Shown here one piece after another: positions 1 through 64,000 of a stretch of 64,000 bases of DNA. Below the pieces are notes generated by a model. It searched no databases. It was not told the origin of the DNA and was given only the letters and a program-made list of their open reading frames with translations. This DNA comes from Methylomusa anaerophila (GTDB lineage: Bacteria; Bacillota; Negativicutes; Sporomusales; Sporomusaceae). The stretch is taken from the NCBI RefSeq assembly GCF_003966895.1, contig NZ_AP018449.1, forward strand, positions 3,675,501 to 3,739,500. The letters are read 5' to 3'. Numbering within the stretch: position 1 is the first letter of the stretch; every line of letters begins with the position of its first letter. The position numbers and the translations under genes were made by a program.

Positions 1-1173
1 AACCTGGAACAAGGTTTAGTATTTTGTGGCCTCGTCGGGATGATTGACCCGCCGCGCCCGGAGGTTCTGCCGGCTATCGCCAAATGTCACCGGGCCGGCA
101 TTAAGGTCGTTATGATTACCGGTGATCATCCCAATACGGCCAAGGCCATTGCGAAAGAGCTGGGGATTTTTGACTCAGATAACAGGATTGTATTGGGACG
201 CGAAATTGATCAGATGAGTGATGCCGAACTCGCGGCAGTAACCGGCAATGCCACAGTTTTTGCCCGTACATCGCCGCATCATAAATTAAAGATTGTGAAA
301 GCTTTTAAAGATAAGGGATTCGTTGTTGCCATGACCGGTGACGGCGTTAATGACGCGCCGGCGGTAAAAGCGGCCGATATCGGCATTGCCATGGGTATAA
401 CCGGAACTGATGTCACCAAGGAAGCTGCAAGTATGACTCTTGCTGATGACAATTTTGCAACAATTGTCAAGGCAATAGAGGAAGGACGTTCCATATACGC
501 CAACATACGTAAATCAATTCGTTACCTTGTAGCCACCAATGTGGGTGAGGTTGTTATGATGTTATTGGCAGTGCTCCTAGGGCTGCCGTTGCCGCTGTTA
601 CCCCTTCAGCTTTTATGGATAAATCTTGTAGGCGATGGGTTGCCTGCTGTTGCCCTTGTTAATGATCCGCCGTCTAAAGATATTATGAACCATCCCCCAA
701 GAAGTGCGGATGATAGCGTTTTGGCCGGCGGCCTTGGCAGAAAGGTCCTGACAAGAGGAGTACTCATCGGTGTCGCCAGTTTAGGATTGTATGCGTGGAA
801 GCTTATGAGCAGCGGTAATGTGACCGTTGCCCGCACAATGGTTTTAGCGCAGCTTGCTATCAGTCAGTTCATGCATATATTTGACTGCCGTATGGAAAAA
901 CAAGCGGGAAAGGTAGGCCTGTTAAGCAATTTGCCGCTTGTTGCCGCAGTTGCGCTATCCATGGCCATGGTTATCGGGGCTATTCACATTCCTGGACTTC
1001 AACCCATTTTCACAACTGTACCGCTTTATTGGACAGAGTGGTTGCTGGCTTTGGGAGTGGCCGCTTTCACATCATTGTTAGACATTGCCGCCGTGAGAAT
1101 AACGGAAAAAGCTATACCAGATAGTTCCAAACCTATCGTCCCCTGTGTGCCGGCGCCAATGCCATCCGTATAA
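1..1173 (+). CDS. Cation-translocating P-type ATPase, C-terminal part (5' truncated by window edge)
   Basis: The reading frame is open from base 1, so the gene starts upstream of the window. About 390 C-terminal residues are visible. They contain the hinge motif MTGDGVNDAPAVKAADIG of P-type ATPases, the upstream TGD motif of the P domain, and then hydrophobic segments for M5-M10. M5 carries SERCA-like NVGEV (Asn and Glu calcium ligands). M6 has NLVGDGLPA, which keeps the Asn and Asp ligands but has Gly where SERCA has Thr. This points to a P2A (calcium/manganese PacL-like) pump in the cytoplasmic membrane rather than a heavy-metal P1B pump. The phosphorylation site and actuator domain lie outside the window. 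The gene ends directly at a strong hairpin terminator. Confidence 0.93.
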   Translation, partial: NLEQGLVFCGLVGMIDPPRPEVLPAIAKCHRAGIKVVMITGDHPNTAKAIAKELGIFDSDNRIVLGREIDQMSDAELAAVTGNATVFARTSPHHKLKIVKAFKDKGFVVAMTGDGVNDAPAVKAADIGIAMGITGTDVTKEAASMTLADDNFATIVKAIEEGRSIYANIRKSIRYLVATNVGEVVMMLLAVLLGLPLPLLPLQLLWINLVGDGLPAVALVNDPPSKDIMNHPPRSADDSVLAGGLGRKVLTRGVLIGVASLGLYAWKLMSSGNVTVARTMVLAQLAISQFMHIFDCRMEKQAGKVGLLSNLPLVAAVALSMAMVIGAIHIPGLQPIFTTVPLYWTEWLLALGVAAFTSLLDIAAVRITEKAIPDSSKPIVPCVPAPMPSV

Positions 1174-1210
1174 TAAAAGAGCGTGATCTGTCCGATCACG
1201 CTCTTTTATT
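1172..1210. terminator. Bidirectional intrinsic terminator
   Basis: A perfect 17-bp inverted repeat (arms 1172-1188 and 1194-1210, 5-nt loop) has A-rich and T-rich flanks. It separates the convergent ATPase gene and the small minus-strand gene, and can serve both. Confidence 0.9.
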
Positions 1211-1236
1211 ATAGCTGTAATTAGTATTACGCGAGT

Positions 1237-1557
1237 TTAATGCTCCGGATTAGGGTTTTCCAAATCTTCACCGCTGCCCGGTTCATGGTCTTCATCTTCG
1301 GTAAGGGATGAATACACTTGGGTTTCGGTGCGTTCTTTCGCTTCGGCGACAATGTCTTCAACTTCTTCTACAAAACGTGCTCCTGCCCCTCTGATCTGCT
1401 CAATGGTACCGATAACACCACTGGCAACTGCTACCGCTGCTGAACGGAGAAGGTTTCTCGTCGGCGGAAAGGTAAGAGCTAGCGCCGCTCCGGCCATAAC
1501 AAGGGTGGCTGGATGACTTCTTTCAATCATGCGAGTGCCCCAGCGAAGTACATTCAA
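1237..1557 (-). CDS. Small membrane-associated protein of unknown function (DUF5132-like)
   Basis: 106 residues starting at TTG, preceded on the minus strand by GGAGGTGAG at suitable spacing. The nearby ATG is out of frame. Residues about 15-50 are hydrophobic and Ala-rich (one or two membrane-associated helices). They are followed by an amphipathic, acidic helix ending VEEVEDIVAEAKERTE and a very acidic, probably disordered tail rich in Glu, Asp and Pro. The pattern of a short hydrophobic stretch and then an EAKE-type helix resembles the DUF5132 family, but I recognise this only weakly. No function can be assigned. Convergent with the P-type ATPase gene. Confidence 0.7.
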   Translation of the reverse strand: MNVLRWGTRMIERSHPATLVMAGAALALTFPPTRNLLRSAAVAVASGVIGTIEQIRGAGARFVEEVEDIVAEAKERTETQVYSSLTEDEDHEPGSGEDLENPNPEH

Positions 1558-1927
1558 ATTAACTCACCTCCATTATTGCGATATAGTATAGTGTTGTCTC
1601 AAGTTAAGGCAGGTATGTATTCTGTGACAGAAAAAGATTTCCAAAGTTTTGGCCGCAAAAATTATAGTTGCATTTTGCAGCTTCGGAGATACTAACAATA
1701 AGAAGTAATCCTAGGCGTCAACCGATAATTGGAATGGTTGCCGCTTTCTTCATACAATAGATAAGACAGAAAAAAATTAATGATTTGCTTCAGTAATAAC
1801 AGTAATAACAGTAAATTTATATTACAGTAATTTCCTGTCGATTGTAGTCGAAAGCAGGATCTGGCAATGGCAGGTTGAATTATATATATATTTACTGTTA
1901 AATTCCGAATTCCAGGAGGAGAATCAG
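1558..1927. other. Intergenic region with short tandem repeat and possible promoter
   Basis: No convincing gene. A 9-bp unit CAGTAATAA is repeated at 1791-1816 (two full copies and a partial one), with a further ATTACAGTAA at about 1822. A possible promoter for the downstream kinase is TTGAAT (1875-1880), a 17-bp spacer and TTAAAT (1898-1903). It leaves only a very short leader before the AGGAGGA ribosome binding site, so it is tentative. Confidence 0.4.
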
Positions 1928-3592
1928 GTGGAGGAAAAAGTAACCGTAACATTTGGTAAAGGTGAGCAAAAGGAGTACAAAAAAGGAACTACTTTGTTAG
2001 AAATCAGCCATGATGCAGCAACTCAGTTTTCCACTCCCATCATGGCTGCTATAATGAATAATGATATCAAGGATCTTCAAAGTACCGTGGAGATGGATTC
2101 CCGGCTGGATTTCCTTGATTTGTGTACGGAAACGGGAATGAAGGTATACCAGCGTAGTTTGACCTTTTTACTTATTGTTGCTGCTCAGGAGTTATTTCCC
2201 GCCAGTGAAGTTGAAGTAACGGTGGAACATTCTCTTAGCAATGGTTTATATTGCGAGCTTCATCACGGCAGAGACATTACACCCGCCGACGTAAAGAATC
2301 TGGCAGGCCGCATGCGGGAAATTATCGCGGAGAACCGTCCGATTGTGAGGAAAAGCCTGTCCACAGCTGAAGCGATAGAGCTGTTTAATGCTGCCGGTCA
2401 GAAGGAGAAAGTAAAGCTGTTGGAGCAATTAGACCGGAAGAAAGTAAGCCTATATTATTGCGGCGAGATTTATGACTACTTTTATGGCACAATGACGCCA
2501 GCGACAGGGTATTTAGATGTTTTCGAATTAAAATACTATCAACCGGGTATTATTTTGCGTTTTCCCCAAAAGGATAACCCGTCGGTTTTGCCCAAATTCA
2601 TTGAAAATCCGAAGTTGTTCAATGTTTTTCAGGAGGCTGAAGCGTGGGGAAATATTCTTCGCTGCGGCTATGTGGCAAATTTAAATGAATATATTATGGG
2701 CAAAAGAATTGATGAGATCATCAGGATAGCTGAAGCGTTACATGAGAAAAAAGTGGCTCAGATCGCTGATTTCGTCTCCAGCCATCGTAATGAAGTACGG
2801 GTAATATTGGTGGCAGGTCCGTCGTCATCCGGCAAAACAACTTTTGCCCAGCGGCTGAATATTCAGCTTCGGGTAAACGGGGTTTGGCCCGTTCCCATAT
2901 CTCTTGATGACTATTTCCTGGACCGCTGTTATACCCCGCTGGATGAAAAAGGGGAATATGATTTTGAATCTATTGATGCCATCGACTTAGAACTGTTCAA
3001 TGATCATCTGACACGTATTCTTGCCGGTGAAGAGGTGGAGCTTCCTTCCTTTAATTTTAAGACCGGCTGCCGGGAATACCTTGGTCATCGCATTCGCATC
3101 GACAAGGGGCAGCCGTTAATTGTCGAAGGCATTCACGGATTGAATGAGCGGCTTACCAGTGCGGTGCCCAGGCATTGCAAAATTAAAGTCTATATTAGCG
3201 CTCTGACTCAATTATCCATCGATAATCATAACCGGATTCCAACTACCGATACCCGCCTGATTCGGCGTATTGTGCGCGACAGCCAGTTCCGTTCCCATGA
3301 CGCGCTTATGACGCTGAGATTGTGGCCGGGAGTGCGGCGCGGTGAAGAACGCAATATTTTCCCTTTCCAGGAAGAAGCCGACGTGATGTTTAACTCTGCC
3401 CTTATTTACGAATTGGCTGTTCTTAAAAAATACGCCGAACCGCTGTTAAACGAAGTAACTCCCGCTTATCCCGAATATATGGAGGCACAACGATTGCTAA
3501 GCTTTCTAAGCTATTTCAGTTCTATCAATGACGATGAGATCCCCCTGAATTCCATCCTGCGGGAATTTATCGGTAAATCCTGCTTTTTCTAA
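1928..3592 (+). CDS. TGS-domain nucleoside kinase (uridine kinase-like)
   Basis: 554 residues, GTG start behind a strong AGGAGGAGA site. The N-terminal about 70 residues resemble the TGS domain. The following segment, with HHGRDITPADVKNLAGRMRE, resembles the second additional domain of threonyl-tRNA synthetase. The C-terminal half is a P-loop kinase with GPSSSGKTTFAQRL near residue 297 and a DDYF motif typical of uridine kinase/phosphoribulokinase folds. This architecture is a known family annotated as nucleoside kinase or uridine kinase-like in Firmicutes and Thermotogae. The precise phosphate acceptor is not decided by sequence. It stands alone between two terminators and is convergent with the carboxyltransferase gene. 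Confidence 0.9.
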   Translation: MEEKVTVTFGKGEQKEYKKGTTLLEISHDAATQFSTPIMAAIMNNDIKDLQSTVEMDSRLDFLDLCTETGMKVYQRSLTFLLIVAAQELFPASEVEVTVEHSLSNGLYCELHHGRDITPADVKNLAGRMREIIAENRPIVRKSLSTAEAIELFNAAGQKEKVKLLEQLDRKKVSLYYCGEIYDYFYGTMTPATGYLDVFELKYYQPGIILRFPQKDNPSVLPKFIENPKLFNVFQEAEAWGNILRCGYVANLNEYIMGKRIDEIIRIAEALHEKKVAQIADFVSSHRNEVRVILVAGPSSSGKTTFAQRLNIQLRVNGVWPVPISLDDYFLDRCYTPLDEKGEYDFESIDAIDLELFNDHLTRILAGEEVELPSFNFKTGCREYLGHRIRIDKGQPLIVEGIHGLNERLTSAVPRHCKIKVYISALTQLSIDNHNRIPTTDTRLIRRIVRDSQFRSHDALMTLRLWPGVRRGEERNIFPFQEEADVMFNSALIYELAVLKKYAEPLLNEVTPAYPEYMEAQRLLSFLSYFSSINDDEIPLNSILREFIGKSCFF

Positions 3593-3633
3593 AGTGAGAC
3601 AAAGTAAAAAAACCGCCACGCGGCCTTTGCATT

Positions 3634-3681
3634 CTTTGAAAAACCCCTGCCGGCAAAAATTCCGGCAGGGGTCTTTCAAAG
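3634..3681. terminator. Long intrinsic terminator between convergent genes
   Basis: A stem of 11 bp (3643-3653 with 3662-3672) extends by a further 8 bp (3634-3641 with 3674-3681) across one mismatch. On the minus strand the GC stem is followed by GGGGTTTTTC, which suits termination of the carboxyltransferase gene. It can also act on the kinase gene. Confidence 0.88.
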
Positions 3682-3685
3682 TGAT

Positions 3686-5041
3686 TTAGCGGTTGTTTTC
3701 AAAGAATTTGATGGCGACTTCCGGAAATAATCCGTAAGAAAGCACATCTTCCGCCGAAGCGTCAGGATAGCCTTTTTCAGCCAGTTCCTGGCGCAGTTTC
3801 GCCATTTGCGGCGGAATATTGTCTGCCGGTCGACAGGTAATAATGTCTTCATCGCCAATGCCAATGATGTTCTTTAGGAATTCCGGATCAATTGGCGCCG
3901 GTGTACGTCCGTATTTACCGCGAGCCAAGTCTTTGATTTCCCGGGGGACTACCTTGTAACGGCCCAGCATGACATTAAAAGCTGCCATCGAGCCGACGAT
4001 CTGGCTGGTGGGAGTAACAAGCGGCGGATAACCCATTTCAGCCCGGACTTTAGGCATTTCCTCGATCACGTCAGGGAATTTGTCGGCCATTCCCTGCTCT
4101 TCCATTTGGTTAAGGAGGTTAGAAAGCATGCCGCCGGGAATTTGAAAAGAGAGAACTTTAGTATCGATGTCAATAGCAGTGTTTAGTTTAAATGTTTCGG
4201 CTAATTGCTTTTTTACTGTACGGAAATGATCAGCAACAGGGTAGAGCGCTTCTTTTTTAATTCCTGTATCTCTGTCGGTACCTTCCAGGGCAGCAATCAA
4301 GGCTTCGGTCGCAGGCTGGGATGATCCGATGGAAAAAGGCGATAGAGCACAGTCGATAATGTCTACACCTGCCTCAATGGCCTTCAAATAAGTCATGGAT
4401 GCCATACCGCTGGTGTAGTGAGTGTGGAGTTGAATGGGTACGGTGATTTCAGTCTTTAACATTTTGACCAAATCGTAGGCGGCATAGGGATGCAAAAGTC
4501 CTGCCATGTCCTTAATACAAATGGAATCGACACCGAGGCTTACCAGATCCTTTGCTACTTTTAAAAAGCTGGTATTATCATGATAAGGGCTAATGGTATA
4601 TACAAAAGCTCCTTGAACATGGGCGCCGGCTTCTTTAGCCGCTTGGGCCGAGACTTCCAGATTACGGACGTCATTTAAAGCGTCGAATATGCGTATAACA
4701 CCTACACCGTTCGCGACTGAGCGTTTAACAAACTCCGTCACAACGTCATCGGCGTAATGATTGTATCCCAATACATTTTGGCCTCTTAACAGCATCTGAA
4801 TGGGAGTTTTCCTTATATATTTTTTTAGCGTGCGCAGACGTTCCCAAGGGTCCTCATTTAAAAAACGGAGGCAGCTGTCAAAGGTGGCTCCGCCCCAAGC
4901 TTCGAGGGAAAAGAACCCCATATCGTCAAGCTGCTCTACAACAGGCAACATGTCGGAAGTACGCATTCTGGTAGCGGTCAGTGATTGATGACCATCACGT
5001 AAAACTGTTTCAGTAATTTTAACTGGATTTCGGCTTGCCAT
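3686..5041 (-). CDS. Carboxyltransferase subunit of a biotin-dependent enzyme (oxaloacetate decarboxylase alpha / pyruvate carboxylase B-like)
   Basis: 451 residues. It begins ITETVLRDGHQSLTATRMRT, the metal-binding start of the HMGL-like carboxyltransferase barrel. It contains WGGATFDSCLRFLNEDPWER, LLRGQNVLGY and the QLHTHYTSGMA metal-His motif. The conserved region continues to about residue 440 and stops, so the C-terminal biotin carrier domain found in about 600-residue OadA or PycB proteins is absent. A separate biotinyl protein must be encoded elsewhere, as in transcarboxylase 5S subunits and split systems. The substrate could be oxaloacetate/pyruvate; sequence alone does not separate decarboxylase, transcarboxylase and pyruvate carboxylase B. 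ATG start with an AGGGGGATATCC site. Confidence 0.88.
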   Translation of the reverse strand: MASRNPVKITETVLRDGHQSLTATRMRTSDMLPVVEQLDDMGFFSLEAWGGATFDSCLRFLNEDPWERLRTLKKYIRKTPIQMLLRGQNVLGYNHYADDVVTEFVKRSVANGVGVIRIFDALNDVRNLEVSAQAAKEAGAHVQGAFVYTISPYHDNTSFLKVAKDLVSLGVDSICIKDMAGLLHPYAAYDLVKMLKTEITVPIQLHTHYTSGMASMTYLKAIEAGVDIIDCALSPFSIGSSQPATEALIAALEGTDRDTGIKKEALYPVADHFRTVKKQLAETFKLNTAIDIDTKVLSFQIPGGMLSNLLNQMEEQGMADKFPDVIEEMPKVRAEMGYPPLVTPTSQIVGSMAAFNVMLGRYKVVPREIKDLARGKYGRTPAPIDPEFLKNIIGIGDEDIITCRPADNIPPQMAKLRQELAEKGYPDASAEDVLSYGLFPEVAIKFFENNR

Positions 5042-5092
5042 GGATATCCCCCTTTCACTTATTCACATAACAGTAAAGGACATATGGCTTTT

Positions 5093-5122
5093 ATTGTAGT
5101 TTATCATCTATGACTTTGCCAA
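5093..5122 (-). promoter_or_regulatory. Possible sigma-A promoter for the carboxyltransferase gene
   Basis: Read on the minus strand: TTGGCA (5122-5117), an 18-bp spacer and TACAAT (5098-5093), about 50 bases upstream of the ATG. Confidence 0.45.
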
Positions 5123-5164
5123 TTAATTTTTTGTAAATATACTGTATACATGTGACTAAGCATA

Positions 5165-6610
5165 TTATCCGGGCAGAACCAATGCCTTTGCATCAGCCGG
5201 GGATGTAGTAAGCTTGCGGGACAAAATGGCTGCCATGGGGTTCTCGCCGGTCATTGCCGGAATATTGCTGCCGTCCCCGTTTATTATGTTCACTCCTCCT
5301 AAGCGGGCCAGTACGGCATAAATATGAGGGTTTTCCACCGGAGTCTGGGCATGGGATAAGATGCTGTATTCATTTACGCAGCGGGTACCTTCCTCAGAAG
5401 GAATGATCCGGCCCGGCCCGCCGACACAGCCGCCTTTACAAGCCATGCCTTCGATAAAGTTGGCGTCGATTTTCCCTGCTTTAATTTCTGTAAGCAATTT
5501 TTGACAGTCAGGTATTCCGTCAACTTTAATGGCTTTAAGGCTTTGGGCGCGGCGCGGCACCAATTTAACCAGGGTGGCCGCCACTGCCGAGCTTACCCCG
5601 CCGGTTCTGCCATATAATCTTCCCCCCCAGGAGGCAGTGGCGTTTTCTTCATCCGTTTCATCGGCAGGGTTTATAGCCGCCGCCGCAAAAATGGTACTGA
5701 GTTCCTGGAATGTCAGTACATAGTCAATAGCTCCTTTTAAATCGGGTAACAAGGCTTCCGATTTTTTGGCCACACAGGGGCCGATAAATACCACTTTTGC
5801 TTCCGGCTCTAAGGTTTTAATTACCCGCCCGGAGGCAATCATGGGCGAAACTGAAGGCGATATATGAACGACCAGCTCCGGGAATTTATTTTCCACCAGT
5901 TTGATCCAGATGGGGCAGCAGCAACTTGTGATCATAAAATCCCTATCTGTCTTTACATGGTCATTAAATTCAAACGCTTCTTTAATTGTTACCAGATCTG
6001 CATATAACGCCGTTTCAACCATATCGGTAAAACCTAGTTTTAACAGAGCGGTACGGAGTTTGCCGGGAGTTGTTCCCGGGCCAAACTGACCGGCGAAAGC
6101 GGGAGCTACCGATGCATAAACAGGGTGAGTATGCTGTTTAAGAAGATTAATCAGGGGAACAAATTGAGATTTCTGGGCAAGGGCGCCAAATTCACACACG
6201 CCGATACAGGTACCGTCGCCGAGACACCGGGTGTGGTCGATTTTTAGCCGGCCCGTTTCATCATGACTGATGGCTCCTACAGGACAATGCTGTTCACAGG
6301 CACGCGGTTCAAGGCATAACCTGCAGGCGTCAGGATTGGCGACAACAATAGGCTCGCTGCCCATACCCATGAGAGCTTCTTCGTCATAATCGTTTATTAT
6401 TTCGTCAGAATCATGGGGACTTAGTCCCATAGCAATACGTATTTGGTTGGTCACATATTGCCTGGCGGTTTTATCTTCAAATTCAGCTTTGATCATACGG
6501 CAAATGTCTTCCTGGCGTTCAAACAGTTTTCCTTCCCAGGCTGCTTTGGCTACTTGGAATAGAATACGCGGTCTAATATTTAATTTTAATGCGGGAGGGA
6601 TATTTGACAT
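5165..6610 (-). CDS. [FeFe]-hydrogenase-like protein with N-terminal ferredoxin domain
   Basis: 481 residues from the ATG at 6610, which has an AGGTGG site. An in-frame ATG at 6655 lacks one. After an about 80-residue helical N-terminus come two 4Fe-4S motifs, then the H-cluster domain. All H-cluster cysteine motifs are present: TSCCCPIW (L1), IGPCVAKKSE (L2) and EGMACKGGCVGG (L3). L1 has an extra Cys relative to the usual TSCCPxW, a pattern I associate with group B enzymes. The first cluster motif is C-x2-C-x5-C-x3-C. The second is C-x2-D-x2-C-x3-C, with Asp replacing a Cys ligand. No subunit genes adjoin it, so it is likely a monomeric soluble enzyme or sensor using ferredoxin-type electrons. 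The maturase gene hydG lies 30 kb away. Confidence 0.9.
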   Translation of the reverse strand: MSNIPPALKLNIRPRILFQVAKAAWEGKLFERQEDICRMIKAEFEDKTARQYVTNQIRIAMGLSPHDSDEIINDYDEEALMGMGSEPIVVANPDACRLCLEPRACEQHCPVGAISHDETGRLKIDHTRCLGDGTCIGVCEFGALAQKSQFVPLINLLKQHTHPVYASVAPAFAGQFGPGTTPGKLRTALLKLGFTDMVETALYADLVTIKEAFEFNDHVKTDRDFMITSCCCPIWIKLVENKFPELVVHISPSVSPMIASGRVIKTLEPEAKVVFIGPCVAKKSEALLPDLKGAIDYVLTFQELSTIFAAAAINPADETDEENATASWGGRLYGRTGGVSSAVAATLVKLVPRRAQSLKAIKVDGIPDCQKLLTEIKAGKIDANFIEGMACKGGCVGGPGRIIPSEEGTRCVNEYSILSHAQTPVENPHIYAVLARLGGVNIINGDGSNIPAMTGENPMAAILSRKLTTSPADAKALVLPG

Positions 6611-6672
6611 ACTGCCACCTGCTTTGCGAATTGTTTTCTTAAATAGGGAACGCATTAGGGAATTGAAACTAT

Positions 6673-6735
6673 ATCCGGGTATTAGGAACGCTTTGACGCT
6701 GGTTTCTTAACCTCAGCTTATCCTAATACCCGGAT
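6673..6735. repeat. 15-bp inverted repeat upstream of the hydrogenase gene
   Basis: Arms 6673-6687 and 6721-6735 are perfect reverse complements (15 bp, ATCCGGGTATTAGGA) around a 33-bp centre. A further short match (AATTG/CAATT) lies just outside. It is in the intergenic region between the hydrogenase and opp genes. It has no T-run directly after either arm, so it is more likely an operator or small palindromic element than a terminator. Confidence 0.65.
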
Positions 6736-6818
6736 GTCAATTCTTTAATGCGACATATTATAGAAATATTTATTGGTGCTTGATTCATTTTTACTGTTGT
6801 ATTTTACAGACTCTTTTG

Positions 6819-7796
6819 CTATTTATTGATTAAATGACAAGCAACATGGTGTTCATTTTGTGATATGAGTTGAGGAATTTCCTCGGAGCATTTCGGCATA
6901 ACGTAACGGCAGCGAGTGCGGAATTTACACCCGCTTGGCGGGTTTATCGGGCTGGGAACGTCGCCCTCCAGGATGATACGTTTACGGTCCAGTTCGACCG
7001 CCGGGTCCGGGATGGGAATGGCAGAGAGCAGGGCCTGGGTATAAGGGTGCTGCGGTTTTTTATAGAGCTCGTCGCAGTCGGCCAGTTCTACCAGGGAGCC
7101 GAGGTACATAACAGCAACCCGGCGGCTGATGTGTTTGACCATTGACAGATCGTGAGCGATAAAAAGATAGGTCAAACCAAACTGTTCTTGCAATTCCTGC
7201 AGCAGGTTGACTACCTGCGCCTGGATAGAAACGTCCAAGGCCGAAATGGGTTCATCACAGACGATAAATTCGGGATCAACGGCCAAAGCGCGGGCAATAC
7301 CGATACGCTGCCGCTGACCGCCGCTGAATTCATGGGGGAAACGGCTGGCGTGTTCCGGGTTAAGACCTACTTTTTTCAGCAGGTGATAAATGCGATCCAT
7401 TCTTGCGCCGCCCGTTGCCAGTCCGTGGATGTCAATTGGTTCACCGACAATATCGCCAACAGTCATTCGCGGGTTTAATGACGCGTAGGGATCTTGGAAA
7501 ATCATCTGAATCCTGCGGCGCATGGCTAAAGGGTTTGAGCCGCGAATTGCGGCGTGAACGTTGCCCCCGTTAAACAGCACCTGGCCGGAAGTGGGAGAGT
7601 AGAGCCCTGCCACCGTACGGCCAATGGTCGATTTGCCGCACCCGGTCTCACCCACCAGGCCAAGGGTTTCACCTTTTATTACTTGAAAGGATATGCTTTC
7701 AACCGCTTTTACGTAAGATTCCGCTTTGCCGAAAAGGGAGCGTTTGGCAACAAAATATTTGGTCAGGTTTTGTACATCGAGCAAAACTTTACTCAT
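6819..7796 (-). CDS. oppF: Oligopeptide/dipeptide ABC transporter ATPase, OppF/DppF type
   Basis: 325 residues with Walker A GETGCGKST, signature FSGGQRQR, Walker B EFIVCDEP and the C-terminal oligopeptide-transporter extension (KKPQHPYTQALLSAIP, then a Cys-containing SGCKFRTRCRY segment). It energises peptide uptake together with OppD at the inner face of the membrane. Its start overlaps the end of oppD by 4 bases, so the two are translationally coupled. Last gene of the minus-strand opp locus. Specificity (oligo- versus dipeptide or nickel) is not determinable from the ATPase. Confidence 0.93.
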   Translation of the reverse strand: MSKVLLDVQNLTKYFVAKRSLFGKAESYVKAVESISFQVIKGETLGLVGETGCGKSTIGRTVAGLYSPTSGQVLFNGGNVHAAIRGSNPLAMRRRIQMIFQDPYASLNPRMTVGDIVGEPIDIHGLATGGARMDRIYHLLKKVGLNPEHASRFPHEFSGGQRQRIGIARALAVDPEFIVCDEPISALDVSIQAQVVNLLQELQEQFGLTYLFIAHDLSMVKHISRRVAVMYLGSLVELADCDELYKKPQHPYTQALLSAIPIPDPAVELDRKRIILEGDVPSPINPPSGCKFRTRCRYVMPKCSEEIPQLISQNEHHVACHLINK

Positions 7797-8806
7797 GCCG
7801 GTTCACCCTCCTTAAACAGGCTGGCAGGAGTATAGGGTGAGCTTTCATTGACCAGCCAGCAGCGGCAAGTGTGAGCTGGCCCAATAGCAGCCAGCTCCGG
7901 CGGTTGCTTACATATCTCCATGGCGAAGCGGCAACGCGGCATAAAGGCGCAGCCCGGCGGCGGCGCCAAAAGGTCTGGCGGTTGACCGGCAATCGACTCC
8001 AGACAGCTTTTTTTCACATCAAGGCGCGGTACCGAGCGGAGCAAGCTCCAGGTGTACGGATGCTGCGGGTTGGCATAAAGTTCTTTCAGCGGCGCCATTT
8101 CCACTATTTTACCGGCGTACATGACCATAACCCGGTGACAGATGCCTGCCACCACGCCAAGATCATGAGTAATAAGGATAATGGAAGTAGCCAATTGGCG
8201 GTTAAGATTTTTCATCAGGTCCATAATCTGGGCCTGTATGGTAACGTCAAGAGCGGTTGTGGGTTCGTCGGCAATAAGGACTTTGGGATTGCAGGCGAGA
8301 GCCATGGCAATCATAACCCGTTGCCGCATACCGCCGCTCATTTGGTGGGGGTACTGGGAAATCCGGGATTCAGGGGCGGGAATGCCCACCAGCCGCAGCA
8401 TATCCACCGCTTTTGCCAGCGCCTGTTTTTTGCTCATTTTTTGATGAAGCATGAAGGTTTCTCCCAGCTGAAGACCTACAGTCAGCACCGGGTTTAATGA
8501 AGTCATGGGATCCTGGAAGATCATGCTGATATCATTGCCACGGATGGACCGCAACTCTTTTTCCGCCATTTTTGCGATATCTTTGCCCTTGAACATAATT
8601 CGGCCGCCGGCTATTTCGCCCGGAGGCGAGGGGATTAGACCCATCAGGGAACTGGCCGTAACGCTTTTGCCGCAGCCCGACTCGCCGACAATGCCAAGCA
8701 CTTCACCTTTTCCCAAGGTAAAGCTCACATCATTGACGGCCTGCACTTTCCCGGCATAGGTGTTAAATACTACTTTCAAGTTTTCAACAGATAAGACTGC
8801 TTCCAT
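7793..8806 (-). CDS. oppD: Oligopeptide/dipeptide ABC transporter ATPase, OppD/DppD type
   Basis: 337 residues with Walker [10 protein letters not shown], signature MSGGMRQR, Walker B VLIADEP and the OppD-type C-terminal extension with [16 protein letters not shown] and Cys-rich [13 protein letters not shown]. The ATG has an AAGGAGG site. It forms the ATPase pair with oppF. Unusually, the permease genes are not directly upstream: about 1.1 kb containing a degenerate repeat and a toxin-antitoxin pair separates it from oppC, so oppDF probably needs read-through or its own promoter. Confidence 0.93.
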
Positions 8807-8842
8807 AATTTACGCCTCCTTGTATCTATTTAAGTTATCAAA

Positions 8843-9055
8843 TGCCACGAACTGCTTGGAAATCGTCAGATACCCCGTTGCATATGAAAAAAACTTATTG
8901 CAATGAAATTTGCTGATTACGGTTCGATTATCATAGTCAGATCGCCGAGGCGCGACGACGATTCTGATTTCGTTAACTAAGTATAATAGTTTGCACGGGG
9001 CCCGGAACGGAGGCGTACTGGTGGTCCGCACAGGCTACTTAGAAAAAGGCTAACT
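8843..9055. repeat. Degenerate copy of a palindromic intergenic repeat family
   Basis: 8843-8872 (TGCCACGAACTGCTTGGAAA and following) matches the left end of the two copies at 53607 and 53781. The part from about 8946 (GAGGCGCGACGA) and 9001-9025 (CCCGGAACGGAGGCGTACTG) matches their middle. About 75 unrelated bases separate the two matching parts, so this copy looks interrupted or eroded. It lies between the toxin gene and oppD. Confidence 0.6.
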
Positions 9056-9084
9056 AGGCCAGAACGGTTGGAGATATTTTAATC

Positions 9085-9519
9085 CTACGCAAGACCGCCA
9101 AAAGTTCTTAAAAATTCGGCAGGAGTATAAACTGCAAAATACTCTTTAATTTCATCGGTATGAAAATCATAGTCGCCAGTTACAAGTGCGTCAGGCTCAG
9201 CTAAAATAGCAGATATCAAAATTGGGATATCTTTTTTATCTCTTATGTGTGGCACAGGAAATGTTAATGGGTTCTCTGGAGTGTATACTAATTCAAATTC
9301 GAGTAAAGACAGAAACCGTTCCCATTCTGCGAATTTGTTGGGAAACCGTTTTTTAATAACGTGAGAAACTTCAGAGATAGTGTAACTGCAAATGAGTAAA
9401 TTGTGTTCTTCTACAACTAATAGCAATAGTTTTCTGGATAACGATTCTGTTGAATGCATAGCTGAAATTAAAATATTGGAATCCACGAAAACACGAAGCC
9501 CGTTACTCTTTTCGCCCAT
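9085..9519 (-). CDS. PIN-domain toxin (putative ribonuclease)
   Basis: 144 residues from the ATG at 9519, which has a GGGAGGAAA site. A longer version from 9552 has no such signal. The N-terminal VFVDSNILISAM and the C-terminal VTGDYDFH motifs carry the acidic residues of the PIN nuclease site; Asp in DKKDIPIL is another candidate ligand. PIN proteins of this type cleave RNA and are held inactive by the partner antitoxin. Its start lies inside the end of the AbrB-type gene (17-base overlap), the classic antitoxin-first arrangement. The target RNA is unknown. Confidence 0.85.
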   Translation of the reverse strand: MGEKSNGLRVFVDSNILISAMHSTESLSRKLLLLVVEEHNLLICSYTISEVSHVIKKRFPNKFAEWERFLSLLEFELVYTPENPLTFPVPHIRDKKDIPILISAILAEPDALVTGDYDFHTDEIKEYFAVYTPAEFLRTFGGLA

Positions 9520-9775
9520 TCCACATTTCCTCCCGGACCTGCTCCAAGTCATCGAGTAGTTCTTTTTCCGTAATTCCTTTAGCTTGGACTTCCTTACTCA
9601 TAGAGTCAAGAAACTCACGCAAGGCAATTGCACTAGACTTAATTATGATAATTTTACCAGTCTCATCTTCAATAAAAGCAACTTTATCACCTTCAGCCAG
9701 ATTTAACCGCTCACGGATCGCCTTCGGGATGGTGATTTGGCCTTTTGATGTTATTCTTGAAACTTCAATATTCAT
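9503..9775 (-). CDS. AbrB/MazE-type antitoxin
   Basis: 90 residues. ATG at 9775 preceded by AGGAGG nine bases away; a TTG three codons earlier touches that site and is unlikely. The N-terminal half, with SRITSKGQITIPKAIRERL and EGDKVAFIEDETGKIII, is a SpoVT/AbrB swapped-hairpin DNA-binding domain. The acidic C-terminal helix (LLDDLEQVREEMW) would bind the PIN toxin. It probably represses its own promoter together with the toxin. Confidence 0.87.
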   Translation of the reverse strand: MNIEVSRITSKGQITIPKAIRERLNLAEGDKVAFIEDETGKIIIIKSSAIALREFLDSMSKEVQAKGITEKELLDDLEQVREEMWNGRKE

Positions 9776-9830
9776 AGTCCGCAACCTCCTTACTTTCCTT
9801 ACTTATAATATATCAAAAAACTTACTTAAA

Positions 9831-9868
9831 AGTAAAGTTCCGATACTCACCATTTTAGGAACTTTACT
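9831..9868. promoter_or_regulatory. Inverted repeat upstream of the toxin-antitoxin operon (candidate operator)
   Basis: Perfect 11-bp arms AGTAAAGTTCC (9831-9841) and GGAACTTTACT (9858-9868), about 55 bases upstream of the antitoxin start. Its position suits autoregulation by the AbrB-type protein. It could also terminate transcription coming from oppC. Confidence 0.5.
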
Positions 9869-9949
9869 CGGGAGGAAAATATGTGAAGCGAAATTGGGGT
9901 TTGGAGGAACTGATAGAACATTTTACATTGCTGTGAATAGTTATGCCTC

Positions 9950-10864
9950 TTACTTGCGCATGCGCGGGTCAAGCGCGTCGCGTAATCCATCCCCCAGGAA
10001 GTTGAAGGACAGCATGGTAATACTGATTGCCAAAGCCGGGAAAAGAAGCTGGAAAGGGTAGGAGCGTAAACTGGTAACACCCTCGGAGGCGAGTACACCC
10101 CAACTGGCCATGGGAGCAGATACCCCCAAGCCGATGAAGCTTAGGAAGGCTTCGGTGAATATCGCCTCGGGAATGGCCAGCGTCGCTGTAACAATAATCG
10201 GTCCCATGCTGTTGGGAATGAGATGCCTTAAGATAATACGCCAGGAGTCAGCGCCAATGAGTCGGGCAGCTAATATATATTCCAATTCTTTCAGGGCCAG
10301 TATTTGTCCCCGGACAATACGGGCCATCCCTAACCAGTAAACAAAACCAAGGGCGATAAAAATATTAGTTAAACCCGGTTCCATTACGACCATTAACAGT
10401 ATTACATAGAGAAGGAGCGGGATTCCGTAAAGAACATCGATAATCCTCATCATGACACTGTCCACGCGACCGCCAAAAAAGCCGGAAATTCCACCATATA
10501 GGACGCCAATGGTAAAGTTGAGTATGCTGGCAACAATGCCGATGGAAAGAGAGATCCGGGCACCGTACAGTACGCGGGTGAACAGATCGCGGCCAAGATT
10601 GTCAGTACCAAACCAGTGCTCGGCTGACGGTGTCTGGTTGGCAAATTGAAGTTTTTGGTCAGAGTAACTATATTTTGAAAACAATGGTCCGAATAAGGCT
10701 AGCAGAGTGATCAGGAGGATCATAACCATACCGGCCATCGCCATTTTATTCTCTTTTAGCCGGCGCCAGGCATCCTGCCAGTATGTGGTGCTGGGGCGGG
10801 CAATATCATAGGATGTATCATGGGTAAAATCAATGCGACGGAATAATTCAGGGTTTGGCGCCAT
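9950..10864 (-). CDS. oppC: Oligopeptide ABC transporter permease, OppC/DppC type
   Basis: 304 residues: a soluble N-terminal tail, a first membrane helix (MAMAGMVMILLITLLALFGP), a periplasmic loop with SAEHWFGTDNLGRDLFTRVLYG (the typical OppC signature), then five more helices with the EAA-type loop ARLIGADSWRIILRHLIPN. It ends FLGDGLRDALDPRMRK, the usual OppC C-terminus. Two bases separate it from oppB. AAGGAGG site before the ATG. Confidence 0.93.
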   Translation of the reverse strand: MAPNPELFRRIDFTHDTSYDIARPSTTYWQDAWRRLKENKMAMAGMVMILLITLLALFGPLFSKYSYSDQKLQFANQTPSAEHWFGTDNLGRDLFTRVLYGARISLSIGIVASILNFTIGVLYGGISGFFGGRVDSVMMRIIDVLYGIPLLLYVILLMVVMEPGLTNIFIALGFVYWLGMARIVRGQILALKELEYILAARLIGADSWRIILRHLIPNSMGPIIVTATLAIPEAIFTEAFLSFIGLGVSAPMASWGVLASEGVTSLRSYPFQLLFPALAISITMLSFNFLGDGLRDALDPRMRK

Positions 10865-10866
10865 AC

Positions 10867-11799
10867 TCAGTTTTCCTCCTTATTGTCTAATTTAATTCTT
10901 GGATCAAGGAACATATAAGCAATGTCAACCAAGAAATTGAGGAAGACCAGCAGGGCACTGTAAAACACCGTTATTCCTAAAATTACAGTGTAGTCACGGT
11001 TGTAAATGCTTGTTACAAAATGCCTTCCCAGACCGGGTATGGCAAAGATTGTTTCGATGACAAAGCTACCGGTAAAAATCATTGCGATTTGCGGCCCAAG
11101 GTAAGTAACGACCGGGATGAGGGTATTCTTGAGAGCGTGGCGGTAGACGACCAGGAATGCGGAAAGCCCTTTAGCCCGGGCAGTGCGAATGTAATCTTGT
11201 GACATAACTTCCAGCATTGTTGAACGTACCAAGCGGGCAACAAAAGCAGTTGATAAGCCAGCCAAAGAACAGGCCGGCAGAATCATATATTCAAATCCTC
11301 CCCACATTGCGGCGGGAAGAAGCTCCAGTTTCAGGGCAAATACATATATAAAGAGCGTGGCTAATATGAAGTTTGGCACCGAGACGCCAATAGTAGCCAG
11401 GAACATAGTGGCATAATCCGGCCAGCGGTTTTGGAACAAAGCGGCAAGGATTCCCGCCGGAATGCCGGCAATTAGTGCGATGGCTACAGTCAGCGCACCT
11501 AATTCGGCGGAAACTGGAAAACCTTCAGCAATAATTTGATTGACTGTACGGTTTTCGTATTTAAAAGAAGGTCCCAAGTCGCCTTGCATGATGTTGGTAA
11601 GATAGTCGGTGTATTGCTTCCACAAAGGATCATTCAGATGATAACGTTCGTTAATGTTTTTTAAAACTGCTTCAGGTAATGTACGCTCTGCCGTAAACGG
11701 ACCGCCCGGGATAGAATGCATGAGAATGAATGTAGCGGTAATGATTACTAACAAAACTACCAGCATGGAAACAAATCTGTTAATGGTATACTGCAGCAA
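10867..11799 (-). CDS. oppB: Oligopeptide ABC transporter permease, OppB/DppB type
   Basis: 310 residues, TTG start with AAGGAG nine bases upstream and a stop codon just in front in the same frame. Six membrane helices. The periplasmic loop has DPLWKQYTDYLTNIMQGDLGPSF and the cytoplasmic EAA loop is ARAKGLSAFLVVYRHALKN. The C-terminus DIAYMFLDPRIKL is typical. It forms the heterodimeric channel with oppC. Confidence 0.93.
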   Translation of the reverse strand: MLQYTINRFVSMLVVLLVIITATFILMHSIPGGPFTAERTLPEAVLKNINERYHLNDPLWKQYTDYLTNIMQGDLGPSFKYENRTVNQIIAEGFPVSAELGALTVAIALIAGIPAGILAALFQNRWPDYATMFLATIGVSVPNFILATLFIYVFALKLELLPAAMWGGFEYMILPACSLAGLSTAFVARLVRSTMLEVMSQDYIRTARAKGLSAFLVVYRHALKNTLIPVVTYLGPQIAMIFTGSFVIETIFAIPGLGRHFVTSIYNRDYTVILGITVFYSALLVFLNFLVDIAYMFLDPRIKLDNKEEN

Positions 11800-11826
11800 A
11801 AATAATCACTCCTTGACTTAAGAAGA

Positions 11827-11847
11827 GGGTACGCCATTGGCGTGCCC
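11827..11847 (-). other. Intercistronic hairpin between oppA and oppB
   Basis: Arms 11827-11835 and 11839-11847 pair over 9 bp (one G-U type pair). On the minus strand it is not followed by a clear T-run. It may stabilise the oppA message or cause partial termination so that the binding protein is made in excess over the permeases, as known for other ABC operons. Confidence 0.5.
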
Positions 11848-11858
11848 CCTTTTTGGCA

Positions 11859-13469
11859 TTACTCCAGATAGGCTTCTTTTAAGTAAGTGGTATGAGTTAT
11901 GGAGCGGATAACTCCTTTGACGTTCGGCTTTACAACCGCCGGGAAGGTGTAGAAGTAGATTGGCGCCAGGACTGCTTCGTCCATCAATAGTTTTTCAGCA
12001 TCATGCATGGCTTTCATGCGTATGGTCTGGTCGTTCGTCGATTGAGCCAGTTTAACCAGCTTGTCATATTCAGGATTTTTGTACTGCGGATCATTGTTGC
12101 CGCTGCCAATAATAAACAGGTCCAGGAAGGTCATGGGATCCGGATAGTCGCCAATCCAGCCATGCCGGGCAATTTGGTAGTTGCCGGTTTGCCGGTTGTT
12201 AATGAATACTTTCCACTCTTGGTTGGAAAGGGTTACGTTGATACCCAGGTTTTTCTTCCACATTTCCTGAATGGCTTCAGCAATAGCTTTATGGCGGTCG
12301 TCAGTATTATAAATCACAGTGAGAACAGGAAATCCTTTTCCATCAGGGTAACCGGCTTCAGCCAATAGTTTCTTGGCTGTTTCAACGTCATATTTTACGA
12401 AGTCTCCTCCTACCTTGCGGAAATCTTCGCCCGGTTTGGCATCAGTCAGTCCGGGGGGAATCCAAGCCGTAGCCGCTATTTCTTCAGTTTTGGTAATATT
12501 CTTTACAATAGCATCACGGTCAATAGCCAGCGACAACGCTTTACGCACTTTGGGATTGTCAGTGGGAGCGGCGTTGTTGTTAAAGCTGTAGTAGTAGGTT
12601 CCCAGGTAGGGGAAGACTTGCAGTTTGTTTTCTTGCTTTAAACGAGGGACTTCCGCGGCAGGTGGATACGGTTGATCAATGAAGTCAACCTGACCGTTTT
12701 CAAACATGGAAAGAGCAGTGGCAGCATTGTCAGTTATGATAAGATCCAGTTTTTCCATTTTGACTTTCCCAATATCCCAGTAATTTTCATTTTTTACTAA
12801 TTCAATCTTGGAATTGTGTGTCCAGTTGGCAATTTTGAAAGGACCGTTACCAATAAGAGTATTAACATCGGAGGCCCATTTTTCATTGGCGGAAACTATC
12901 TTTTTATTAACCGGATAGTAGGTATGGAAGGTGGTTAAGGAAAGAAAATAGGGAGTAGGAGCTTCCAATGTAACTTCAAGGGTTTTGTCGTCAAGTGCTT
13001 TTACGCCTACTTGATCGGCAGTCGCCTTGCCTGTGTTATAAGCTTCGCCGTTTTTGAGATAATACAATTGAATGGCATATTTGCTGGCAAATTCAGGCCG
13101 TAAGGTTTCTTTCCAAGCGTATTCAAAATCATGGGCCGTTACAGGATCGCCGTTAGACCACTTGGCATTTTGGCGAATGTAGAATTTGTATTTAAGCCCG
13201 TCCGGGGAAATTTCCCAACGCTCGGCAGCAGCCGGGACAGGGATTTCTTTGCTGTCCAGAGCAGCCAGGCCTTCAAAGATTTGGGATTCAACAGTGGATT
13301 CCGGGGTACCGGTGGATTTGCGGGGGTCCAGGGTTTCCGGCTCGGAGCCTATACAAAAACGGAGATATTTAGCGTCCGGTTTCCCGGTTGTGGTTCTGCC
13401 GCAACCGGCCAGAAGTGATGCAAACATTAACACAACCAGCATCACCAAACATAGTTTTTTCCAGGACAT
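11859..13469 (-). CDS. oppA: Peptide ABC transporter substrate-binding lipoprotein, OppA/DppA family
   Basis: 536 residues. Signal peptide MSWKKLCLVMLVVLMFASLL followed by lipobox LLAGC, so it is a lipoprotein anchored outside the cytoplasmic membrane. The body is an SBP_bac_5 protein: GSEPETLDPRKSTGTPES near the N-terminus, the family motif WSNGDPVTAHDFEYAWK and a C-terminal WIGDYPDPMTFLDLF segment. It is closer to OppA (oligopeptides) than to nickel-binding NikA, but this is a judgement from motif similarity. First gene of the opp locus, with divergent small genes upstream. Confidence 0.92.
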   Translation of the reverse strand: MSWKKLCLVMLVVLMFASLLAGCGRTTTGKPDAKYLRFCIGSEPETLDPRKSTGTPESTVESQIFEGLAALDSKEIPVPAAAERWEISPDGLKYKFYIRQNAKWSNGDPVTAHDFEYAWKETLRPEFASKYAIQLYYLKNGEAYNTGKATADQVGVKALDDKTLEVTLEAPTPYFLSLTTFHTYYPVNKKIVSANEKWASDVNTLIGNGPFKIANWTHNSKIELVKNENYWDIGKVKMEKLDLIITDNAATALSMFENGQVDFIDQPYPPAAEVPRLKQENKLQVFPYLGTYYYSFNNNAAPTDNPKVRKALSLAIDRDAIVKNITKTEEIAATAWIPPGLTDAKPGEDFRKVGGDFVKYDVETAKKLLAEAGYPDGKGFPVLTVIYNTDDRHKAIAEAIQEMWKKNLGINVTLSNQEWKVFINNRQTGNYQIARHGWIGDYPDPMTFLDLFIIGSGNNDPQYKNPEYDKLVKLAQSTNDQTIRMKAMHDAEKLLMDEAVLAPIYFYTFPAVVKPNVKGVIRSITHTTYLKEAYLE

Positions 13470-13630
13470 AAAATCACCTCTCTATTAAATTTCTAAATTT
13501 CTTTTGGAAATATTCGTGCTCGTTACCTGTTTTCCTGCATACACCGGGAGAACAGCCGGATAAATATTCAGATATTTATAACAATAACAGCTTATCCTGC
13601 GACGTATATAATTCAAAATGAGGTGAATCC

Positions 13631-13867
13631 ATGCAAGAAAAAGTATGTCCTTTATGCAATGCCCTGCAGGCTGTGACTGAAATTTGCCCCAATTGCGGTG
13701 AAAACATGGTGGACGGAGGCGGGATTAACGACTATGTCGGGCCGTATAGTCCTTATATGGACAGTCTCCACATGCCTTTGCAAAATGAAGGGTATTGTCT
13801 TCATCTGCTGTTTTGTCCCGCATGTAAGTACGATACTCTCATGGCGTTTGCCCTGATAACCGTCTGA
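13631..13867 (+). CDS. Small zinc-ribbon-like protein
   Basis: 78 residues with GAGGTG before the ATG. Three Cys pairs are visible: CPLC near residue 6, CPNC near 18 and CPAC near 62, plus single Cys residues in GYCLHLLFC. The first two pairs form a typical zinc-ribbon or rubredoxin-like knuckle set. I do not recognise a characterised family. Divergent from oppA and upstream of a DUF1540 gene on the same strand. Confidence 0.72.
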   Translation: MQEKVCPLCNALQAVTEICPNCGENMVDGGGINDYVGPYSPYMDSLHMPLQNEGYCLHLLFCPACKYDTLMAFALITV

Positions 13868-13955
13868 AAATGGCTCACACAAATACAACCGGGGATAAAC
13901 GGATAAACAAAGCGGATTGGGTAAATAATAAAAAAAATTGCGAGGAGTGATATGA

Positions 13956-14339
13956 ATGTCAAATCCACTAGTTAAATGTACAGTCGATCAGTGCACCCAC
14001 TATATGCCGGGAGATCAGTGCGTGGCCGCGAAGATAAGTGTATATAACGATGAGATGAAAAGCAATTCCAGGATGAAGGAAGAAACCTTGTGCAAGTCTT
14101 TTCACCCCAGAAAGACCATGGGAGATATGTTAGGCGCGTTCCATAACGCCAACGTCGGCGGCACAGTGTCGGCGGCATTTGTGGATGGAACACAACTCAC
14201 GCCGGCTGTAGAATGTTTTGTAAATCCGTGTAAATACTGGCAGCACGGCAATTATTGCAATGCCGAACATATTCACGTTGCCGGACTCAACGCATCCAAA
14301 ACTGCAGATACGGACTGTGAAACCTTTGAAGCGAAGTAG
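13956..14339 (+). CDS. Tandem DUF1540 protein
   Basis: 127 residues containing two copies of the DUF1540 Cys motif: residues about 5-50 (VKCTVDQCTHY, CVAAKISVY, TLCKSF) and about 84-125 (VECFVNPCKYW, CNAEHIHVAG, DCETF). Each copy has four regularly spaced cysteines likely to bind a metal. The family is common in spore-forming Firmicutes, but its function is not known. GAGGAG site before the ATG, strong terminator after the stop. Confidence 0.9.
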   Translation: MSNPLVKCTVDQCTHYMPGDQCVAAKISVYNDEMKSNSRMKEETLCKSFHPRKTMGDMLGAFHNANVGGTVSAAFVDGTQLTPAVECFVNPCKYWQHGNYCNAEHIHVAGLNASKTADTDCETFEAK

Positions 14340-14350
14340 CTCTTAGCAAA

Positions 14351-14386
14351 GCAGAGAGCCGGGGGAAACCCCGGCTCTCTGCTTTT
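14351..14386 (+). terminator. Intrinsic terminator after the DUF1540 gene
   Basis: 14-bp perfect GC-rich stem (14351-14364 with 14369-14382), GAAA tetraloop, followed by TTTT. Confidence 0.92.
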
Positions 14387-14671
14387 CAGGCTGTTGAAAA
14401 ACTTCGCCTAGCGTCGTTGCTCCTCAGAACCCTTGCTTGCGTACCTCCGAAGTACGCGGCGCGGCGGGTTCTTCCGGTGCGCCTAGTGGTCTGTAAACTT
14501 TAATTCTATAGTGTTCTTGCGAGATCTTTTCCGTCCTGCTTTGTTGTCGTCGGCTTACATATTCCCGATATGCGCGCCTCCTCCGCCTCGCAGGGCGAAA
14601 AACCTCTCGCAATTCATTCTATAGTTTTAGAGTTTACAGACCACTAGCTATGCTCGTTTTTGAACAGCCTG
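14387..14671. repeat. Palindromic intergenic repeat, outer element interrupted by an inner element
   Basis: The ends CAGGCTGTTGAAAAAC (14387-14402) and GTTTTTGAACAGCCTG (14656-14671) are reverse complements with one mismatch. The interior contains GCGTACCTCCGAAGTACGC, a small hairpin, and CCGGTGCGCCTAG. Read in reverse complement, this part matches the copy at 53787-53908 (shared GTTGCTCCT, GTAC hairpin, CGCCTAGC). A second element with its own inverted ends occupies 14483-14647. Confidence 0.75.
14483..14647. mobile_element. 165-bp MITE-like element with 17-bp perfect terminal inverted repeats
   Basis: The ends CTAGTGGTCTGTAAACT (14483-14499) and AGTTTACAGACCACTAG (14631-14647) are perfect reverse complements. 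Similarity continues inwards to CTATAG on both sides. It has no transposase. It lies inside the outer palindromic element, as if inserted there or as a composite unit. A 62-codon minus-strand frame crossing it is judged not to be a gene. Confidence 0.7.
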
Positions 14672-14677
14672 AGTTTT

Positions 14678-14899
14678 TTAGTGCTTTTGCGGGTCTTTCT
14701 TGCAACCACAGTCACAGTCAGGGCTGTGTTGGTCCTGGATTTCAATGCAGTCTAAACTGGCTTTAACCTGAGCTTTAATATGATCAATATACAAACGCCT
14801 TAAATGCGACTGTTCGGTACGTTCCTCTTCCGTCAAACAGCTTTCACGGCTTTTGCGCGCCAATTCGTTAATTCTGGCGATTACTTCCGGCGTGATCAT
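14678..14899 (-). CDS. DUF896 (YnzC-like) protein
   Basis: 73 residues. The N-terminal two-helix hairpin MITPEVIARINELARKSRES, LTEEERTEQSHLRRLYIDH is the DUF896 signature known from Bacillus YnzC. The family is small, cytosolic and possibly RNA- or stress-related, but its function is uncertain. The tail has a Cys-rich CDCGC motif that may bind metal. GAGG site in front of the ATG. Confidence 0.88.
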   Translation of the reverse strand: MITPEVIARINELARKSRESCLTEEERTEQSHLRRLYIDHIKAQVKASLDCIEIQDQHSPDCDCGCKKDPQKH

Positions 14900-15241
14900 C
14901 CTCTATACCTCGCTTTCACTTTTATAAGGCTGCCTGCTTTAATTAGCTTATAGACATAGTACCAAACTATAAACAGATATTCAAATTCATCTTTGATAAT
15001 AAAAGCCGGTTTTTTGATATTTCCCGAGCATGAAAATCGCGAAACTATGCAATTTTAGGATCTTTCTAATTGCAGAATTTCTTAAAAAACTATCGGTAAA
15101 ACTAAATCTGTATTTCTACCCATAAAATTGCTTCATTTTTTCAATTGAATGGTATAATTGTAAGTAATAAATAGTTTTGCGGCAGATTGCTGGTGAATTT
15201 CTCAATATGTAGTCATAGTTGAACATGGGGAGGTTCTTAAA

Positions 15242-16075
15242 TTGAATAAGAAATGGTCAATTATTATCGGTTCTATTATTCTGATTAGTATCTTCATTAC
15301 TGGGGTTTTTGCCGACAGTCCAATAAAGCTTATTGTTAACGGCCAAGAAATCAAACCGGATGCTGCACCGCAAATCATTAATGGCAATACGATGGTTCCT
15401 ATCAGCTGGGTAGCGAAAGCATTGGGCGCTGATGTTAAGTGGGATAAGCAAAACAATGCTGTTAATATAACCAGACCATATTTTGTTTCTAACCAAGCGG
15501 AAGCTGAGGCCAAATTATATCCCTTTCAAAATATAAATGGAATGTATAGAGGCTTTATTTTAGAGGTTAAAGGGGAACGTAAATATTTTGCTTGGGAAAA
15601 TGTTACCAACCCTACCTATGCTCCCGAACTTCTTTTCGCTGATATTAACCAAGATAGTGAAAAAGAATTGATTATACTCTTAACTACTGGAACAGGAACA
15701 GGAGTTCATAAAGAAGACATTCATGTAATAAACCCTGGTATGCTTACAGAGATTGCTGTAGAAAGTCCGGCTGATATTGTTAAACAGAATATAAATACTA
15801 AGATGCAAAGTGATGGCGACAACATGGTCATACAAATCATAACGGGCGGTAAAGAAACAACGATTATTAAAGAAAAAGAATATAGCTGCAGTTGGTTCAA
15901 TAATGTAGCTTTTGGTAGTATTTGTCATTATGAAGTGATTAATAATAAATTGATAGTCAGAATTCCGGCACAAGTGTCTCCAGGGAGTTTTGTTGGGGAA
16001 ATTCAAGCTACGTATATTTTTGAAAACGGTAAATACAGGGCGAACACCATTAATTTTACAAAAACTGATTATTAA
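15242..16075 (+). CDS. Secreted protein with copper amine oxidase N-terminal (stalk) domain
   Basis: 277 residues, TTG start with GGGAGG. A signal peptide (about residues 1-24, ending VFADS) is followed by the copper amine oxidase N domain: IKLIVNGQEIKPDAAPQIINGNTMVPISWVAKALGADVKWD. This domain is a cell-surface stalk in Firmicutes and says nothing about oxidase activity. The rest resembles a beta-rich domain with FADINQDSEKELIILLTTGTGTG, like FG-GAP/VCBS-type calcium loops. Function unknown, likely extracellular or envelope-bound. AT-rich compared with its neighbours. Confidence 0.82.
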   Translation: MNKKWSIIIGSIILISIFITGVFADSPIKLIVNGQEIKPDAAPQIINGNTMVPISWVAKALGADVKWDKQNNAVNITRPYFVSNQAEAEAKLYPFQNINGMYRGFILEVKGERKYFAWENVTNPTYAPELLFADINQDSEKELIILLTTGTGTGVHKEDIHVINPGMLTEIAVESPADIVKQNINTKMQSDGDNMVIQIITGGKETTIIKEKEYSCSWFNNVAFGSICHYEVINNKLIVRIPAQVSPGSFVGEIQATYIFENGKYRANTINFTKTDY

Positions 16076-16223
16076 CTCCTTTGCTCAGATAGACCAGTTT
16101 TCCGAAACGAATATTGCTGTCGTTTTAACCGTCAGTTTCAAGGACAATTTAATCGTCTACTCGCTTGTTGCTTTTCTACTCTCCAATTACCTATTCTGAG
16201 CCAACGGCATAATCACTTTACAA

Positions 16224-16284
16224 AATATAATAAGGAAATCAGGAAGCCTGCCTCAGGCAAGCTTCCTGATTTCCTTATTATATT
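16224..16284. terminator. 24-bp perfect hairpin between convergent genes
   Basis: Arms 16224-16247 and 16261-16284 are perfect reverse complements (24 bp) with a 13-base loop. The right arm contains the stop codon of the minus-strand sigma-like gene. AT-rich outer stem on both sides allows termination in both directions. Confidence 0.85.
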
Positions 16285-16562
16285 ATCTCGTGTTCTGGTC
16301 GTTCTTCCAAGATTGTTGCCGTAATAATTTTTTGCTGCTGCGACGTCAACAACGAGAGCGCTTCCTGGAGGAATACCGAATCCTCTGTTTCTACAGAGAT
16401 ATCATTGGTAGCTGCTACGCCATCAATCATCTCCATCGTCTCACCTTCAGTACTTCGACTAAGAAAGTCGTTAAGGATAAGTAGCTCATGCTCTCGCAAA
16501 CGCTTGTATTTCTTTGCCAGTCTGATGGTTTCGTGATACAGGCCAGTTACAAACCAAGCCAT
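16278..16562 (-). CDS. Sigma-factor-like fragment (late region 2 to start of region 4)
   Basis: 94 residues from the only in-frame ATG. GLYHETIRLAKKYKRLREHELLILND resembles the end of region 2 of sigma-like HTH_16 proteins found in Clostridia and conjugative elements. LLTSQQQKIITATILEERPEHEII resembles the start of region 4. The protein stops where the recognition helix would follow, so the usual -35 recognition helix is missing. A strong AAGGAGGTGAG site lies upstream, but the ATGATG it serves (16617) is in another frame and stops after six codons at TGA. A +1 shift there would give a 112-residue protein continuing into this frame. It could be a degraded gene, a sequencing frameshift or programmed frameshifting. 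Confidence 0.55.
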   Translation of the reverse strand: MAWFVTGLYHETIRLAKKYKRLREHELLILNDFLSRSTEGETMEMIDGVAATNDISVETEDSVFLQEALSLLTSQQQKIITATILEERPEHEII

Positions 16563-16662
16563 TATCCGGGCATCTTCAGGGTCATTATCATAGGTGTCAG
16601 GTATAAGGAATCATCATTGCTCACCTCCTTTCTGTCCATTTCGCCCTCTACTATATAAAGAG

Positions 16663-16696
16663 AAAATAGGGGGCCGTTTTAATAACCCCCTATTTT
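16663..16696. terminator. Hairpin upstream of the region-4-like gene
   Basis: Perfect 11-bp stem (16663-16673 with 16686-16696), 12-base loop, A/T-rich flanks. It lies between the two sigma-like genes, about 45 bases upstream of the ATGATG, and may attenuate transcription. Confidence 0.65.
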
Positions 16697-16773
16697 AAAA
16701 AAATTGTAATTATTGAGGTACTTCTCTTTAGCTCAGCACAAATAAGAAATTATTCCAAAATCAAAAAACTGCT

Positions 16774-16812
16774 TTAAAAAAAAAGCTAGGTCCTTTGAAA
16801 ACAAAGGCTCCT
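16774..16812 (-). terminator. Intrinsic terminator after the region-2-like gene
   Basis: Read on the minus strand: a hairpin with CCTTTG/CAAAGG core and outer AGG/CCT pairs, TTTT loop, followed after GC by nine T residues. Confidence 0.8.
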
Positions 16813-16875
16813 TGCCGTTTTAAAGAATGTAGCATATAGGAGAAAGAATAAGGCCGAATTCCAGGTCTTTCTTGT

Positions 16876-17136
16876 TTATTTCTCCTCCGCCGGATTGGTT
16901 GAGAAACCTCTCTCCAGTTTGCCTTTTTTCCCCATGGTACTTGGCTGGTAACGGTGAATTGCTTCCACTATCCATGTCACCAGATCAGAACAGGCTTCAT
17001 CGTAACCCAATTGGCGGCTATATTTCCTCACAAGAGGACTAAGACGGAAAACCAGTTGGGCTGTAGCTTCGGTATTACCGTTTTGGGCTTGAATGATCAG
17101 TTCCTTTAATTTTGGCTTATGCTTCAATCTTCTCAC
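16876..17136 (-). CDS. Small sigma region 2-like protein (HTH_16 / RsoA-like)
   Basis: 86 residues from GTG at 17136, or 83 from TTG at 17127. The TTG fits the AAGGA site better. The core LKELIIQAQNGNTEATAQLVFRLSPLVRKYSRQLGYDEACSDLVTWIVEAIHRYQ matches the helices of sigma region 2 as in HTH_16 proteins and the Bacillus two-subunit sigma partner RsoA. The C-terminal tail is short and basic. No promoter-melting region or region 4 is present, so it cannot be a complete sigma factor. A second fragment with region-4-like sequence lies 310 bases downstream on the same strand. Confidence 0.65.
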   Translation of the reverse strand: MRRLKHKPKLKELIIQAQNGNTEATAQLVFRLSPLVRKYSRQLGYDEACSDLVTWIVEAIHRYQPSTMGKKGKLERGFSTNPAEEK

Positions 17137-17522
17137 ATCCTTAACAAAAACTGTTACTATAGATATTGCCTAAAATATGGAACTGACTAAGGACATACAC
17201 ACTTCCCTGCAAAATCACTAAATAAAAGTTCAATAAGAGTAAAAAAATCCTTCTTAAAAATGGAATCAAAACCATATTTTACAATTATTTAAGCTAATTT
17301 TCAGAGAAAAGAAAAATAGAAAGCTAAACTATACCCAGGCGGGAGACTTTCCGGTGAATCATGGAGTAAAAACAATTTAACTTACTTTTATGCGCTCTTA
17401 ATATTGCTCTTAATTTTATTGATACAAAAAGATTTGATGTAAAATTGTGACCCAAGGACCACCTCTCACATATAGTTGGTATAGACGGATGAAATCAGAG
17501 CTTATGTGAGGTTGAAAAATAT
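17137..17522. other. Intergenic region, divergent promoters expected
   Basis: 386 bases of AT-rich sequence without a credible gene. It must hold promoters for the minus-strand sigma-like gene and for the thioredoxin reductase homologue. I see only weak boxes (TTGATA near 17418). A GAGGTTG site precedes the downstream ATG. Confidence 0.5.
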
Positions 17523-18440
17523 ATGTATGATTTGGTCATAATTGGCGGAGGTCCTGCAGGTATGACGGCTGCTGTTTATGCCGCCCGCAAGCGTATGAAT
17601 GCCGTATTGGTGACAAAGGAAGTCGGCGGCCAGGTCATGTGGACAATGGACATTGAAAACTACATGGGTTATCAGTTTATTACCGGACCTGAGCTAATAG
17701 CAAAGTTCGAGGAGCAGGTCCGGCAATTTCCGTTAAAAATTAAATATGAAGAAGTGAACAGACTAATCGTGAAGGATGACGGCACTTTTACCGTAGTGAG
17801 CGCCGAAAGGGAATATCATAGCAAAACGGTAATCATTGCCTCAGGCAAGCGCCCTAAAAGGCTGGGAGTGCCGGGAGAAGAGGAGTTTGCCGGGCGGGGG
17901 GTCAGTTATTGCGCCACTTGCGACGGACCTTTGTTTGCAGGCAAAAATGTTGCCGTCATAGGTGGAGGGAACTCGGCGCTGCAGGCGGCAATCGAATTAA
18001 GTCAAGTTGCCGACAAAGTATATCTTGTTGCCAGAAATAATTATAATGCCGATCCCATCGTAGTCGAAAAACTAAAAAAGAGCAATAACATTGTTGAACT
18101 TTCGGGTGATACCAAGGGTATTCAGGGTTCCCAGTCAGTGGAAAAGCTGATAATTGCAAGTTTAGACAGCAGGGAAGAAACAGATTTGCCGGTACAAGGG
18201 GTTTTTGTAGAAATCGGACTGATGCCTAACTCCGAATATTGTGACGGCGTTGTCAAATTGAATGACGGTGGGGAGATTGTTACCGATTGCCGCACACGGA
18301 CTAAAATACCGGGCCTATTTGCTGCCGGCGACGTGACGAACGGCCCGGACAAACAAATCGTAATTGCCGCCGGCGATGGCGCCAAAGCCGCCCTGGTTGC
18401 TTATGAATATCTGTTGCATAAACGACCCCATTGCGGATAA
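17523..18440 (+). CDS. Thioredoxin reductase-like flavoprotein
   Basis: 305 residues. N-terminal FAD motif LVIIGGGPAGMTAAVYAARK, redox-active CATC at about residue 135, NADPH-binding motif VAVIGGGNSALQAA, and C-terminal GLFAAGDVTNGPDKQIVIAAGDGA. The segment GGQVMWTMDIENYMGY is closer to the reductase part of AhpF and to clostridial TrxB-like proteins that use ferredoxin or NAD(P)H than to classical TrxB. It reduces thioredoxin- or glutaredoxin-like partners; no partner gene adjoins it. Cytoplasmic. Confidence 0.93.
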   Translation: MYDLVIIGGGPAGMTAAVYAARKRMNAVLVTKEVGGQVMWTMDIENYMGYQFITGPELIAKFEEQVRQFPLKIKYEEVNRLIVKDDGTFTVVSAEREYHSKTVIIASGKRPKRLGVPGEEEFAGRGVSYCATCDGPLFAGKNVAVIGGGNSALQAAIELSQVADKVYLVARNNYNADPIVVEKLKKSNNIVELSGDTKGIQGSQSVEKLIIASLDSREETDLPVQGVFVEIGLMPNSEYCDGVVKLNDGGEIVTDCRTRTKIPGLFAAGDVTNGPDKQIVIAAGDGAKAALVAYEYLLHKRPHCG

Positions 18441-18761
18441 TGTCAATCAGTACTATTTTGTTAATGTAAACTGGTGCATAAGCAGGTAATTAAATAAACG
18501 AAGCGAATAATGCATAATTGGGCCAAAATATGACATTGATAATACTTGTTACTTGTGCACCAGCCTGTTGTTTTTTTACCTGGATTGTGAAGTGTCACCA
18601 TAGAATCCGGTATTTTTGAATATTGTACTTTGGTTGGACATGCACCGGTATTATTAAACAGTATAAGAAGACCTGCCGGCCCATTTGACATTACCTTGAT
18701 CGGGATGGGGGTGCTTACACTTAAGATTTATTAATTTAGATTGAAAAGGACGTGTTAATAG
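18441..18761. other. Intergenic region with long-range inverted repeat
   Basis: Arms CTGGTGCATAAG (18471-18482) and the near-complement ending at 18563 (CTTGTGCACCAG) enclose about 65 bases. A T-run follows at 18570-18577, so a branched terminator for the upstream gene is possible. I looked for known pyrimidine or purine regulatory motifs ahead of the uracil permease and saw none. Confidence 0.45.
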
Positions 18762-20054
18762 GTGGACAATACAAAAATTCGTTATGATGTTGAGCAAAAA
18801 GTTGCTCTAATGGAAGCGCTGCCGCTTAGCTTTCAGCATTTATTTGCTATGTTTGGCGCGACCGTGTTAGTCCCGTTCTTATTTAAAGTAAATCCTGCGA
18901 CCTCTTTGTTAATGAATGGTATAGGCACGTTAATATATCTTACTGTTTGCAGAGGCCGGATACCTGCCTATTTAGGGTCAAGTTTTGCTTTTATCTCTCC
19001 TGTATTCGCCATCCTGGCCATTCCCAGCCTGGGCGGGTATTCGGCCGCCCAAGGAGGGTTCATTGCCTTTGGACTTTTTTTTATTGTAATATCCCAAATT
19101 ATCCGGATAGCCGGCACCGACTGGCTGGACATTATTTTTCCGCCGGCGGCCATGGGCGCCATTGTCGCCATCATCGGCCTGGAATTAGCCCCTGTTGCCA
19201 CTGAAATGGCAGGATTGACGGGCAAGATGGTTGAGCAGCTTCACATACCTTACGCTACTGCTGTAACAGTATCGATGTTTACTTTGGGAGTAACAATCTT
19301 GGGTTCAATGCTGTTCCGCGGTTTTTTAGCGGCAATTCCGGTTCTTATCGGCGTTATCGCCGGCTATATTTTATCCTTGTTCATGGGGATAGTCGATATA
19401 ACAGGCATTATTAAGGCTCCCTGGTTTGAAGTACCTACATTGTACGCACCAACCCTTAATATCGACGCCATATTAATGATTTTTCCGGCAATGCTGGTTG
19501 TACTCGCTGAACACATTGGGCATTTAGTCGTGACAGGGAACATCGTTGATAAGGATTTACTCAAGGAACCGGGTTTACACCGTTCGCTGCTGGGAGACGG
19601 TATTTCCAATATGCTGTCAGGATTGGTTGGCGCCACTCCTAACACAACCTATGGGGAAAATATTGGCGTCATGGCGATTACAAAAGTATTCAGCGTCTGG
19701 GTGATCGGCGGTGCTGCGGCAATTGCTATACTGGTCTCTTTTGTTGGCAAATTCGCGGCGTTGATCCGCAGCATACCTGTTCCGGTAATGGGCGGGATTT
19801 GTATTCTGCTGTTTGGCGTTATTGCTGCTGCCGGCATCAGAATGTTAATTGAAAAGAAGGTTGATTACACTAAGTCTCGTAACCTGATTTTGACTTCCGT
19901 GGTACTCATCAGCGGCATTAGCGGCACCGCAGTGAAATTCGGCACCGTCGAACTCAAGGGAATGGCATTAGGAACAATTGTTGCGATTATCATCAGTATT
20001 GTATTTGAAATTTTCACTAGAATAGGTGTTACCAACGACCGTGATAATAATTAA
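18762..20054 (+). CDS. uraA: Uracil permease (nucleobase:cation symporter-2 family)
   Basis: 430 residues, GTG start with AAAGGA upstream. It begins with LPLSFQHLFAMFGATVLVPFLF, the N-terminal signature of uracil permeases. Later motifs are PAYLGSSFAFISP, LVVLAEHIGHLVVTGNI and LSGLVGATPNTTYGENIGVMAITK, which contain the substrate-binding Glu/His and NTTYGEN residues of UraA. About 14 membrane segments. It imports uracil driven by protons. A small hairpin at 20059-20072 follows the stop. Confidence 0.93.
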   Translation: MDNTKIRYDVEQKVALMEALPLSFQHLFAMFGATVLVPFLFKVNPATSLLMNGIGTLIYLTVCRGRIPAYLGSSFAFISPVFAILAIPSLGGYSAAQGGFIAFGLFFIVISQIIRIAGTDWLDIIFPPAAMGAIVAIIGLELAPVATEMAGLTGKMVEQLHIPYATAVTVSMFTLGVTILGSMLFRGFLAAIPVLIGVIAGYILSLFMGIVDITGIIKAPWFEVPTLYAPTLNIDAILMIFPAMLVVLAEHIGHLVVTGNIVDKDLLKEPGLHRSLLGDGISNMLSGLVGATPNTTYGENIGVMAITKVFSVWVIGGAAAIAILVSFVGKFAALIRSIPVPVMGGICILLFGVIAAAGIRMLIEKKVDYTKSRNLILTSVVLISGISGTAVKFGTVELKGMALGTIVAIIISIVFEIFTRIGVTNDRDNN

Positions 20055-20058
20055 GAAG

Positions 20059-20072
20059 CCCGCTAAAGCGGG
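20059..20072 (+). terminator. Short hairpin after uraA
   Basis: Six-base arms CCCGCT and AGCGGG close to the stop codon, followed by TATTCTC. Weak T-run. Confidence 0.4.
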
Positions 20073-20154
20073 TATTCTCGACCTGGTTATACTTGGGTTA
20101 GATAACAGGTACACAAGTTTTATTAGCGTTAAAAATACTGGAGTGTGATGATGG

Positions 20155-20424
20155 ATGAAAGTTGTGATAACTATTGTCGGACAGGACCGAGTCGGGATTA
20201 TTGCTACAGTAAGCCAAATATTAGCCAATAACAATATAAACATATTGAATATCAACCAAAATATACTGGAAGGTTTTTTTAACATGGTGATGCTGGCTGA
20301 TATGTCTCAGGCCGCTATCAGCTTGAAAGACCTTGGGCAAACATTACGGGAAAAAGGTGAGGCTATGGGACTTGAGATTAAGGTTCAGCACGAAGATATT
20401 TTCCGGGTCATGCATAGGGTCTAA
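20155..20424 (+). CDS. ACT-domain protein (UPF0237 family)
   Basis: 89 residues. The N-terminus VVITIVGQDRVGIIATVSQILANNNINI is an ACT domain of the GcvR-like UPF0237 type. It is normally found next to a UPF0210/DUF711 (PFL) gene, as here, where the next gene begins 51 bases downstream. ACT domains bind small ligands such as amino acids, but neither ligand nor partner is known. GGAG-like site; the ATG at 20155 is the one in frame. Confidence 0.9.
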   Translation: MKVVITIVGQDRVGIIATVSQILANNNINILNINQNILEGFFNMVMLADMSQAAISLKDLGQTLREKGEAMGLEIKVQHEDIFRVMHRV

Positions 20425-20475
20425 GCCATACTGCCAATCAGTGAGGATGGTTCAAAAGAAGGGAGAATCGCATTT

Positions 20476-21834
20476 GTGTTTACCATACAGGACGTCTTTG
20501 AAACCAATCGCATGATTGAGGAAAACAAGCTGGATATACGCACGATAACCTTGGGCATAAGCCTGAGAGATTGCGGCAATCCCGATACTAAAATATTTTG
20601 CCGCAATATATATGATAAAATTACCCGTGTCGCCGAACGTTTGGTGCAAACCGGTGAAGATATTGAAACCGAGTATGGCATACCTATCATTAATAAACGG
20701 ATTTCGGTAACGCCAATTGCAATTGCTGCTGAAAGCTGTCGTACCGACAGCTTCGTTGAGGTAGCCGAAGCTTTGGACGCCGCTGCCAAAAATGTAGGTG
20801 TAAACTTTATTGGCGGATTTTCGGCCTTAGTGGAAAAAGGCTATACTAACGGGGATAAAGTATTGATAGGCTCCATTCCTGAGGCTCTAGCCCGTACGGA
20901 ACGTGTCTGTTCCTCAATTAATCTAGCCTCAACCAAAGCCGGTATTAACATGGATTGCGTCAGGGAAATGGGTGAGGTGATCAAGCGGACGGCTGAACTT
21001 ACCAAGGACCGTGACGCATTAGGCTGTGCCAAGCTGGTTGTGTTTGCCAATGTACCGGAAGACAACCCGTTTATGGCCGGGGCCTTCCATGGTGTGGGCG
21101 AACCGGAGACAACAATTAATGTCGGCGTAAGCGGCCCCGGGGTAGTCAAACGGGCCCTTGAGGATGTAAAAGGCTGTGACTTTGGAACGGTTGCTGAAAT
21201 CATAAAACGGACAGCCTTTAAAATTACCCGGGTTGGTCAGTTAGTTGCGCAGGAAGCATCGCGACGGCTTGGGCATCCTTTCGGTATTATCGACTTGTCA
21301 CTAGCTCCGACTCCTGCCGTAGGTGACAGCGTTGCCTACATTCTCGAGGAAATGGGGATTGAAAGCTGCGGCGCGCCGGGAACTACAGCCGCGCTGGCAA
21401 TGTTAAATGATGCGGTAAAGAAAGGCGGCCTTATGGCCTCTTCTCATGTTGGCGGCCTTAGCGGAGCGTTCATTCCAGTCAGCGAAGATGCAGGCATGAT
21501 CGCAGCCGCGGCAAGAGGCAGCCTTACGTTGGAAAAATTAGAGGCCATGACTTGTGTTTGCTCCGTCGGATTGGATATGATTGCTATTCCCGGCGATACT
21601 TCGGCGGCGACAATTTCGGCAATTATAGCTGATGAAGCAGCTATCGGCATGATTAATAACAAAACGACCGCTGTGCGGATAATTCCGGTGCCGGGTAAAT
21701 CAGTCGGCGACAACGTAGAATTCGGCGGCCTTTTGGGATACTGTCCGATTATGGCTGTCAGCCCCTTTAAATCTGACCAATTTATTGCCCGGGGTGGGAG
21801 GATTCCGGCGCCGGTGCGGAGTCTGACCAACTAG
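20476..21834 (+). CDS. PFL family protein (UPF0210/DUF711)
   Basis: 452 residues, GTG start with AAGGGAGA. Contains [29 protein letters not shown] at the N-terminus and the glycine-rich [20 protein letters not shown] at the C-terminus, diagnostic for UPF0210. These proteins have a pyruvate-formate-lyase-like barrel fold, but no glycyl radical site is evident. Enzymatic role not established. Conserved pairing with the ACT protein suggests ligand-controlled activity. Confidence 0.9.
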
Positions 21835-21906
21835 ATTGAAGACAAACAAGATACAAGATTGTTATACCAACCGGGCAACTATATCAGCTGAAACTGGAGG
21901 CCCGCC

Positions 21907-22614
21907 ATGAGATTAAGTAAAGCTGTCAGGCAGCAAATGCTGACAGTTCTGGAGGAATGTTATAAAGACTCTACCACGGCCCTCAAATATACCACTCCTT
22001 TTGAACTCCTGATTGCCGTTATCCTGTCAGCTCAATGTACTGACACAAGAGTTAATATCATAACTGCCCGCTTGTTTCCTCAATACAATACACCGGAAAA
22101 AATCCTGAGTCTTGAACCGGGACAAATGGAAGAATATATTCACGATTGCGGCTTATTTCGCAGCAAAGCCAAAAATATTATGGCAACCTGTGAAATGTTG
22201 ATCCGGGAGTTTGGCGGACGGGTTCCGGCCAGTTTTGACGAGTTGGTGAAGCTGCCCGGGGTGGGGCGAAAAACAGCCAATGTTCTGCTTAGCCAGTTGT
22301 TTGGCGTACCGGCTATAGCAGTGGATACTCATGTCTTTCGCGTTGCAAACCGTTTACAGCTGGCTCAAGGTACTACACCTTTTGAAGTTGAACAGCAATT
22401 GAGGCGTGTTATCCCGAAAGCCAAATGGAGTGAAGCACATCATTGGCTGATATGGCATGGACGAAAAATCTGTAAAGCAGTTCGCCCTTTGTGTGCCCAA
22501 TGTCCCCTGGCCCGCTTATGCCCTTCCTTTGAAACCATAAGGGAAAACCATTCACCACAGAGACACAGAGGCCACGGAGGGCCGCAGAGAAAGAACGGCG
22601 AAGAGAGAGGGTAA
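21907..22614 (+). CDS. nth: Endonuclease III (DNA glycosylase/AP lyase)
   Basis: 235 residues. The helix-hairpin-helix LPGVGRKTANVLL carries the catalytic Lys, and AVDTHVFRVANRL carries the catalytic Asp. The C-terminal cluster loop has four cysteines (CKAVRPLCAQCPLARLCP) for the [4Fe-4S] centre. It removes oxidised pyrimidines in base excision repair. Known Nth proteins end close after the cluster. Here about 25 extra polar residues are encoded by an intergenic-type repeat (22550-22590), so the tail is probably not functional. GGAGG site; followed closely by a GNAT gene. Confidence 0.94.
   Translation: MRLSKAVRQQMLTVLEECYKDSTTALKYTTPFELLIAVILSAQCTDTRVNIITARLFPQYNTPEKILSLEPGQMEEYIHDCGLFRSKAKNIMATCEMLIREFGGRVPASFDELVKLPGVGRKTANVLLSQLFGVPAIAVDTHVFRVANRLQLAQGTTPFEVEQQLRRVIPKAKWSEAHHWLIWHGRKICKAVRPLCAQCPLARLCPSFETIRENHSPQRHRGHGGPQRKNGEERG
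22550..22590. repeat. CACAGAG/CACGGAG dispersed repeat inside the 3' end of nth
   Basis: The sequence ACCACAGAGACACAGAGG followed by CCACGGAGG is of the kind found scattered between genes in many unrelated bacterial genomes. Here it is read through by nth and supplies its unusual tail. Confidence 0.6.
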
Positions 22615-22644
22615 TAATGCATAGAGAATGGAGGATGACGCCAA

Positions 22645-23100
22645 GTGAATTTTCGTAAAGCTACTTTTCGCGATGTAGAAGCGATGCAAAAGCTAATTAA
22701 TGACTATGCCGAACAAGGTTTTATGCTTGCCAGATCAAGAAACACTTTGTATGAAAGTCTGAGAGATTTTATAATCGCAGAGGAAGCTGGAAAATTAGTT
22801 GGATTGGCCGCATTACATCTGGTATGGGATGAATTGGGGGAAATCCGGGCTCTGGCTGTGGCTCCCTCCATGACCCAAAAAGGAGTAGGGCGAAAAATTG
22901 TAGATATGCTGACGGAAGAAGCACGAACCCTGGGCGTGAAAACCCTGTTTGCGTTGACTTATAACCCTGGATTTTTTGCAAAACTTGGTTTCCTGGAGGT
23001 AACGAAAGAGTCTGTGCCGCAGAAAATGTGGAAGGAGTGCATTAACTGTCCTAAATTTCCTAATTGCGATGAGGTAGCTATGGTCAAAGAACTATTTTAG
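22645..23100 (+). CDS. GNAT acetyltransferase (short ArgA-like)
   Basis: 151 residues, GTG start after GGAGGATGACGCCAA. GNAT fold with acetyl-CoA loop IRALAVAPSMTQKGVGRKIVDML and a C-terminal ALTYNPGFFAKLGFLEV, then a Cys-containing CINCPKFPNCDEVAM end. This C-terminus is characteristic of short N-acetylglutamate synthase-like proteins, so arginine biosynthesis is a reasonable guess. No arg gene adjoins it to confirm that. Confidence 0.82.
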   Translation: MNFRKATFRDVEAMQKLINDYAEQGFMLARSRNTLYESLRDFIIAEEAGKLVGLAALHLVWDELGEIRALAVAPSMTQKGVGRKIVDMLTEEARTLGVKTLFALTYNPGFFAKLGFLEVTKESVPQKMWKECINCPKFPNCDEVAMVKELF

Positions 23101-23244
23101 TCATTGAATTCTTTCTGTTTATTTTGCTAATTACGAAAAAGGTTAAATCCGTCAGACGACGAATTGATGAAATATAAAGAATATTTGGAGTAATAACTGC
23201 GTTACCGATAGGGGACAAGTACCTAAATCAAAGGATGATGGCAA

Positions 23245-24234
23245 ATGGGAGCAAGGCGCGACTGCTATAATAGACAAATTGACTATTTGCGTGTTTCAGT
23301 CACCGACCGCTGTAATTTCCGCTGTGCTTACTGCATGCCGGTGGAAGGAGTATTACTGCAAAAACATACTGATATGTTAACTTACGAAGAAATGCTGCGA
23401 ATCATAAAGGTTCTCAGTAAAGAGGGAATCAGCAAGATTCGTTTGACCGGCGGCGAACCGCTCGTACGCAAGGGGATTGTGAACTTTATCAGTGAAATAG
23501 CCGCTCTTGGAACCATTAAAGATATATCTATGACGACTAACGGTAATTTATTGGCGGACATGGCCGGTTCATTAAAAGCCGCAGGTTTAAACCGGGTAAA
23601 TATTAGCCTGGATACTGTCGATCCGGAAAGATTCCGGGCAATTACCTGCGGTGCGGATGTAACTCAAACTCTCAAGGGAATGGAAGAATCGCTCAGGATA
23701 GGCTTAACACCGGTTAAACTTAATGTAGTACTGACCGAATTTTTTACTGAATCGGATATTGCCTATTTTATTAATTTGGTACACCACCATACTGTAGCCG
23801 TACGGTTTATTGAGTATATGCCCATTGGGAATGGCCGGGTTCATGCCGGACCAAGTGTCGAGAAGATTAAAAGCATGATCAATTCCTGGGGGAAAGGTGT
23901 TCTCAAAGCTGTGCAAAATGTTAAAGGGTATGGACCTGCCAGATACTATACGCTGCCTGAAGCCGTGGGAAGCTTCGGTTTTATAACCCCCATAAGTGAG
24001 CACTTTTGTCAGTCTTGCAATAGGATTCGGCTAACTGCCGATGGAAAATTCAAACCTTGTTTATTGTCTAACAAAGAGATTGACGTAAAAAAAGCACTGC
24101 GCAGCAGTGCCGGCGACGAGGAGATTGTTAATTTGTTTTACCTTGCCATCGGTGCCAAGCAAGCTTCGCATACATTAAACGAAGCAAATTTCCAACCCGA
24201 TTTTTTTCGTAATATGTCACAAATCGGGGGTTAG
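23245..24234 (+). CDS. moaA: GTP 3',8-cyclase MoaA
   Basis: 329 residues. Radical SAM motif CNFRCAYC at about residue 24, SAM-binding LTGGEPLVR, and a second cluster motif near the C-terminus with CQSCNRIRLTADGKFKPC (C-x2-C-x13-C) that binds GTP. Catalyses the first step of molybdenum cofactor synthesis together with MoaC. First gene of a four-gene operon. The usual C-terminal GG dipeptide is present as IGG. No Moco riboswitch is evident upstream. Confidence 0.95.
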   Translation: MGARRDCYNRQIDYLRVSVTDRCNFRCAYCMPVEGVLLQKHTDMLTYEEMLRIIKVLSKEGISKIRLTGGEPLVRKGIVNFISEIAALGTIKDISMTTNGNLLADMAGSLKAAGLNRVNISLDTVDPERFRAITCGADVTQTLKGMEESLRIGLTPVKLNVVLTEFFTESDIAYFINLVHHHTVAVRFIEYMPIGNGRVHAGPSVEKIKSMINSWGKGVLKAVQNVKGYGPARYYTLPEAVGSFGFITPISEHFCQSCNRIRLTADGKFKPCLLSNKEIDVKKALRSSAGDEEIVNLFYLAIGAKQASHTLNEANFQPDFFRNMSQIGG

Positions 24235-24279
24235 GGTGTTACGGGGCGTTTTGAACCTGCCGCCAAAAGGAGAATCAAC

Positions 24280-24756
24280 ATGGAACTTACTCATTTTGAC
24301 CATGCCGGTAAAGCCCGCATAGTTGACGTAACAGTCAAAGATGACACTACAAGGGAAGCAGTTGCAAAAGGACGTATTGCCATGAAACCCGCTACTTTAG
24401 ACCTTGTTAAGCAAGGTGCGTTAGGTAAGGGAGATGTTCTGGGAGTGGCGCAGGTTGCAGGAATAATGGGTGCCAAACGGACTCCGGATTTAATCCCTAT
24501 GTGTCATCCGCTGCTCTTAACCGGTGTCAACATTGAATTTACCATTGATGACGCCGGCAGCGCCATCGATATTGCCGCCATTGTCAAGACTACCGGCAAA
24601 ACCGGAGTGGAAATGGAGGCGCTGACTGCAGTCGCGGCCACCGCCTTAACTATTTACGACATGTGTAAAGCAGTTGACAGGGATATGACGATAGAATATA
24701 TCCGTCTTGTAACCAAATCCGGGGGTAAAAGCGGCAATTATGTAAGGGAGGGATAA
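24280..24756 (+). CDS. moaC: Cyclic pyranopterin monophosphate synthase MoaC
   Basis: 158 residues, AGGAGA site before ATG. Motifs [26 protein letters not shown] and [25 protein letters not shown] are those of MoaC, including active-site Lys, His and Asp residues. Converts the MoaA product to cyclic pyranopterin monophosphate. Forty-five bases behind moaA and five before the MOSC gene. Confidence 0.95.
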
Positions 24757-24761
24757 CCCGA

Positions 24762-25202
24762 ATGCAAGGTAAAATTGTGGCGGTATGTACAAGCAAAAAT
24801 AAAGGTGAGAGAAAGCAAAATGTGGGTCAGGGAACTTTGTTGCCGGAGCAGGGGCTGCAAGGCGACGCTCATGCCGGATTTCAGCATAGGCAGGTGAGTC
24901 TTTTAGCTTTGGAAAGTATAGAGAAAATGCGGCAAAAGGGGCTGGATGTTCATCCGGGAGATTTTGCCGAGAACCTGACGACGGAAGGTTTGGAGCTTCC
25001 TTCCCTGCCGATTGGGACCAAAATGACAATCGGTGATTGCTTGTTGGAAGTGAGCCAGATTGGAAAAGAGTGTCACAATCGTTGCAATATCTATTATCAG
25101 GCCGGTGATTGTGTCATGCCGCGGGAGGGAATATTCGCCATCGTGCGCAAGGGTGGACCAGTTAAAACCGGAGATACAATTGAGGTGAAGGCGGATGTTT
25201 AG
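24762..25202 (+). CDS. MOSC domain protein
   Basis: 146 residues. Begins GKIVAVCTSKNKGERKQ and contains GLQGDAHAGFQHRQVSLLA, GDFAENLTTEGLELPSLPIG and ISQ-GKECHNRC, the MOSC fold with its conserved Cys. MOSC domains bind or transfer sulfur near pterin cofactors; small versions in moa operons are common but biochemically unassigned. Its end overlaps the start of the mogA-like gene by 8 bases. Confidence 0.9.
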   Translation: MQGKIVAVCTSKNKGERKQNVGQGTLLPEQGLQGDAHAGFQHRQVSLLALESIEKMRQKGLDVHPGDFAENLTTEGLELPSLPIGTKMTIGDCLLEVSQIGKECHNRCNIYYQAGDCVMPREGIFAIVRKGGPVKTGDTIEVKADV

Positions 25203-25683
25203 CATCGGGATCATCACTGCCAGCGACAAGGGTGCGCGCGGTGAACGGGAAGATATCAGCGGTAAGACAATAGCTTCCATGCTTGCCGGTATTGGCGAAG
25301 TCAAGCATTATACAGTGGTACCGGACGACAAAGACATTCTAAGCCGGGAAATAATCCGTATGGCGGATGAAATGATGATTGATTTGATTTTGACCACCGG
25401 CGGAACCGGTTTAGGGCCGCGAGATGTGACGCCGGAGGCTACTCTGGCTGTGATTGACCGCCATGTACCTGGAATTCCGGAAGTTATGCGGGCAAAATCA
25501 TTGGAAAAAACGTCAAGGGCGATGCTTTCCCGGGCTGTTGCCGGTTTACGCGGCCGTACTTTGATTATTAATTTGCCAGGCAGCCCCAAGGGCGTTCAGG
25601 AATGTCTCGAAGTTGTTCTGCCGGCTCTGGAACATGGTCTGGCAATCATGAAGGGAGAAGCAGGCGAGTGTGCCAGGCAGTAG
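25195..25683 (+). CDS. mogA: Molybdopterin adenylyltransferase-like MogA/MoaB
   Basis: 162 residues. N-terminal SIGIITASDKGARGEREDISG, the substrate-binding TTGGTGLGPRDVTPEAT and the C-terminal INLPGSPKGVQECLEVVLPAL are diagnostic of the MogA/MoaB family. It activates molybdopterin by adenylation before metal insertion. Whether MogA or MoaB is meant cannot be settled by motifs alone. Last gene of the operon. Confidence 0.92.
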   Translation: MFSIGIITASDKGARGEREDISGKTIASMLAGIGEVKHYTVVPDDKDILSREIIRMADEMMIDLILTTGGTGLGPRDVTPEATLAVIDRHVPGIPEVMRAKSLEKTSRAMLSRAVAGLRGRTLIINLPGSPKGVQECLEVVLPALEHGLAIMKGEAGECARQ

Positions 25684-25755
25684 TTGACCTTAAGCGATTC
25701 GCTGTGGTGACGCCTGCCAATAGGAAAAGAAGAAGTATGAATAGCCGAAATAAAT

Positions 25756-25797
25756 AACCGGTATTGCAAAAAATTAAAGCAATGCCGGTTGTTTTTT
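25756..25797 (+). terminator. Intrinsic terminator of the molybdenum cofactor operon
   Basis: 12-bp stem with one mismatch position (25756-25767 with 25779-25790), followed by GTTTTTT. Confidence 0.87.
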
Positions 25798-25974
25798 GGG
25801 GGCCGCCACCGGCCGCAGTGTCTGAGGTTCCTGTGATATCATGGTCTGCAGGAACGTTGGCCCGCATATGATAAAAACATGGGAACATTATCGAACGCCG
25901 CAGGTTTTATAATAATTATACCGAATAATGTCCTTAAAGTCAGCTATACTATAATAGTTAAAGGGGGATGTGTC

Positions 25975-26646
25975 GTGGTGCGGGCAAATTATTTGCAGGA
26001 ATTATCCAATATTAAACGCTTAGTCCTGGACATGGGAGAGAAAACTACTGCGGCAGTATTGTCCGCTGTAGAGTCCTTTACGACTAATAATGCCGATGCG
26101 GCCCTTCGATCGCGGCAGTTAGAAAAAGAAGTTGATGTGATGTTTACAGATATAGATGAACAATGCATAAAAACTATTGCGACCCAGCAACCGGCAGCTA
26201 CAGACTTGCGCTTCTTGATATCCAGTATTAAAATTGCCAGCGAGATCGAGCGCGTGGCTGACTATGCAAACAATATCGCCAAAATCGTTCAGAAAAAATT
26301 TCCTAAAATGGAACGAAATGCCGTTGAGTCCTTTTCACCCCAGATTGCGGCATTAGGCCATTTAGCCCTCCAAATGCTGTCAGATGCAATTAAAGCGTAT
26401 GATACCAATGATGCGAACTTGGCAAGCCAGGTCCGGGAGCGGGATGCGGCGGTAAACCAGCTTAATAAAACATTGTTAAAAGACCTGTTGGCCGCTGCTG
26501 TAGCCAACCCAAATCTGCAAGAGGCAGTTGTAGAATATCATGTTGCCATTCGTTATATTGAGAGAGTGGCGGACCGGTCGACTAACATAGCTGAATGGGT
26601 GTTTTATATTGCTACCGGTTATCGGATGAAAGATAAAAAAGCATAA
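25975..26646 (+). CDS. phoU: Phosphate signalling protein PhoU
   Basis: About 223 residues from GTG at 25975 (another GTG follows directly), behind AAAGGGGGATG; the frame is open further upstream but without signals. RANYLQELSNIKRLVLDMGEK and the second repeat QIAALGHLALQMLSDAIKAY form the two three-helix bundles of PhoU. The metal-binding E-x3-D motifs are present (EIERVADYANNIAK, YIERVADRSTNIAEW). PhoU inhibits the phosphate sensor kinase and transporter. No pst or pho genes lie in the window. A TATACTATAAT sequence at 25945-25956 is a likely -10 region. Confidence 0.92.
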   Translation: MVRANYLQELSNIKRLVLDMGEKTTAAVLSAVESFTTNNADAALRSRQLEKEVDVMFTDIDEQCIKTIATQQPAATDLRFLISSIKIASEIERVADYANNIAKIVQKKFPKMERNAVESFSPQIAALGHLALQMLSDAIKAYDTNDANLASQVRERDAAVNQLNKTLLKDLLAAAVANPNLQEAVVEYHVAIRYIERVADRSTNIAEWVFYIATGYRMKDKKA

Positions 26647-26774
26647 CGGATAGGTCGGTGAAACTAAAACGATAAGAAAAATCATAGGCTTTTTGCGCAA
26701 ACCCATGTTATAATTGTAACTATAGGGAACGCATTAATAGTTATCAAAGTCGTTTTTAGAAAGGATGAGAGAAT

Positions 26775-27014
26775 TTGTCGACCTTTACACCGGTGGGAGT
26801 TTGTGCCAAGCAAATTGATTTTAGCGTGAAAGATGGTATTGTTCAGAAAATCGTATTTCATTCCGGCTGTCCCGGTAACTTGCAAGGCGTGAGCAGGCTG
26901 GCCGAAGGCAGGCCGGTGGAGGAAGTGATTAGCCGGTTGAAAGGAATTCAATGCGGCGACAAGGGTACTTCCTGTCCTGACCAGTTGGCTAGAGCGCTGG
27001 AAGCTAACAAATAA
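26775..27014 (+). CDS. TSCPD-domain protein (TIGR03905 type)
   Basis: 79 residues, TTG start with AAAGGATGAGAG. VGVCAKQIDFSVKDGIVQKIVFHSGCPGNLQG and the C-terminal GTSCPDQLARAL match the small TSCPD domain proteins of anaerobes, related to a domain at the end of class II ribonucleotide reductases. Four Cys residues may bind metal. Function not established. Located just upstream of the aromatic T-box operon but probably separate from it. Confidence 0.88.
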   Translation: MSTFTPVGVCAKQIDFSVKDGIVQKIVFHSGCPGNLQGVSRLAEGRPVEEVISRLKGIQCGDKGTSCPDQLARALEANK

Positions 27015-27094
27015 ATAACATATTGCTAACATATTGACCTATTGACTTCATTATTATAATTTGTTATATTCAAAGCGAACAGTATATTGCAAAT

Positions 27095-27375
27095 GCGATG
27101 AACGGGAGAAGTAAGTCAGGGACACTTTCAGAGAGCCGGGGGTTGGTGCGACCCGGCAGGAAAACTGACTGAAATACACCCGCAAGCAGCAAGGTTGAAA
27201 GTACATTTATTGTGTAGACCGCGCCGGATTGCCACCGTTAACACAGGCTAGGGTATCGGAATTATCCGCGAGGTTTTCCCGTACCTGAAGGAGTGGCTTG
27301 CTTAAAGCAGGCAGGGTGGTACCGCGAGTTAGTTTGAATCTCGTCCCTGTAGGGGGGACGGGATTTTTATTTTTC
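27095..27375 (+). promoter_or_regulatory. Tyrosine T-box riboswitch controlling aroF-tyrA
   Basis: Complete T-box leader. The T-box core AGGGTGGTACCGCG is at 27313-27326. Stem I is visible: outer pairs CGGG/CCCG, then AGTCAG with CTGACT, and the distal part AGAGAG, CCGGG, loop GGTTGGTGCGA, CCCGG. The specifier loop between these stems carries GAAATACA, so the specifier is TAC (27175-27177), tyrosine. The terminator stem is 27337-27347 with 27355-27365 followed by T-rich sequence, and competes with the antiterminator. Uncharged tRNA-Tyr would allow read-through into DAHP synthase and prephenate dehydrogenase, which fits a tyrosine pathway. Confidence 0.93.
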
Positions 27376-27426
27376 TCAAGTATCCAAAAAGTCAATGTGT
27401 AAAAATGTGTTAAGGAGGAATAAAAA

Positions 27427-28443
27427 ATGATCATTGTAATGAACCCGGAAGCAACTCAGGCTGAAATTGATCATGTTATCGAGCGTGTCGTGGGAGCAGG
27501 ACTCAAGGTGCATATATCCGAAGGGAAAATGCGGACCATTATTGGAGTCATTGGGGAAAAGAAACTTATGTCCCAATTGCCGGTGGAAGCAATGGCCGGT
27601 GTGGAAAAAGCCGTTTCGGTAACGGTGAGTTACAAGCTTGCCAGTCGTGAATTTAAACATGATGATACCATAATTGACATTGGCGGGATAAAAGTCGGGG
27701 AAGGCAATTTAACTGTAATGGCTGGTCCTTGTGCGGTTGAGAGCCTGGAACAGCTGATGTTATCCGCCGAAGTCGTAAAAAATGCCGGCGCGCAATTTTT
27801 GCGAGGCGGTGCTTACAAACCCAGAACTTCTCCCTACTCGTTTCAAGGCTTGGAGGAAAAAGGCCTCGAAATGCTGGCGGCAGCGAGAGAAAAAACCGGA
27901 CTTAAAATTGTCACGGAAGTTGTTGACGTGCAGTCAGTGCCGCTGGTTGCCGACTATGCCGACGTACTTCAAATTGGCGCGCGCAACATGCAGAATTTCA
28001 AACTGCTGAAAGCTGTGGGCAGAGCCGATAAACCGGTACTTTTGAAGCGCGGCATGGCGGCTACCATCAATGAATGGCTGAATGCAGCCGAATACATTAT
28101 GAATGAAGGGAACTACAACGTTATGTTCTGTGAACGGGGCATTCGAACCTTCGAAGACTATACGCGCAATACGCTGGATTTAAGCGCTGTGGCGGTTTTG
28201 AAAAATTTAAGCCATTTACCGGTTATTGTCGATCCCAGTCATGGCACCGGCGTATGGAAACTGGTGCGTCCCATGGCCAGGGCTGCGGTTGCCGGCGGGG
28301 CTGACGGACTTATGATTGAAGTTCACCCCAATCCCATGGAAGCTTTATCAGATGGCAATCAATCCCTAACACCGGAAAATTTCCGGTCTTTGATGGGGGA
28401 AGTTACGGCCGTTGCCGCACTTATGGGTAAGATTTCCGTATGA
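27427..28443 (+). CDS. aroF: 3-deoxy-7-phosphoheptulonate (DAHP) synthase, class I beta with N-terminal ACT-like domain
   Basis: 338 residues, the same length as the Thermotoga enzyme. The N-terminal about 70 residues ([21 protein letters not shown]) are the ferredoxin/ACT-like regulatory domain that binds tyrosine or phenylalanine. The barrel contains [56 protein letters not shown] and [19 protein letters not shown] with metal ligands Cys, His, Glu and Asp. First step of the shikimate pathway. Controlled by the tyrosine T-box in transcription and probably by feedback. Confidence 0.95.
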
Positions 28444-29324
28444 ATACAGACAAAACCCGCATTACAATTATCGGCATGGGGCTGATCGGAGGTTCATTGG
28501 GACTGGCTATTAAGAAGGCATTAGGCGATCAGGTCAGGCTTACCGGTGTTGATCGGGAAGAAGAAACTCTGCGCCTGGCTTTGGAGCAGGGGGCGGCTGA
28601 CCACGTGACTTCCGATGCAGGCAGCGGAGCCATCCAGGCTGACATCATATTTCTTTGCATTCCGGTACTGCAAATGGTACCGGTGATAAAACAAATAGTC
28701 CCCGCTTTAAAACCGGGAGCTATCTTAACTGACGTCGGCAGTACCAAGTGTCAGATAACAGAGACCATTTTGTCAATTATCCCCCCGGAAGTGCACTACG
28801 TGCCGGGGCACCCTATGGCCGGAAAAGAGAAAAACGGTATAACTGCCGCCGATCAGGATTTATTCTTAGGAAAATGGTTTATTATCACTCCTTACCCTTC
28901 CGTTTCGCCGCAAGCAGCTCAAACCTTAGCGGACTTGATTAAACAAATCGGCGCAAAGGTAACGGTTATGGATATGGAAACTCATGACTGGTGTACGGCC
29001 ATAATCAGCCATGTACCCCATGTTGCGGCGGCGGCGATGGTGAATTTACTGGAGTATTCTCCTGACTTCGAAAGCAGCCTTAAACTGGCTGGCGGAGGAT
29101 TCAAGGATACTACCAGAATCGCTTCATCCTCCCCTGATATGTGGGCGGATATTTGCATGACCAACGGGGAAGCCATTAATGACAATCTGGAAAAGCTGCA
29201 AAGGATATTAGGAGAAGTGATAGCTGCTATTCGCACCGGCAACCGGCCGTATATTCATAATTTTTTCCAAATAGCCAAACGAAGGCGGGACGAACTGTTA
29301 GTCTGTGAACAGGAGATTATCTGA
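28440..29324 (+). CDS. tyrA: Prephenate dehydrogenase
   Basis: 294 residues; its ATG overlaps the aroF stop (ATGA). NAD-binding motif [19 protein letters not shown], prephenate site motifs DVGSTK and [11 protein letters not shown], and C-terminal helical domain with MAAAAMVN-type [15 protein letters not shown]. It has no chorismate mutase or ACT domain. Makes 4-hydroxyphenylpyruvate for tyrosine, consistent with the upstream TAC T-box. Confidence 0.94.
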
Positions 29325-29326
29325 TA

Positions 29327-29460
29327 ACTATTCAGGTATTCAGGTATTCAGGTACTCAGGTACTCAGAATTCAGAATATGCCGCAAGCAGTCTTCAAATA
29401 CCTTAGTCGATTCTCATTCTGAATTCTGACGCCTGTAACTATTCAAGTACCTGAATAGTT
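29327..29460. repeat. Long imperfect inverted repeat with tandem octamers
   Basis: ATTCAGGT/ACTCAGGT octamers are repeated four times (about 29333-29366). AACTATTCAGGT on the left pairs with ACCTGAATAGTT on the right (ending about 29460), and CAGAATTCAGAAT pairs with ATTCTGAATTC. The unit folds into a long hairpin between convergent tyrA and the SGNH hydrolase gene and could act as terminator for both. Confidence 0.65.
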
Positions 29461-29463
29461 ACA

Positions 29464-31089
29464 TCAACGGATAACCCTGCTCCAGTTTGCGTTGATAATT
29501 TGGGCCATTAATTTTTTTCCCTCAATGTCCAGGTGTAAGCCATCGATGGCAAAATGGTCCGGCAGTTCGCCGCCGGCATCCGTGAAGAACGGTTCCAGCT
29601 CAATATAATATTGCTGGGCGCGGATGAATTGATTAACCGCGGCAAATTCTTTCTGCCAGTCGGGAACTGTCTCTTCCTGGAAAACCTCATGGATGGCAGT
29701 TGGGTTGATCGGGGGCAAAGTCAAGAAAATTGGCCTGATGCCGTTGACCAAACAATTGTCGCGAATCGCGGCCAGCTCATCGATCACCTGTCTGGCAGGA
29801 GTACCGCCGCGCAGACTGTTCGTTCCGCCGAGTATTAGCAGGAATTTTGGTTTAAACGGCAATACATCCCGGTCGAAACGGTCTAGCATGGTCTCGGAAG
29901 TATCACCGCTTTTGCCTAAATTAACGGCCGGAAAATAGAGATATGTTTGGTAACTATAGTCGCAATCGGCCGGGGAATAGGAAATGGCGCCTCCCCCATG
30001 CGTGATGCTGTCGCCAAAGGTTGCCGCATAATTTCCCCGGGAGAGATCAACAGTAAATTCGGCGATGTCGGAATAAACCCCGACGGGGTTGCCGTCATTA
30101 TCAATTCCCCTGACTCGCCAGTAATACCTTCCCGGGATAATGCGCGGCTCTTCATCATAACAATCAAATGCGCCGGCGACTTCAGCGCTCCATAGCCGGT
30201 AGCGTGAAGGATCAATGCCATTGGGGTTTTCCGGTGGCTGGCTCAGCAGCTCAACTTCATGGCGCGCGGCTCCTTGAACAGGTATCCAGGAATAGGCAGG
30301 ATAAAGCGGCGGCGGGACGTTTTTTCTTTGATGCTGGTTTAGCAGTGGTTTTAGAGGCATTTGCAGGGAATGGTCGATAAATACTTCTGCCGCATCGGAA
30401 AAGACTCCAATGGGGTTGCCTTTATTATTGAGAGCTCTTACTCGCCAGAATAAATGGTTTCCTTCGTACCAGCTCAAATCAGCATTATAGCCGTTAGTAA
30501 ATACTTCCCGGGTAATCTTTAATTGATGCCGCCTGGACGGCTTTATTCCATTGGGGTTTTCCGGAAATGCGCTTAATAGTTCTAATTCATAATAGACTGC
30601 TCCCGGAACCACTGTCCAGGTAAACATGGGCTGGGAAGATGCCGGGAGATTGTAAGGATAATGAATGGTGGGCACTGGTTTTATTCTGTCAAATGTCGGC
30701 AGTTCTTGTCCGGTGTGATCTTCGAACTTAAGCGTGTCGGAGCAGCGCCCGAGAGGATGATGAAACAGACTATGCGCTGAGACCCGCCAAAAGGTATGAA
30801 AAGGAAAATTTTGTTTAATAACAAGGCGGGTGTCTAACGTTCTGTATTTGGTTATAATCTGACCTGTCCCGTTTATATCCTCCCTGGGAGGAGCGCTAAA
30901 GACTTCCACTTCGTAGTAAACCGGATACGGTAGGCGTGACCAGCTCAAAATATACTCGTTGGCAACGGTATTTATAGTAAGCAACGGCTTAAATTGATTT
31001 AAACCGAACCAATCGATCGCCTCAACCGCATACAGTAAAGCTGCAAGTAATACCAAGGCCATTAGCAGGCGTTTCAAAGTAAATAACAC
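29464..31089 (-). CDS. Secreted or membrane-anchored SGNH/GDSL hydrolase with repeated beta domains
   Basis: 541 residues. An uncleaved or cleaved hydrophobic N-terminus (LLMALVLLAALLYAVEA) is followed by three similar beta-sandwich-like repeats of about 105 residues, each with a WxxVxGAxYYEVELLS-type core, PPENPNGI and a YWRVRxxxxxGNPxGVYSD segment. The C-terminal about 190 residues are an SGNH esterase: block I FGDSITHG (nucleophile Ser), GGTNSLRG (Asn oxyanion) and DGLHLD (Asp-His). Likely acts on surface polysaccharide or peptidoglycan esters. Substrate unknown. Upstream are two small hairpins, one like the hydG terminator. Confidence 0.87.
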   Translation of the reverse strand: MLFTLKRLLMALVLLAALLYAVEAIDWFGLNQFKPLLTINTVANEYILSWSRLPYPVYYEVEVFSAPPREDINGTGQIITKYRTLDTRLVIKQNFPFHTFWRVSAHSLFHHPLGRCSDTLKFEDHTGQELPTFDRIKPVPTIHYPYNLPASSQPMFTWTVVPGAVYYELELLSAFPENPNGIKPSRRHQLKITREVFTNGYNADLSWYEGNHLFWRVRALNNKGNPIGVFSDAAEVFIDHSLQMPLKPLLNQHQRKNVPPPLYPAYSWIPVQGAARHEVELLSQPPENPNGIDPSRYRLWSAEVAGAFDCYDEEPRIIPGRYYWRVRGIDNDGNPVGVYSDIAEFTVDLSRGNYAATFGDSITHGGGAISYSPADCDYSYQTYLYFPAVNLGKSGDTSETMLDRFDRDVLPFKPKFLLILGGTNSLRGGTPARQVIDELAAIRDNCLVNGIRPIFLTLPPINPTAIHEVFQEETVPDWQKEFAAVNQFIRAQQYYIELEPFFTDAGGELPDHFAIDGLHLDIEGKKLMAQIINANWSRVIR

Positions 31090-31146
31090 CCTCTATAAGT
31101 TTTTTACATATCCAATATTATCATATTTTTATTATATTCCCAACAA

Positions 31147-31207
31147 AAAACGACTCGGTATTTGCGGGTCGCGTTTCAGACTGTCGGCAAAGTATTGGCG
31201 GCAGTCT
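31147..31207. other. Pair of hairpins upstream of the SGNH hydrolase gene
   Basis: ACGACTCGGTATTTGCGGGTCG at 31149-31170 is an imperfect copy of the hydG terminator hairpin at 35517-35550. Directly after it lies GACTGTCGGC...GGCGGCAGTC followed by TTTTTT (ending about 31207), a plus-strand terminator without an obvious plus-strand gene in front. Confidence 0.5.
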
Positions 31208-31350
31208 TTTTTATGCATCAAAGGAAGGATATAGTAATTTATTATAGAAGTATTCATTTAACTGGTAGTGATCATAAAGGGTATTAGCTATTAAAAAACT
31301 AGAAAAATTTAAGGAAATTAATTCTTGAAGTCTCGCCTGATTATTCTTAA

Positions 31351-32736
31351 TTATGAAACACTGCTTACCGTATCGGGTACAACAAGCGAAGACCAGGCAG
31401 GCTGTGTTGATAGATCTTTGGGAAAGCTAAAAGAGAAAGTGGCTCCCTTATCAACCTGTCCTGTCAGCCAGGCTTTGCCATGGTGTCTTTGCAATATCTT
31501 TTGACATATTGCAAGTCCCACACCATGTCCTTCAAATTCCTCATTGGTATGGAGTCTTTCAAAAATGCCAAAAAGCCTGGCAGAATCCTTCATATCAAAA
31601 CCGGCGCCGTTGTCTTTTACGGAAATAATATAATTGTTTCCGGCTTCTTCCATAGCGGCTTCAATAATTGCCGGTTCCCGGTCCCGGGTAAATTTAAGTG
31701 CATTGGAAAGAATGTTGCGTACAAGCAGCTTTATCATTACCAGGTCGCCATGAATAGCAGGAAGCTGCTTCAACTTAAACTCCACCTGCCTTTCCGGCTG
31801 AAGTCTCATTAATTCTTCGTAAACTTCCCGAAACAATGGTTCCAATTGAATGGCTTCCATTTGCATCTGTTTCTGGGACATTCTGGCCAGTTCAAGTAAA
31901 TAATCAGTAATTTTAATGAGTTCTGCTGATTTATTTTGAATATACCGGGTTAATTTATTCCCATTGCTATCAAGCTTATCTGCGTAGTCCCGGATAAGAA
32001 AGCCGGCAAGCTGGTTGATCGAAAGCAACGGGCCTTTGAGATCATGGGCCACTGAATGACAAAAGTTGTTCAGCTCCCGGTTGACTTGCTGGAGACTTTC
32101 AAAATGTTCTTCTTTAGTAATTAAATCCGCTCTCGTTTTTTCGAAATACACCATTAACGTACCAGAAGCAATGAATAAACGTAATATTCCACCGATGAAG
32201 CTAAGTAACTGAAAATGATTGCTGAAAAGAAAAAAGGGGGTTATGAAAGTTAAAAGGCACCAAAGAAAAAAAGAACCGCCGGTAATATACTTTCCTACCC
32301 CGCGTGTTTTAATATTTATAAATGTTTTGGCAATATATAGGAGCCCAATGCAAGAAAACCAGGCGGGAAAGGCAATTTTGTAAGCTATTGGTAATTGAAT
32401 TATAGAGGATGACGTTACACTTAGAATAACAGTCAACGCAGCGCCGTATAACCAGTAAATTTTATAAGGTTTATTGATAAATATGTAAAGAGCATAAATA
32501 TATATCATGAGACAGGTAAGATACAGTGTTTGAAAGATGACAGTGCCCAATATTGAATGTTCCCAGTCAAAAAATTTAAGATCAAAAAAAATAACTCTGG
32601 AAAAAAAGAGAATCCAGCTTATAACCCACAGACCCATAAAGCGTTCACGATAAAGAAAATAAAGATAGACATACATTAGTATTACTGAAAGCGTACCTAC
32701 TATTGCACCGAATATCGATAGCTGAAAATAATCCAT
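31351..32736 (-). CDS. Membrane sensor histidine kinase
   Basis: 461 residues, AAGGAGA site before the ATG. The N-terminal about 210 residues hold seven or so hydrophobic helices with almost no extracytoplasmic domain, so the signal is probably sensed in or at the membrane. Then an H-box SVAHDLKGPLLSINQLAGFL (dimerisation and phospho-His), N-box LLVRNILSNALKF, G1 VKDNGAGFD and G2 GHGVGLAICQKIL. The sensor is a multi-helix type like those for lipophilic or peptide signals; I do not recognise its named family. Its likely partner regulator is divergent at 34302. Confidence 0.88.
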   Translation of the reverse strand: MDYFQLSIFGAIVGTLSVILMYVYLYFLYRERFMGLWVISWILFFSRVIFFDLKFFDWEHSILGTVIFQTLYLTCLMIYIYALYIFINKPYKIYWLYGAALTVILSVTSSSIIQLPIAYKIAFPAWFSCIGLLYIAKTFINIKTRGVGKYITGGSFFLWCLLTFITPFFLFSNHFQLLSFIGGILRLFIASGTLMVYFEKTRADLITKEEHFESLQQVNRELNNFCHSVAHDLKGPLLSINQLAGFLIRDYADKLDSNGNKLTRYIQNKSAELIKITDYLLELARMSQKQMQMEAIQLEPLFREVYEELMRLQPERQVEFKLKQLPAIHGDLVMIKLLVRNILSNALKFTRDREPAIIEAAMEEAGNNYIISVKDNGAGFDMKDSARLFGIFERLHTNEEFEGHGVGLAICQKILQRHHGKAWLTGQVDKGATFSFSFPKDLSTQPAWSSLVVPDTVSSVS

Positions 32737-32889
32737 TTGTTGATGTCTCCTTCATAAAAATACTTATCTATAATATAAGGAGAATTACCTTAATATTAAC
32801 AATATTAACGAATTATATTATAACAAACGTTGGCATTTGTGGAAAGAAATTCATGCTAAATGAAGCAATTTCATTAATAAACAATTAAC

Positions 32890-32926
32890 AAAAAAAGGAC
32901 TAACCTAAAAATAATTAAGCCAGTCC
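32890..32926 (-). terminator. Intrinsic terminator of the acyltransferase-cNMP gene
   Basis: On the minus strand an 11-bp stem including G-U pairs (GGACTGGCTTA with TAGGTTAGTCC) is followed by a run of T. It implies that the histidine kinase downstream is transcribed separately. Confidence 0.82.
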
Positions 32927-32959
32927 ATATTTGTTGTTGATATTATTTTCGGGTAGTTT

Positions 32960-34126
32960 CTACCCTATTACATATAATGAATAATTTTGCTTGTGTAAAT
33001 TATTGAGTATCTTACGAGCAATATTAGGATGGCGTTTTCTGAAATTGCTAAAATAATGAAACGATAAGACTAAAATATCTGAATCATCTATAGCTATGTA
33101 ACTTGAGGAATGTATTGTTCGTTTAACTAAACCACTCTCTCCAAAATGTTGTCCCAGTGATATCCTTTCAGCCGAGTACGATTCTACTTTTTCTACCTTT
33201 CCTGATAATAATACATTAAGTTCCTGACTGGCATTACCGCCTGCTGTGATAAAATCACCTGTATGGCAATGAACAATACTACCACAGCAATGTAAAAACA
33301 GTTTTGCTTCTAAAATAGATAATTCTTCCAGTATAGGTATAATGTGATGTGGCATGTCACCCAGGTAATGACAAATAATAGACCATAGCTCGTCCACAGC
33401 AATGAGTTGACTATTAACGGTTGTTCTTATTTCGCAAGCAAATTCCGAATTAAACCAATTGACTACTTCTTGCTTTAATGATGTTCTTTTACGAGCAATA
33501 CGGAAGAAAGGAGAGCGAACTGTCTGTAGATGTTGAACATCATCTACCAACATAACAAGACTGGCCATTGGGCCAATGTTAGGATCTATGATATTTTTAT
33601 CGATGCGGCGACTTCCGTAATGCTCGTGTAGTGGAATTAAATGAAAATTGCAATTGACGAAGGAAAACTGTATTTGGTAGTCACAACATAGTTTATAACC
33701 CTCTGCCATTAATAGGTAAAATGCTGGTGAACTACGGTATTGTGGAACTACCATACCTTTGGAAATCACTGCAAAATAAGGGTCAACCTTTTTGTCATAA
33801 AATTTTCTAAATCTATCCATACGGTATGTTTCTACCAAATCGGGAGGAAAATCCGAAAGTTTGCCAATATTGATCCTTCCTGTGCCGATAATTTTCGACC
33901 CAACTTTCGCATAGAAGAGCATGGCCTTTTCATCCAACTCATCCTGTAAAAATTTGTTGGCATGATCAGCAGCCGCAAGTTTAAAGGCTATTTCCTCAGC
34001 ATAAATTTGATACCGAAGACGGTAGATTTCTCTTTTTTCCTTGTCCGTTGTTGCCTTACTGATTATTATTTCTTCCTTTGGGGGCACAGCTGGGGACGGG
34101 AATACTACTGGAGCAATTTTTTCCAT
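32960..34126 (-). CDS. LuxI/FeeM-like N-acyltransferase fused to a cyclic-nucleotide-binding domain
   Basis: 388 residues, GAGGAGAAG site before ATG. Residues about 20-210 resemble autoinducer synthase/FeeM-type GNAT proteins: YRLRYQIYAEEI, DELDEKAMLFYAKVGSKIIGTGRI, and VISKGMVVPQYR. Residues about 265-385 resemble a cNMP-binding domain: GDFITAGGNASQELNVLLSGKV and LGQHFGESGLVKRT. In the phosphate-binding cassette the Arg-Ser/Thr pair of CRP is not evident (His-Ser at that place), so ligand binding may be altered. It could make an N-acyl amino acid or acyl-lactone-like signal or lipid under cyclic-nucleotide control, or acylate a protein. Flanked by a membrane kinase and an AraC-type response regulator. 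Confidence 0.75.
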   Translation of the reverse strand: MEKIAPVVFPSPAVPPKEEIIISKATTDKEKREIYRLRYQIYAEEIAFKLAAADHANKFLQDELDEKAMLFYAKVGSKIIGTGRINIGKLSDFPPDLVETYRMDRFRKFYDKKVDPYFAVISKGMVVPQYRSSPAFYLLMAEGYKLCCDYQIQFSFVNCNFHLIPLHEHYGSRRIDKNIIDPNIGPMASLVMLVDDVQHLQTVRSPFFRIARKRTSLKQEVVNWFNSEFACEIRTTVNSQLIAVDELWSIICHYLGDMPHHIIPILEELSILEAKLFLHCCGSIVHCHTGDFITAGGNASQELNVLLSGKVEKVESYSAERISLGQHFGESGLVKRTIHSSSYIAIDDSDILVLSFHYFSNFRKRHPNIARKILNNLHKQNYSLYVIG

Positions 34127-34301
34127 AAAATCACTTCTCCTCTACATAATATTGGGAAAATGTTATTTTCCATTACGTTCATAATACAATATCTGTAGAA
34201 ATATGAAATATTTTGTCCGGTTGAATGATAAAAGTGTTAGACTTGAAAAACCCCGGAATTGGTTAAAACACAAAAAATAAGTTAAACCGGAGGAAATCTG
34301 C

Positions 34302-35366
34302 ATGTATAAGGTATTGATCGTTGATGATGACGAGACGGTAAGGTATGTGCTTAGGCAATTGCAAGGGTGGAAACTATCCGGGTTTACGGTTGAAGATGAA
34401 GCTGGGAACGGTAAAGAGGCTTTAATAAAATTAGCGGCAAAAAACTTTGATTTGGTGATTACCGATATTAGAATGCCTGGTATGGACGGGCTCAGACTGG
34501 TAAGTGAAATTAAGGCGAAAAACTTAGATGCTTGTTTGATATTGCTCAGTACATTTAATGATTTTGAATATGCGCAGCAAGGCATCCGTCTTGGGGTATT
34601 TGACTATATGATCAAACCGGTGGGGGATGATGCCTTAATGGAAGCTTTGGAACGGGTTAAGAGGCATTTGAATGAAAAAAGGCTGCAGGAAGATAACCTG
34701 GAATTTTATTACCCCGAGAGCCAGGAAGTAAAGCTCACTGATTTAGTGCTGGCAGGCAGCCGTGAAGCCATGGATGTGGCAACAAGTATTTGTTTGGAAA
34801 TATTTAATTTGACAGATGGAAACCTGGTTAAGACGGGTATACTGCTGGAAAAAATGATCTTAAATTTAAGTAATGGAATGTATAAGGTTTTCCCCTATTT
34901 AGAAGCCTTTGAAAAGCCGGCTTTTAACGGTATTTTCATTAACACGGAATCTTTGGCGAAAGTGAATGGAAAGTTTTTAAGTTGTATCAAAATCATGCTG
35001 GAAATTATAAAAAAATATGAACTGCACCACGCGGACAGTGTAGTGAAAAAAATATGCACCTATGTAATGACCCATGTGGAAGAAGATATCAAATTAGACG
35101 ATATTGCTAAAGAAATATATATCAGCGGCGGTTATATCAGTAAACTGTTTAAAGAGAAAACGGGCAGCAATTTTAATGATTATGTGACAAAAGTAAAAAT
35201 GGAACATGCTAAATATCTTTTGGGGACAGGTAAGTATAAAAACTATGAAATAAGCGATAAACTTGCATACAGCAGTCCGGACTACTTTTGCCGCCTATTT
35301 AAAGACTATACGGGATATACACCGTTTGATTTTAAAAAATTGAGGGAAAAAACATATAACATATAA
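34302..35366 (+). CDS. Response regulator with AraC-type DNA-binding domain (YesN-like)
   Basis: 354 residues, GGAGG site before the ATG. Receiver domain at residues 1-120: VLIVDDDE acidic pocket, phospho-acceptor Asp in LVITDIRMPGMDGL, Ser/Thr in LLSTFNDFEYA, Lys in YMIKPV. Then a central about 120-residue helical region without known motif, and two C-terminal helix-turn-helix units: IKLDDIAKEIYISGGYISKLFKEKTG and YEISDKLAYSSPDYFCRLFKDYTGYTP. Divergent from the FeeM-like gene with 175 bases between, so it may regulate that promoter. Confidence 0.9.
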   Translation: MYKVLIVDDDETVRYVLRQLQGWKLSGFTVEDEAGNGKEALIKLAAKNFDLVITDIRMPGMDGLRLVSEIKAKNLDACLILLSTFNDFEYAQQGIRLGVFDYMIKPVGDDALMEALERVKRHLNEKRLQEDNLEFYYPESQEVKLTDLVLAGSREAMDVATSICLEIFNLTDGNLVKTGILLEKMILNLSNGMYKVFPYLEAFEKPAFNGIFINTESLAKVNGKFLSCIKIMLEIIKKYELHHADSVVKKICTYVMTHVEEDIKLDDIAKEIYISGGYISKLFKEKTGSNFNDYVTKVKMEHAKYLLGTGKYKNYEISDKLAYSSPDYFCRLFKDYTGYTPFDFKKLREKTYNI

Positions 35367-35370
35367 ATGA

Positions 35371-35407
35371 AAACAATCTGCATGGCTATTTGAAATGCAG
35401 ACTGTTT
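35371..35407 (+). terminator. Hairpin after the response regulator gene
   Basis: 13-bp stem with one mismatch (35371-35383 with 35395-35407), followed by AAAAATTAT. The T-run is only GTTT within the arm. Confidence 0.55.
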
Positions 35408-35516
35408 AAAAATTATATTATTTCCAAATTTTTAGGGTGAGGCAGGCGATTCCCAAGCTATTTACTTATGGCAATAATATTTACGTTTGTATTATAATGT
35501 GCAAGTGATTCAAAAT

Positions 35517-35550
35517 AAAAAACGGCTCGGTATTTGCCGAGCCGTTTTTT
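35517..35550. terminator. Bidirectional intrinsic terminator after hydG
   Basis: Perfect 14-bp stem AAAAAACGGCTCGG/CCGAGCCGTTTTTT with a 6-base loop; A- and T-tracts make it active in both directions. Confidence 0.92.
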
Positions 35551-35572
35551 ATTTTTATGTCTTCTTATGATC

Positions 35573-37006
35573 TTAGAAGTACAGGTCACGGGTCCCATTC
35601 TCAATTTGTTTAAGCCGCTTGACAGTTTCGCCGCGAATGTTTTCTTGGGGGATTGAGGCGAGGTGTTTATCGATTGCGGCTTCACCGGCTTCTTGGGTGG
35701 CAGGATCTGCATAATCAATAAGATATTCTTTGAAGGTCAATAAGGCATTTGGCAAGCAAACATTTTGAATTTCACCGCTTTTCGCCAGTTTCATGAATCT
35801 GTCCCCGGTGCGGCCCTGGCGGTAGCAGGCGGTGCAGTAAGAAGGGATGAATCCCTGTTTGCACAACATGGCGGTGATTTCATTAGGAGAGCGGTTATCG
35901 TCTGTCTCAAATTGCATACCGTTGTTATGACTGTTACCACCCGGTTCTTTGTAAGTCTGGTGATAGCCGCCGACGCCGGTACAGGAGCCGGCACTTATTT
36001 GGGATATTCCGTAGCGGATGAGTTCATCTCTAAGTTCGCCAGATTCACGTGTTGACAGGATCATACCGGTGTAAGGCACAGCTAAGCGAATGATTGCAAT
36101 TATTTTCTTAAAATCGTCGTCACTCACTAAATAAGGGAATTTTTCAACGTCCATACCGGAGGCGGGGCGCAAACGGGGTACGGATATGGTATGGGGACCA
36201 ACCCCGAATGTTTTTTCCAGATGGTCGGCGTGCAAAAACGTAGCAACAGTTTCGTATTTGTAGTTATAAAGACCATACAGCACGCCGATACCTACATCGT
36301 CAATACCTGCTTGCATTGCCCTGTCCATCGCCGTTGTATGCCAATTATAATCGGACTTGGGACCGGTGGGATGAAGGATGGCATAGGTTGGCCGGTGATA
36401 GGTTTCTTGGAACAGAATATAGGTGCCAATGCCTGCTTCTTTCAGTTTACCGTATTCTTCGACGGTGGTTGCGGCAATATTTACGTTAACCCGGCGGATA
36501 CTGCCGTTACCGTTATTGACGCTATAGATTTGGCGGATAGAATCAATAACGTAATCAATATCGCAGTTTACCGGGTCTTCGCCTGCTTCCACGGCAAGTC
36601 GTTTATGACCGAGGGATTCGAGAATTTCCACTTCTTCCTTAATTTCATCCCGGGTGAGGCGGCGGCGGAGCTGCTCTTCATTGCCGGACCGGTAACCGCA
36701 GTAGGTACAATTGTTGACACAGAAGCTTGATATATAAAGAGGAGCAAACAAGACCACCCGCGTCCCGTAGATTACTTGTTTCACTGCGGCGGCAGCGGCA
36801 AACATCTCTTTATTTAGTTCAGAATCACTCACTTCCAGCAATATGGCCACCTCAGCCGCAGTTAATCCATGATAATGACGCGCTTTCTCAATAATGGAAC
36901 GTACGAGTTCCTTATCTTGAGCTTTGGTTACGGCATCAGTTAATAACTCATGGATTAACGGGTCATTGATAAAGGCATCCGAAGTTCGCTCAGCATTATT
37001 GATCAT
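35573..37006 (-). CDS. hydG: [FeFe]-hydrogenase maturase HydG (radical SAM tyrosine lyase)
   Basis: 477 residues. Radical SAM motif CVNNCTYC near residue 96, SAM-binding region AVEAGEDPVN, and the auxiliary cluster motif near the C-terminus, CTACYRQGRTG. The length and the SSF-C-VNNC and GCxGVGGYHQ-like SAGSCTGVGGYHQTY segments are those of HydG rather than ThiH. It cleaves tyrosine to supply CO and cyanide for the H-cluster. HydE and HydF are not in the window. AAGGGGG site before the ATG; overlaps the upstream TM1266-type gene by 11 bases. Confidence 0.94.
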   Translation of the reverse strand: MINNAERTSDAFINDPLIHELLTDAVTKAQDKELVRSIIEKARHYHGLTAAEVAILLEVSDSELNKEMFAAAAAVKQVIYGTRVVLFAPLYISSFCVNNCTYCGYRSGNEEQLRRRLTRDEIKEEVEILESLGHKRLAVEAGEDPVNCDIDYVIDSIRQIYSVNNGNGSIRRVNVNIAATTVEEYGKLKEAGIGTYILFQETYHRPTYAILHPTGPKSDYNWHTTAMDRAMQAGIDDVGIGVLYGLYNYKYETVATFLHADHLEKTFGVGPHTISVPRLRPASGMDVEKFPYLVSDDDFKKIIAIIRLAVPYTGMILSTRESGELRDELIRYGISQISAGSCTGVGGYHQTYKEPGGNSHNNGMQFETDDNRSPNEITAMLCKQGFIPSYCTACYRQGRTGDRFMKLAKSGEIQNVCLPNALLTFKEYLIDYADPATQEAGEAAIDKHLASIPQENIRGETVKRLKQIENGTRDLYF

Positions 37007-37280
37007 TTACTTTTTCCCCCTTGGCCGCCGTCTGTCTGGCAGTAAGGGCTGATTTAACAACAACACCGGCAAGGTTGCCAAGTTTACCTGTTAAGGCGCC
37101 AATCTCATCCGTGCTTCCTTCGATAATGAGCGCGATGACACTAACCTTTTGCTCCGGCCGGGGGATTCCCATACGGCCAACAATGATATGGCTATAACTG
37201 CTGAGGATGGCGTTTATTTTTTCTACTACCTGTTTGGGATCGCTAATCACAATGCCCACAACACCCAGTCGGTTCACCAT
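36996..37280 (-). CDS. TM1266-type iron-only hydrogenase system putative regulator
   Basis: 94 residues from ATG at 37280 (a further in-frame ATG at 37322 would add 14 residues that fall within a hairpin). Contains RLGVVGIVISDPKQVVEKINAILSSY, GRMGIPRPEQKVSVIALIIEG and IGALTGKLGNLAGVVVKS, the ferredoxin-like (NikR C-terminal/ACT-like) fold of Thermotoga TM1266. The family co-occurs with hydrogenase maturases and is proposed to regulate them; ligand unknown. Translationally coupled to hydG. Confidence 0.88.
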   Translation of the reverse strand: MVNRLGVVGIVISDPKQVVEKINAILSSYSHIIVGRMGIPRPEQKVSVIALIIEGSTDEIGALTGKLGNLAGVVVKSALTARQTAAKGEKVNDQ

Positions 37281-37420
37281 ATGTTGTACCCCCAAAAAAC
37301 CAGATAAGTCTTCTTTGCGCATAGCAAAGAAGACTTTAGTGTCCTCACCTTTGGCACTTAGTCATCCTGTGCTCAGGCGCCAGCCCTTGCTTTTAGATTC
37401 CGGCAGAATAATTTAGTATT
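37281..37420 (-). promoter_or_regulatory. Structured leader of the TM1266-hydG operon with attenuator-like hairpin
   Basis: On the minus strand a CCTG/CAGG stem-loop enclosed by GGC/GCC pairs (37353-37381) is followed by a perfect 13-bp stem (37324-37336 with 37306-37318, 5-base loop) and then by TTTTTT (37299-37294) just ahead of the start. The last hairpin plus T-run resembles an intrinsic attenuator. The class of RNA is not one I recognise. Confidence 0.55.
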
Positions 37421-37606
37421 GTTTTTTAATTTTTATCCTTAGCTGTATGATGGCAATATCACACAACCGCAGACTATAAGTTAATAGTGTTATTATACAC
37501 CATTACCAGGGAAAAGAGAAGTATAAGAGTATAAAGTACTGAATAAAATACGTATATTTTTGCCCATACTATTAAGGTTGAGATAAAGATTAGGGAGGTA
37601 TTCTTT

Positions 37607-38629
37607 ATGCCGCAGCAAACTGATGCATATTTGGGTATTGATGTTGGCTCGGTAAGTACAAATATCGCCGTCCTTGATCCAACAGGCAAGGTTGTGGATA
37701 CTCTTTACATTCGGACCCAAGGCCAACCTATTAACGCCATCCAGCAGGGGCTGAAGAAAATCAAAGAGCAAAATCCGGGCTTAAGTGTCGGCGGAGTAGG
37801 CACGACCGGCAGCGGCAGGCATCTGGCAGGCATAGTTGTTGGCGCCGACACTGTGAAAAATGAAATAACGGCTCACGCTGTAGCCGCCATGCATATTGTG
37901 CCTGAAGTTCAAACGGTAATAGAAATCGGGGGGCAAGACTCAAAAATCATCATTATCCGTAATGGAATTGTTACTGACTTTGCCATGAACACTGTTTGCG
38001 CAGCCGGCACCGGATCTTTTTTGGATCAGCAGGCAGCCCGTTTAAATATTCCCATTGAAAAATTCGGTGAAATGGCTTTGGAGTCGATGACGCCCCTGCG
38101 GGTAGCGGGCAGATGCGCAGTATTTGCTGAATCCGATATGATCCATAAACAGCAAACCGGGCATCAGACCAGCGATATATTAAACGGCCTGTGTCAGGCG
38201 TTGGCTCGCAATTATATCAATAATATCGGCAAAGGCAAGCAAATCAAAGGTCCGGTATTGTTTCAGGGGGGAGTTGCCGCCAATAAAGGCATGAAACGTG
38301 CCTTTGAGGAGGTGCTGGGGCTGGAAGTCGTCGTGCCGCCTTACCATAATGTCATGGGCGCCATTGGAGCGGCGCTCTTAGCCAGGGAGCATATAGGCGG
38401 ACAGTCGGCAGAAGGCACAACTCTTTTTCGCGGTTTTGCGGTGGTAGACTACTCCTATGTTCCGCGCAGTTTCGAGTGTTCCGGCTGCCCGAACCTGTGT
38501 GAAGTAGTGGAAATTGGAATCAATGATCAAGTGGCTGCAAGATGGGGTGACCGTTGCGGTAAATGGAGCGACAGTATTGGAAAAGCTGTCAGTTGTGAAA
38601 AAGCTGAAAAAGCATCTGTGCCCCTGTAA
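37607..38629 (+). CDS. Acyl-CoA dehydratase activase (HgdC/BcrA-BadF family ATPase)
   Basis: 340 residues, AGGGAGG site. ASKHA ATPase fold: YLGIDVGSVSTNIAVLD, GTTGSGRHLAGIVVGAD, EIGGQDSKIIIIRNG. The two cysteines that hold the inter-subunit [4Fe-4S] cluster in HgdC are present (NTVCAAGTGSFLDQQ and GRCAVFAESDMIHK). A C-terminal extension carries FECSGCPNLCEV and GDRCGK, the extra Cys motif seen in large multidomain activases. Uses ATP to push single electrons to a partner iron-sulfur protein at very low potential. Two paralogous partner modules follow. Confidence 0.9.
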   Translation: MPQQTDAYLGIDVGSVSTNIAVLDPTGKVVDTLYIRTQGQPINAIQQGLKKIKEQNPGLSVGGVGTTGSGRHLAGIVVGADTVKNEITAHAVAAMHIVPEVQTVIEIGGQDSKIIIIRNGIVTDFAMNTVCAAGTGSFLDQQAARLNIPIEKFGEMALESMTPLRVAGRCAVFAESDMIHKQQTGHQTSDILNGLCQALARNYINNIGKGKQIKGPVLFQGGVAANKGMKRAFEEVLGLEVVVPPYHNVMGAIGAALLAREHIGGQSAEGTTLFRGFAVVDYSYVPRSFECSGCPNLCEVVEIGINDQVAARWGDRCGKWSDSIGKAVSCEKAEKASVPL

Positions 38630-38644
38630 CGGGCCGGATGCTTT
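38609..38644 (+). terminator. Hairpin at the end of the activase gene
   Basis: AAAGCATC (38609-38616) pairs with GATGCTTT (38637-38644), with inner CCC/GGG pairing across the stop codon, followed by CTTTCT. Confidence 0.65.
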
Positions 38645-38659
38645 CTTTCTCTCATGCTT

Positions 38660-39748
38660 TTATTCCCTGTGTTGGCGGCGTTTCATACAATCGATAAAAG
38701 CTTCTATCCTGGTAACAATACCTACGTCACTGGCATGCTCGTCCAAACTTAGCGATAACAACGGCAGATCGTAATCATGGGCTAGATTCTGAAGGGCATA
38801 TTGAGCTACGACTTCCGGCATGCAGCCAAAGGGATAAACGTGAATGATGCCGTCGTAGCCATTTTTTGCGCACCATAACGCGCTCCCTACCGTCTTAAGG
38901 CCGTCCCCGCCAACATGATGATTCAGATACGGCCGGGCTTGCGCCAGGTAGTCTTTTTCTTCATTATACAAACCAAGGGCCCGAAGCAGTGAGTTGGCAT
39001 ACACCCAGCGGCCGGAATACACAAAGCGTTTTACCTCCACTCCCTGCCTGATTAAACGGTTCTCAATATTGTTGTTTACAAAGGGCTCCAACAGAACATA
39101 AAATTCACCAATTATACCGACTTTAAGCGGATTAACATCAGAATTGTCAGCAATTGCCCCCATGGCTGAGAGGATAAGTTCCTTTTTATTGTGAATCTCT
39201 TGTCCGGTGCTGACATTGCTGAATTCTTTGAGACCACTGTTGTAGATTTTAATAATATCGTCAGAGTGGTGAGTTCTTGCGCCAAAATAATTTTTTGCGC
39301 AGTTTAGCTCGTCAAGAGCCTTTAAACATTTTATGGCGGAAATAATATTACTGATGATTGACCATTTGCTGGTATGTGGCGCAACGGAGTGAAGAAACCG
39401 GTACAGATTGGGAAAAATATTTTCGGAAATGTTAATCGAATAAAATTGCAGAGGTTTATATTCGTCCAGCGCTATTTTTTGAACAGTGTTATAAAACCCT
39501 AACCGGCATTTTCCCGCGCCGCACAATGAAACCAAAGTGTTGGCCCCCTCTCCCAGTCCTTCAAGAAAATTTCCCATGTTAATCTTGTAGGGGAGACAAA
39601 CCTCTGCCGGCGAGTGCAAAGCTCCCAGTTCGACAGTTTTTTTGGTGATTGGCGGAGCTTCAACGACCTCGATCCCCAGATTCCGCAGCATATTGGATAC
39701 GGGGATGTTCATATAACCCATATGCGGGTAAGTGATCTTTGGTGTCAT
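38660..39748 (-). CDS. HgdB-like (2-hydroxyacyl-CoA dehydratase D type) iron-sulfur protein, copy 1
   Basis: 362 residues. Conserved with the copy at 41731: TYPHMGYMN start, EVCLPYKINMGNF, LCGAGKCRLGFYN, VGIIGEFYVLLEPFVNNNIE, NHHVGGDGLKTVGSA, HVYPFGCMPEVVA and LSLDEHASDVGIVTRIEAF. Four cysteines are shared by both copies (CLP, CGxGxC, FxCMPE). They are candidates for iron-sulfur ligands. In giant activases this domain is fused behind the DUF2229 domain; here it is separate and overlaps the upstream DUF2229 gene by 4 bases. Substrate unknown. Faces the activase gene tail to tail. Confidence 0.85.
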   Translation of the reverse strand: MTPKITYPHMGYMNIPVSNMLRNLGIEVVEAPPITKKTVELGALHSPAEVCLPYKINMGNFLEGLGEGANTLVSLCGAGKCRLGFYNTVQKIALDEYKPLQFYSINISENIFPNLYRFLHSVAPHTSKWSIISNIISAIKCLKALDELNCAKNYFGARTHHSDDIIKIYNSGLKEFSNVSTGQEIHNKKELILSAMGAIADNSDVNPLKVGIIGEFYVLLEPFVNNNIENRLIRQGVEVKRFVYSGRWVYANSLLRALGLYNEEKDYLAQARPYLNHHVGGDGLKTVGSALWCAKNGYDGIIHVYPFGCMPEVVAQYALQNLAHDYDLPLLSLSLDEHASDVGIVTRIEAFIDCMKRRQHRE

Positions 39749-40656
39749 CGTTTTGACCTCCAGTCCACCAAGTCTAGGAAGGCTTCAATTCTGGTGATCA
39801 GGCCGGCGCTGCCGGTATGCTCATCCATGTTAACCGTAATAAACGGTTTGTTGCTGGGTTTTAAGACCTTGTGCTCAATGTATTCGTTTACAAGCGAGTC
39901 AGGACCGCAGCCAAAACTCGATAGCGTCATCAGTCCGTTAATATCCGGTTGACTGCTGAAAAGGCGCGCTGCGCCGGCGAGCTTGGCCGATAACTGCCAG
40001 TAAATATCAGGCTGAAACACTTGGGCGCAGCGGTATAATTCCCGGCTGGGAATGTCGTCAGGGGTAATGATCCTTACTTTTTTGGCGCTGAGTATGTTCA
40101 AGATATCCTGGCGAAAAAAAGGGTCCTTAAGGATATAACTATGGCCAATGAGAGCGACTGTACCGGTTATGTCGGACTTTTGGGAACTATGACTTTTTTC
40201 CCAGCTCCGCTTGGCGGAATAATATGCCAAACACCCTTTAATAGCGGAAATTTCCATCTGGCGGCAGGCGGAATGCAGGGCTTGCCATTGACTTGTCAAT
40301 GACAGGCTATCAATGTTAGGAGCAATAACTCGGTCTGCCGGCAGGCTAAAAGTATTTTTTACGATGTCAGGCAGGCCTGCAAACTTGGCACACATAAAAA
40401 AATCACGGTGGAGGCTGGTGATCCGCGGGACAAAAATATGACTGCAGGTATCCAAAAGCGATTCTACATGTCCTAGAAAGATTTTTAGCGGCAGACATGA
40501 CTCATCAATCGCTTGCTGCACGCCGCGATTAAGTATTTGTTTATTGGTTGCGGCTGAGGTTTTGAATTTAATCCCGGAATTGGCGAAAAAAGTTTCCCAA
40601 AAGCTTCCAAACTCGTGGTAGAGTAAAGCTCTGGGAATACCTACCTGAACAGGCAT
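39745..40656 (-). CDS. DUF2229 activase-related protein, copy 1
   Basis: 303 residues. VGIPRALLYHEFGSFWETFF start, DESCLPLKIFLGHV, FVPRITS then a Cys before KFAGLPD, ALIGHSYILKDPF, and SSFGCGPDSLVNEY with a C-terminal MDEHTGSAGLITRIEAF. Three cysteines (CLPLK, CxKxxGLPD, FxCGPDS) are conserved with the paralogue at 40808. In fused activases this is the domain called DUF2229. With its 4-base overlap to the HgdB-like gene it probably forms a heterodimer holding iron-sulfur clusters that receives electrons from the activase. Confidence 0.83.
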   Translation of the reverse strand: MPVQVGIPRALLYHEFGSFWETFFANSGIKFKTSAATNKQILNRGVQQAIDESCLPLKIFLGHVESLLDTCSHIFVPRITSLHRDFFMCAKFAGLPDIVKNTFSLPADRVIAPNIDSLSLTSQWQALHSACRQMEISAIKGCLAYYSAKRSWEKSHSSQKSDITGTVALIGHSYILKDPFFRQDILNILSAKKVRIITPDDIPSRELYRCAQVFQPDIYWQLSAKLAGAARLFSSQPDINGLMTLSSFGCGPDSLVNEYIEHKVLKPSNKPFITVNMDEHTGSAGLITRIEAFLDLVDWRSKR

Positions 40657-40807
40657 ATGATCACCCTTATTACAATGATAATATAATCATGCTCCATAGG
40701 CGTTAATTTTATTAGTTTAGCGTCATGGAATATATAGGAATGGGATTAAGGCGCTGGAATCTGGAAATACTCAACATGAAACGGTATGCCAAAGAGGTGA
40801 GCATTAG
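40657..40807. promoter_or_regulatory. Divergent intergenic region between the two DUF2229 modules
   Basis: 151 bases separating the paralogous minus-strand and plus-strand modules. It must contain promoters for both. CATAATATAATCATG near 40675-40690 is AT-rich but I cannot assign boxes firmly. Confidence 0.4.
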
Positions 40808-41734
40808 TTGTCTGGTATTGTTCATAAGCCGGTTGTCGGTTTGCCGCGAGGCCTTCTATATTATTACTACGGTGCGGCCTGGGTTAAGTTTTTTGAGAGT
40901 CTTGGGGCCCAAGTTATTGTTTCAGGGCCTACGACCAAAGAGACTCTCGATTTGGGCGGAGTGATCGATGAAGTATGTCTGCCGCTTAAGGTGTACTTCG
41001 GTCATGTGTTTCATTTATGCCGCCGCGTGGAGTATTTGTTTGTGCCAAGAATTATCAGTGTGTCTCCGGGACAGTACACTTGTCCCAAACTGATTGGACT
41101 GCCGGACCTTTTGCGTGGTAATGTGCCTGATTTGCCTGAGTTGCTTTCTGTTGACGTAAGTTTAAAACAAGGTAAAGGACATTTGTATCAAGCAGTTGTG
41201 AATATCGGACGCAGGCTCGGTAAGAGTCCCTGGTCCTGCCTGCAAGCCTGGTATCGGGCTTGCAGCGGCAAAAACCGGTGGGAGTTTTATCGCAATTCAA
41301 GCTCTCCCGGAATGAGACTCAGGATAGGTCTGATCGGTCATTCCTATTTGATTCATGACCCGCTAATCAGTATGGGTATTATAGACAAATTAACTCAGCT
41401 TGAGACTGATGTCATAACTCCGGCGATGATCAGCCGCCGGCAGGCAAATCATGCGGCCGGCAGCCTTCATAAGCGGATATTTTGGTCTTATTGCCACCAG
41501 CTTGCCGGTGCGGCGCTGGCCATGATTGAGCAGCCGGCAGTGGATGGTTTAATTTTTATGACTTCTTTTAGTTGCGGGCCGGACTCATTAATAGGCGAAA
41601 TCATCAAGCAGCGAGCGTCTGCCGCTGACGTTCCTTTTATGCTGTTGTCAGTTGATGAACACACGGCGGATGCAGGAATAGTCACACGTCTTGAAGCATT
41701 TACCGACATGCTGCAGAGGAGGAAAAGAGATTGA
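40808..41734 (+). CDS. DUF2229 activase-related protein, copy 2
   Basis: 308 residues, TTG start with AGAGGTGAG. Same layout as copy 1: VGLPRGLLYYYYGAAWVKFF, DEVCLPLKVYFGHV, FVPRIISVSPGQYTCPKLIG-LPD, GLIGHSYLIHDPL, TSFSCGPDSLIGEI, VDEHTADAGIVTRLEAF. The three conserved Cys positions are kept. Sequence identity to copy 1 is clearly below half by eye, so the duplication is old or the copies came separately. Overlaps the next gene by 4 bases. Confidence 0.83.
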   Translation: MSGIVHKPVVGLPRGLLYYYYGAAWVKFFESLGAQVIVSGPTTKETLDLGGVIDEVCLPLKVYFGHVFHLCRRVEYLFVPRIISVSPGQYTCPKLIGLPDLLRGNVPDLPELLSVDVSLKQGKGHLYQAVVNIGRRLGKSPWSCLQAWYRACSGKNRWEFYRNSSSPGMRLRIGLIGHSYLIHDPLISMGIIDKLTQLETDVITPAMISRRQANHAAGSLHKRIFWSYCHQLAGAALAMIEQPAVDGLIFMTSFSCGPDSLIGEIIKQRASAADVPFMLLSVDEHTADAGIVTRLEAFTDMLQRRKRD

Positions 41735-42807
41735 CTTTAACATTCCCCCATATGGGAACAATGAGCGTGGTTCTCAATACTCTGTTAACCGGGTTGGATC
41801 TTGCAACCCTGCCACCGCCGGCAATAACAAAGAAGACTATGGAGTTAGGGTCCCAATACGCTCCGGAGACGGCTTGCCTGCCGCTGAAAATTACCTTAGG
41901 CAATTTCATTGAGGCTCTGGAGCAGGGAGCGGACACTATTATCACCTGTGGCGGCGTCGGACCGTGCCGGTTGGGTTATTATGCTGAAGTGCAGAAAGGA
42001 ATTCTGGAGCAGTTGGGTTATCGGTTTGAGATGGTTGCCGTAGAGCCGAGTCTTTTTCATGTGCTGCAAGTCTTGCACCGTTTTGTCCCGGGGAAGAGTT
42101 GGCGAAAAATATATTATGCATTCAAGCTGGCGGGAGCTAAAATGGATATCATTGACAGATTGCAAAATAAGTTGAATCGAATTCGGGCGCGGGAAAAGAC
42201 TCCCGGAACGGCAGCAGCTCTTTTGTTGCAGGGAGTATCGGCATTGGCAGCTGCCGATAGCATACAGGAAGTGATTCGCTTAGGGGAAGACTATGATTGT
42301 AAACTGGATGAAGTGCCGCTGGCTGAGCATAAGGATGTAATTAAAGTAGGCCTGGTAGGCGAAATATACGTAATGCAAGAACCGATAGCAAATCAGGATT
42401 TGGAAGCTAAGTTGGGTCGATTGGGGGCTGAAGTGCATAAAAATGTCTATCTTACCGACTATGTTCATACCCATTTATTGAAAACGAGGAAGTATCGGGA
42501 AGCCTTCAATAAAATCATCGGTTTAGCAACTCCCTTTCTTGGCCATTATGTCGGCGGCCATGCGATTAAAAGCATTGGTTGTACAGTAGAGATGGGGCAG
42601 CAAGGATTTGATGGTATTGTACATGTGTTTCCGTTTACTTGTATGCCGGAAATTATTGCGAAAAACATATTGCCCCAGGTTAGTGCCCACTGTTCGATCC
42701 CGGTATTGTCCCTGGCTTTTGACGAGCAATCCGGAGAAGCCGGACTGGTAACCAGGTTGGAGGCCTTTACTGATCTGATCAGGCGGCAGCGAAGCCGCAA
42801 ACATTAA
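41731..42807 (+). CDS. HgdB-like iron-sulfur protein, copy 2
   Basis: 358 residues, TTG start overlapping the stop of the DUF2229 gene, with GAGGAGG upstream. Shares with copy 1 TFPHMGTM, TACLPLKITLGNF, CGGVGPCRLGYY, VGLVGEIYVMQEPIANQDLE, GHYVGGHAIKSIG, HVFPFTCMPEIIAK and LAFDEQSGEAGLVTRLEAF, including four conserved cysteines. Partner of DUF2229 copy 2. Followed by an intrinsic terminator. Confidence 0.85.
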   Translation: MTLTFPHMGTMSVVLNTLLTGLDLATLPPPAITKKTMELGSQYAPETACLPLKITLGNFIEALEQGADTIITCGGVGPCRLGYYAEVQKGILEQLGYRFEMVAVEPSLFHVLQVLHRFVPGKSWRKIYYAFKLAGAKMDIIDRLQNKLNRIRAREKTPGTAAALLLQGVSALAAADSIQEVIRLGEDYDCKLDEVPLAEHKDVIKVGLVGEIYVMQEPIANQDLEAKLGRLGAEVHKNVYLTDYVHTHLLKTRKYREAFNKIIGLATPFLGHYVGGHAIKSIGCTVEMGQQGFDGIVHVFPFTCMPEIIAKNILPQVSAHCSIPVLSLAFDEQSGEAGLVTRLEAFTDLIRRQRSRKH

Positions 42808-42808
42808 G

Positions 42809-42847
42809 AAATCCTACTCCATCAGGCTCCAGCGGGTAGGATTTTTG
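42809..42847 (+). terminator. Intrinsic terminator of the plus-strand module
   Basis: 9-bp stem AAATCCTAC/GTAGGATTT (42809-42817 with 42836-42844) followed by TTGTATTTTG. Confidence 0.82.
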
Positions 42848-42933
42848 TATTTTGTGTAGAATTAATTAATTTTGGTATTTAGTCTCTGGCATAACTAAAT
42901 TTGTGATGGGAATTAGATGGAGTTGGATCACTT

Positions 42934-43392
42934 ATGCATATTGTGCTCGTTGAGCCGGAAATACCTGGTAATACCGGAAATATAGCCAGATTGTGCGCGG
43001 CAACCGGCTGTGAATTACATCTGGTGAAACCCTTGGGATTCTCTATTGAAGACCGGTATTTAAAACGGGCTGGTCTTGATTACTGGCATTTGGTTAAGGT
43101 GCATGTACATGAGAATTTTACTGAGGTGACGGAAAAATACAAGGACCGCCGTTTTTACTTTAACACGACTAAGGCTGGCAGACATTACTCCGAAATCACT
43201 TATTGTACGGATGATATGCTGGTGTTCGGCAAGGAGACGGCGGGTTTACCGCCAGCGGTCTTAGCAGCCAATAGTCAAAGTTGTATCCGCATCCCAATGA
43301 TTCATGGCGCAAGGTCGCTTAATTTATCCAATGCCGTTGCTATTGTTACCTACGAAGCATTACGCCAGCAAAAATTTTCCGGCTTGGATTGA
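42934..43392 (+). CDS. trmL: tRNA (cytidine/uridine-34-2'-O)-methyltransferase TrmL
   Basis: 152 residues. MHIVLVEPEIPGNTGNIARLCAATGCELHLVKPLGF is the SPOUT-family start, and LVFGKETAGLP and IRIPMIHGARSLNLSNAVAIVTYEALRQ form the SAM-binding knot. Length and motifs fit TrmL, which modifies the wobble base of tRNA-Leu isoacceptors. Cytoplasmic dimer. Confidence 0.94.
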   Translation: MHIVLVEPEIPGNTGNIARLCAATGCELHLVKPLGFSIEDRYLKRAGLDYWHLVKVHVHENFTEVTEKYKDRRFYFNTTKAGRHYSEITYCTDDMLVFGKETAGLPPAVLAANSQSCIRIPMIHGARSLNLSNAVAIVTYEALRQQKFSGLD

Positions 43393-43435
43393 TTGGTAAA
43401 AAGGCAGTATTAGTTAGTACTAGGACGGTGATCGA

Positions 43436-44317
43436 ATGTTTGCCCATTTCGGACCAGCAGGTAATCCGGACGCCTTCTATGAAGCCGGATTTAAGGCATC
43501 GGCTCAAATGCCGGCGTGGCTGGCGGGTCAAAATTTAACCGCTTATGAATATCAATGCAGCCGCGGGGCGAATGTCCGGGAAGAAACAGCCCGGTTAGTT
43601 GGTGAAAAAGCTGCGCAATATGGTGTGAAACTTAGTATACACGCACCATATTACATAAGTTTGGCGACAGAGGACGAAACTACGGCTGCCAATACCCAAA
43701 AACACTTTCTAAAGACTTTGGAGATTGCTTCGTGGATGGGAGCCGACCGGGTAATATTCCATATCGGCGGCATTGGCAAGCAAGGGCGGCCGCAGGCCAT
43801 GGAAACGGCCAAGGGGGCGTTTGCCAAAGTGCTAGAGTCAGTCGTGGCCCGGGGATTAAATAATATTTTGCTTGCGCCTGAGACTATGGGTAAACGAAAT
43901 CAATTGGGTACATTGGAAGAAGTCTTGGAGTTCTGCCAAATGGCCGACTGGATGATTCCGGCAATCGATTTCGGCCATCTCCATGCGGTTAGCGGCGGCC
44001 GGTATACAACAAAAGAAGAATTTGAATCAGTATTTGACCGGGTAGAGGAGGTCCTCGGCAGCCACATTGCGGGAAACGCGCACATCCATTTTAGCCGAAT
44101 CGAATTTACCAAAGCAGGCGAAAAAAGACACTGGACATTTCAGGACCCTTATGGTCCGCCCCATGAACCCCTACTGGCCGTCATTGCTGAACGAAAATAT
44201 ACTCCGAGAATTATCTGTGAATCAGCGGGTACTCAGGCAAGGGATGCAAAAATTATGCAGGATGCATATAGGGCTATGTTGAATAAAAGCAATAATTATC
44301 TGACGACTTCTAAGTAG
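43436..44317 (+). CDS. Endonuclease IV-like TIM-barrel protein
   Basis: 293 residues, GGTG-type site before ATG. Metal-ligand motifs of AP endonuclease family 2 are recognisable: LSIHAPYYI, VIFHIGG, LLAPETMG, AIDFGHLHA, NAHIHFSRIEF and the final ICESAG. This fits endonuclease IV, which cuts at abasic sites with three zinc ions, in the archaeal/clostridial-type branch. A xylose isomerase-like sugar enzyme is the alternative, but the Glu-Gly and Asp-Phe-Gly-His motifs favour the nuclease. Confidence 0.82.
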   Translation: MFAHFGPAGNPDAFYEAGFKASAQMPAWLAGQNLTAYEYQCSRGANVREETARLVGEKAAQYGVKLSIHAPYYISLATEDETTAANTQKHFLKTLEIASWMGADRVIFHIGGIGKQGRPQAMETAKGAFAKVLESVVARGLNNILLAPETMGKRNQLGTLEEVLEFCQMADWMIPAIDFGHLHAVSGGRYTTKEEFESVFDRVEEVLGSHIAGNAHIHFSRIEFTKAGEKRHWTFQDPYGPPHEPLLAVIAERKYTPRIICESAGTQARDAKIMQDAYRAMLNKSNNYLTTSK

Positions 44318-44482
44318 TTCATAGCAGTTGATGCGAGGCAATCGGCTTTGAAGTATAATGTTAAATGTGCGTGCATAAGATAAATTGTGATATTTGGAGG
44401 ATTACGATTGATTGTCCATGACTGATCATGGGGGATGTCTGCGAAATAAATAGCGACGCTGTCGCAGAAGGAATGGATATAT

Positions 44483-45427
44483 TTGCTGAAAAATGAAGTG
44501 CTGACAAAAGCGGACACGCAACCAGTCTTCTTGAATGAATTAAAGTCAATTATTCCGCCATCACGCCTTCTATTAGGGGAACCATTAGCCCGACATACTA
44601 CTTTTAGAATTGGAGGTCCGGCAGATTATCTGGTTTTTCCGGCGTCTGCCAATGAAGTGAATGACGTGTTGAATGCCGCGAGGATGCATGATATACCTGT
44701 CACTGTTTTGGGCAACGGTTCAAATGTCCTGGTGCTGGATGGCGGAATACGTGGCTTAGTCTTGAAATTTGGCCGGGAAATCAGCTGCATCAAGCATTTC
44801 AATTGTACTGTTACCGCCGGCGCCGGCGCCTTGCTTGCGGACGTATCCAAATATGCTGCCCGGCAAGGACTAACGGGCCTTGAATTTGCTGTCGGCATTC
44901 CTGGCAGTATCGGTGGCGCTGTTTTCATGAATGCGGGGGCTTACGAAGGGGAAATAAGCCAAGTTGTCACCGCCGCCACGGCAGTTTGTGCCGATGGCAG
45001 AGTACAGCGCTTCAGCAAGAACGAATTGAAGTTTGGTTACCGCCGTAGTGTGTTTCAGGAAAATGGCTGTATTATCTGCGAAGTGGAACTTACACTTAAT
45101 AATGGAGAAAATAGTCTCATTCTCAGCCGGATGGGTGATCTTACACTTATGCGTGAGACCAAACAGCCCTTGGAAATGCCATGTGCCGGTAGTACATTCA
45201 AACGTCCGCCGGGGCATTTTGCCGGTACCTTGATTGAAAAAGCGGGATTGAAGGGATTTGCTATCGGCGGAGCACAAGTCTCAACGAAACACGCAGGGTT
45301 TATTGTGAATGCAGGAGGTGCTACGGCGGGAGAAGTATTGGCGCTTATTAATCATGTGCAAGATAAGGTGTACGAAAAATTTGGCGTCACTTTACAGCCT
45401 GAGATCCGGGTGATTGGTGAAAAATAA
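44483..45427 (+). CDS. murB: UDP-N-acetylmuramate dehydrogenase
   Basis: 314 residues, TTG start with AAGGAATGG upstream. FAD-binding PCMH domain with TTFRIGGPADYLVFP, VLGNGSNVLVLDGGIRG and GLEFAVGIPGSIGGAVFMNAGAY, then FGYRRSVFQ and MPCAGSTFKRPPGHFAGTLIEKAGLKG (active-site Ser and Glu region). Type IIb-like MurB of Firmicutes. Reduces the enolpyruvyl group in peptidoglycan precursor synthesis. Confidence 0.95.
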   Translation: MLKNEVLTKADTQPVFLNELKSIIPPSRLLLGEPLARHTTFRIGGPADYLVFPASANEVNDVLNAARMHDIPVTVLGNGSNVLVLDGGIRGLVLKFGREISCIKHFNCTVTAGAGALLADVSKYAARQGLTGLEFAVGIPGSIGGAVFMNAGAYEGEISQVVTAATAVCADGRVQRFSKNELKFGYRRSVFQENGCIICEVELTLNNGENSLILSRMGDLTLMRETKQPLEMPCAGSTFKRPPGHFAGTLIEKAGLKGFAIGGAQVSTKHAGFIVNAGGATAGEVLALINHVQDKVYEKFGVTLQPEIRVIGEK

Positions 45428-45460
45428 ACCAGGAATAAACCATGACTGGATCATGAAAAA

Positions 45461-45488
45461 GGCGGAGCATTGCGATATTTGCTCCGCC
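45461..45488. terminator. Hairpin after murB
   Basis: GGCGGAGC (45461-45468) pairs with GCTCCGCC (45481-45488). An A-run precedes it, and the plus-strand side lacks a long T-run. Confidence 0.6.
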
Positions 45489-45608
45489 TAAATATTGTCG
45501 CAGGTGTAACAAAAGATGTTCATCTAGTGAACTAGTGGACTATCTGAAGAAGACGAGAGATCAGTGATAAGGAATAAGTCTTGATTTTGTTGTAAAGGGG
45601 ATGATATA

Positions 45609-47225
45609 ATGCGTCTTACATTTTTGGGTGCAACCGGTATGGTTACCGGATCGTCTTACCTTCTGGAAGTTGGGGAGGGGAAGTTTTTAGTGGACTGTGG
45701 AATGTTTCAAGGGTCGAAAGCGATTACCGCTTTGAACTCCCAACCTTTTTTTTATGATCCTGCCTCTATTAACGGCGTACTATTAACCCACGCTCATATT
45801 GATCATAGTGGTTTGTTGCCCCGCCTCTGCAAGTCCGGCTTTAAAGGGCCCATTCATGCTACCAAAGTAACTGTTGAGCTTTGTGGCATCATGTTGCCGG
45901 ATAGCGGTCATATCCAGGAATTTGAAGCAGAAATAGCTAACAGAAAAGGGCAAAGGGCTGGTAAAAAACCTGTTGAGCCTTTGTATACGGTCGATGACGC
46001 CTACTCTTGTCTTAAACAGTTTTCACCAGTGGCCTATAATACAGAGCTGAAATTGTCGCCGGAAGTTACGGTCAAATTTCAGGACGCCGGTCATATACTC
46101 GGCTCATCCATGCTGGAAATTTGGGTCACGGAAAATGGTAAAACGGTTAAGCTGTTGTTTTCCGGCGATCTTGGCCAGCCCGATCAGCCGATTATTAAAG
46201 ATCCGACGATAATTGACCATGCCGATTACATAATCGTTGAATCTACATACGGAGCCCGGGAGCATGATGATGAGGACCCGGTGGAGGTTCTGGCTAAGGC
46301 AATTAACGATACCGTAAGCAAAGGCGGCAATATTATCATTCCCTCCTTTGCCGTTGGCCGTACGCAAACGATTCTGTACTACCTTCACGAGCTTTTTAAA
46401 GACAAACTGATTCCGGACATTCCGGTCATTATTGATAGCCCCTTGGCTATTTCCGCCACCGACATATTCATGCACAATACTCAGGAATATGACAGTGAAG
46501 CCTATGATATGTTTTACTCTGAGCACGATAATCCGTTATATTTGCCACAGCTTACTTTCACCAAAACTTCCGAAGAATCGAAAGCTATTAACAAAATGGA
46601 CCGACCGGCCATTATCATCTCCGCCAGCGGTATGGCTGATGCCGGACGCATTCTCCATCATTTGAAACATAACCTGTGGCGGCCGCAATGCGCTGTCTTA
46701 TTTGTTGGCTATCAGGCCCAGGGAAGCATGGGCAGACGCCTACTGGACGGAGTCAAGAAAGTAAAAATCATGGGGGAGGATATTAGTGTTAAAGCCAAAA
46801 TCTATAACCTAGAAGGCTTCTCCGCTCATGCGGATAGGGATCAGCTACTCGCTTGGTTAAGTAATTTTAAAACCAAACCGGCTAATATTTTCATTGTTCA
46901 CGGCGAGAAAGATATGTCTGAACCGTTTGCCATACTTCTTCAGGAACGCTTGGAAGTTTCGACCTACATCCCCAAGTATACCGATTCAGCGCTCATTGAT
47001 GGCAAAGACTTCCATATTGAACCTTCCCACTTCATTATGGTAGACCCGGTAATGCAGCAACTTCGCGATTTATTGGACGAAATGGAGAGAGAATTCGTGG
47101 ACTACCGGCGAAGATTGGAAGAAGTCAGTGTTGTTGGCAGCGGCAATAGTAAAGGGCAGGAAATTCTTCGCTGTTTGAAAAAAATCCGGACTTTTGCCAA
47201 AAAGACTATCGATGATGTAATATGA
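45609..47225 (+). CDS. MBL-fold/beta-CASP metallo-hydrolase (RNase-like, CPSF family)
   Basis: 538 residues. Metallo-beta-lactamase motif LLTHAHIDHSGLLPRL binds two zinc ions. Further: FQDAGHILGSSML, LLFSGDLGQ, YIIVESTYG, IIPSFAVGRTQTILYYL, and the beta-CASP part IISASGMADAGRILHHL, FSAHADRDQLLAWL, IFIVHGE. Family members are RNA endo-/exonucleases related to CPSF73 and RNase J-like proteins. C-terminal extension of about 60 residues is charged and helical. RNA substrate unknown. AAAGGGG site before the ATG. Confidence 0.92.
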   Translation: MRLTFLGATGMVTGSSYLLEVGEGKFLVDCGMFQGSKAITALNSQPFFYDPASINGVLLTHAHIDHSGLLPRLCKSGFKGPIHATKVTVELCGIMLPDSGHIQEFEAEIANRKGQRAGKKPVEPLYTVDDAYSCLKQFSPVAYNTELKLSPEVTVKFQDAGHILGSSMLEIWVTENGKTVKLLFSGDLGQPDQPIIKDPTIIDHADYIIVESTYGAREHDDEDPVEVLAKAINDTVSKGGNIIIPSFAVGRTQTILYYLHELFKDKLIPDIPVIIDSPLAISATDIFMHNTQEYDSEAYDMFYSEHDNPLYLPQLTFTKTSEESKAINKMDRPAIIISASGMADAGRILHHLKHNLWRPQCAVLFVGYQAQGSMGRRLLDGVKKVKIMGEDISVKAKIYNLEGFSAHADRDQLLAWLSNFKTKPANIFIVHGEKDMSEPFAILLQERLEVSTYIPKYTDSALIDGKDFHIEPSHFIMVDPVMQQLRDLLDEMEREFVDYRRRLEEVSVVGSGNSKGQEILRCLKKIRTFAKKTIDDVI

Positions 47226-47266
47226 TGTGATATACAATATGGGGAATTAATTATTATAAATTTAAT

Positions 47267-47295
47267 TTGACAGTTGGCGGCGTGTATAATATATT
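47267..47295 (+). promoter_or_regulatory. Likely sigma-A promoter of typA
   Basis: TTGACA (47267-47272), 17-bp spacer, TATATT (47290-47295). An alternative TATAAT (47285-47290) is too close to that -35 box. Confidence 0.65.
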
Positions 47296-47317
47296 GAAAT
47301 GTGCATGAGACTACGGA

Positions 47318-47349
47318 AGGATGCGAAGATACCGGATGCATCCTTTTTG
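47318..47349 (+). promoter_or_regulatory. Attenuator-like hairpin in the typA leader
   Basis: AGGATGC (47318-47324) pairs with GCATCCT (47338-47344), followed by TTTTGTTTTG, inside the short leader between the promoter and the GAGGAGG site. It looks like an intrinsic terminator in front of the gene, so expression may be controlled by read-through. Confidence 0.6.
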
Positions 47350-47372
47350 TTTTGATTTGAGGAGGACGGCAT

Positions 47373-49187
47373 ATGAATCGTACCGAGCTACGCAATATTG
47401 CGATAATTGCCCATGTCGATCATGGAAAAACCACCCTGGTGGATGCTATGCTAAAGCAGAGCGGTGTGTTTCGCGTCAATGAGCAGGTGGCTGAACGGGT
47501 TATGGACTCTAACGAACTGGAGAGAGAACGTGGAATCACTATTTTATCCAAAAACACCGCAGTAATGTATAAAGGAACGAAGATTAATATTGTGGACACA
47601 CCCGGCCATGCGGATTTCGGCGGTGAGGTGGAGCGGGTCCTGAATATGGTGGATGGGGTTTTGCTCCTTGTTGATGCGTTTGAGGGGCCGATGCCGCAAA
47701 CAAAATATGTGCTCAGGAAAGCTCTGGAGCAAAAGTTGAAAGCTATTGTTGTGATTAACAAAATTGATCGTCCGGACCAGCGGGTCGAAGAAGTGGTTGA
47801 CGAGGTTTTGGAACTTTTCATTGAACTTGAAGCCAACGATGATCAACTGGACTTTCCTGTTGTTTATGCAGCCGCCAGGGACGGTATAGCTAAAATGGCC
47901 ATGGCCGAGAACAGCGGCAACCTTGTTCCTTTGTTTGAATGTATCATGGAAAACATTCCTAGTCCCCAGGGCGATATCGACGGTTCGCTGCAGGTGATGA
48001 TTACCACGCTGGATTATGATGATTATGTAGGTCGTGTTGCCATTGGCCGGGTGGTGCGCGGGCGTATAACGAGCGGGCAAAACGTTCTGCTGGTGAATGG
48101 GGAGGCGGAGGTGAAAGCTAAAATTAGCCGCCTATATAGCTATGAAGGACTGAAACGTACGGAGATTAACGAAGCCGCGCTGGGTGATATTATTGCCATT
48201 ACCGGCTTAGAGGATGTAAATATAGGCGATACGGTGGCCGACCCTGACAGTCCCGAAGCACTGCCGGCCATTCGTATTGATGAACCCACGCTGTCAATGC
48301 TCTTTTCTGTCAATAACAGTCCTTTTGCCGGCAGAGAAGGAGAGTATGTTACTTCCCGTCATTTGCGAGACAGGCTTTTTCGGGAAGCGGAGACAAACGT
48401 AAGTCTTCATGTTACGGAAACAGACAGCCCGGATGTCTTCGAAGTGGCTGGCCGGGGTGAACTGCATCTGTCGATACTGATTGAAACCATGCGGCGCGAA
48501 GGCTACGAAATGCAGGTCAGCAAACCGAAAGTGATCTACAAGGAAATCAACGGGCAGCATTGTGAACCGATGGAGTTTTTGACTATCGATGTACCACAGG
48601 AATTTATGGGATCCGTCATGGAAGCCCTTGGCACCCGGCGAGCCGAATTGGTTAATATGATTGAATTGGCCGGCTACTTGCGCATGGAATTTATCATTCC
48701 TGCCCGGGGACTAATTGGATTTCGTTCCGAATTTTTGACTAATACTAAAGGTAACGGTATTATGCATCATGTATTTCATGGTTATGCTCCCTATAAGGGA
48801 GACATTCCCGGACGCACACGCGGCGCCTTGGTTGCTTTTGAGGATGGCGAAACTACCGGTTATGGCATTAATAGCGTCCAGGAACGGGGAATTATGTTTT
48901 TAGCCCCTGGACAGGCAGTATACCAGGGGATGATTGTCGGGGAAAACTCCCGTGAAATGGACATGGATATCAACCCTTGCAAGAAAAAACATGTTACCAA
49001 CATGCGCGCATCCGGTTCCGACGATGCTATCAGACTTACGCCACCCCGGGTATTAAGCCTGGAGCAAGCGTTAGAATATATTAACGATGATGAACTGGTT
49101 GAAATCACTCCCCGAAGCATTCGTTTGCGCAAAGCAATTCTTGACCGCCATACCAGGGGACGTGAGCGGAAAAACGCTCAACAGTAA
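47373..49187 (+). CDS. typA: Ribosome-associated GTPase TypA/BipA
   Basis: 604 residues. G1 AHVDHGKTT, switch I RERGITILSKNT, G3 DTPGHADFGGEVER, G4 NKIDRP. The domains of translational GTPases follow, and the TypA-specific C-terminal domain has GRGELHLSILIETMRREGYE, RGLIGFRSEFLTNTKGNGIMHH and NPCKKKHVTNMRASGSDDAIRL. Supports ribosome assembly and stress or low-temperature growth. A promoter and attenuator-like hairpin lie upstream. Confidence 0.96.
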   Translation: MNRTELRNIAIIAHVDHGKTTLVDAMLKQSGVFRVNEQVAERVMDSNELERERGITILSKNTAVMYKGTKINIVDTPGHADFGGEVERVLNMVDGVLLLVDAFEGPMPQTKYVLRKALEQKLKAIVVINKIDRPDQRVEEVVDEVLELFIELEANDDQLDFPVVYAAARDGIAKMAMAENSGNLVPLFECIMENIPSPQGDIDGSLQVMITTLDYDDYVGRVAIGRVVRGRITSGQNVLLVNGEAEVKAKISRLYSYEGLKRTEINEAALGDIIAITGLEDVNIGDTVADPDSPEALPAIRIDEPTLSMLFSVNNSPFAGREGEYVTSRHLRDRLFREAETNVSLHVTETDSPDVFEVAGRGELHLSILIETMRREGYEMQVSKPKVIYKEINGQHCEPMEFLTIDVPQEFMGSVMEALGTRRAELVNMIELAGYLRMEFIIPARGLIGFRSEFLTNTKGNGIMHHVFHGYAPYKGDIPGRTRGALVAFEDGETTGYGINSVQERGIMFLAPGQAVYQGMIVGENSREMDMDINPCKKKHVTNMRASGSDDAIRLTPPRVLSLEQALEYINDDELVEITPRSIRLRKAILDRHTRGRERKNAQQ

Positions 49188-49200
49188 ACCAAAATTTCGG

Positions 49201-49236
49201 GAGGGTGGTTCAAAATAGGCGTTTTGAACCACCCTC
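49201..49236 (+). terminator. Strong hairpin between typA and nrdJ
   Basis: Perfect 15-bp stem GAGGGTGGTTCAAAA/TTTTGAACCACCCTC with a 6-base loop. No long T-run follows; the GGGGGG behind it serves as the nrdJ ribosome binding site. Confidence 0.75.
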
Positions 49237-49249
49237 TGGGGGGACTAGG

Positions 49250-50971
49250 ATGGAACCGGTACTAACGTTGGAAGCCAACACTGTTCTTAAAGCCAGATAT
49301 CTTAAAGATAATGAAACTGCCGGCGAGTTATTCCGGCGAGTGGCTTGCCATGTTGCCCGGGCAGAGTCTTTCTATGGCTGTAGCAGCGAAGCAGCCGGTC
49401 AGGAGTACTATCGTCTGATGGCCGGCCTTGAATTTTTACCCAATTCGCCTACCTTGTTTAATGCCGGCAAAACCAACGGACAGTTGGCGGCCTGTTTTGT
49501 TCTTCCGATCGGGGATTCATTGGCCGGTATTTTCGAAACATTGAAAAATACCGCCCTCATTCATCAAAGCGGTGGCGGAACAGGATTTTCTTTTTCCCGG
49601 CTGCGACCGGCAGGTGACACTGTTAACAGCACCGGCGGCGTAGCCAGCGGTCCGGTATCTTTCATGGAAATATATGACGCTGCCACCCAAATTGTCAAGC
49701 AGGGAGCGGCCCGGCGAGGCGCCAATATGGCGATTCTGCGCATCGACCACCCTGATATCCGGCAGTTTATTACTGTTAAGCGAAAAAGAGATATACTGAA
49801 TAACTTTAACTTATCTGTGGGAATAACCGACCAATTTATGCAGGCTGTAAAAAAGGGCGACGACTATAGTCTTGTTAATCCTCGTGACAATACCATAGCT
49901 GAACGGGTAGCGGCCAGGGAGCTATTTGATCTTTTGGCGGAAATGGCATGGGAAAACGGTGAACCGGGACTTTTCTTTCTTGACGCAGTGAACCGGGCTA
50001 ATCCCACCCCGGCTTTAGGCGAATTTGAGGCGCCGAATCCCTGTTCTGAACAGCCTTTATTACCGTATGAATCTTGTGTTTTAGGATCCATCAATCTTAC
50101 AAAAATGCTTTTACCGGTGGACGGGGAAAAAGTAGTTTTTGATTATGAAAAACTGCGGCGGACTGTCCGTCTGGCGGTACGCTTTCTCGACAATGTCATT
50201 GATGTTAATAACTATCCACTGCCTGAAGTGGAAAGAGCTACCGGGCTAACCCGGAAAATTGGCTTAGGCATTATGGGATTGTCTGACTTATTTATACGTT
50301 TTAACATTCCTTATGCCAGTCAACAAGCGGTAGATATGACTGCGAGTATTATGCACTTCATAACGGAAGAGGCCAGGAGAATTTCCTCCGAATTAGGAGA
50401 AGCGAGAGGCAGCTTCCCTGAATTTGCCAACAGCATCTACCCCAAACTGGGCTTTAAAACTCTGCGTAATGCCACTGTTACAACCATTGCGCCCACAGGC
50501 AGTATTAGTATAATTGCCGGATGTTCCAGCGGCATTGAACCGCTCTTCGGTTTGGCCATGACCCGGCGGGTGCTTGACGGGCGTCTGATAGCCAGTGTCA
50601 ATCAAGTGGTAGTCGATTACTTAATTAAGGGAAATCTGTGGTCGGATGAAGTAGAGGCCGCTATTATGGGTACAGGAAGTGTGGCGGGTTTGAATTTGCC
50701 TTTACCTGTAAAACAAACTCTGGCCACTGCCCACGAAATCAGCGCCGAATGGCATGTGGCGCAGTTGGCGGCAGCCCAATGCCACACCGATAACGGCGTG
50801 TCCAAAACCGTAAACTTACCGCATAATGCAACTCGCGAGGATGTGGCCAATGTATTTTGGCGAGCTTTTATCAATGGGTGTAAAGGAGTAACAGTATATC
50901 GTGACGGCAGCAGAGACCAGCAGGTTCTTACCCAGGGGGCAGAAGCCTGCGAGGAATGCGGCAGTCAGTAG
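49250..50971 (+). CDS. nrdJ: Adenosylcobalamin-dependent ribonucleotide reductase (class II)
   Basis: 573 residues from ATG at 49250 (GGGGGACTAGG site). A longer frame from 49205 runs through the hairpin stem and is rejected. PNSPTLFNAG, ACFVLPIGDSLAGIFETLKNTALIHQSGGGTGFSFSRLRP, the catalytic NPCSEQPLLPYESCVLGSINL (thiyl Cys with Asn and Glu) and VTTIAPTGSISIIAGCSSGIEPLF are class II motifs. No ATP-cone precedes it. C-terminal CEECGSQ supplies the re-reducing Cys pair. Oxygen-independent deoxynucleotide synthesis, fitting an anaerobe with B12. Confidence 0.93.
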   Translation: MEPVLTLEANTVLKARYLKDNETAGELFRRVACHVARAESFYGCSSEAAGQEYYRLMAGLEFLPNSPTLFNAGKTNGQLAACFVLPIGDSLAGIFETLKNTALIHQSGGGTGFSFSRLRPAGDTVNSTGGVASGPVSFMEIYDAATQIVKQGAARRGANMAILRIDHPDIRQFITVKRKRDILNNFNLSVGITDQFMQAVKKGDDYSLVNPRDNTIAERVAARELFDLLAEMAWENGEPGLFFLDAVNRANPTPALGEFEAPNPCSEQPLLPYESCVLGSINLTKMLLPVDGEKVVFDYEKLRRTVRLAVRFLDNVIDVNNYPLPEVERATGLTRKIGLGIMGLSDLFIRFNIPYASQQAVDMTASIMHFITEEARRISSELGEARGSFPEFANSIYPKLGFKTLRNATVTTIAPTGSISIIAGCSSGIEPLFGLAMTRRVLDGRLIASVNQVVVDYLIKGNLWSDEVEAAIMGTGSVAGLNLPLPVKQTLATAHEISAEWHVAQLAAAQCHTDNGVSKTVNLPHNATREDVANVFWRAFINGCKGVTVYRDGSRDQQVLTQGAEACEECGSQ

Positions 50972-50981
50972 CGGTAGTCCT

Positions 50982-51019
50982 GAATGATAGGAAATAATAG
51001 GAAATAATAGGAAATATAA
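50982..51019. repeat. Short tandem repeat after nrdJ
   Basis: Unit GAAATAATAG repeated at 50991-51000 and 51001-51010, with partial copies on both sides. Confidence 0.7.
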
Positions 51020-51134
51020 ACCAATTAAATTATATTTTGACAATCATTATACACATAGCAGGAATTATCAAAAGTTTGTCGAAATGTTACCATAAATTGG
51101 CGTCCATTGAAATTTGGTGTATGGAGGCAATAAT

Positions 51135-51569
51135 ATGGCATTTAGTTTAATTGATAAATTGACAAACTTTTTAATGCCGCTTGAAGAAACGGCTACGGAG
51201 CCGGAAAGTTCAACTGCGATGAACGGACGGGAAAATATTCAGGAAGCGACTGAACGGAAACATCACCTGCGGGTACATACTGCCGCTGTTTTAAAAATAT
51301 TCGTTGACGTGCCTACTTGTTTCGATGATGTGCAATTATATGCAGATCATCTGAAGTCTAATGCAGCTATTGTCGTAAATTATCATCAGGTAGATTCAGA
51401 AACCCAGCAGCGAATCAGTGACTTTTTGAATGGTGTGTGTTACATTTTAGGGGGAATGGTCCAGCGAGTATCAGAGCAGGTTGTAATTTATGCCTATGCT
51501 AACATTGAAATTGACAAAAAGATTTATGCCTATTCTGTTCCTACCTATGTGCGGGTAAAAGGTGAATAA
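51135..51569 (+). CDS. sepF: Cell division protein SepF
   Basis: 144 residues from ATG at 51135 (ATGGAGG site at proper distance); seven codons upstream in frame lack support. N-terminal membrane-binding amphipathic helix MAFSLIDKLTNFLMP, a variable linker, and the DUF552 core LKIFVDVPTCFDDVQLYADHLKSNAAIVVNYHQVDSETQQRISDFLNGVCYILGG. Helps anchor and bundle FtsZ filaments. It is not in a division cluster here. Confidence 0.94.
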   Translation: MAFSLIDKLTNFLMPLEETATEPESSTAMNGRENIQEATERKHHLRVHTAAVLKIFVDVPTCFDDVQLYADHLKSNAAIVVNYHQVDSETQQRISDFLNGVCYILGGMVQRVSEQVVIYAYANIEIDKKIYAYSVPTYVRVKGE

Positions 51570-51899
51570 CGAACAAATTCAATAAAACTCAAAGAGGCTG
51601 TCAAAAGTAAATGTTCAAAAAACAATAATCCGCAATCCGCAATCCATTAGCTACAATTCATTATGCGGATATAAATATATTGATATGAAAAAGCGCAAGC
51701 TTGCACCCATTCACAAGTGCAGACACTCGCGCTTTTATTTTTTTACTTCCAGTTTTAAATACATATTGCTTTGGAGTCAGCTTTTCCTCTTTATGTTTAA
51801 ATATGGCATAAAAAGTATCTTTCTCGCATATGTTTGCACTAATGGCTTCCGTGTTTATCCTAGAGGTTCAAAATTTCAAGATGTGGGGGGAGGACTCTG
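51570..51899. other. Intergenic region with imperfect hairpin
   Basis: 330 bases. CCGCAAT is directly repeated at about 51629-51645. AAAAAGCGC (about 51687) and GCGCTTTTAT (about 51731) enclose a 36-base loop with further AT-rich T-run, a probable terminator of sepF. An apparent frame through it has no ribosome binding site. Confidence 0.55.
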
Positions 51900-52202
51900 A
51901 TGAAGGCAGTTTTTAGGGAAAGGGTCAGCCAGTTTGCTTCTTTGATCAGCCTCATCGCCCTGTGTGCGATGTTGATTTTGTTTTCTCTTAATCTTCCGGG
52001 TTTTTTGGTGTCAAGTACAGGACGGGCATTTGCCGGCGTGTGGGCTGTTTTTGCTTTAGTTGTTTTTTGGGCTCACGCTATGCATTTAGCTGCCGGTCAT
52101 CCAAGCAAAGGTCAGTTGACAGGTTTAGACAGGCGCCGCGGGGGAACAAAAGAGGTCCGCAGCCGCAAGAATATTCGGATGGTTCGGGCCATGCGAGGTT
52201 AG
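51900..52202 (+). CDS. Small membrane protein of unknown function
   Basis: 100 residues with GGGGGGAGG site before the ATG. Two hydrophobic helices: about residues 12-35 (ASLISLIALCAMLILFSLNLPGF) and 43-65 (FAGVWAVFALVVFWAHAMHLAA). They are followed by a basic C-terminus rich in Arg and Lys, so both ends probably face the cytoplasm. Not recognised. Its stop overlaps the end of the convergent aminotransferase gene by 4 bases. Confidence 0.7.
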   Translation: MKAVFRERVSQFASLISLIALCAMLILFSLNLPGFLVSSTGRAFAGVWAVFALVVFWAHAMHLAAGHPSKGQLTGLDRRRGGTKEVRSRKNIRMVRAMRG

Positions 52203-53500
52203 TACCCTGATTTGAGCACATCTTCCAGATTATTTAGCAGGCTGTCCATATCCTCTCTATTAATGACCAAAGGCGGCAGGAAGGTCAAAACATTGCGATC
52301 GGGACCGGTTTTGCCGATAAGGAAACCCCGGTCCTTCATATTCTCCATAATATTGTCCAGTTCCTGTGCTGCCGGTGAATTGTCCGGACGCACCAGCTCT
52401 GCGCCCAGCATAAGGCCCAAACCACGAACATCACCGAGAAGGGAATATTTTTGCTGCAGGCTGGCAAGACCTTGCTTTAAATAGGATCCTGATTCCGCTG
52501 CCCGTGCAGGAAGGTTCGAATTGGTGATGACATCCAGGGTAGCCAGCGAGGCAGCGGCGGTAACCGGATTTCCGCCCAGAGTAGAAGCGCCGGGTCGTGT
52601 ATAAGCGGCGGCGATTTCATCTCTGGTCATAAAGGCTCCCACCGGGGTGCCGTTAGCCAGAGCTTTGGCCACCGTCATGATATCAGGTTCCACGTCGTAA
52701 TGTTCAATACCAAACATTTTGCCTGTACGGCCAAATCCTGTCTGCACCTCATCGACAATAAGGAGTATGCCGTAGCTTTCAAGTATTTCCTTGAGCCGTT
52801 TGAAATAGCCTGGCGGCGGGGTGATGATACCGCCGTTTCCCTGGATCGGTTCCGCAAACATAGCTGCCACCTGGCCGGAGGAAGAAGTTTTAATTACTGT
52901 TTCGATTTCATTGGCGCAAGCCAGGTCACATTCGGGATAGCTTTTGTGGAGCGGACAGCGGTAACAATAGGCGTTGGGAGCGAAGCTTATGCCGCCCACC
53001 GGGCTGGTGTCGGTCCGCCACATGGATAGGCCGGTGAGACTCATTGTCAGTTTAGTTCGGCCGTGCAGACCCTGCCTCAGGCTGATAAACTCATGCCTGC
53101 CTGTAAAAATAGATGCCAGTAAGGCAGCTCCTTCGTTGGCTTCTGTGCCGCTAGCGCAAAAAAAAGATTTTTTCAGGCGTCCGGGAGTGATTGAAGCCAG
53201 ACGCTCAGCCAGGTTGACGATGTTTTGAGTGAGATAAATGGTGGTAGTGTGCTGCAGCGTATTAACCTGATCGCAGATTGCCCTGGTAATCTGCGGGTGA
53301 CAGTGCCCACAGTTTATAACGGAAATACCGGCGACACAATCAAGATATTTTTTGCCGGTATGATCATAAAGATATTGCATCTCTCCCCGGACCAACTGCA
53401 TCGGCTTACTATAAAAATGATACACGCAAGGAATGAGATACTCCCGTTTTTTCTCCAGTATTCCCTCCGGACCGAGAAAAGCCTGTTTCCCATGGTTCAT
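52199..53500 (-). CDS. Class III (PLP-dependent) aminotransferase
   Basis: 433 residues. GTEANEGAALLA, HGRTKLTMSLTG, LIVDEVQTGFGRTGKMFG and the Schiff-base Lys in DIMTVAKALANG are class III motifs; STLGGNPVTAAASLATL follows. A Cys-rich insertion (CYRCPLHKSYPECDLAC) resembles alanine-glyoxylate aminotransferase 2-like or 4-aminobutyrate aminotransferase-like proteins. Substrate could be a beta- or omega-amino acid; not certain. GAGGTG site before ATG. Convergent with a small membrane protein gene. Confidence 0.9.
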   Translation of the reverse strand: MNHGKQAFLGPEGILEKKREYLIPCVYHFYSKPMQLVRGEMQYLYDHTGKKYLDCVAGISVINCGHCHPQITRAICDQVNTLQHTTTIYLTQNIVNLAERLASITPGRLKKSFFCASGTEANEGAALLASIFTGRHEFISLRQGLHGRTKLTMSLTGLSMWRTDTSPVGGISFAPNAYCYRCPLHKSYPECDLACANEIETVIKTSSSGQVAAMFAEPIQGNGGIITPPPGYFKRLKEILESYGILLIVDEVQTGFGRTGKMFGIEHYDVEPDIMTVAKALANGTPVGAFMTRDEIAAAYTRPGASTLGGNPVTAAASLATLDVITNSNLPARAAESGSYLKQGLASLQQKYSLLGDVRGLGLMLGAELVRPDNSPAAQELDNIMENMKDRGFLIGKTGPDRNVLTFLPPLVINREDMDSLLNNLEDVLKSGY

Positions 53501-53606
53501 AAATGAATCACCTCAACTCTTATAATCTGGGGAAGATGTGGAAACTTTCGTAGATGTGGAGAAACTTCATTCTTCACATCTTTTCGTATTTGCTCAGATC
53601 ATGGAT

Positions 53607-53690
53607 TGCCACGAACTGCTTAGAAATCGTTAGATGCTAGGCGCGACGAGATTTCGAGGCCGGAGGCGTACGGGTTTGTATTTTGAGGAC
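53607..53690. repeat. Partial copy of the palindromic intergenic repeat family (copy A)
   Basis: TGCCACGAACTGCTTAGAAA and CTAGGCGCGACGAG are shared with copy B at 53781, and GGCCGGAGGCGTACGGG with the copy near 9001. The right arm of the palindrome is missing or altered. Confidence 0.68.
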
Positions 53691-53780
53691 CTCGGAATCC
53701 CTGGCAGCGCCGCGGATGACAGTTATTCAGTAGTTTTCACCTTAACGAGTAGTAAGCTTGTATCCGCTTAGCTTACCTAC

Positions 53781-53908
53781 TGCCACGGACTGCTTAGAAA
53801 TGGCCAGATGCTAGGCGCGACGAGGACCGGAACGGAAACGTACTGGGATGTACGTTGGAGTGAGGACCGCAGGAGCAACAACGCAGATGGCTGTTTCTAA
53901 GCAGTTCC
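53781..53908. repeat. Palindromic intergenic repeat, complete copy (copy B)
   Basis: Left arm 53787-53811 and right arm 53883-53908 are imperfect reverse complements (GACTGCTTAGAAA with TTTCTAAGCAGTT). The centre contains CGTACTGGGATGTACG, a small hairpin. Two copies stand in tandem here between two minus-strand genes; related copies occur at 8843 and 14387. Confidence 0.75.
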
Positions 53909-53933
53909 CTACTTTAAGCCGACCAGTTGCAAT

Positions 53934-55919
53934 TTAGCGGGACATGCGATAGCGAAAAGCCCCAATCCCCAGTTCGCGCGGACTTTCAGCCGCAATACGT
54001 TCCGTGAGGGTGGTGTCAAATCTATAACCCGGTAAATTTGCACTGATTTTAGTTAGTTCCTGGCGATAAATTCCTGTAACCAGTCCCACATGCTCGGGAC
54101 TGTAATACTGACCCTCAAGCCGGTAATGGCTCACACCCGCCGCGACAAGCGCTCCAAGGTGGGGTAACAAACACAAATCTTTTGCGAATAGCACATGATT
54201 GCGGCAATACTGGTCGATCCGGATCGGATGCGTCTGACTGGCGCTGTCAAGCAGCGTGTATTGTTTATTAAGACATAAGGAATTGCAAGGGCTTTTCTCA
54301 CTGGCGGCAAGTAGGGCGGTAGGGATGCAATGGTCCAGAACCATGGCTTCCAGTCCGCCGTGAACTATCATTTCCAAGGGCAGCGGACTATTTTTAACTA
54401 CCTCGGCGATTTGTTCATAGGTAGCCTCAAGGGAAAAGGCAGCTTTTACCGCGCCGTTGCTTTTCAGCCATTGCACTGTTAGGTGGTTAAACAGATTGAA
54501 GGAGAAATCCGCCTGTACCGGCAAGGGGGATATACTACGGGCCAGCCTTAGCATACCACTGTTGCTGACCATCAATCCGTGAGGCCGGAGTTCGTTTAAG
54601 CTGGTGATGAGCTGTTCCAGCTCGCCGCATTCCCGTTCCAGAGTGATGCGAGGTGTTGTAACCACTACTTGTTTACCATATATTTTAGCTAAATCCACTG
54701 CTTGTTTAATATCGTCCAAAGTCCAAGGCTTATTGGGCTTAAAAGCCTCACCGCCGATATAAGCGATATCCGCTCCGCTCTCAAAAGCTGCCGTCAATGC
54801 AGCTAGGTTGGCTACCCTTACGGCCAAACTGGAACGAAAATTAATTGCCATCTCTTGTTTTGGCAGAGCCGTAACAGCAACAGGTCCGGTAATGCCGGCT
54901 TCTTTAACGGCCTGGCTGAAGAAGCGAGGTTCCCGCTCGCCGGTATACCCTATGGATTTAGCGCCTGGATTGCCGAAAGCGTAACAAGTGGAAAAATCAC
55001 GGGACCGATAATCAAATAGCTCCTGCCAACTGTTCTGATCCAGGATGTAGCCGGCCGGGTCGGCGATATAGCGGTCAATTGCCTGACGATAGATGTGGAC
55101 GATACGGCTGATGAAGTCGGCTGTTCGCATACGGCCTTCTATTTTAAATGAGCAAACTCCTGACTGAATCAATTCCGGCAACGCGGTGTACATGCACATA
55201 TCTTTTAAGGCCAATTTATAGGGGCCGGGATCTGCGGCAGGGACTGCCGTGCCTGTCGTCCTATCAATAAGCTGATAAGGCCAGCGGCAAGGTTTGAGAC
55301 AGCGGCCGCGGTTGGAACTTTGCCCGAATAAGACCCCGGAATGAAAACATTGCCCGCTATGGGCGATGCACATGTCGCCGTGAATGAAATATTCCAGTTC
55401 GATACCTGTGCGTTCTTTCAGCAAGCTAAGTTGGCTAAGGGAAAGCTCACGGTTTACCACCACCCTGGTAATACCGTATTCTTTAAGCGCATGGATGGCA
55501 TGCTCGTTATGGGTGTTCATCATAACCGAGGCATGGAGCGGAACGGTTATGTCCATTTCCCGGGCAAGCACAAGAATTGCCAGATCTTGTATGATCAGGG
55601 AGTCGGGCCGGATTTCGTTTAAAAACTTGAGATAATCCCGTATTGCCGGAATTTCCCGCTCGCTGATAAGATTGTTTACTGTAACATACAGGCGAACATT
55701 ATGTTTATGGGCATATTTAACTGCTTGTACCAGTTTTTTGTCATCAAAATTAACATCGGTCCGGTGCAGCCGCATATTGAAGCGTTTACCGCCCAAATAT
55801 ATGGCATCGGCGCCGGCGGCCACGGCGGATTCGAGAACTTCCCAGGTTCCGGCGGGAGCTAATAATTCAACCGATTCAGATGTCAACAGCATGGGTTTCA
55901 TCTCCGTTTGTTCCATCAT
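53934..55919 (-). CDS. U32 family peptidase with DUF3656-like second half
   Basis: 661 residues. N-terminal VELLAPAGTWEVLESAVAAGADAIYLGGKRFNMR is the U32 start, and FIHGDMCIAHSGQCFHSGVLFGQSSNRGRCLKPCRWPY is the U32 Cys signature. The second half repeats a similar barrel with SLEATYEQIAEVV, EMIVHGGLEAM, CNSLCLNKQY and DQYC, giving more Cys. Members are collagenase-like proteins and radical-chemistry RNA hydroxylase factors (RlhA-like). Cys-rich pattern may bind a cluster. It begins 10 bases after the PF04392 gene, so the two are probably cotranscribed. No strong ribosome binding site. Confidence 0.86.
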   Translation of the reverse strand: MMEQTEMKPMLLTSESVELLAPAGTWEVLESAVAAGADAIYLGGKRFNMRLHRTDVNFDDKKLVQAVKYAHKHNVRLYVTVNNLISEREIPAIRDYLKFLNEIRPDSLIIQDLAILVLAREMDITVPLHASVMMNTHNEHAIHALKEYGITRVVVNRELSLSQLSLLKERTGIELEYFIHGDMCIAHSGQCFHSGVLFGQSSNRGRCLKPCRWPYQLIDRTTGTAVPAADPGPYKLALKDMCMYTALPELIQSGVCSFKIEGRMRTADFISRIVHIYRQAIDRYIADPAGYILDQNSWQELFDYRSRDFSTCYAFGNPGAKSIGYTGEREPRFFSQAVKEAGITGPVAVTALPKQEMAINFRSSLAVRVANLAALTAAFESGADIAYIGGEAFKPNKPWTLDDIKQAVDLAKIYGKQVVVTTPRITLERECGELEQLITSLNELRPHGLMVSNSGMLRLARSISPLPVQADFSFNLFNHLTVQWLKSNGAVKAAFSLEATYEQIAEVVKNSPLPLEMIVHGGLEAMVLDHCIPTALLAASEKSPCNSLCLNKQYTLLDSASQTHPIRIDQYCRNHVLFAKDLCLLPHLGALVAAGVSHYRLEGQYYSPEHVGLVTGIYRQELTKISANLPGYRFDTTLTERIAAESPRELGIGAFRYRMSR

Positions 55920-55928
55920 TTAATACAT

Positions 55929-56798
55929 TTAAAAAAAGACTTCTTTTGCCGCCGCTATCAGATCGCTGGCGATATTAATCCCCAGATTTTGGGCAACAAA
56001 AGAATTTAGGTGAATTTCCGGTTTTTCCACAATGCTTACCGGAATTGTTCCGGGTGCGGCGCCGGCTAATATTTGTCCGGCTTTGACGGCTGAGGCCCGT
56101 CCCAATTCAGAGTGGTTGGCTACCAGCGCGCCAATAGCACCGGCGGGCACGTTGGGAGCGTGGGAAGCTATGACCGGCAAGGTGGCGACGTCAGTGTAAT
56201 AAACAACAGAAGGAAAGTTTTCTTCCACAATGCGTCCGATTGGCAAAAACAGGACATCGATGTCAGACGTCAGCAATTCCGGAAGGTTGGACAGATCTTC
56301 CGGCTTATTTATTGGTATTTCAATAACCGGGTATCTATTTTGCGCGGCGTCGCGAAAGTTTCCTGCTTCAACGAGGGCGTTGCTGTCACCTGTATGGTAC
56401 AGCATGCCGATGTTTTTAGCCTGCGGCAGTAGGCCGGCAATAAACTCTACTTTGGCTGCTGCCGGAACCATCCCTGAGACACCTGTAGCTTTTCCCCCCG
56501 GCCAGTCCAAACTGGCGGCGAGACCGGCTCCAACCGGATCAAAAACCGGTGTAAATACTACCGGGATGCTGCCGGGAAGATTCACTGCCGCCTGGGCGGC
56601 GGGGGTTGAACAGGCAAATATCAGATCGACGTTGCGCTCAGCCAGCTTTTTTGCCAGAGGCGCAAGGTCGGCAAGGGCGCCGTCGGCATTGAGATAAAAG
56701 AAATCAGCGGTTATACCAGCCTCGGTTAGTCCGTCCTTAAAACCATTTACCGCATCGTCGAGATTTTGTGTTAATTGTAATATGCCAATGTGATACAA
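55929..56798 (-). CDS. PF04392-type ABC substrate-binding-like protein without signal peptide
   Basis: 289 residues, TTG start with AGAGGTG. IGILQLTQNLDDAVNGFKDGL, DLIFACSTPAAQAAV, IPVVFTPVFDPVGAGL and TGVSGMVPAAAKVEFIAGLLPQAKNIGMLY are motifs of the PF04392 (TrpX-like) periplasmic-binding family. Normally such proteins are secreted. Here no hydrophobic leader lies ahead, and no in-frame ATG or GTG occurs in the codons I checked upstream. It may be a cytoplasmic ligand-binding protein. Coupled to the U32 gene rather than to transporter permeases. Confidence 0.83.
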   Translation of the reverse strand: MYHIGILQLTQNLDDAVNGFKDGLTEAGITADFFYLNADGALADLAPLAKKLAERNVDLIFACSTPAAQAAVNLPGSIPVVFTPVFDPVGAGLAASLDWPGGKATGVSGMVPAAAKVEFIAGLLPQAKNIGMLYHTGDSNALVEAGNFRDAAQNRYPVIEIPINKPEDLSNLPELLTSDIDVLFLPIGRIVEENFPSVVYYTDVATLPVIASHAPNVPAGAIGALVANHSELGRASAVKAGQILAGAAPGTIPVSIVEKPEIHLNSFVAQNLGINIASDLIAAAKEVFF

Positions 56799-56927
56799 TT
56801 GCAGACACCTCTTTATTCCAACATAAAACAGCGTGACCGAAGAATAACAAACAGTTATACAATTTCCACATCTAAATCATTATACCTGCTAACTTATTCC
56901 ACTTGTGTCACTAAAATCATATTTCGG

Positions 56928-57257
56928 CTACTTATCTATGCCGGGCTTTTTAATACCATGTTTAAAAAGGACAAATTCTTTGATTAGATCTATTTCTTGT
57001 TTTATATGCTCGGGAAGATCATCCATTTCATCATTATTATGATTGATTGTAATTGTATCAGATTCCAAAGTAAAAAAATCTGCCAGAGATATTTCAAGAG
57101 CTTTACAGATTTTTTCTAAAGTGGTAATATTAGGGCTTTTTTTACCAATTTCAATTTCACGTAGAGTTGCTTGCCCAATTTCGGCGAGTTGAGCAAGTTT
57201 ATTGGTACTATAGCCTTTTTCTCTTCGCAAATAAATAATACGTTCGGCAATAGTCAT
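56928..57257 (-). CDS. XRE-family transcriptional regulator (109 residues)
   Basis: GGAGG site before the ATG. N-terminal helix-turn-helix: IIYLRREKGYSTNKLAQLAEIGQATLREIEIGKKSPNITTLEKICKAL. The C-terminal acidic helix (DEMDDLPEHIKQEIDLIKEFVLF) may mediate oligomerisation, as in SinR/Xre. Divergent from a second short XRE gene with operator-like repeats between them. Confidence 0.88.
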   Translation of the reverse strand: MTIAERIIYLRREKGYSTNKLAQLAEIGQATLREIEIGKKSPNITTLEKICKALEISLADFFTLESDTITINHNNDEMDDLPEHIKQEIDLIKEFVLFKHGIKKPGIDK

Positions 57258-57274
57258 TCTCTAAATCCTCCAAA

Positions 57275-57362
57275 TTAACGCTAAAGCAATTATAGCATAA
57301 AAATATAAATATGAGATTATTAGTGCAATAGCATTGACTTATTAGTGCAAAAGCGTTAAAAT
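57275..57362. promoter_or_regulatory. Divergent promoter region with three related operator-like sites
   Basis: TTATTAGTGCAATAGCATT (about 57318-57336), TTATTAGTGCAAAAGCGTTAA (57339-57359) and, in opposite orientation, TTAACGCTAAAGCAATTA (about 57275-57292) share a TGCAAnAGCG core. TTGACT (57334-57339), a 17-bp spacer and TAAAAT (57357-57362) form a good promoter for the plus-strand gene, with one site inside the spacer. Confidence 0.65.
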
Positions 57363-57385
57363 TAGGACAACAAGGAGGTGATAAC

Positions 57386-57577
57386 TTGAAGAAGTTAGCT
57401 AATCTCCGTAAAGCAAGAGGTTGGTCGCAAAAAAAGTTATCAGATAAATCCGGTGTTTCACAAACCTATATATCTGAACTTGAAGCTGACAAGAAACAGC
57501 CGACGGTTTTTGTAGTTCAAAAAATTGCGGCAGCTTTAGAAATGACTGTTTCAGAATTGCTGGATGAAACGAATTAG
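57386..57577 (+). CDS. Short XRE-family repressor (63 residues)
   Basis: TTG start behind AAGGAGGTGAT. Almost entirely the HTH: LRKARGWSQKKLSDKSGVSQTYISELEADKKQPTVFVVQKIAAALEMTVSELL. Length and promoter position suggest a repressor that binds the adjacent TGCAA-type sites. Such divergent pairs are common in phage or element immunity modules, but no phage gene adjoins. Confidence 0.87.
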   Translation: MKKLANLRKARGWSQKKLSDKSGVSQTYISELEADKKQPTVFVVQKIAAALEMTVSELLDETN

Positions 57578-57795
57578 CAATATTTTTTGTCAAATTATTC
57601 TTCTTTATCCGGCGAAAAAGGAGCGGGGCAGACCTAAAATCCAGCTTGGACGCTAGATTATCTGCCAATTCTGCCGGGAGATCTGTTGAGCAAACCACGT
57701 TAATTTATTTAAGAGGACAATTCAAAAAAGGTGATTGGACGGTTGCGTCTCGCCTCCACCATCCAAGTCCGGAATCTATAAGCAGAAATCTGAAT
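57578..57795 (+). pseudogene. Possible gene remnant between the XRE gene and its terminator
   Basis: A frame without a convincing start reads through most of this stretch (about 65 codons), with WTVASRLHHPSPESISRNLN near its end. A TTG in the middle (SSLDARL region) has no ribosome binding site nearby. I do not recognise a family. It may be a truncated gene, a small RNA region, or chance. Confidence 0.25.
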
Positions 57796-57835
57796 TGAAG
57801 CATAAGTATCATACACGATATTTGTGCTTCATTTT
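57796..57835 (+). terminator. Intrinsic terminator
   Basis: 15-bp stem including G-U pairs (57796-57810 with 57817-57831), 6-base loop, followed by TTTTG. Confidence 0.82.
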
Positions 57836-58004
57836 GTTATGCATCAAATTGGGCTTGTGAAAAAAGCAAATTCAGTAACTCTTTAATGTTTCCTATTTTT
57901 TCTCTATAATAGTATTAGATAATTAAATCGCACTATTGAAGTAACATTATAAATTGCTGCCATTATTAATTGTTAATTGTTATCGGAAAGGATAGAAACC
58001 CTTT

Positions 58005-61000
58005 ATGGATATGGAACAAGGAAAATCTTATACTGGTCATAGCGGGTTCGTACATCTCCATACCCACACCGAATATAGTCTGCTGGATGGGGCCGGCCGG
58101 GTGGAAGACCTGGTGAAAAGAGCCAAAGAATTGGGGATGTCCGCAGTTGCCGTAACGGATCATGGAGCCATGTACGGCACGATTGATTTTTATAAACATG
58201 CCAAGAAATACGGCATTAAACCTATTATCGGCTGTGAAGTCTATGTGGCTCCCCGTTCCCGCTTGGACAAGATGACGGTGGAGGGGGAATCGTATTATCA
58301 CCTTGTTTTGCTGGCCGCCGACAACGGCGGTTATCGTAATCTGATTGAACTGGTGTCCCGAGGGTACAGCGAAGGCTTTTATTACAAACCGCGTATTGAC
58401 AGGCAGCTTTTGCGGGAATACAGTCAGGGCCTGATTGGACTTAGCGCCTGCATTGCCGGTGAGATTCCAGCCCTCTTCTTAAAGGATAATCCGGAAGGGG
58501 CGGAAGCGGTGGCGCGGGAGTATATTGACATTTTTGGCCAAGATAATTTTTATATTGAGCTTCAGGACCACGGGATGGAAGAGCAGCGCCGTGTGAACCC
58601 GCTCCTCGTGGACCTGGCCCGCCGTCTGGGAGTGGGATTGGTTGCGACTAACGATATTCATTATATCGACAGGCAGGATGCGGAATGCCATGACGTCCTC
58701 CTGTGCATTCAAACCGGTAAAACCGTTGATGACAGCGAACGCCTGCGCTTTCCCAATGATGAGTTTTATTTGAAAAGCCCGGCAGAAATGGCGCAGCTAT
58801 TTAGGGATTATCCCGCAGCTTTGGCAAATACTTGCGAAATTGCGGAGCGCTGCAACGTAACATTTGATTTTGATAAAATCCATTTACCTGATTTCCCCGT
58901 ACCGGATGGTATTACAGATGACGATTATCTGACCAAACTTTGTAGGGAGGCTTTGTCCTGGCGATACCCGGAAATAACAGCGGATATAACCGACAGGCTC
59001 CGGTACGAACTTGACGTTATCAAGAGAATGGGGTATTCCAGCTATTTTCTTATTGTATGGGATTTTGTCAATTACTCCCGGCAGCAGGGCATACCGGTGG
59101 GACCCGGACGGGGTTCAGCCGCCGGCAGCATCGTGGCTTACCTTTTAGGAATTACGAACATCGACCCTCTCAAGTACAGTCTGCTGTTTGAGCGCTTCTT
59201 AAATCCGGAACGGGTATCCATGCCGGATATTGATATTGATTTCTGTTATGAACGCCGGGGGAGGATCATTGAATACGTGGTTTCCCGCTATGGCAGCGAC
59301 CGGGTAGCCCAGATTATTACATTTGGCACCATGGCTGCCAGGGCTGCCATCCGGGACGTAGGGCGGGCCTTGAATATGCCTTACGGCGAAGTGGACCGGA
59401 TAGCCAAACTGGTGCCAACTGAACTGGGCATTACGCTGAAAAAAGCTTTGCAAAATAATCATGAACTCAAAAATCTATATGAAGAAGAAGCTTCCGTTCG
59501 TAAATTGGTTGACCTGGCAATGGCGCTGGAAGGATTGCCGCGGCATGCTTCCACCCATGCTGCCGGGGTGGTTATTGCCAAAGAACCTCTTACCCATTAC
59601 GCGCCGCTCCAGGTCTCTGCCGAGGGATTTTTGACAACCCAATTCGATAAGGACCGGATAGAGGAAATCGGGTTATTAAAAATGGATCTTTTAGGTCTTC
59701 GGACTCTGACGGTAATCGGCGACGCAATTGAACTCATTAAAACAAACCGGGGGGAAACAGTCGATATTGAACGGATTCCGCTGGCTGATGCCAAGACCTG
59801 CGCCATGTTGGCCAGCGGTGATACTTCCGGGGTATTCCAAATGGAATCAAGTGGAATGACCAACTTGGTACGGGAGCTACGCCCCGAAAGGTTTGACGAT
59901 CTCATACCTTTGGTCGCGCTGTATCGTCCAGGTCCGTTAGGCAGCGGGATGGTAACAGACTTTATCGAAGGAAGGCACGGGAAAAAACAGATAAAGTACC
60001 TTCATCCCTTGCTGGAACCAATTTTGAAAGATACCTTCGGTGTAATCCTGTACCAGGAACAGGTGATGCAGATTGCGTCAACATTAGCGGGTTTCACCCT
60101 GGGACAGGCTGATCTGCTGCGCCGGGCAATGGGGAAAAAGAAGCATGAGGTTTTGGCGGCGCAGAAAGAAAGTTTTATGCAAGGAGCAGCCGCCCGGGGT
60201 GTCGATGCCGCTCAGGCTGAGGAAATATTTAATCTTATGGCGCATTTTGCCGATTACGGGTTTAATAAATCCCATAGTGCCGCCTATGCGTTGGTGGCCT
60301 ACCAAACCGCCTATCTGAAAGCTCATTATCCGCAAGAGTTTTATGCGGCGCTTCTCACCAGCGTTATGGGCGCCAATGAAAAAGTGGGTTACTATATTGA
60401 AGAATGCCGCCGCCGGGGAATCAATGTGCTTCCCCCGGATATCAACGCCAGCGGCAATGGTTTTTCTGTTGACGGTCCGGTTATCCGTTTCGGTCTCGCC
60501 GGGGTAAAAAACGTAGGGGAAAATGCAATCGCGAATATTTTGTCCTCCCGCCAGGAAAAAGGCAAATTCAACTCGCTGGTTGACTTTTGTACCCGCGTGG
60601 ATACGCGTCTGGTAAATAAAAGAGTACTGGAAAGCCTGATCCGGTGCGGGGCATTTGATTCGCTAAATGTTCGACGGTCGCAATTGCTGATGGTATTGGA
60701 GCAAGCAGTCAATATTGCCGCCGGCAGGCAAAAAGACGCTGCTTCCGGCCAAATAGGCCTGTTTGGCGACGATGCGGCGGAAACTGTAAACACGCTTATA
60801 TTGCCGGATATACCTGAGTTGCCGCAAGAAGATCTTTTGGCAATGGAAAAAGAAATGACCGGGTTTTATGTTACCGGTCATCCTTTGGATAAATATCGCG
60901 AGAAAATGAAAAGCTTGCCGCAGCTTGATCAGTTAGCTGAAGGACAGTTTAACGACGGCCAGCAGGTCCGGGTTGCCGGACTGGTGGCAAATGCCAAGCG

Positions 61001-61436
61001 GATCACCACGAAAAGCGGCGACATGATGTGTTTTATTGGCCTCGAAGATTTCGCCAGCCAAATCGAAGTTATCGTTTTCCCAAGGGTATTTGAAAAGACC
61101 AATCGATTGCTGGTGCCGGATATGCCGGTAGTGGTTTCAGGCAGGCTCAATGTCCATGAAGAGGGGGTAAAGATTTTAGCCGATGAGGTAACTCCCCTTG
61201 ACGGATTAGGTTCCGAGATCCGGATTACCTTGCGAAAAGATCAGGAAAATGGCCAAGTTTTAGCGAAACTTAAAGGAATACTCAATAAACACCGGGGATC
61301 TTCCGCTGTTTTTTTGCATTTGGCGGACAGCCGCCGGCTAATCAAAACCGAACCGGAGTATTGGATTAATCCGACTCCGCAGGCTTTCCGGGAAATCGAA
61401 TTGTTGCTCGGGAAAGGAACGGTTACTGCGTATTAA
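58005..61436 (+). CDS. dnaE: DNA polymerase III subunit alpha
   Basis: 1143 residues, usual DnaE length. PHP domain HLHTHTEYSLLDGAGRVEDLV at the N-terminus; polymerase motifs GPGRGSAAGSIVAYLLGI, MPDIDIDFCYERRGRIIEYV (catalytic Asp residues), then helix-hairpin-helix and the C-terminal OB domain VRVAGLVANAKRITTKSGDMMCFIGLEDFASQIEVIVFP. Lacks the PolC arrangement, so it is DnaE1/DnaE3-like. Replicative or lagging-strand polymerase. AAAGGAT site before the ATG; dapL follows at 33 bases. Confidence 0.95.
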   Translation: MDMEQGKSYTGHSGFVHLHTHTEYSLLDGAGRVEDLVKRAKELGMSAVAVTDHGAMYGTIDFYKHAKKYGIKPIIGCEVYVAPRSRLDKMTVEGESYYHLVLLAADNGGYRNLIELVSRGYSEGFYYKPRIDRQLLREYSQGLIGLSACIAGEIPALFLKDNPEGAEAVAREYIDIFGQDNFYIELQDHGMEEQRRVNPLLVDLARRLGVGLVATNDIHYIDRQDAECHDVLLCIQTGKTVDDSERLRFPNDEFYLKSPAEMAQLFRDYPAALANTCEIAERCNVTFDFDKIHLPDFPVPDGITDDDYLTKLCREALSWRYPEITADITDRLRYELDVIKRMGYSSYFLIVWDFVNYSRQQGIPVGPGRGSAAGSIVAYLLGITNIDPLKYSLLFERFLNPERVSMPDIDIDFCYERRGRIIEYVVSRYGSDRVAQIITFGTMAARAAIRDVGRALNMPYGEVDRIAKLVPTELGITLKKALQNNHELKNLYEEEASVRKLVDLAMALEGLPRHASTHAAGVVIAKEPLTHYAPLQVSAEGFLTTQFDKDRIEEIGLLKMDLLGLRTLTVIGDAIELIKTNRGETVDIERIPLADAKTCAMLASGDTSGVFQMESSGMTNLVRELRPERFDDLIPLVALYRPGPLGSGMVTDFIEGRHGKKQIKYLHPLLEPILKDTFGVILYQEQVMQIASTLAGFTLGQADLLRRAMGKKKHEVLAAQKESFMQGAAARGVDAAQAEEIFNLMAHFADYGFNKSHSAAYALVAYQTAYLKAHYPQEFYAALLTSVMGANEKVGYYIEECRRRGINVLPPDINASGNGFSVDGPVIRFGLAGVKNVGENAIANILSSRQEKGKFNSLVDFCTRVDTRLVNKRVLESLIRCGAFDSLNVRRSQLLMVLEQAVNIAAGRQKDAASGQIGLFGDDAAETVNTLILPDIPELPQEDLLAMEKEMTGFYVTGHPLDKYREKMKSLPQLDQLAEGQFNDGQQVRVAGLVANAKRITTKSGDMMCFIGLEDFASQIEVIVFPRVFEKTNRLLVPDMPVVVSGRLNVHEEGVKILADEVTPLDGLGSEIRITLRKDQENGQVLAKLKGILNKHRGSSAVFLHLADSRRLIKTEPEYWINPTPQAFREIELLLGKGTVTAY

Positions 61437-61469
61437 AGGCATTTATGAGTTTGATAGGGGGTAATAACC

Positions 61470-62711
61470 TTGACCTTGACCAGTTTTATTCAAAATTCAT
61501 TTGCCGAAAGGATCGGCGGCAGTAAATTCGGGCAGGAGACAGTCCTATACAAGTTCGAGAAAATCAAAAGGGCAAAACGGGCCGCCATGGGAAAAAATCC
61601 GGCTGTGGAGATGATTGATCTGGGTGTCGGAGAACCGGACTGGATGGCTGAGCCGGAAGTTGCCGAAGTATTGTACCGTGAAGCTCAAAAGCCGGAAAAT
61701 AGGGGTTATACTGATAACGGATTGCAGGAATTTAAGGATGCAGCCGCTAAGTACCTGGAAAAGGTATACGGAGTAGCGGGAATTGATTCTGTGACAGAGA
61801 TTAATCATGGTATCGGATCAAAGCCCATCCTTGCTTTGCTGCCGTTGGCGTTTATTAATCCCGGCGATATTGCAATCATGACAGTGCCGGGGTATCCGGT
61901 GTTAGGCACTGCTACTAAAGCATTAAACGGAGAAGTTGTAAACTTGCCGCTGCTGCCGGAAAATAATTTCTTTCCCGATCTTGAATCTCTGACGGCAGAT
62001 CAGCGGCAGCGGACTAAATTGCTGTACATCAATTATCCCAATAACCCGACCGGTGCGACAGCCACTAAAGAATTTTATGAAAAAGTGGTACGTTTTGCCC
62101 GGGAAAATCAGATTATTGTAGTGGCGGATGCCGCCTACGCCACACTGACTTTTGACGGGGAGAAGCCGCTGAGCTTTCTTGCGGTTGAGGGAGCTAAAGA
62201 AGTCGGCGTGGAACTTCATTCTTTGTCCAAATCTTATAATATGACCGGTTGGCGTTTGGCTTTCCTATGCGGCAATGAATTGGTGGTAAAGGGCTTCGCT
62301 GCGGTAAAGGACAATAATGATTCCGGGCAGTTTGCCGCTATTCAAAAAGCCGGCATATACTGTCTGGAACATCCCGAAATTACCGAAAAAACTGCGGCGA
62401 AATATTCCCGCCGTCATAATATGCTGGTAGCGGCTTTAAACAGCATTGGGTTCTCTGTAAAGAAACCAAAGGGATCTTTTTATTTATATGTTCCCATACC
62501 GAAAGGGACAAAATCCGGGCATACATTTGTCTCTGCCGAGGATTTTTCCGAGTTTTTGATTACCGAGAAGCTAATATCTTCAGTTCCCTGGGATGATGCC
62601 GGTCATTATGTCCGCCTCTCGGTAACCTTTGTTGCCGAAAATGAAACCGATGAGAAGCGGGTTATCGCGGAAGTCAAACGCAGGTTGGCTGAAATGGAGT
62701 TTGTTTTCTAG
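61470..62711 (+). CDS. dapL: LL-diaminopimelate aminotransferase
   Basis: 413 residues, TTG start. DLGVGEPDWMAEPEVAEVLY, NRGYTDNGLQEFKDAAAKYL, NHGIGSKPILALLPLAFINPGD, LLYINYPNNPTGA, VVADAAYATLTFDG and the PLP Lys in LHSLSKSYNMTGWRLAF are those of class I aminotransferases of the DapL2 type. Makes LL-diaminopimelate for lysine and peptidoglycan. Probably cotranscribed with dnaE; a terminator follows at 62873. Confidence 0.9.
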   Translation: MTLTSFIQNSFAERIGGSKFGQETVLYKFEKIKRAKRAAMGKNPAVEMIDLGVGEPDWMAEPEVAEVLYREAQKPENRGYTDNGLQEFKDAAAKYLEKVYGVAGIDSVTEINHGIGSKPILALLPLAFINPGDIAIMTVPGYPVLGTATKALNGEVVNLPLLPENNFFPDLESLTADQRQRTKLLYINYPNNPTGATATKEFYEKVVRFARENQIIVVADAAYATLTFDGEKPLSFLAVEGAKEVGVELHSLSKSYNMTGWRLAFLCGNELVVKGFAAVKDNNDSGQFAAIQKAGIYCLEHPEITEKTAAKYSRRHNMLVAALNSIGFSVKKPKGSFYLYVPIPKGTKSGHTFVSAEDFSEFLITEKLISSVPWDDAGHYVRLSVTFVAENETDEKRVIAEVKRRLAEMEFVF

Positions 62712-62872
62712 AAAGGCACGGCGTGAACCATTGCAAAATATCGTCGATTTCAATTTTCAATACTTAGGGGATGAGAAATATGTTTGGCACATCGCATTTA
62801 GAGGTGTTTCTTTTGGCCGGAATTCTCTTAAATATTATATATTGTTAATATATTTAGATAACTAAAATTACG

Positions 62873-62904
62873 GCCTGCTCGGGGCACTTGGGGCAGGCTT
62901 TTTT
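62873..62904 (+). terminator. Intrinsic terminator after dapL
   Basis: 8-bp stem with a G-U pair (62873-62880 with 62891-62898) followed by TTTTTT. Confidence 0.85.
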
Positions 62905-62944
62905 CCATCATAGCATGTTCTAAATAAATTTTGGGGGAATAACA

Positions 62945-63886
62945 ATGGGGTCAGAAAGCAAAGCCAACTTTGGTATCTATTTTATTATGCTGTTAGTACC
63001 CTTGTTTTGGGGTGGAGCCTTTGGCAGCACCAAGCATGTACTTACGGAATTGCCGCCGCTAACAGCTTCTGCAGTAAGATTTTTAATTGCCGGGCTGCTT
63101 ATGGCTCTGTGGGTGGTGGTCCGGAAAGACTGGGACTGGGCAATCGTTAAACATAACTGGCTGGGTTTATTGGGACTTGGGTTGACAGGCGTCTTTGGCT
63201 ACAACGTTTTTTTCGCCATGGGCCTACAGTATACTTCCGCTATCAATGGCGCTCTTGTAATCGTAATCAACCCTGTAACGACAGCGCTAATATCCGTCTT
63301 ATTTTTGGGCGAGGCCTGGAGCCTGCGTCTAGGGCTGGGGGTAGGGCTCTCGCTGGCAGGGGTATTAACAGTTATCACCAAGGGGAATTTTGGGGTATTA
63401 GCTAATATGTCTTTCAATTATGGTGAGATACTGCTTCTGGGGGCTGTGGCGAGTTGGACGGCTTATACCACTCTAGGTAAAATGGTGATGCGAAATATTG
63501 GCGCCGTCCCGGCAACTGCGGTATCCACCTTAATGGGGGCAATACTCCTTATTATCAGTTCGTTCATGGAAAATGCCTGGCGTAATATGCCGAATTTATC
63601 TTTCCAGGTTGTTGCTGAGTTGCTGTATCTGGCTGTGTTTTCAACTGTGGTGGCGTTTATCCTGTTTAATATAGGCATACGCCGCTTAGGTGCCAGCAAG
63701 GCCAGCGCCTATATAAACTTGATGCCTGTTAATGCTTTGTTGATTGCAGCTGCCGTTTACGGGGAGACGGTTACGATTATGCATATAATTGGTATGGTAT
63801 TGGTGATAAGCGGGGTATTATTGACAACGACTGCTTCCGGTGCAAAACCTGTGCTTTCCAAGCAGGAGCTAACCTGTAGATCTTAA
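62945..63886 (+). CDS. EamA-family (drug/metabolite transporter superfamily) permease
   Basis: 313 residues with GGGGG site. Ten membrane helices in two homologous EamA halves: first half VPLFWGGAFGSTKHVLTELPPLTASAVRFLIAGLLMAL and second AVASWTAYTTLGKMVM. Each half ends with a conserved small-residue helix (ALISVLFLGEAWSLRLGLGVGLSLAGV; NALLIAAAVYGETVTIMHIIGMVLVISGVLL). Substrate not predictable; amino acid or metabolite export is typical. Confidence 0.92.
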   Translation: MGSESKANFGIYFIMLLVPLFWGGAFGSTKHVLTELPPLTASAVRFLIAGLLMALWVVVRKDWDWAIVKHNWLGLLGLGLTGVFGYNVFFAMGLQYTSAINGALVIVINPVTTALISVLFLGEAWSLRLGLGVGLSLAGVLTVITKGNFGVLANMSFNYGEILLLGAVASWTAYTTLGKMVMRNIGAVPATAVSTLMGAILLIISSFMENAWRNMPNLSFQVVAELLYLAVFSTVVAFILFNIGIRRLGASKASAYINLMPVNALLIAAAVYGETVTIMHIIGMVLVISGVLLTTTASGAKPVLSKQELTCRS

Positions 63887-63913
63887 ATATTGAATTATAA
63901 TATTGGGGTAGCC

Positions 63914-64000
63914 ATGAAATACGATAATATTATTAAAGGTGTATTTATCGAACGTCCTAACCGGTTTTTAGCTCGCGTTACGGTTGACGGTTCCGAGCAA
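63914..64000 (+). CDS. sfsA: SfsA family nuclease, N-terminal fragment (cut by window edge)
   Basis: 29 residues from ATG at 63914 (GGGG site) to the window end: KYDNIIKGVFIERPNRFLAR is the start of SfsA proteins, which have nuclease or DNA-binding roles and were named for sugar fermentation stimulation. The remainder lies outside the window. Confidence 0.8.
   Translation, partial: MKYDNIIKGVFIERPNRFLARVTVDGSEQ

Follow-up and report, generated by a model that had tools for sequence, protein, structure and literature searches.

A near-obligate pair of LuxI/FeeM-clan acyltransferase and seven-helix sensor kinase in Negativicutes, a candidate acyl-amide signaling system

A protein of Methylomusa anaerophila that joins a LuxI/FeeM-clan GNAT domain to a degenerate cyclic-nucleotide-binding-type domain is encoded beside a seven-helix sensor histidine kinase. 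The near-universal pairing of synthase and sensor kinase among relatives points, at the level of sequence, to an undescribed self-made signal. The evidence as a whole is best explained if the fusion protein makes an acyl-amide signal and the linked kinase senses it, a reading to which a probability of about 0.55 is assigned. The window analyzed here is a 64,000-nt stretch of contig NZ_AP018449.1 (GCF_003966895.1; 3,675,501-3,739,500), and all positions are given within it. The features of the locus are as follows.

31351-32736, minus strand: kinase gene (461 aa)
31414-32100, minus strand: kinase core (HisKA and HATPase_c) with H231 and the specificity residues LSQLGF; a core exchanged in comparison with that of orphan PAS-type kinases
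32101-32736, minus strand: sensor of the histidine kinase (aa 1-212), made of seven membrane helices and evolving along with the synthase
32897-32926, minus strand: terminator-like stem with a T tail, between the synthase and kinase genes
32960-34126, minus strand: complete fusion gene (388 aa)
32972-33349, minus strand: C-terminal cyclic-nucleotide-binding-type (CRP-like) domain (aa 260-385)
33092-33154, minus strand: degenerate phosphate-binding cassette GQHFGESGLVKRTIHSSSYIA, with His in place of the canonical Arg
33482-34078, minus strand: GNAT domain of the LuxI/FeeM clan, resembling acyl-amide synthases (aa 17-215 of the 388)
34155-34171, no strand: GGAAAAT-gtt-ATTTTCC, a perfect inverted repeat lying just before the ribosome-binding site of the synthase
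34302-35366, plus strand: response regulator with receiver and AraC-type HTH (354 aa), divergent from the synthase

The three open reading frames named in an initial annotation of this DNA (kinase, fusion protein, and AraC-type response regulator) were all recovered at the positions it gave, the regulator being intact and on the opposite strand. Synthase and kinase are probably separate transcription units, since the terminator-like stem lies between them. The inverted repeat has a longer version in the equivalent place at the synthase paralogue L034 (8769-8796), and the Sporomusaceae genome of the window holds four synthase paralogues including the window's own. A search of the window loci against Rfam matched no family.

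The proposal of an autoinducer-synthase-like GNAT domain at the N-terminus and a cNMP-type domain at the C-terminus is borne out by domain profiles and by the fold of an AlphaFold2 model (mean pLDDT 91.4). The fusion protein matches Acetyltransf_5 (PF13444) over aa 37-140 with 29.1 bits (cut-off 22.4), and FeeM (PF21926) over aa 33-186 with 19.6 bits, under the cut-off of 27. Among sampled relatives PF13444 is matched in 33/33 and PF21926 in 32/33 (best E 2.6e-14); the family is thus FeeM-type in fold and profile, the window protein alone lying under the cut-off, and on sequence grounds the family assignment is firm when judged over these relatives rather than the window protein by itself. Across the full length of the GNAT domain, the closest structure is that of the long-chain N-acyl amino acid synthase FeeM (PDB 2g0b, PF21926), which ranks first in Foldseek and VIA-align (Z 18.1, 170 residues, 2.2 A), with the LuxI-type AHL synthases TofI, LasI, and BjaI at Z about 15. 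A profile built from 33 GNAT domains has BjaI as its best PDB sequence match (E 2.5e-6), a match that needed the GNAT domain alone, as a whole-protein profile gave only cNMP domains among the PDB matches listed. Membership of the LuxI/FeeM clan, which had been set beforehand as one of two points on which the proposal turned, therefore emerged from both profile and fold. The RLR, D, R, and S-[KR] positions align with BjaI in the GNAT profile, and R38, Y39, D65, R131, and D196 are invariant or nearly so across phyla. No sampled family member matched Autoind_synth (PF00765, LuxI) at E 0.01, and the signature Trp and Glu of LuxI, at what we take to be their positions, are apparently not conserved. 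FeeM itself lacks a cNMP domain and a known linked sensor kinase, and LuxI systems use a LuxR receptor, whereas the candidate receptor here is a membrane kinase. The PEP-CTERM/exosortase-associated acyltransferases (TIGR03694), for which a link to N-acyl amino acid synthases has been reported, give a weak partial N-terminal match (29.8 bits, cut-off 112).

The kinase sensor consists of seven helices with very short loops, in keeping with its earlier description as almost purely membrane helices. Among its residues within the membrane, R47 and R186 are conserved. No Pfam family was matched by more than one of 43 sensor domains, and a Foldseek search with the kinase returned kinase cores alone among the matches listed. 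Homologous seven-helix sensors occur in other Bacillota that lack the synthase, so the sensor is not exclusive to the synthase-kinase circuit. Such a sensor, almost purely transmembrane and found also without its partner, would suit a kinase that monitors the state of membrane lipid rather than a diffusible signal, the GNAT making a structural or stress aminolipid of the ornithine-lipid type; Acetyltransf_5 includes the OlsB-type ornithine acyltransferases, and the family gives weak partial NCBIfam matches to OlsB and exosort_acyl. This explanation is considered rather unlikely: up to four divergent synthase-sensor pairs occur in one genome and form parallel specificity groups in the trees, which private signals fit better than a bulk lipid does, and among the partly annotated neighbors no conserved O-acyltransferase stood out.

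The C-terminal domain approaches the cNMP_binding profile (PF00027; aa 286-366, 27.4 bits, cut-off 27.5). Its phosphate cassette keeps the Glu but has His at the Arg position, and so departs from the combination of Glu and Arg by which CRP-type cAMP binding is recognized; the Arg is present in 1/42 members within the clade vs. 28/33 outside it. The altered cassette suspected in the initial annotation is thus a property of the clade. No class III cyclase was found in the genome of the window. Classical cyclic nucleotide binding would have been lost, and the domain may serve a structural role or bind another ligand. The same two domain types are found in one protein in mycobacterial KATmt/Pat, and one homologue gives a weak NCBIfam match to mycobacterial Pat, which raises the alternative that the fusion protein is a protein acyltransferase modifying the adjoining kinase or other proteins, in the manner of the mycobacterial cAMP-controlled lysine acetyltransferase. 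Pairing and co-inheritance (described below) would be equally expected of a modifier enzyme and its substrate. Such a role appears improbable given that the GNAT belongs to a different clan (FeeM/LuxI), that the domain order is reversed, as had been noted, with GNAT at aa 17-215 and the cNMP-type domain at aa 260-385, that the phosphate Arg has been lost in the clade, and that the synthase is linked to small-molecule tailoring enzymes.

In a survey of 100 relatives with 82 synthases, a seven-helix kinase adjoins the synthase within 3.5 kb in 81/82 cases, 77 of them on the same strand; the sole unpaired synthase comes from a fragmented assembly and is matched only in part. The distances of synthase and sensor correlate at r = 0.80 (Mantel, 0/2000 permutations), and their trees are congruent clade by clade. 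Synthase and kinase core correlate at r = 0.28 over all pairs, a low value because the window subtype has exchanged its kinase core: the sensor remained with the synthase while the old core gave way to another, and the locus gained an AraC-type regulator of its own. The regulator is conserved in 5/5 loci of this subtype, and the three-gene form makes up one clade. Receptor "solos" also exist, such as a window-type kinase with AraC regulator but without synthase. That the pair is kept for chromosomal reasons alone, without functional coupling, is very improbable. The genes do lie close together and are inherited vertically, and among orphan-type loci taken alone the synthase is tracked equally well by kinase core and sensor, but the linkage extends over about 25 genera with flanking genes and gene orders otherwise varied, and the window subtype swapped its core while keeping its sensor. 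The conserved neighborhood anticipated at the outset therefore holds for the synthase-kinase pair, while the form with regulator is in the minority.

The commonest form of the system consists of the synthase with an orphan PAS kinase. In many cases a B12-radical SAM enzyme comes next; its gene is present in 13 loci and mostly overlaps or adjoins. Outside the class, the synthase is linked to a SAM-methyltransferase (fused once) or a haem-oxygenase-like enzyme. This genetic coupling to small-molecule tailoring enzymes supports the acyl-amide reading. The specificity residues of the orphan-type kinases are TTGYQ[LVMIF], and their best NCBIfam match is AtoS. Since AtoS and ZraS carry residues like TTGYQ, this pattern is not exclusive to Spo0 kinases. 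The residues resemble those of the D. acetoxidans Spo0 kinases, TTGFQ[LMF] (PMC6136694). By the features that define Spo0 kinases in the same paper, the orphan PAS-type paralogues would be placed beside KinA-E and Dtox_1918, being orphan, PAS-containing, and of phosphorelay-type specificity (PMC6136694). The window kinase, in contrast, lacks a PAS domain, has LSQLGF, and adjoins its own regulator, and it falls outside this group. Spo0A is encoded in 42/44 genomes with a synthase and also in 14 genomes without one, counts that ignore phylogeny. Spo0A boxes were not enriched near synthase or kinase genes (1/33 in each region).

In sister loci of the orphan branch, the synthase leader is a conserved RNA with an ORF of 1-4 codons. 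With a plain MAFFT alignment, covariation did not rise above shuffles; it emerged only once the alignment was fitted to the structure, and an arm-exchange test gave a weak signal (p 0.009). RNAalifold gave almost no structure for a wider leader set, and no Rfam family matched the leaders. The idea that a signal peptide is encoded by the mini-ORF was dropped because the codons differ between loci, some of which have nothing but a start and a stop.

The chemistry, ligand, secretion, regulator targets, and sporulation link of the acyl-amide system are what we infer from these observations, and the chain would run as follows. The fusion protein, as an N-acyltransferase of the LuxI/FeeM clan, would use acyl-ACP or acyl-CoA to make a small acyl amide, for which an N-acyl amino acid or a similar compound is the likeliest candidate. 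The product may partition into the membrane and be sensed through the seven helices of the kinase, which in the window subtype would signal to the divergently encoded AraC-type regulator and in the orphan PAS-type copies would probably feed the Spo0 (sporulation) pathway. A fuller model is tentative and rather doubtful in its entirety: endospore-forming Negativicutes may run several parallel private acyl-amide signals, each from a LuxI/FeeM-like synthase to its own seven-helix kinase, that gate entry into sporulation via Spo0. The window branch would have been rewired to its dedicated AraC-type regulator by exchange of the kinase core only, and translation of orphan-branch synthases would be set by a leader RNA, bearing the 1-4-codon ORF, that hides the ribosome-binding site.

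Acyl-amide signaling based on synthases of the LuxI clan is a hallmark of Gram-negative bacteria. To our knowledge, the spore-forming relatives of Sporomusa are not known for signaling of this type, and the sporulation signals of Negativicutes are largely unknown. The three-gene circuit first proposed for a Firmicute stands in its clan and its pairing; most copies instead have an orphan PAS kinase, the sensor is shared beyond the circuit, and the host is a spore-forming Negativicute with an outer membrane. Genes for CqsA/CqsS, LqsA/LqsS, and LuxM/LuxN likewise link an autoinducer synthase to a multi-helix membrane sensor kinase, but they differ in synthase family, host group, and phosphorelay partners. 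No description of the present pair was found in the open-access literature, and a survey of LuxI in Gram-positives names no Negativicutes (PMC5539150). The synthase-receptor pair, which reaches as many as four copies in one genome and is nearly restricted to those members of the class that have Spo0A, is a testable candidate for cell-to-cell or lipid signaling in diderm Firmicutes. Its seven-helix membrane sensor has no Pfam family, and the window subtype provides a natural case in which the sensor was retained and the output module replaced.

Three genes of the window were proposed in the initial annotation to act together, and all three are found, along with a terminator-like stem:

31351-32736, minus strand: seven-helix kinase, 461 aa
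between the synthase and kinase genes: terminator-like stem
32960-34126, minus strand: GNAT-cNMP fusion protein (the synthase), 388 aa
34302-35366, plus strand: AraC-type response regulator, 354 aa

The synthase matches PF13444 at residues 37-140 and FeeM (PF21926) at residues 33-186, the latter sub-threshold for the window sequence alone, and a PF00027 match lies downstream (27.4 bits, cut-off 27.5), which bears out the suggested order of an N-terminal GNAT and a C-terminal cNMP-type domain. Among 33 GNAT domains from many phyla, PF13444 is matched by 33/33 and FeeM by 32/33. In an AlphaFold2 model built on an alignment of 35 relatives (mean pLDDT 91.4), the GNAT part ranks FeeM first among PDB structures with both Foldseek and VIA-align (Z 18.1, 170 residues, 2.2 Å), other GNATs reaching Z ≤16.7 and LuxI synthases Z ~15. 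The best PDB sequence match of the 33-domain profile is BjaI, a LuxI-type autoinducer synthase (2.5e-6), with the RLR, D, R and S-[KR] positions aligned, and the LuxI/FeeM-like assignment stands. The predicted membrane-type sensor is likewise present, its seven helices leading directly into HisKA/HATPase and matching no Pfam family, and the regulator has the expected receiver and AraC-type HTH. A GDSL lipase/acylhydrolase gene (29464-31089, minus strand, 541 aa) adjoins the kinase; no relative was found at the other loci, and it is therefore probably unrelated.

Full-length synthase homologues occur in 44 of 100 related genomes, with four GNAT-cNMP synthases in the window's genome. By the coordinates of both gene sets, a seven-helix kinase lies within 3.5 kb of 81 of 82 synthases (same strand in 77); the remaining one matches only in part and comes from a fragmented assembly. 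The pair is kept while the surrounding genes are otherwise variable. The proposed three-gene unit survives only in part, the AraC regulator being present in a five-locus clade and most copies having no adjacent regulator. Kinases without a nearby synthase number 22, one of them in the window's genome; solo kinases occur at L161-L165, including a window-type kinase with a divergent AraC regulator (L163:2374-5249).

The commonest arrangement, the orphan type, is a PAS-containing kinase, ~200 bp, then the synthase, with no regulator adjacent. The residues that set partner choice in these kinases are TTGYQ[LVMIFY] (one TSGFQL), close to those of D. acetoxidans Spo0 kinases (TTGFQ[LMF]) and KinA (TAGFQL), and orphan status and PAS have been used as Spo0-kinase predictors (PMC6136694). 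Two caveats apply: AtoS and ZraS have similar specificity residues as well, and in NCBIfam the orphan-type kinases match best to AtoS, KinD and ZraS. Of the 44 genomes with a synthase, 42 encode Spo0A and the other two are incomplete assemblies, whereas 14 genomes encode Spo0A but no synthase (Fisher p 1e-13, uncorrected for phylogeny); Spo0A boxes are not enriched near the genes. A link to sporulation is suggestive only. The window subtype comprises five loci forming one clade of the synthase ML tree (100*), its kinases lacking PAS, carrying LSQLxx or QSKLxx, and accompanied by the divergent AraC regulator.

Distances between synthases follow those between sensors with a correlation of 0.80 (0/2000 permutations exceeded 0.30), and the partial correlation given the kinase core is 0.78. 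Between synthase and core the correlation is only 0.28 when all 42 pairs are taken, since the core of the window subtype is a different one; within the orphan type, sensor (0.81) and core (0.80) do equally well. The synthase and sensor ML trees share most clades. Together, these distances and trees indicate that the output module was exchanged while the sensor remained with the synthase. Among 397 further genomes of the phylum, ~23 also carry the sensor domain, with no synthase nearby at the 20 loci examined, all from other Bacillota; the domain is therefore older or broader than the pair. At those loci (L166-L185) it heads long kinases of up to ~1050 aa.

A leader RNA is seen at the sister, orphan-type loci and not in the window. 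In 23 of 33 such leaders, a strong Shine-Dalgarno sequence precedes an ORF of 1-5 codons (start-stop in four) that lies ~60 nt ahead of the synthase, against an average of 1.5 in shuffles (maximum 6) and 4/88 control leaders. Single-sequence folds of many Sporomusa/Pelosinus loci give a three-way junction in which the synthase Shine-Dalgarno pairs with an upstream CUCUCC, the mini-ORF lying in the adjacent stem. Searched against 100 genomes, a covariance model from 17 leaders has 34 matches spread over 30 of them; almost every match lies directly upstream of a synthase, with two clear outliers, both weak. Covariation emerges once the alignment is fitted to the structure (11 double-change pairs versus 4.2; 0/500 shuffles) and is absent from a plain alignment. 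No Rfam family is matched. Besides 22 further loci, the conserved leader, here with ORFs of 1-4 codons (MKT-stop and start-stop among them), is found at:

L050:8002-8112, leader RNA
L046:7592-7702, leader RNA
L044:9595-9707, leader RNA

One weak match away from any synthase, at 32.9 bits in two genomes (L154; G092:C1:1027423-1027519), lies close to adenylosuccinate-synthetase-like and transporter-like genes and is possibly a chance hit.

The C-terminal part of the fusion model matches CNBDs (Z ~15). The phosphate-binding residues of the cassette had been thought altered, and indeed its Arg is kept in 1/42 homologues within Negativicutes versus 28/33 outside, and its Glu in 13/42 versus 30/33. 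A search of the window's genome for class III cyclases found none. Given these two observations, classical cAMP control is unlikely in the present case; in other phyla it is plausible. The fusion also occurs in Alphaproteobacteria, Cyanobacteria, Myxococcota, Spirochaetota, Chloroflexota and others, with no seven-helix kinase in the loci examined there. Several of these adjoin a SAM-methyltransferase or haem-oxygenase-like enzyme, the methyltransferase being fused in L115, and within Negativicutes a B12-binding radical SAM gene follows the synthase in 13 of 41 loci, mostly overlapping or adjoining. Such tailoring neighbours favour small-molecule biosynthesis over protein acylation. GNAT or GNAT-cNMP genes with these neighbours outside the class are at L113, L116, L120 (cyanobacteria), L119 and L153, and at L110, L114, L132 and L115; the radical SAM proteins (~585 aa; L036, L042, L048, L054, L069, L073 and others of L034-L073) weakly resemble methyltransferase-type and lipid-biosynthesis radical SAMs in NCBIfam. 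The synthase-sensor pair is real and conserved, is apparently undescribed, and is best read as serving a signal function, to which we give a probability of roughly 0.55.
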